A stretch of DNA of 10,242 nt, taken from NCBI GenBank assembly GCA_958415245.1, contig CATYYP010000042.1, positions 1-10,242 on the forward strand, given 5' to 3'. The DNA comes from Schaalia odontolytica (GTDB taxonomy: Bacteria > Actinomycetota > Actinomycetes > Actinomycetales > Actinomycetaceae). The notes under the pieces are model-generated. The model searched no databases and was not told where the DNA came from. It saw only the letters and a program-made list of their open reading frames with translations. Shown piece after piece: positions 1 to 10,242 of this stretch (positions within the stretch are counted from its first letter, which is position 1; each line of letters begins with the position of its first letter). The translations under genes and the position numbers were made by a program.

Positions 1-22
1 CGCCCTCCCAGCCGGGAGGGCG
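1..22. terminator. Strong GC hairpin at window edge
   Basis: Bases 1-9 are perfectly complementary to 14-22 (CGCCCTCCC / GGGAGGGCG), leaving a 4-nt loop AGCC. There is no T tract after it. It lies upstream of gyrB, so it most likely ends a transcription unit that lies outside the window. Because it sits exactly on the edge, the stem could be longer than seen. Confidence 0.55.
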
Positions 23-58
23 GCCCCGTTCGTCCCAGTCGCAACCACAATCGGCATG

Positions 59-80
59 TGACTGATCACAGTCGACTTTT
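59..80 (+). terminator. Weak hairpin plus T tract upstream of gyrB
   Basis: GACTG (60-64) and CAGTC (69-73) pair across loop ATCA, and TTTT follows at 77-80. The stem is only 5-6 bp, so this is a weak candidate that may back up the hairpin at the window edge and insulate gyrB from upstream transcription. Confidence 0.25.
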
Positions 81-150
81 CGTTGGAATCACGCAGTTTG
101 TAAAGTAACCCTCCGAGCCTGTCAATCCCGGGAACAAGCGCCACTTTTGG

Positions 151-156
151 TAGAAT
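151..156 (+). promoter_or_regulatory. Candidate -10 box of the gyrase promoter
   Basis: TAGAAT lies 45 bp upstream of the gyrB GTG and is a good sigma-70-type -10 element. I cannot find a convincing -35 at 16-18 bp (the bases there are CCGGGA-like). Transcription would start near 162, giving a ~40-nt leader with AGGGGAG (191-197) as ribosome binding site. Many gyrase promoters are supercoiling-sensitive, but nothing in the sequence proves that here. Confidence 0.45.
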
Positions 157-201
157 CTACAAGGTTAAACATCTATTTTCGCGCAATGCGAGGGGAGCCA
201 C

Positions 202-2226
202 GTGGCTGACAACGAGAAGACCGCCGAAGGCGAGCAGTCCTACGGCGCATCGGACATCACCGTCCTCGAGGGCCTGGAAGCCGTCCGCAAGCGCCCGGGC
301 ATGTACATCGGATCCACCGGCGAACGCGGCCTGCACCACCTGGTGTACGAGGTCGTCGACAACTCCGTGGACGAGGCCCTGGCCGGCTACGCCGACCACA
401 TCGAGGTCACGATCCAGGAAGACGGCGGCATCAAGGTCGTCGACAACGGTCGAGGCATCCCGGTCGACGAGCACCCCACCGAGCACAAGCCCACCGTCGA
501 GGTCGTCATGACGATCCTCCACGCCGGTGGTAAGTTCGGCGGCGGCGGCTACGCCGTCTCGGGCGGCCTGCACGGCGTCGGCATCTCCGTCGTTAACGCC
601 CTGTCCACCCGCGTGAACACCGAGATTCGCCGCCAGGGCTACGTGTGGCGCATGTCGTTCGCAAACGGCGGCACCCCCATCACGCCCCTCGAGCGCGGCG
701 AAGAAACCGACGAAACCGGCACCACCCAGGTCTTCTACCCGGACCCCGAGATCTTCGAAACCGTCGAATTCGACTTCGAGACCCTGCGCCAGCGCTTCCA
801 GCAGATGGCCTTCCTCAACAAGGGCCTGCGCATCACCCTGACCGACGAGCGCGAGTTCGCCACCGACGAAGGCGACGAGATCGCCGGCGGCGAGGAGACC
901 TCGGACAAGAAGACCAAGGGCCACCGCACCGTCTCCTACTGCTACGAGCACGGCCTGCGCGACTACGTCGAATACCTCGACTCCGCCAAGAAGTCCGAGA
1001 CGATCAACAACGAGATCATCGACTTCGAAGCCGAAAACGACGAAGGCACCATGAGCGTGGAAATCGCCATGCAGTGGACCACCGCCTATTCCTCGTCCGT
1101 CCACACCTTCGCCAACACCATCAACACGACCGAAGGCGGCATGCACGAGGAGGGCTTCCGCACCGCGCTGACCTCCCTCGTCAACCGCTACGGCCGCGAA
1201 AAGGGCATCATCCGCGACAAGGACGACAACCTCACCGGTGACGACGTCCGCGAAGGCCTGACCGCCGTCATCTCGATCAAGCTCACCGAACCCCAGTTCG
1301 AGGGCCAGACCAAGACCAAGCTCGGCAACACCGAGGCCCGCACCTTCGTCGCCCAGCAGGTCTACTCCAAGCTCACCGACTGGTTCGACGCCCACCCCGC
1401 CGACGCCAAGGCCATCATCAACAAGGGCCAGGCCGCCCAGGCTGCCCGCGTCGCCGCCCGCAAGGCCCGCGAGGCCACCCGCCGCAAGGGCGTCCTCGAA
1501 TCCGCCTCCATGCCCGGCAAGCTGCGCGACTGCTCCTCGCGCACGCCCTCCGAGTGCGAAATCTTCATCGTCGAGGGCGACTCCGCAGGCGGCTCCGCCG
1601 TCGGCGGCCGCGACCCCGAGCGTCAGGCCATCCTGCCGATCCGCGGCAAGATCCTCAACGTCGAAAAGGCGCGCCTGGACCGAGCCCTGTCCTCGGACAC
1701 CATCCGCTCCCTCATCACCGCCTTCGGCACCGGCATCGGCGAAGACTTCGACATCTCGAAGCTGCGCTACGGAAAGATCGTCATCATGGCGGACGCCGAC
1801 GTCGACGGCCAGCACATCGCCACGCTGCTGCTGACCCTCCTCTTCCGCTACATGCGACCCCTCATCGAGGGCGGCCACACCTTCATCGCCATGCCCCCGC
1901 TGTACCGCATCAAGTGGACCAACGCCGAGCACGAATTCGCCTATTCCGACAAGGAACGCGACGAACTGCTCGCCGCCGGCGCCGCCGCGAACCGCCGCCT
2001 GCCCAAGGAAGGTGGCATCCAGCGCTACAAGGGTCTCGGCGAAATGAACGACCACGAACTGTGGGAGACCACCATGGATCCGGCCAGCCGAATCCTCAAG
2101 CAGGTCACCCTCGACGAGGCCGCAGACGCCGACGAGACCTTCACGATCCTCATGGGCGACGACGTCGACCGACGCCGCACGTTCATCCAGCGCAACGCCA
2201 CCGACGTGCGCTTCCTCGACATCTGA
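202..2226 (+). CDS. gyrB: DNA gyrase subunit B (ATPase subunit)
   Basis: GyrB is the ATPase half of the A2B2 type IIA topoisomerase that introduces negative supercoils in the cytoplasm. At 674 aa it has normal actinobacterial length and lacks the insertion found in Gram-negative GyrB. The N-terminal GHKL ATPase is clear: the catalytic Glu is about residue 50 and the Mg-binding Asn residue 54 ([14 protein letters not shown]), with DNGRGIPV at 81-88 and GGLHGVG at 121-127. The TOPRIM metal site has EGDSAGGSA from residue 458 and DADVDGQH at 531-538. [10 protein letters not shown] lies at 607-616, near the C-terminus that contacts GyrA. The GTG start is favoured by AGGGGAG just upstream and by the usual N-terminal length. 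Third codon positions are almost all C or G, with C preferred, as expected of a highly expressed gene. gyrA follows after 75 bp and is probably co-transcribed. Confidence 0.98.
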
Positions 2227-2248
2227 CATCACCCACGACCAGCCCAGC

Positions 2249-2265
2249 CCCGGCCTCGTACCGGG
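2249..2265 (+). other. Short hairpin in the gyrB-gyrA gap
   Basis: CCCGG (2249-2253) pairs with CCGGG (2261-2265) over a 7-nt loop. There is no T tract. It is too weak to be called a terminator and could at most be a processing or attenuation structure between the two gyrase genes. The rest of the 75-bp gap holds only the gyrA ribosome binding site TAAGGA (2291-2296), five bases from the GTG. Confidence 0.25.
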
Positions 2266-2301
2266 CGGGCCTGATCGAGCAGAAACAACGTAAGGAAAAA
2301 C

Positions 2302-4923
<2,622 letters not shown>

Positions 4924-4927
4924 CGCG

Positions 4928-4965
4928 TGATCACGGGACGAGGCCCCGGCCTCGTCCCGTGATCA
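4928..4965 (+). terminator. gyrBA terminator hairpin
   Basis: Bases 4928-4945 are perfectly complementary to 4948-4965, an 18-bp stem with only CC between the arms; in RNA the innermost pairs must open to make a loop. It starts 4 bp after the gyrA stop. No T tract follows, so it is an I-shaped terminator or a 3'-end stabiliser, both common in high-GC Gram-positives. Its symmetry lets it act on either strand. Confidence 0.8.
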
Positions 4966-5050
4966 ATCTGCCAAAGCGGCGCGGAACCAGCGCCGGTGCC
5001 AGGCGATGCGGTAGCCTGGCAGGTAGGAAGTGCGACCTGGAAGGAAACCC

Positions 5051-5443
5051 ATGAGCGACCACGTCTCGAGCACCCGCAGCGACGCTCCCCGCCGAGTTGA
5101 CCTGGCCATCGCGCGCATCGACGCGTGGACCGTCATGAAGGTGGCGTTCCTGCTGTCCGTCGCCCTGGGTATCGCAATGGTTGTCGCCACGATCGTCCTG
5201 TGGCTCATGGTCGACGCCATGCACGTCTTCAGCCAGCTTGAGGAATTCCTCAAGACCATGGGCGCCGGCCGCTACGCGGACCTCCTGGACTACGCTCGCC
5301 TGCCGCGCGTCATCTCCTACGCGACCATCGTCGCGGTCATCAACGTCGTACTGCTCACCGCCCTGTCGACGCTGGGCGCCATGCTCTACAACGTCGTCGC
5401 CTCGCTGGTGGGTGGCGTCAAGGTGTCCCTCATGGATGAGTGA
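5051..5443 (+). CDS. DUF3566 two-helix membrane protein
   Basis: A 130-aa small membrane protein of the DUF3566 type, which in Actinobacteria usually sits right after gyrA; its function is not established. The first ~28 residues are polar and basic (RRVDLAIARIDAWTV), then a hydrophobic helix at about 30-53, a charged loop (SQLEEFLKTMGAGRYADLLDYARLPR) and a second hydrophobic stretch at about 88-120. Family members typically have the conserved start R-V-x-L-x-I-x-x-I-x-x-W-S/T-V-x-K, visible here at 15-30. I chose ATG 5051 over the in-frame GTG at 5030 because GGAAGG (5039-5044) is spaced six bases from the ATG. It has its own terminator, and the gyrA hairpin separates it from gyrase, so it may be independently transcribed; I see no clear promoter in the gap. 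Confidence 0.88.
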   Translation: MSDHVSSTRSDAPRRVDLAIARIDAWTVMKVAFLLSVALGIAMVVATIVLWLMVDAMHVFSQLEEFLKTMGAGRYADLLDYARLPRVISYATIVAVINVVLLTALSTLGAMLYNVVASLVGGVKVSLMDE

Positions 5444-5455
5444 GGGCACTCGCGC

Positions 5456-5483
5456 AAGGGGTCGGCTGATGCCGGCCCCTTTT
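5456..5483 (+). terminator. Intrinsic terminator of the DUF3566 gene
   Basis: AAGGGGTCGGC (5456-5466) pairs with GCCGGCCCCTT (5471-5481), 11 bp with one G-T pair, loop TGAT, ending in a TTTT run at 5480-5483. It starts 13 bp after the stop codon and is a textbook rho-independent terminator. Confidence 0.85.
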
Positions 5484-5496
5484 GCTATGCATTGCG

Positions 5497-5526
5497 ACGG
5501 GGGTTCGATTCCCCCCCATCTCCACA
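5497..5526 (+). pseudogene. ssrA: 3'-end fragment of a tmRNA gene (possible att scar)
   Basis: GGGGG (5499-5503), TTCGATT (5504-5510) and CCCCC form a perfect T arm, followed by CATCTCCACA, which is the typical end of bacterial tmRNA (acceptor strand CATCTCC, discriminator A). There are seven C residues where six would fit a 5-bp T stem plus 7-nt acceptor, so one base is extra. Nothing of the tmRNA 5' end, tag reading frame or pseudoknots exists upstream, where the DUF3566 gene and its terminator lie. The fragment is therefore not a working tmRNA. Integrases of islands and phages commonly use the ssrA 3' end and leave such copies, so this is probably an attachment-site remnant. No integrase is present in the window. 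Confidence 0.6.
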
Positions 5527-5743
5527 ACGTGGTGCTGCTGGTGTTCCGGGCGCCGGAGGCCCCGGCCGCTGTGTGTGCCGGTGGGCGGCGGCCCGCCCGC
5601 GAGCCGTCCGCGCCGCGAGCTTCGCTCGGCGCGTCGGTTCAAAGCCCGTCCTGGTGTTGCCATCGTTCACTGTCGCACGCTGTCGGTACTGCTGGGCCTC
5701 ACCTGACTGCGTGTGCGGTGCCTCCCTCCATGCCAGGCCATTA
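5527..5743. other. GC-rich stretch without recognised gene
   Basis: About 220 bp with no gene I can support. Reading frames cross it but have no ribosome binding site or family resemblance. It contains a very GC-rich block (about 5540-5640) with a short local palindrome GAGC-TTC-GCTC near 5615. It could be leftover DNA of the element that created the tmRNA 3' copy next to it. Confidence 0.4.
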
Positions 5744-5746
5744 ATG

Positions 5747-5852
5747 TCGCACGTAATTCCCCTGCGACTGTTTCAGGATTTGAATTCTGATCATTGGTAT
5801 TTCAACGTTTATCGGTGCTGTTGTGGGGTTGGTCTGATCGAATTACGTGCGA
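5747..5852. repeat. Inverted repeat element 1 (13-bp perfect arms)
   Basis: TCGCACGTAATTC (5747-5759) is perfectly inverted at 5840-5852, and the right arm is followed by TTTTT (5853-5857). The 80 bp between the arms holds a second, smaller hairpin (TCAGGATT / AATTCTGA near 5772-5789, one G-T pair). No ORF lies inside. The size and perfect termini fit a MITE-like or REP-like intergenic element. I see no target-site duplication immediately outside the arms, so mobility is not shown. Confidence 0.65.
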
Positions 5853-5905
5853 TTTTTCTGGGGAGTGGGCTTGTAGCTACGTGCGGGTGTCGCAGATCCT
5901 TCGCG

Positions 5906-6110
5906 TGAAACCGCCATCGCCTTTGCTCGCTTGTGCCCGTGTGGGGTTGAAACCGTCATCGCCTTTGCGGTGATGAAACGAGCGTTTTTGGTGCATTTTT
6001 TGGTTGCAGTGGTGTTGTTGGTTTCAACGATTGCTGTTTAGGGGCGCGCAGTGGTGACGGTGGTTTCATGTTGGCCCGTATCAGTGATTGCAGTGGTGTC
6101 GTCGGTTTCA
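5906..6110. repeat. Inverted 42-bp-period repeat array A (2+3 units)
   Basis: Five copies of a 21-nt unit ending in GGYGNYGNYGGTTTCA are present. Two are on the minus strand (5906-5926, 5948-5968) and three on the plus strand (6006-6026, 6048-6068, 6090-6110). The start-to-start distance is exactly 42 bp on both sides, while the ~21-nt stretches between units differ. The 37-bp centre (5969-6005) contains two T runs. The 42-bp period equals 14 codons, and on the minus strand one open frame reads LKPTTPLQ twice and MKPPSPLR between them, but there is no plausible start or ribosome binding site and the inversion argues against a protein. The two sides would pair to a long imperfect hairpin. I do not recognise a named family. 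Confidence 0.75.
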
Positions 6111-6134
6111 ACGTCGCACGTCGCCGCGTCCGGT

Positions 6135-6338
6135 GCGTGAAAAAGTTCGCCCGGCACGGCCTGATCGTGGGTGTGAGCGTGAAAAAGTTCGCCCTGCGCG
6201 CTCGAAACACCCCAAATTTGACGTTTTTGAGGTTGCTGGGCGAACTTTGTCACGGGTTGAGTGGGGGAGGGGCCGTGCTGGGCGAACTTTGTCACGCGTT
6301 GAGTGGGGGAGAGGGCGTACCGGGCGAATTTTGTCGCG
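6135..6338. repeat. Inverted 42-bp-period repeat array B (2+3 units)
   Basis: A different motif with the same plan as array A. GCGTGAAAAAGTTCGCCC occurs at 6135-6152 and 6177-6194; the inverted form GGGCGAACTTTGTCACG follows at 6238-6254 and 6280-6296, with a decayed copy at 6322-6338. Every step within a side is exactly 42 bp. Part of the inter-unit DNA is also inverted (GGCACGGCC near 6153 versus GGCCGTGCT at 6271-6279), so the left side can pair with the first two right units along most of ~60 bp. The 43-bp centre (6195-6237) has GAAAC, then CGTTTTTG, then GGTTGC, in the same order as in the centre of array A. Frames in several registers stay open because of the period of 14 codons; none looks like a gene. 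Confidence 0.8.
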
Positions 6339-6462
6339 CCTGCCGGCCCGCCACCGTCCCCGGAACAGTCCATGGCCCGACGCTACAGCGGCCCCGACAC
6401 CGCCTGCTGGCCCCGTCACCATACTTTGTGGTGCCTCCGGCCCCCTCCACATCGGCGTCGGT
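6339..6462. other. Spacer without recognised feature
   Basis: About 120 bp between two repeat elements. It is C-rich on the plus strand. I find no unit of the neighbouring arrays, no ribosome binding site with a credible frame and no clear hairpin. Confidence 0.4.
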
Positions 6463-6538
6463 GGGGGTTTTGCACTACATGAAGCCCTCTGGCTGCGTGT
6501 CGCCAGCGTGTCGGAGCCTCATGTAGTGCAATTCCCCC
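6463..6538. repeat. Inverted repeat element 2 (20-bp arms)
   Basis: Arms 6463-6482 and 6519-6538 match over 18 of 20 positions: GGGGG, two mismatches, then TTGCACTACATGA against its exact inverse. A small hairpin CTGGC / GCCAG (6489-6493, 6502-6506) lies in the loop. The right arm runs ATGT...AATTCCCC, resembling the left arm of inverted repeat element 1 (ATGT...AATTCCCC from 5744), so the two may be diverged relatives. The element is 76 bp and non-coding. Confidence 0.75.
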
Positions 6539-6567
6539 GATTGGTGTCTGAGTGTGAGGGGTGTGGT

Positions 6568-6638
6568 GCCCAAAGTGCAGACCGCCTCGGCGAAAAACGC
6601 TGACAATGGGCTTTTGTGAGCGAGGTGGTCTGCGTTTA
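6568..6638. repeat. Inverted repeat element 3 (13-bp arms)
   Basis: GCAGACCGCCTCG (6577-6589) pairs with CGAGGTGGTCTGC (6621-6633) with a single G-T pair. Just outside, AAA (6572-6574) and TTT (6635-6637) continue the symmetry. A second possible pairing, GCCCA (6568-6572) with TGGGC (6607-6611), competes with the first. The loop contains GCG-AAAAA-CGC. It is non-coding and similar in size to the palindrome ending at 6538. Confidence 0.65.
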
Positions 6639-6707
6639 GCACAGCGGTGGCGCGGGTGGTGTGCGTGCTCGCCGAGGTCCTGGCGGCTGGACCTATCGAC
6701 TGTCAGT

Positions 6708-6842
6708 GTTAACCCTTCAATGCGCAGCTAAACCCCATTGGTGGCATGGTGGGCAGCCCGCCCAGGCCACCACCTGTCGGGTTAACGTGCGCGGCGGCGG
6801 GTTTAGATGGCAACCAGGTGGGTTAACGTGCGCATCAAAGGG
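6708..6842. repeat. Inverted ~21-bp-period repeat array C (2+3 units)
   Basis: The minus strand carries GGGTTTAG (ending 6728) and GGGTTAAC (6715-6708), 20 bp apart. The plus strand carries GGGTTAAC (6779), GGGTTTAG (6799) and GGGTTAAC (6820), 20 and 21 bp apart. The two words alternate, so the full period is about 41 bp. 6713-6735 and the inverse of 6820-6842 agree at 18 of 23 positions, so DNA between the words is also shared (TGCGCA core). The centre has its own hairpin, GGTGG...TGGGC / GCCCA...CCACC (about 6741-6774). Architecture matches arrays A and B although the words are different. It ends 30 bp beyond the stop codon of the leftward hydrolase gene and might serve as its 3' structure. 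Confidence 0.7.
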
Positions 6843-6871
6843 TCCGGGTGTCCACCTGCGGGGCCGGTTCG

Positions 6872-7750
6872 CTAGGTGGTGCCAATCCGCGTCGGACGAG
6901 CCCGCAACAGCGCGCTGAGAACAGCACGCAGAAACCGGCCCGACTGCGACGGCAGACGGTGATCGGGAGCAAGCGAAGACCTCTGACACCGCCACGCATA
7001 CGGGTTGTGGCTAAGTGGCCCCGGCCATGACGACGCGACGATGGTGGCCGGCGCGGGCAGGGGGAGCAGCGGGCTCACCCAGGAACCCGCCGTCACGTAG
7101 ATGCGCATCAGTCCGTCGATGCTCGCGAAAAATCCACCGTCAACAACCGGCGCTGGAAAACCCACGGGATCAAACGCATAGACGCGCTCGAGCGCCGGGG
7201 GAGTGGCCGCCGCAGCAGCGTACAGCGCGAAATTCGCACCCTTCGAATGACCGACCACGGTGAGTGGCCCATCGGCCCGCGCCGCCGCATACGCCAGGTA
7301 GTTGGCGGCCCACCGCTGTGAATCAGTCGGAAAATCAAGGCCAAAGCGGGCATCCTCCGCCCACCCGACCGCGCTTGCATCCGTCCCGCGGAAGACCACG
7401 TAGGTCGCCCCGGCCTCGTCGATGAAGGTGACGGCGCCGAACTGAGCGAGCGGCCGCGACGTCAGCCGAGTGACCGCATCGCGCACGCGCAGGCCCCCGA
7501 AGCGCGCGCTTGCGCCGGCGGCCTCGAGGAGGGGACGATCGGCGTGGGACGCCAACGAATAGCGATACAGAGATGGGATCGACGAGGCCTGGGCTACTTC
7601 TCGGAGCAGGCATCCGTGCGGGGAACGAGGCCCGGGCAGCGCGTGAAAATCCACGTAGACCAGGCACGAGAGAGCGAGGGCGTCGGCGGGGGAGAGGTCC
7701 GCTCGTAGCGGTGTACGCGAGTCTCGAACGTACTCGATGACGGCGGTCAC
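6872..7750 (-). CDS. Mbeg1/DUF2974-like alpha/beta hydrolase
   Basis: This 292-aa protein looks like the Mbeg1-like (DUF2974) branch of the lipase-type alpha/beta hydrolases; substrate unknown. The N-terminus fits the family pattern (IEYVRD...ADALALSCLVYVDF at 5-35). VVFRGTD (118-124) is the oxyanion-hole region, W130-AED follows, and the nucleophile elbow GHSKG is at 167-171 with Ser169. FDPVG at 193-197 offers Asp194 and HNPYAW at 248-253 offers His248 for a Ser-Asp-His triad. No signal peptide is visible, so it is probably cytoplasmic. The tail after His248 is short compared with some relatives. The GTG start has a very strong GAGGAGGAGG (7764-7755) four bases upstream. It is transcribed away from the tRNA-Ile promoter. 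Family assignment is good; activity is inference. Confidence 0.8.
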   Translation of the reverse strand: MTAVIEYVRDSRTPLRADLSPADALALSCLVYVDFHALPGPRSPHGCLLREVAQASSIPSLYRYSLASHADRPLLEAAGASARFGGLRVRDAVTRLTSRPLAQFGAVTFIDEAGATYVVFRGTDASAVGWAEDARFGLDFPTDSQRWAANYLAYAAARADGPLTVVGHSKGANFALYAAAAATPPALERVYAFDPVGFPAPVVDGGFFASIDGLMRIYVTAGSWVSPLLPLPAPATIVASSWPGPLSHNPYAWRCQRSSLAPDHRLPSQSGRFLRAVLSALLRARPTRIGTT

Positions 7751-7817
7751 GAGGCCTCCTCCTCACCATCGAGGGCCGGACGATCACGGTCGTGTTGGAC
7801 GTCACCAACGCTCGATT

Positions 7818-7846
7818 TTGCCGGATGGCCCTGTGCTGTGTACTAT
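7818..7846 (+). promoter_or_regulatory. Promoter of the tRNA-Ile / DLW-39 / tRNA-Ala unit
   Basis: TTGCCG (7818-7823) and TACTAT (7841-7846) are separated by 17 bp, a good vegetative promoter placing the start near 7853, about 20 bases before the tRNA. The same bases read TATAGT on the minus strand, but I find no matching -35 there for the divergent hydrolase gene. Confidence 0.7.
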
Positions 7847-7873
7847 ATCCGAGTGCCCGCAAGGGTGCCGGTT

Positions 7874-7950
7874 GGGCCTATAGCTCAGTAGGTTAGAGCG
7901 CAGTCCTGATAAGACTGAGGTCGGTGGTTCGAGCCCACCTAGGCCCACCA
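7874..7950 (+). tRNA. tRNA-Ile (anticodon GAT)
   Basis: The cloverleaf is complete: acceptor GGGCCTA / TAGGCCC, D arm GCTC / GAGC, anticodon stem CAGTC / GACTG with loop CTGATAA (GAT at 7908-7910), T arm GGTGG-TTCGAGC-CCACC, discriminator A7947 and an encoded CCA at 7948-7950. It reads ATC and ATT codons; ATC is by far the commonest Ile codon in the gyrase genes of this window. Confidence 0.97.
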
Positions 7951-7980
7951 TCCGCAGGCGAGCGAAAGCGGAGGATCATC

Positions 7981-8115
7981 ATGAAGAAATGGGTCACCTG
8001 TTGCGTGGCTGTCGGATCCGTCGTGGCCGTCGGCATCGCCGTCCGACAAATTCTCGTTGATCTTTCCGATAATGCTGACCTGTGGACGTCCGTCACGGAC
8101 GCCGTGGAGGACTGA
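7981..8115 (+). CDS. DLW-39 family small protein
   Basis: A 44-aa protein, MKKWVTCCVAVGSVVAVGIA at its N-terminus, then RQILVDLSDNADLWTSVTDAVED. It matches the DLW-39 family of actinobacterial microproteins: a positive start, one hydrophobic helix (about 4-20), an R-Q turn and a C-terminal DLW...TD motif (DLW at 33-35). Function is not known; it is probably a membrane-anchored peptide with the acidic end in the cytoplasm or outside. The start is clear: GGAGG (7970-7974) lies six bases before the ATG. It sits 30 bp after tRNA-Ile and ends 11 bp before tRNA-Ala, so it must be cut out of the same primary transcript. Confidence 0.87.
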   Translation: MKKWVTCCVAVGSVVAVGIAVRQILVDLSDNADLWTSVTDAVED

Positions 8116-8126
8116 GTTCCTCCAAC

Positions 8127-8199
8127 GGGGCTATGGCGCAATTGGTAGCGCACCTGCTTTGCAAGCAGGGGGTTACGGGTTCGAGTCCCGTTAGCTCCA
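8127..8199 (+). tRNA. tRNA-Ala (anticodon TGC)
   Basis: The cloverleaf is complete: acceptor GGGGCTA / TAGCTCC, D arm GCGC / GCGC, anticodon stem CCTGC / GCAGG with loop TTTGCAA (TGC at 8160-8162), T arm ACGGG-TTCGAGT-CCCGT and discriminator A8199. CCA is not encoded (the next bases are CTC), unlike the tRNA-Ile just before, so it must be added by nucleotidyltransferase. Confidence 0.97.
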
Positions 8200-8209
8200 C
8201 TCTACGTAC

Positions 8210-8257
8210 AAGGCTCGAATCCTTGCCATCTTGGATGGTTTCGGTTCGGGCCTTTTT
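8210..8257 (+). terminator. Terminator of the tRNA unit
   Basis: AAGGCTCGAA (8210-8219) pairs with TTCGGGCCTT (8245-8254), 10 bp with one G-T pair, and the T run 8253-8257 closes it. The loop holds a second small hairpin CCATC / GATGG (8226-8238). It lies 10 bp after tRNA-Ala. Confidence 0.75.
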
Positions 8258-8331
8258 GCTGTCTGAGGCCCGGCCCGGGCAAGGGCGTTGGTGAGGTGGC
8301 TCTGGCGTCGGCGTCATCCCATGGACACTCA

Positions 8332-8348
8332 CCTCAACCACGTTGAGG
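8332..8348 (-). terminator. Hairpin over the phrB stop codon
   Basis: CCTCAAC and GTTGAGG (8332-8338, 8342-8348) form a 7-bp stem with a 3-nt loop that includes the photolyase stop codon. There is no T tract on the minus strand, so it may be a weak terminator or only a 3'-end structure. Confidence 0.35.
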
Positions 8349-9761
8349 CCTGGCATGGGCTGCGGATGCCCCGCGTACTTGCTCGTAAGCGGCGAGCGCC
8401 TCGCGTCGTGACTCGGCCAGGTCGACGACAGGCACGACAGGCCGATTGGCTCCCTCTGGGATCCAGCGCTTGACATAGCGGCTGCGCGGGTCGAAGCGGG
8501 TGCGCTGGAGGTCAGGGTTGAAGATGCGGAAGTAGGGTGCAGCGTCTGCGCCGCAGCCGGCCACCCACTGCCAGGAGACAGGATTGTTGGCCTCGTCTGC
8601 GTCTACGAGAGTCTCCCAGAACCACTGCTCGCCGTCTTGCCATGGCTGGAGCATGTTCTTGGTGAACAGTGATGCCGCGACCATGCGCACCCGGTTGTGC
8701 ATCCAGCCTGTCTGCCATAGCTGCCGCATTCCAGCGTCGACGAGGTCGATGCCGGTGCGACCCTGTCGCCAGGCCAGCGCCAGGTGGTCGTCGGGATAGT
8801 AGGGGAATTCCGCGAAAGCTGGACGCATGGGGGTGTCCTCGAGATATTCCCGGTGGTGGAGCAGGTGCCAGCTGAACTCACGCCAGTAGAGTTGCCTGAT
8901 CCAAGCGGCGATATCCTCGCCCGAGGCCGTGCTGCTGCGGGCTGCGGCCACGGCTTGGCGCGGTGATAGTTCCCCGCACCGCAACCTCGGCGAGATTCTA
9001 CTGGTGGATGTTTCCTCCCCGGGCAGGTCACGGCGCGTGGCATAGCCGGGCAACCAGCTGTCGATGGCGTCCAGTTGCTGGTGGGCTGCCAATTCACCGG
9101 GCTCCCAGTGCTGTGCGAGGGTCTCTTCCCACCAGGCGGGGCCCTCGTCGAGCAAGCCAATGTCCTCTAAGTTCTGCAGGATACCGTCCTCCCGCAACGA
9201 GGCGAGGGCTGTGGCCGCACTGTCTGGCTCGTCGACCGGTGAGGGCTCGGGCAGCAGGGGACCGAGGGGCAGGTCGGCGACGGCGTGGCTGAACGGTGTG
9301 AAAACTTGGTAGTGGGAGCCATTGGTCGTCTGCATGAGCCAGGGCTCGGCGAGCAGGCTGCCGGGGTGGCTGTGCACCTCGGTGCGGGATTTCAACTCCT
9401 GCTTGATGGCGGCGTCCAATCGGCAGGCTGCCGGGGCGTAGCGTCGTGTCCAATGCACGACGGTAGGTTGCAAGGCGTCCACGACTCGGCGCATGACGTT
9501 CGCGGCATCACCCCGGGCGAAGACGAGTGGAATGCCAATGTCAGCAAGCCGCGGTGCCAGCTGTTGAAGGCTGCGGTAGTACCACCACCGGGTGGCCGCA
9601 CCGAGCGGGCGTGGGCCGTACCGATTGTCGTCGTCATCGGTCCTGCGGGTTTCGTGGATCCACAGTGCAACCACGGGCCCATGTGCTGCCGAGCAGGCGG
9701 CCGTCAGGGCCGGGTGGTCAGCCAGACGGAGGTCGTCGCGAAGCCAGATCAGTGTGGTCAT
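8334..9761 (-). CDS. phrB: Deoxyribodipyrimidine photo-lyase (class I CPD photolyase)
   Basis: Repairs UV-induced cyclobutane pyrimidine dimers using blue light and reduced FAD. At 475 aa it has almost the length of E. coli PhrB. The N-terminal antenna domain starts with LIWLRDDLRLADHPAL; the FAD domain has TSRISPRLRCGELSPRQ (251-269), WREFSWHLL (293-301), GRTGIDLVDAGMRQLWQTGW (334-353), MHNRVRM (354-360) and DAAPYFRIFNP (406-416). Asn393 matches E. coli Asn378 beside FAD N5. Of the electron-transfer tryptophan triad, Trp397 and Trp374 are kept, but the surface-end position (E. coli Trp306) is Tyr321. The nature of the antenna cofactor (8-HDF or MTHF) cannot be told. ATG 9761 is preceded by AAGGA with six bases spacing. 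It converges on the tRNA unit. Confidence 0.96.
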   Translation of the reverse strand: MTTLIWLRDDLRLADHPALTAACSAAHGPVVALWIHETRRTDDDDNRYGPRPLGAATRWWYYRSLQQLAPRLADIGIPLVFARGDAANVMRRVVDALQPTVVHWTRRYAPAACRLDAAIKQELKSRTEVHSHPGSLLAEPWLMQTTNGSHYQVFTPFSHAVADLPLGPLLPEPSPVDEPDSAATALASLREDGILQNLEDIGLLDEGPAWWEETLAQHWEPGELAAHQQLDAIDSWLPGYATRRDLPGEETSTSRISPRLRCGELSPRQAVAAARSSTASGEDIAAWIRQLYWREFSWHLLHHREYLEDTPMRPAFAEFPYYPDDHLALAWRQGRTGIDLVDAGMRQLWQTGWMHNRVRMVAASLFTKNMLQPWQDGEQWFWETLVDADEANNPVSWQWVAGCGADAAPYFRIFNPDLQRTRFDPRSRYVKRWIPEGANRPVVPVVDLAESRREALAAYEQVRGASAAHARPQRG

Positions 9762-9780
9762 GGATGGTCCTTGAGAGTGT

Positions 9781-9894
9781 TCAGCGCAGGAGTTGGCCGG
9801 TGATCGTGTTGGCGAAGGGTAGGAGGGTCATCGGCTGCTGCTCTCGGTCACGGAAGGTCTCCACCCAAACCCGGGAGCAGAGTGTTGTGTTCAT
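9781..9894 (-). CDS. Possible 37-aa ORF upstream of phrB (uncertain)
   Basis: An ATG-started frame of 37 codons (begins MNTTLCSRVWVETFRDREQQ, ends TGQLLR) stops 19 bp before phrB. Its residue composition is protein-like and it is on the same strand as phrB, but no ribosome binding site precedes the ATG and an in-frame stop lies six codons further upstream. I do not recognise it. A second frame (MTSDDNVHEHNTLLPGLGG, from 9918) overlaps it in another register, so a frameshifted fragment of a lost gene is as likely as a real microprotein or leader peptide. Confidence 0.25.
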   Translation of the reverse strand: MNTTLCSRVWVETFRDREQQPMTLLPFANTITGQLLR

Positions 9895-9921
9895 GCACGT
9901 TATCGTCGCTGGTCATCGTAC

Positions 9922-9950
9922 TTGACAGGCGAGCGGTGCCACCAGATACG
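9922..9950 (+). promoter_or_regulatory. Candidate promoter with perfect -35
   Basis: TTGACA (9922-9927) is followed after 17 bp by GATACG (9945-9950), a perfect -35 with a mediocre -10. No believable gene follows on the plus strand, but an intrinsic terminator does about 70 bp later. Confidence 0.4.
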
Positions 9951-9956
9951 TCGGAG

Positions 9957-10044
9957 GTCTGGGGATGGCGCGTGGCCGAGCCAAAGCTCTCAACCTGTTT
10001 GCGTAGGTCTACGTTTCACCCGCAACCTGATGGTTACGGGTTTT
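9957..10044 (+). ncRNA. Candidate ~90-nt small RNA
   Basis: The interval runs from the expected start of the TTGACA promoter to the T tract of an intrinsic terminator. It contains a perfect short palindrome CGTAG-GT-CTACG (10002-10013) and a possible TGGC / GCCA pairing near 9966-9982. No tRNA, SRP RNA or 6S RNA signature is visible. The frames through it lack a ribosome binding site. The whole call rests on signals at both ends. Confidence 0.3.
10018..10044 (+). terminator. Intrinsic terminator
   Basis: ACCCG-C-AACC (10018-10027) pairs with GGTT-A-CGGGT (10032-10041), nine pairs and one C-A mismatch, loop TGAT, followed by TTTT (10041-10044). The T tract is on the plus strand only. No annotated plus-strand gene precedes it, which makes it unusual. 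Confidence 0.6.
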
Positions 10045-10208
10045 CTGTATGTGAGCTTCGACAATTTGAGCAGGTCAGCGGCGCTGCTGAGGCCATATTG
10101 TGCGCTTGGATAAAACTTGTCCGACCGCCTGGTTATAGGTGGAGAATCAGGGTGCCACGTCACAAAAAATATGTAAAGTGGCCCATCAGCTGCACTGAAA
10201 GCCCGTAT

Positions 10209-10240
10209 TTATCCACAGTGCTATGCACAGTTGTGTATAA
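10209..10240. promoter_or_regulatory. Cluster of DnaA boxes (origin-like edge)
   Basis: TTATCCACA (10209-10217) and, inverted, TGTGTATAA (10232-10240, TTATACACA) both match the DnaA-box consensus TTATNCACA perfectly. CTATGCACA (10221-10229) has one mismatch. A weaker inverted box, TTATCCAAG, lies at 10105-10113, and an A/T-rich run (about 10163-10176) is in between. DnaA, the initiator ATPase, binds such boxes at oriC and upstream of dnaA. The window ends here, so whether this is oriC or another DnaA-binding region cannot be decided. Confidence 0.65.
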
Positions 10241-10242
10241 AC

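Follow-up and report, generated by a model that had tools for sequence, protein, structure and literature searches.

The row of inverted-repeat arrays that follows the gyrase operon in an S. odontolytica-like genome is interpreted here, with a probability of roughly 0.6, as a series of cognate sites of a mobile system that resembles REPIN/RAYT and is driven by nucleases. This central claim rests on the association between such arrays and genes encoding DUF559-domain proteins, which is observed, as are the rigid spacing of the arrays and their presence or absence at syntenic sites; binding, cleavage and array-templated conversion by the DUF559 proteins we infer.

Structure of the E1-E6 row

The window, the whole stretch of 10,242 nucleotides that was analysed, comprises frames that we take, from their sequences, to be gyrB (202-2226), gyrA (2302-4923) and a DUF3566-type frame (5030-5443), followed by the repeat region, a minus-strand frame (6872-7750) and, beyond it, tRNA-Ile and tRNA-Ala. 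The minus-strand frame is hydrolase-like, displays a GHSKG lipase-type motif and probably encodes an alpha/beta hydrolase. Ten related loci were retrieved. Most carry the names Schaalia, Actinomyces or Pauljensenia; two stand under other genus names, with a DUF3566 protein that is 100% identical. The complete relative used for comparison is S. odontolytica FDAARGOS_732 (termed G002). Searches of plasmid and phage records with 5700-6900 returned nothing at E 0.01. An Rfam match to tmRNA at 5458-5527 lies below threshold (24.9 bits vs a cut-off of 47); the segment resembles a tmRNA 3' end without the remainder and is possibly a relic attachment site left by an integrated element.

The six consecutive elements are arranged as follows:

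E1, 5738..5861, no strand: one inverted pair of the word TCGCACGTAATTC, forward at 5747-5759 and reverse at 5840-5852
E2 array, 5906..6110, plus strand: TGAAACCGTCATCGCCTTTGC-like units, forward at 5906 and 5948, reverse at 6006, 6048 and 6090
E3 array, 6135..6339, plus strand: GCGTGAAAAAGTTCGCCCTGC-like units, forward at 6135 and 6177, reverse at 6235, 6277 and 6319
E4, 6463..6538, no strand: inverted pair at 6468/6519 with centre GCGTGTCGCCAGCGTGTCG
E5, 6577..6633, no strand: inverted pair at 6577/6621 of the word GCAGACCGCCTCG
E6 array, 6708..6843, no strand: GTTAACCC-type units, forward at 6708 and 6728, reverse at 6779, 6799 and 6820

The unit positions of the six palindromic elements described in the first-pass annotation are confirmed, and 5700-6900 contains more inverted repeats than chance allows, as judged by dinucleotide shuffles (four pairs scoring at least 30 vs a mean of 0.004 and a maximum of 1 in 500 shuffles). 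The E1 pair displays a start-to-start distance of 93 bp. E2 and E3 match each other to the base (step 42, centre 58, steps 42 and 42), and E6 also contains 2+3 units, at steps of 20 to 21 bp. The 2+3 plan that had been proposed for these three arrays is thus present in the window, but the unit count is not fixed, as copies elsewhere contain 1 to 4 units per arm while step and centre remain constant. The words had been described as unrelated; as judged by eye, the units of both E2 and E3 contain GAAA, then TCGCC, and TGC at the end, so these two words may not be wholly unrelated.

The E4 centre, GCGTGTC..C.GCGTGTCG (window 6490-6515), recurs at positions 735-799 of locus L207 between quite different arms, and this L207 element is next to a DUF559 gene sampled outside the genus. 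From these sequences, the E4-type core may be kept while the arms change. Overall, the row is a mosaic of the arrays of six families downstream of the gyrase operon, with no nuclease gene recognised beside it; the linked nuclease genes were found outside the window, the DUF559 scans having covered the relatives.

Recurrence, spacing and presence/absence of the arrays

All six window elements recur in relatives. G002 carries E1 at 5 places, E2 at 17, E3 at 17, E4 at 19, E5 at 7 and E6 at 9, and E2 and E3 are adjacent, in a single order, at 15 sites. Match rows for E3 number 22 in G001, 26 in G002, 37 in G003 and 2 in G004 (reverse readings of one palindrome included), and zero in G005 to G007. 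Two further families, F19 and F52, were revealed by an inverted-repeat scan of the complete G002 genome. None of the 19 E2 arrays listed in G002 overlaps a gene call, the calls being crude. Another repeat of ~130 bp, with copies more than 90% alike, sometimes lies just upstream of the E2 composites of contig C1 of G002 (examples at 57049-57172, 192060-192191, 326047-326176 and 1360177-1360311).

Same-strand steps in G002, counted over a wide range, are 42 bp in 50/51 cases for E2, 41 or 42 bp in 23/25 for E3, 52 bp in 10/10 for F52 and 19 or 38 bp in 25/28 for F19, with E6 looser (20, 40 or 60 bp in 23/31). A pattern of paired E2 cores separated by a free gap of 13-33 bp matched 10 of the 35 genus genomes, vs 0 matches for the reversed control pattern, and among the matches listed the step is 42 bp in all but four, by an eye count. 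Mean pairwise identity between copies is 0.65, 0.61 and 0.90 for the units of E2, E3 and F52, respectively, vs 0.29, 0.28 and 0.35 for their spacers. Spacer length is kept while the letters drift, which fits the prediction for a phased array of bound protein, one of the options that the first-pass annotation had suggested from the 42-bp step. Recurrence elsewhere in the family had been proposed there as a check on the common architecture: the elements do recur, with rigid step and centre, but unit number varies among relatives.

Empty sites, also proposed as a check, were found in several comparisons. The F52 module of array plus gene, which measures ~1.4 kb and corresponds roughly to the array and one 355-residue frame, with little room for a further gene such as the AbiEii (DUF1814) toxin that is paired with AbiEi in AbiE systems, is present in G011 and G020 and absent at the matching place in G002, where about ten unaligned bases remain. 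Similarly, the E1-gene-E1 module of G001 is absent in G002, which has 73 bp instead. Alignment of five E1 elements between G002 and G003 revealed two clean cases of presence/absence and three in poorly aligned stretches. The suggestion of dispersed mobile families is thus supported, and a DUF559 gene occupies a given site in some genomes while others lack it there, a trait of homing genes. In G003, near position 726492 of C1, a ~32-bp stretch is duplicated round an E1 insertion and single in G002; for a target duplication this would be unusually long. Composites that lie far apart are joined by two tracts longer than 300 bp (627 bp at 97.6% and 332 bp at 95.8% identity), and in the 627-bp tract identity falls inside the E3 array. 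Such a pattern would be expected if copying runs from array to array, two cases proving little.

DUF559 genes and array geometry

Each of eight families (E1-E6, F19 and F52) has a gene for a DUF559-domain protein beside or between its arrays, in G002 or in a relative. In G002, a 437-residue frame with a C-terminal DUF559 domain is bracketed by tandem E2 arrays, the gene at 46 kb by E4 elements and the gene at 688 kb by E6 arrays. The E2 entry of the feature list reads:

E2-linked gene, G002:C1:2293374-2294330: flanked by E2 arrays

The E1 word, the same or nearly so, flanks the DUF559 genes of loci L182, L185 and L201; E3 arrays adjoin those of L188 and L190; an E5-type word flanks L191 and L193; and L197 and L200 have F52 arrays on one flank, L198 and L199 a second word with a 52-bp step, likewise on one flank. 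Pairs of the word GCACACAG surround the L181 gene and pairs of GCACACAA that of L183. Among 11 PF04480 matches in seven genomes, several genes lie between two copies of one element whose word differs by gene, and one (L187) displays no flanking element. The word family is specific to the gene.

A profile of the linked proteins matched 34 of the 35 genus genomes at up to 7 places per genome (149 matches by hand sum, 24 of them examined); its four matches in G002 are flanked by E2, E4, E6 and F19 arrays. At 1e-20, 28 of 59 genomes in an order-wide sample matched, G002 counted. Flanks were compared at 34 loci, which comprise 10 from the order list, chosen mostly by E-value, and 24 from the genus (the 11 PF04480 matches, the remaining three G002 matches and 10 picked before their flanks were known). 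A repeat common to both flanks was observed at 21/34 loci vs 1/400 control genes at a score of at least 50, at 22/34 vs 3/400 at a score of at least 36 and at 23/34 vs 17/400 at a score of at least 32, the control genes being from G002 only. In two of the 21 loci, L198 and L199, the shared letters differ from the array, and those of L184 were left unread. For the ten loci outside the genus, the flanks share a repeat scoring at least 32 in six and not in four (control 5/200).

Scans of five linked proteins identified DUF559 / REase_MTES_1575, the linked genes having originally been found with DUF559-based profiles; the Y1 (HUH) tyrosine transposase family is absent from these five. The modelled DUF559 domain matches the homing endonuclease I-Bth0305I, with a Vsr/EDxHD-type catalytic fold, and the linked proteins are, on these models, predicted to adopt a nuclease fold, while their N-terminal region weakly resembles AbiEi. 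Residues E222, D224, H229 and D238 are kept in 14 E1-type proteins, and E228, E232, D263, E274, D276 and K280 in 40 E3-type relatives, as candidates for an EDxHD catalytic motif. A PDB sequence search with A2 gave weak RAP-domain matches and nothing else. For the E1-linked nuclease, 120 clusters of 277 were listed, all 90-96% identical to the query, and the protein forms a dense cloud of near variants among the matches listed.

In a tree of the 34 proteins, those linked to 42-bp arrays (E2, E3 and an E2-like word) group together in a single supported clade, to which F52 is sister. Proteins with the second 52-bp word fall close by, their placement not firm; E6 (20 bp) and F19 (19 bp) are sisters. 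Five geometry classes, assigned by hand and with coarse "short" and "long" bins for single pairs, require 5 changes over 28 rows vs a mean of 14.7 and a minimum of 11 with shuffled labels, and likewise 5 vs a mean of 10.4 and a minimum of 7 with one row per word. Geometry follows protein clade. A single syntenic position is occupied by the E2 gene with its arrays in G002 and G011 and by the E3 gene with its arrays in G001; in G003 the E3 gene is present there, one of its flanks having been mapped.

The first-pass annotation had regarded independent origin of one layout three times in a row as improbable and had looked to a single mechanism. One mechanism does seem to lie behind the arrays, with a DUF559 gene for each family and a geometry that follows protein clade. 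For E2 and E3, repeated origin gives way to the geometry of sister proteins: these families have their plan in common because their nucleases are sisters. "Same plan, different words" is thus inherited geometry with diverging words in E2 and E3, and the 2+3 units of E6 belong to another clade with another step.

Proposed mechanism and alternatives

In the proposed mechanism, the array of each family would be the DNA element recognised by that family's DUF559 nuclease, in which a Vsr-like, homing-endonuclease-like catalytic domain would lie behind the weakly AbiEi-like N-terminal region. Protomers would occupy the ~20-bp units, arranged as two arms directed towards a short centre, and the fixed spacing would hold them in register. 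In the autonomous form the gene would travel with its array, and arrays without a gene, including those of the window, would be non-autonomous. Spread would probably involve cleavage at one array and repair from another copy, a homing-like conversion that would co-convert neighbours and give rise to mosaics such as E1-E6.

An unlikely reading, with some claim on the data, is that the arrays are operators only, through which each protein represses its own gene, the dispersed arrays being decoys or regulated sites and the nuclease performing other work, for example in defence, without moving arrays. An array indeed precedes the gene by 66 to 87 bp in L181, L182 and L185 and by 38 bp in L191 (assumed starts), and AbiEi and Rv2827c are described as binding ~23-bp inverted repeats in their own promoters (PMC7319586). 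However, a second array copy is often present downstream of the gene, E2 and E3 occupy 17 places each in G002, and the composites follow rather than precede a co-directional gene at 14/15 sites, an approximate count based on crude script calls covering 69% of bases. Gene modules also come and go at syntenic sites.

It is improbable that the arrays are MITEs of DDE or Tn7/Mu-type transposons, with several transposase sites at their ends and the DUF559 gene as cargo or accessory. The gene found with each of eight word families encodes a DUF559 nuclease, although these were found by DUF559-based profiles, and the F52 module holds little beyond array and frame. At the two clean E1 insertions among the five aligned, no short target duplication of the classical MITE type was observed, although in older copies it may have decayed.

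A long stepped RNA hairpin, or a 3'-end or terminator structure, is very improbable as the functional form. The position of composites after co-directional genes would suit it, as would the mismatches in paired units (129 G.T vs 28 A.C), but G.T is also in excess in mirrored, non-pairing spacers (159 to 49), and strand composition can therefore explain it. The stepped hairpin of the first-pass annotation was set aside on this control and because units pair and spacers do not (complementarity of 0.32, 0.27 and 0.32 for E2, E3 and F52 vs 0.37, 0.32 and 0.33 for random pairing); within 4900-8300, moreover, the two tRNAs alone reach their Rfam family cut-off.

In C1 of G002 the E2/E3 composites cluster round the GC-skew minimum at ~240 kb (57-675 kb and 2279-2427 kb), most of them oriented away from it, and clustering is less clear in other families; a role in chromosome organisation near the replication origin is nevertheless just as improbable, since F19, F52 and E4 are more widely spread and both arrays and modules occur in one species but are missing from another, and orientation to the origin was dropped as an organising principle because the exception at 57 kb is oriented with its upstream gene and not with the fork.

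The mobile, nuclease-driven system thus retained has REPIN/RAYT as its nearest parallel in logic, by analogy. There, three REPIN groups each lie beside their own RAYT (PMC3116915). The arrays display the REPIN-like trait of being dispersed extragenic inverted-repeat elements, with several word groups per genome, each enzyme gene beside the cluster of its own group, and clusters in that system are described as arising where new elements insert into existing ones or beside them (PMC3116915). In contrast, the enzyme is a DUF559 nuclease and not a tyrosine transposase, and the arrays comprise 1 to 4 units of ~20 bp per arm at steps of 42, 52, 20 or 19 bp, or single pairs; since the enzyme is of another kind, they are not members of REPIN/RAYT. 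Unlike EDxHD homing endonucleases such as I-Bth0305I, the proteins have as presumed sites a dispersed, multicopy repeat family, at which cleavage would occur, and unlike in AbiEi and Rv2827c, the N-terminal region is joined to a nuclease domain, with sites at many genome places (17 for E2 in G002). NIME, BOX and BIME likewise consist of several short repeat families that form intergenic mosaics. The rows described here are of the same kind, but have a linked nuclease gene per family and, in several families, rigidly spaced multi-unit arms.

Pfam lists DUF559 among the domains of unknown function. The titles and abstract openings listed for DUF559 contain nothing on such repeats, and literature searches, mostly at listing level, returned no description of the DUF559-array association. 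Linkage to private, rigid arrays gives the family a testable function and suggests a nuclease-based counterpart of REPIN/RAYT. A broader proposal, put forward tentatively, is that of a new class of mobile element in which DUF559 nucleases would each replicate a private family of helically phased arrays through targeted cleavage followed by array-templated repair, the clade setting the geometry and the word co-evolving. If true, several mutually orthogonal selfish systems would coexist in one genome, each with a ~20-bp word evolving with its protein. Proteins that naturally differ in their DNA words at constant geometry would form a series useful for reading the recognition code, and the system would account for much of the repetitive intergenic DNA in these genomes.
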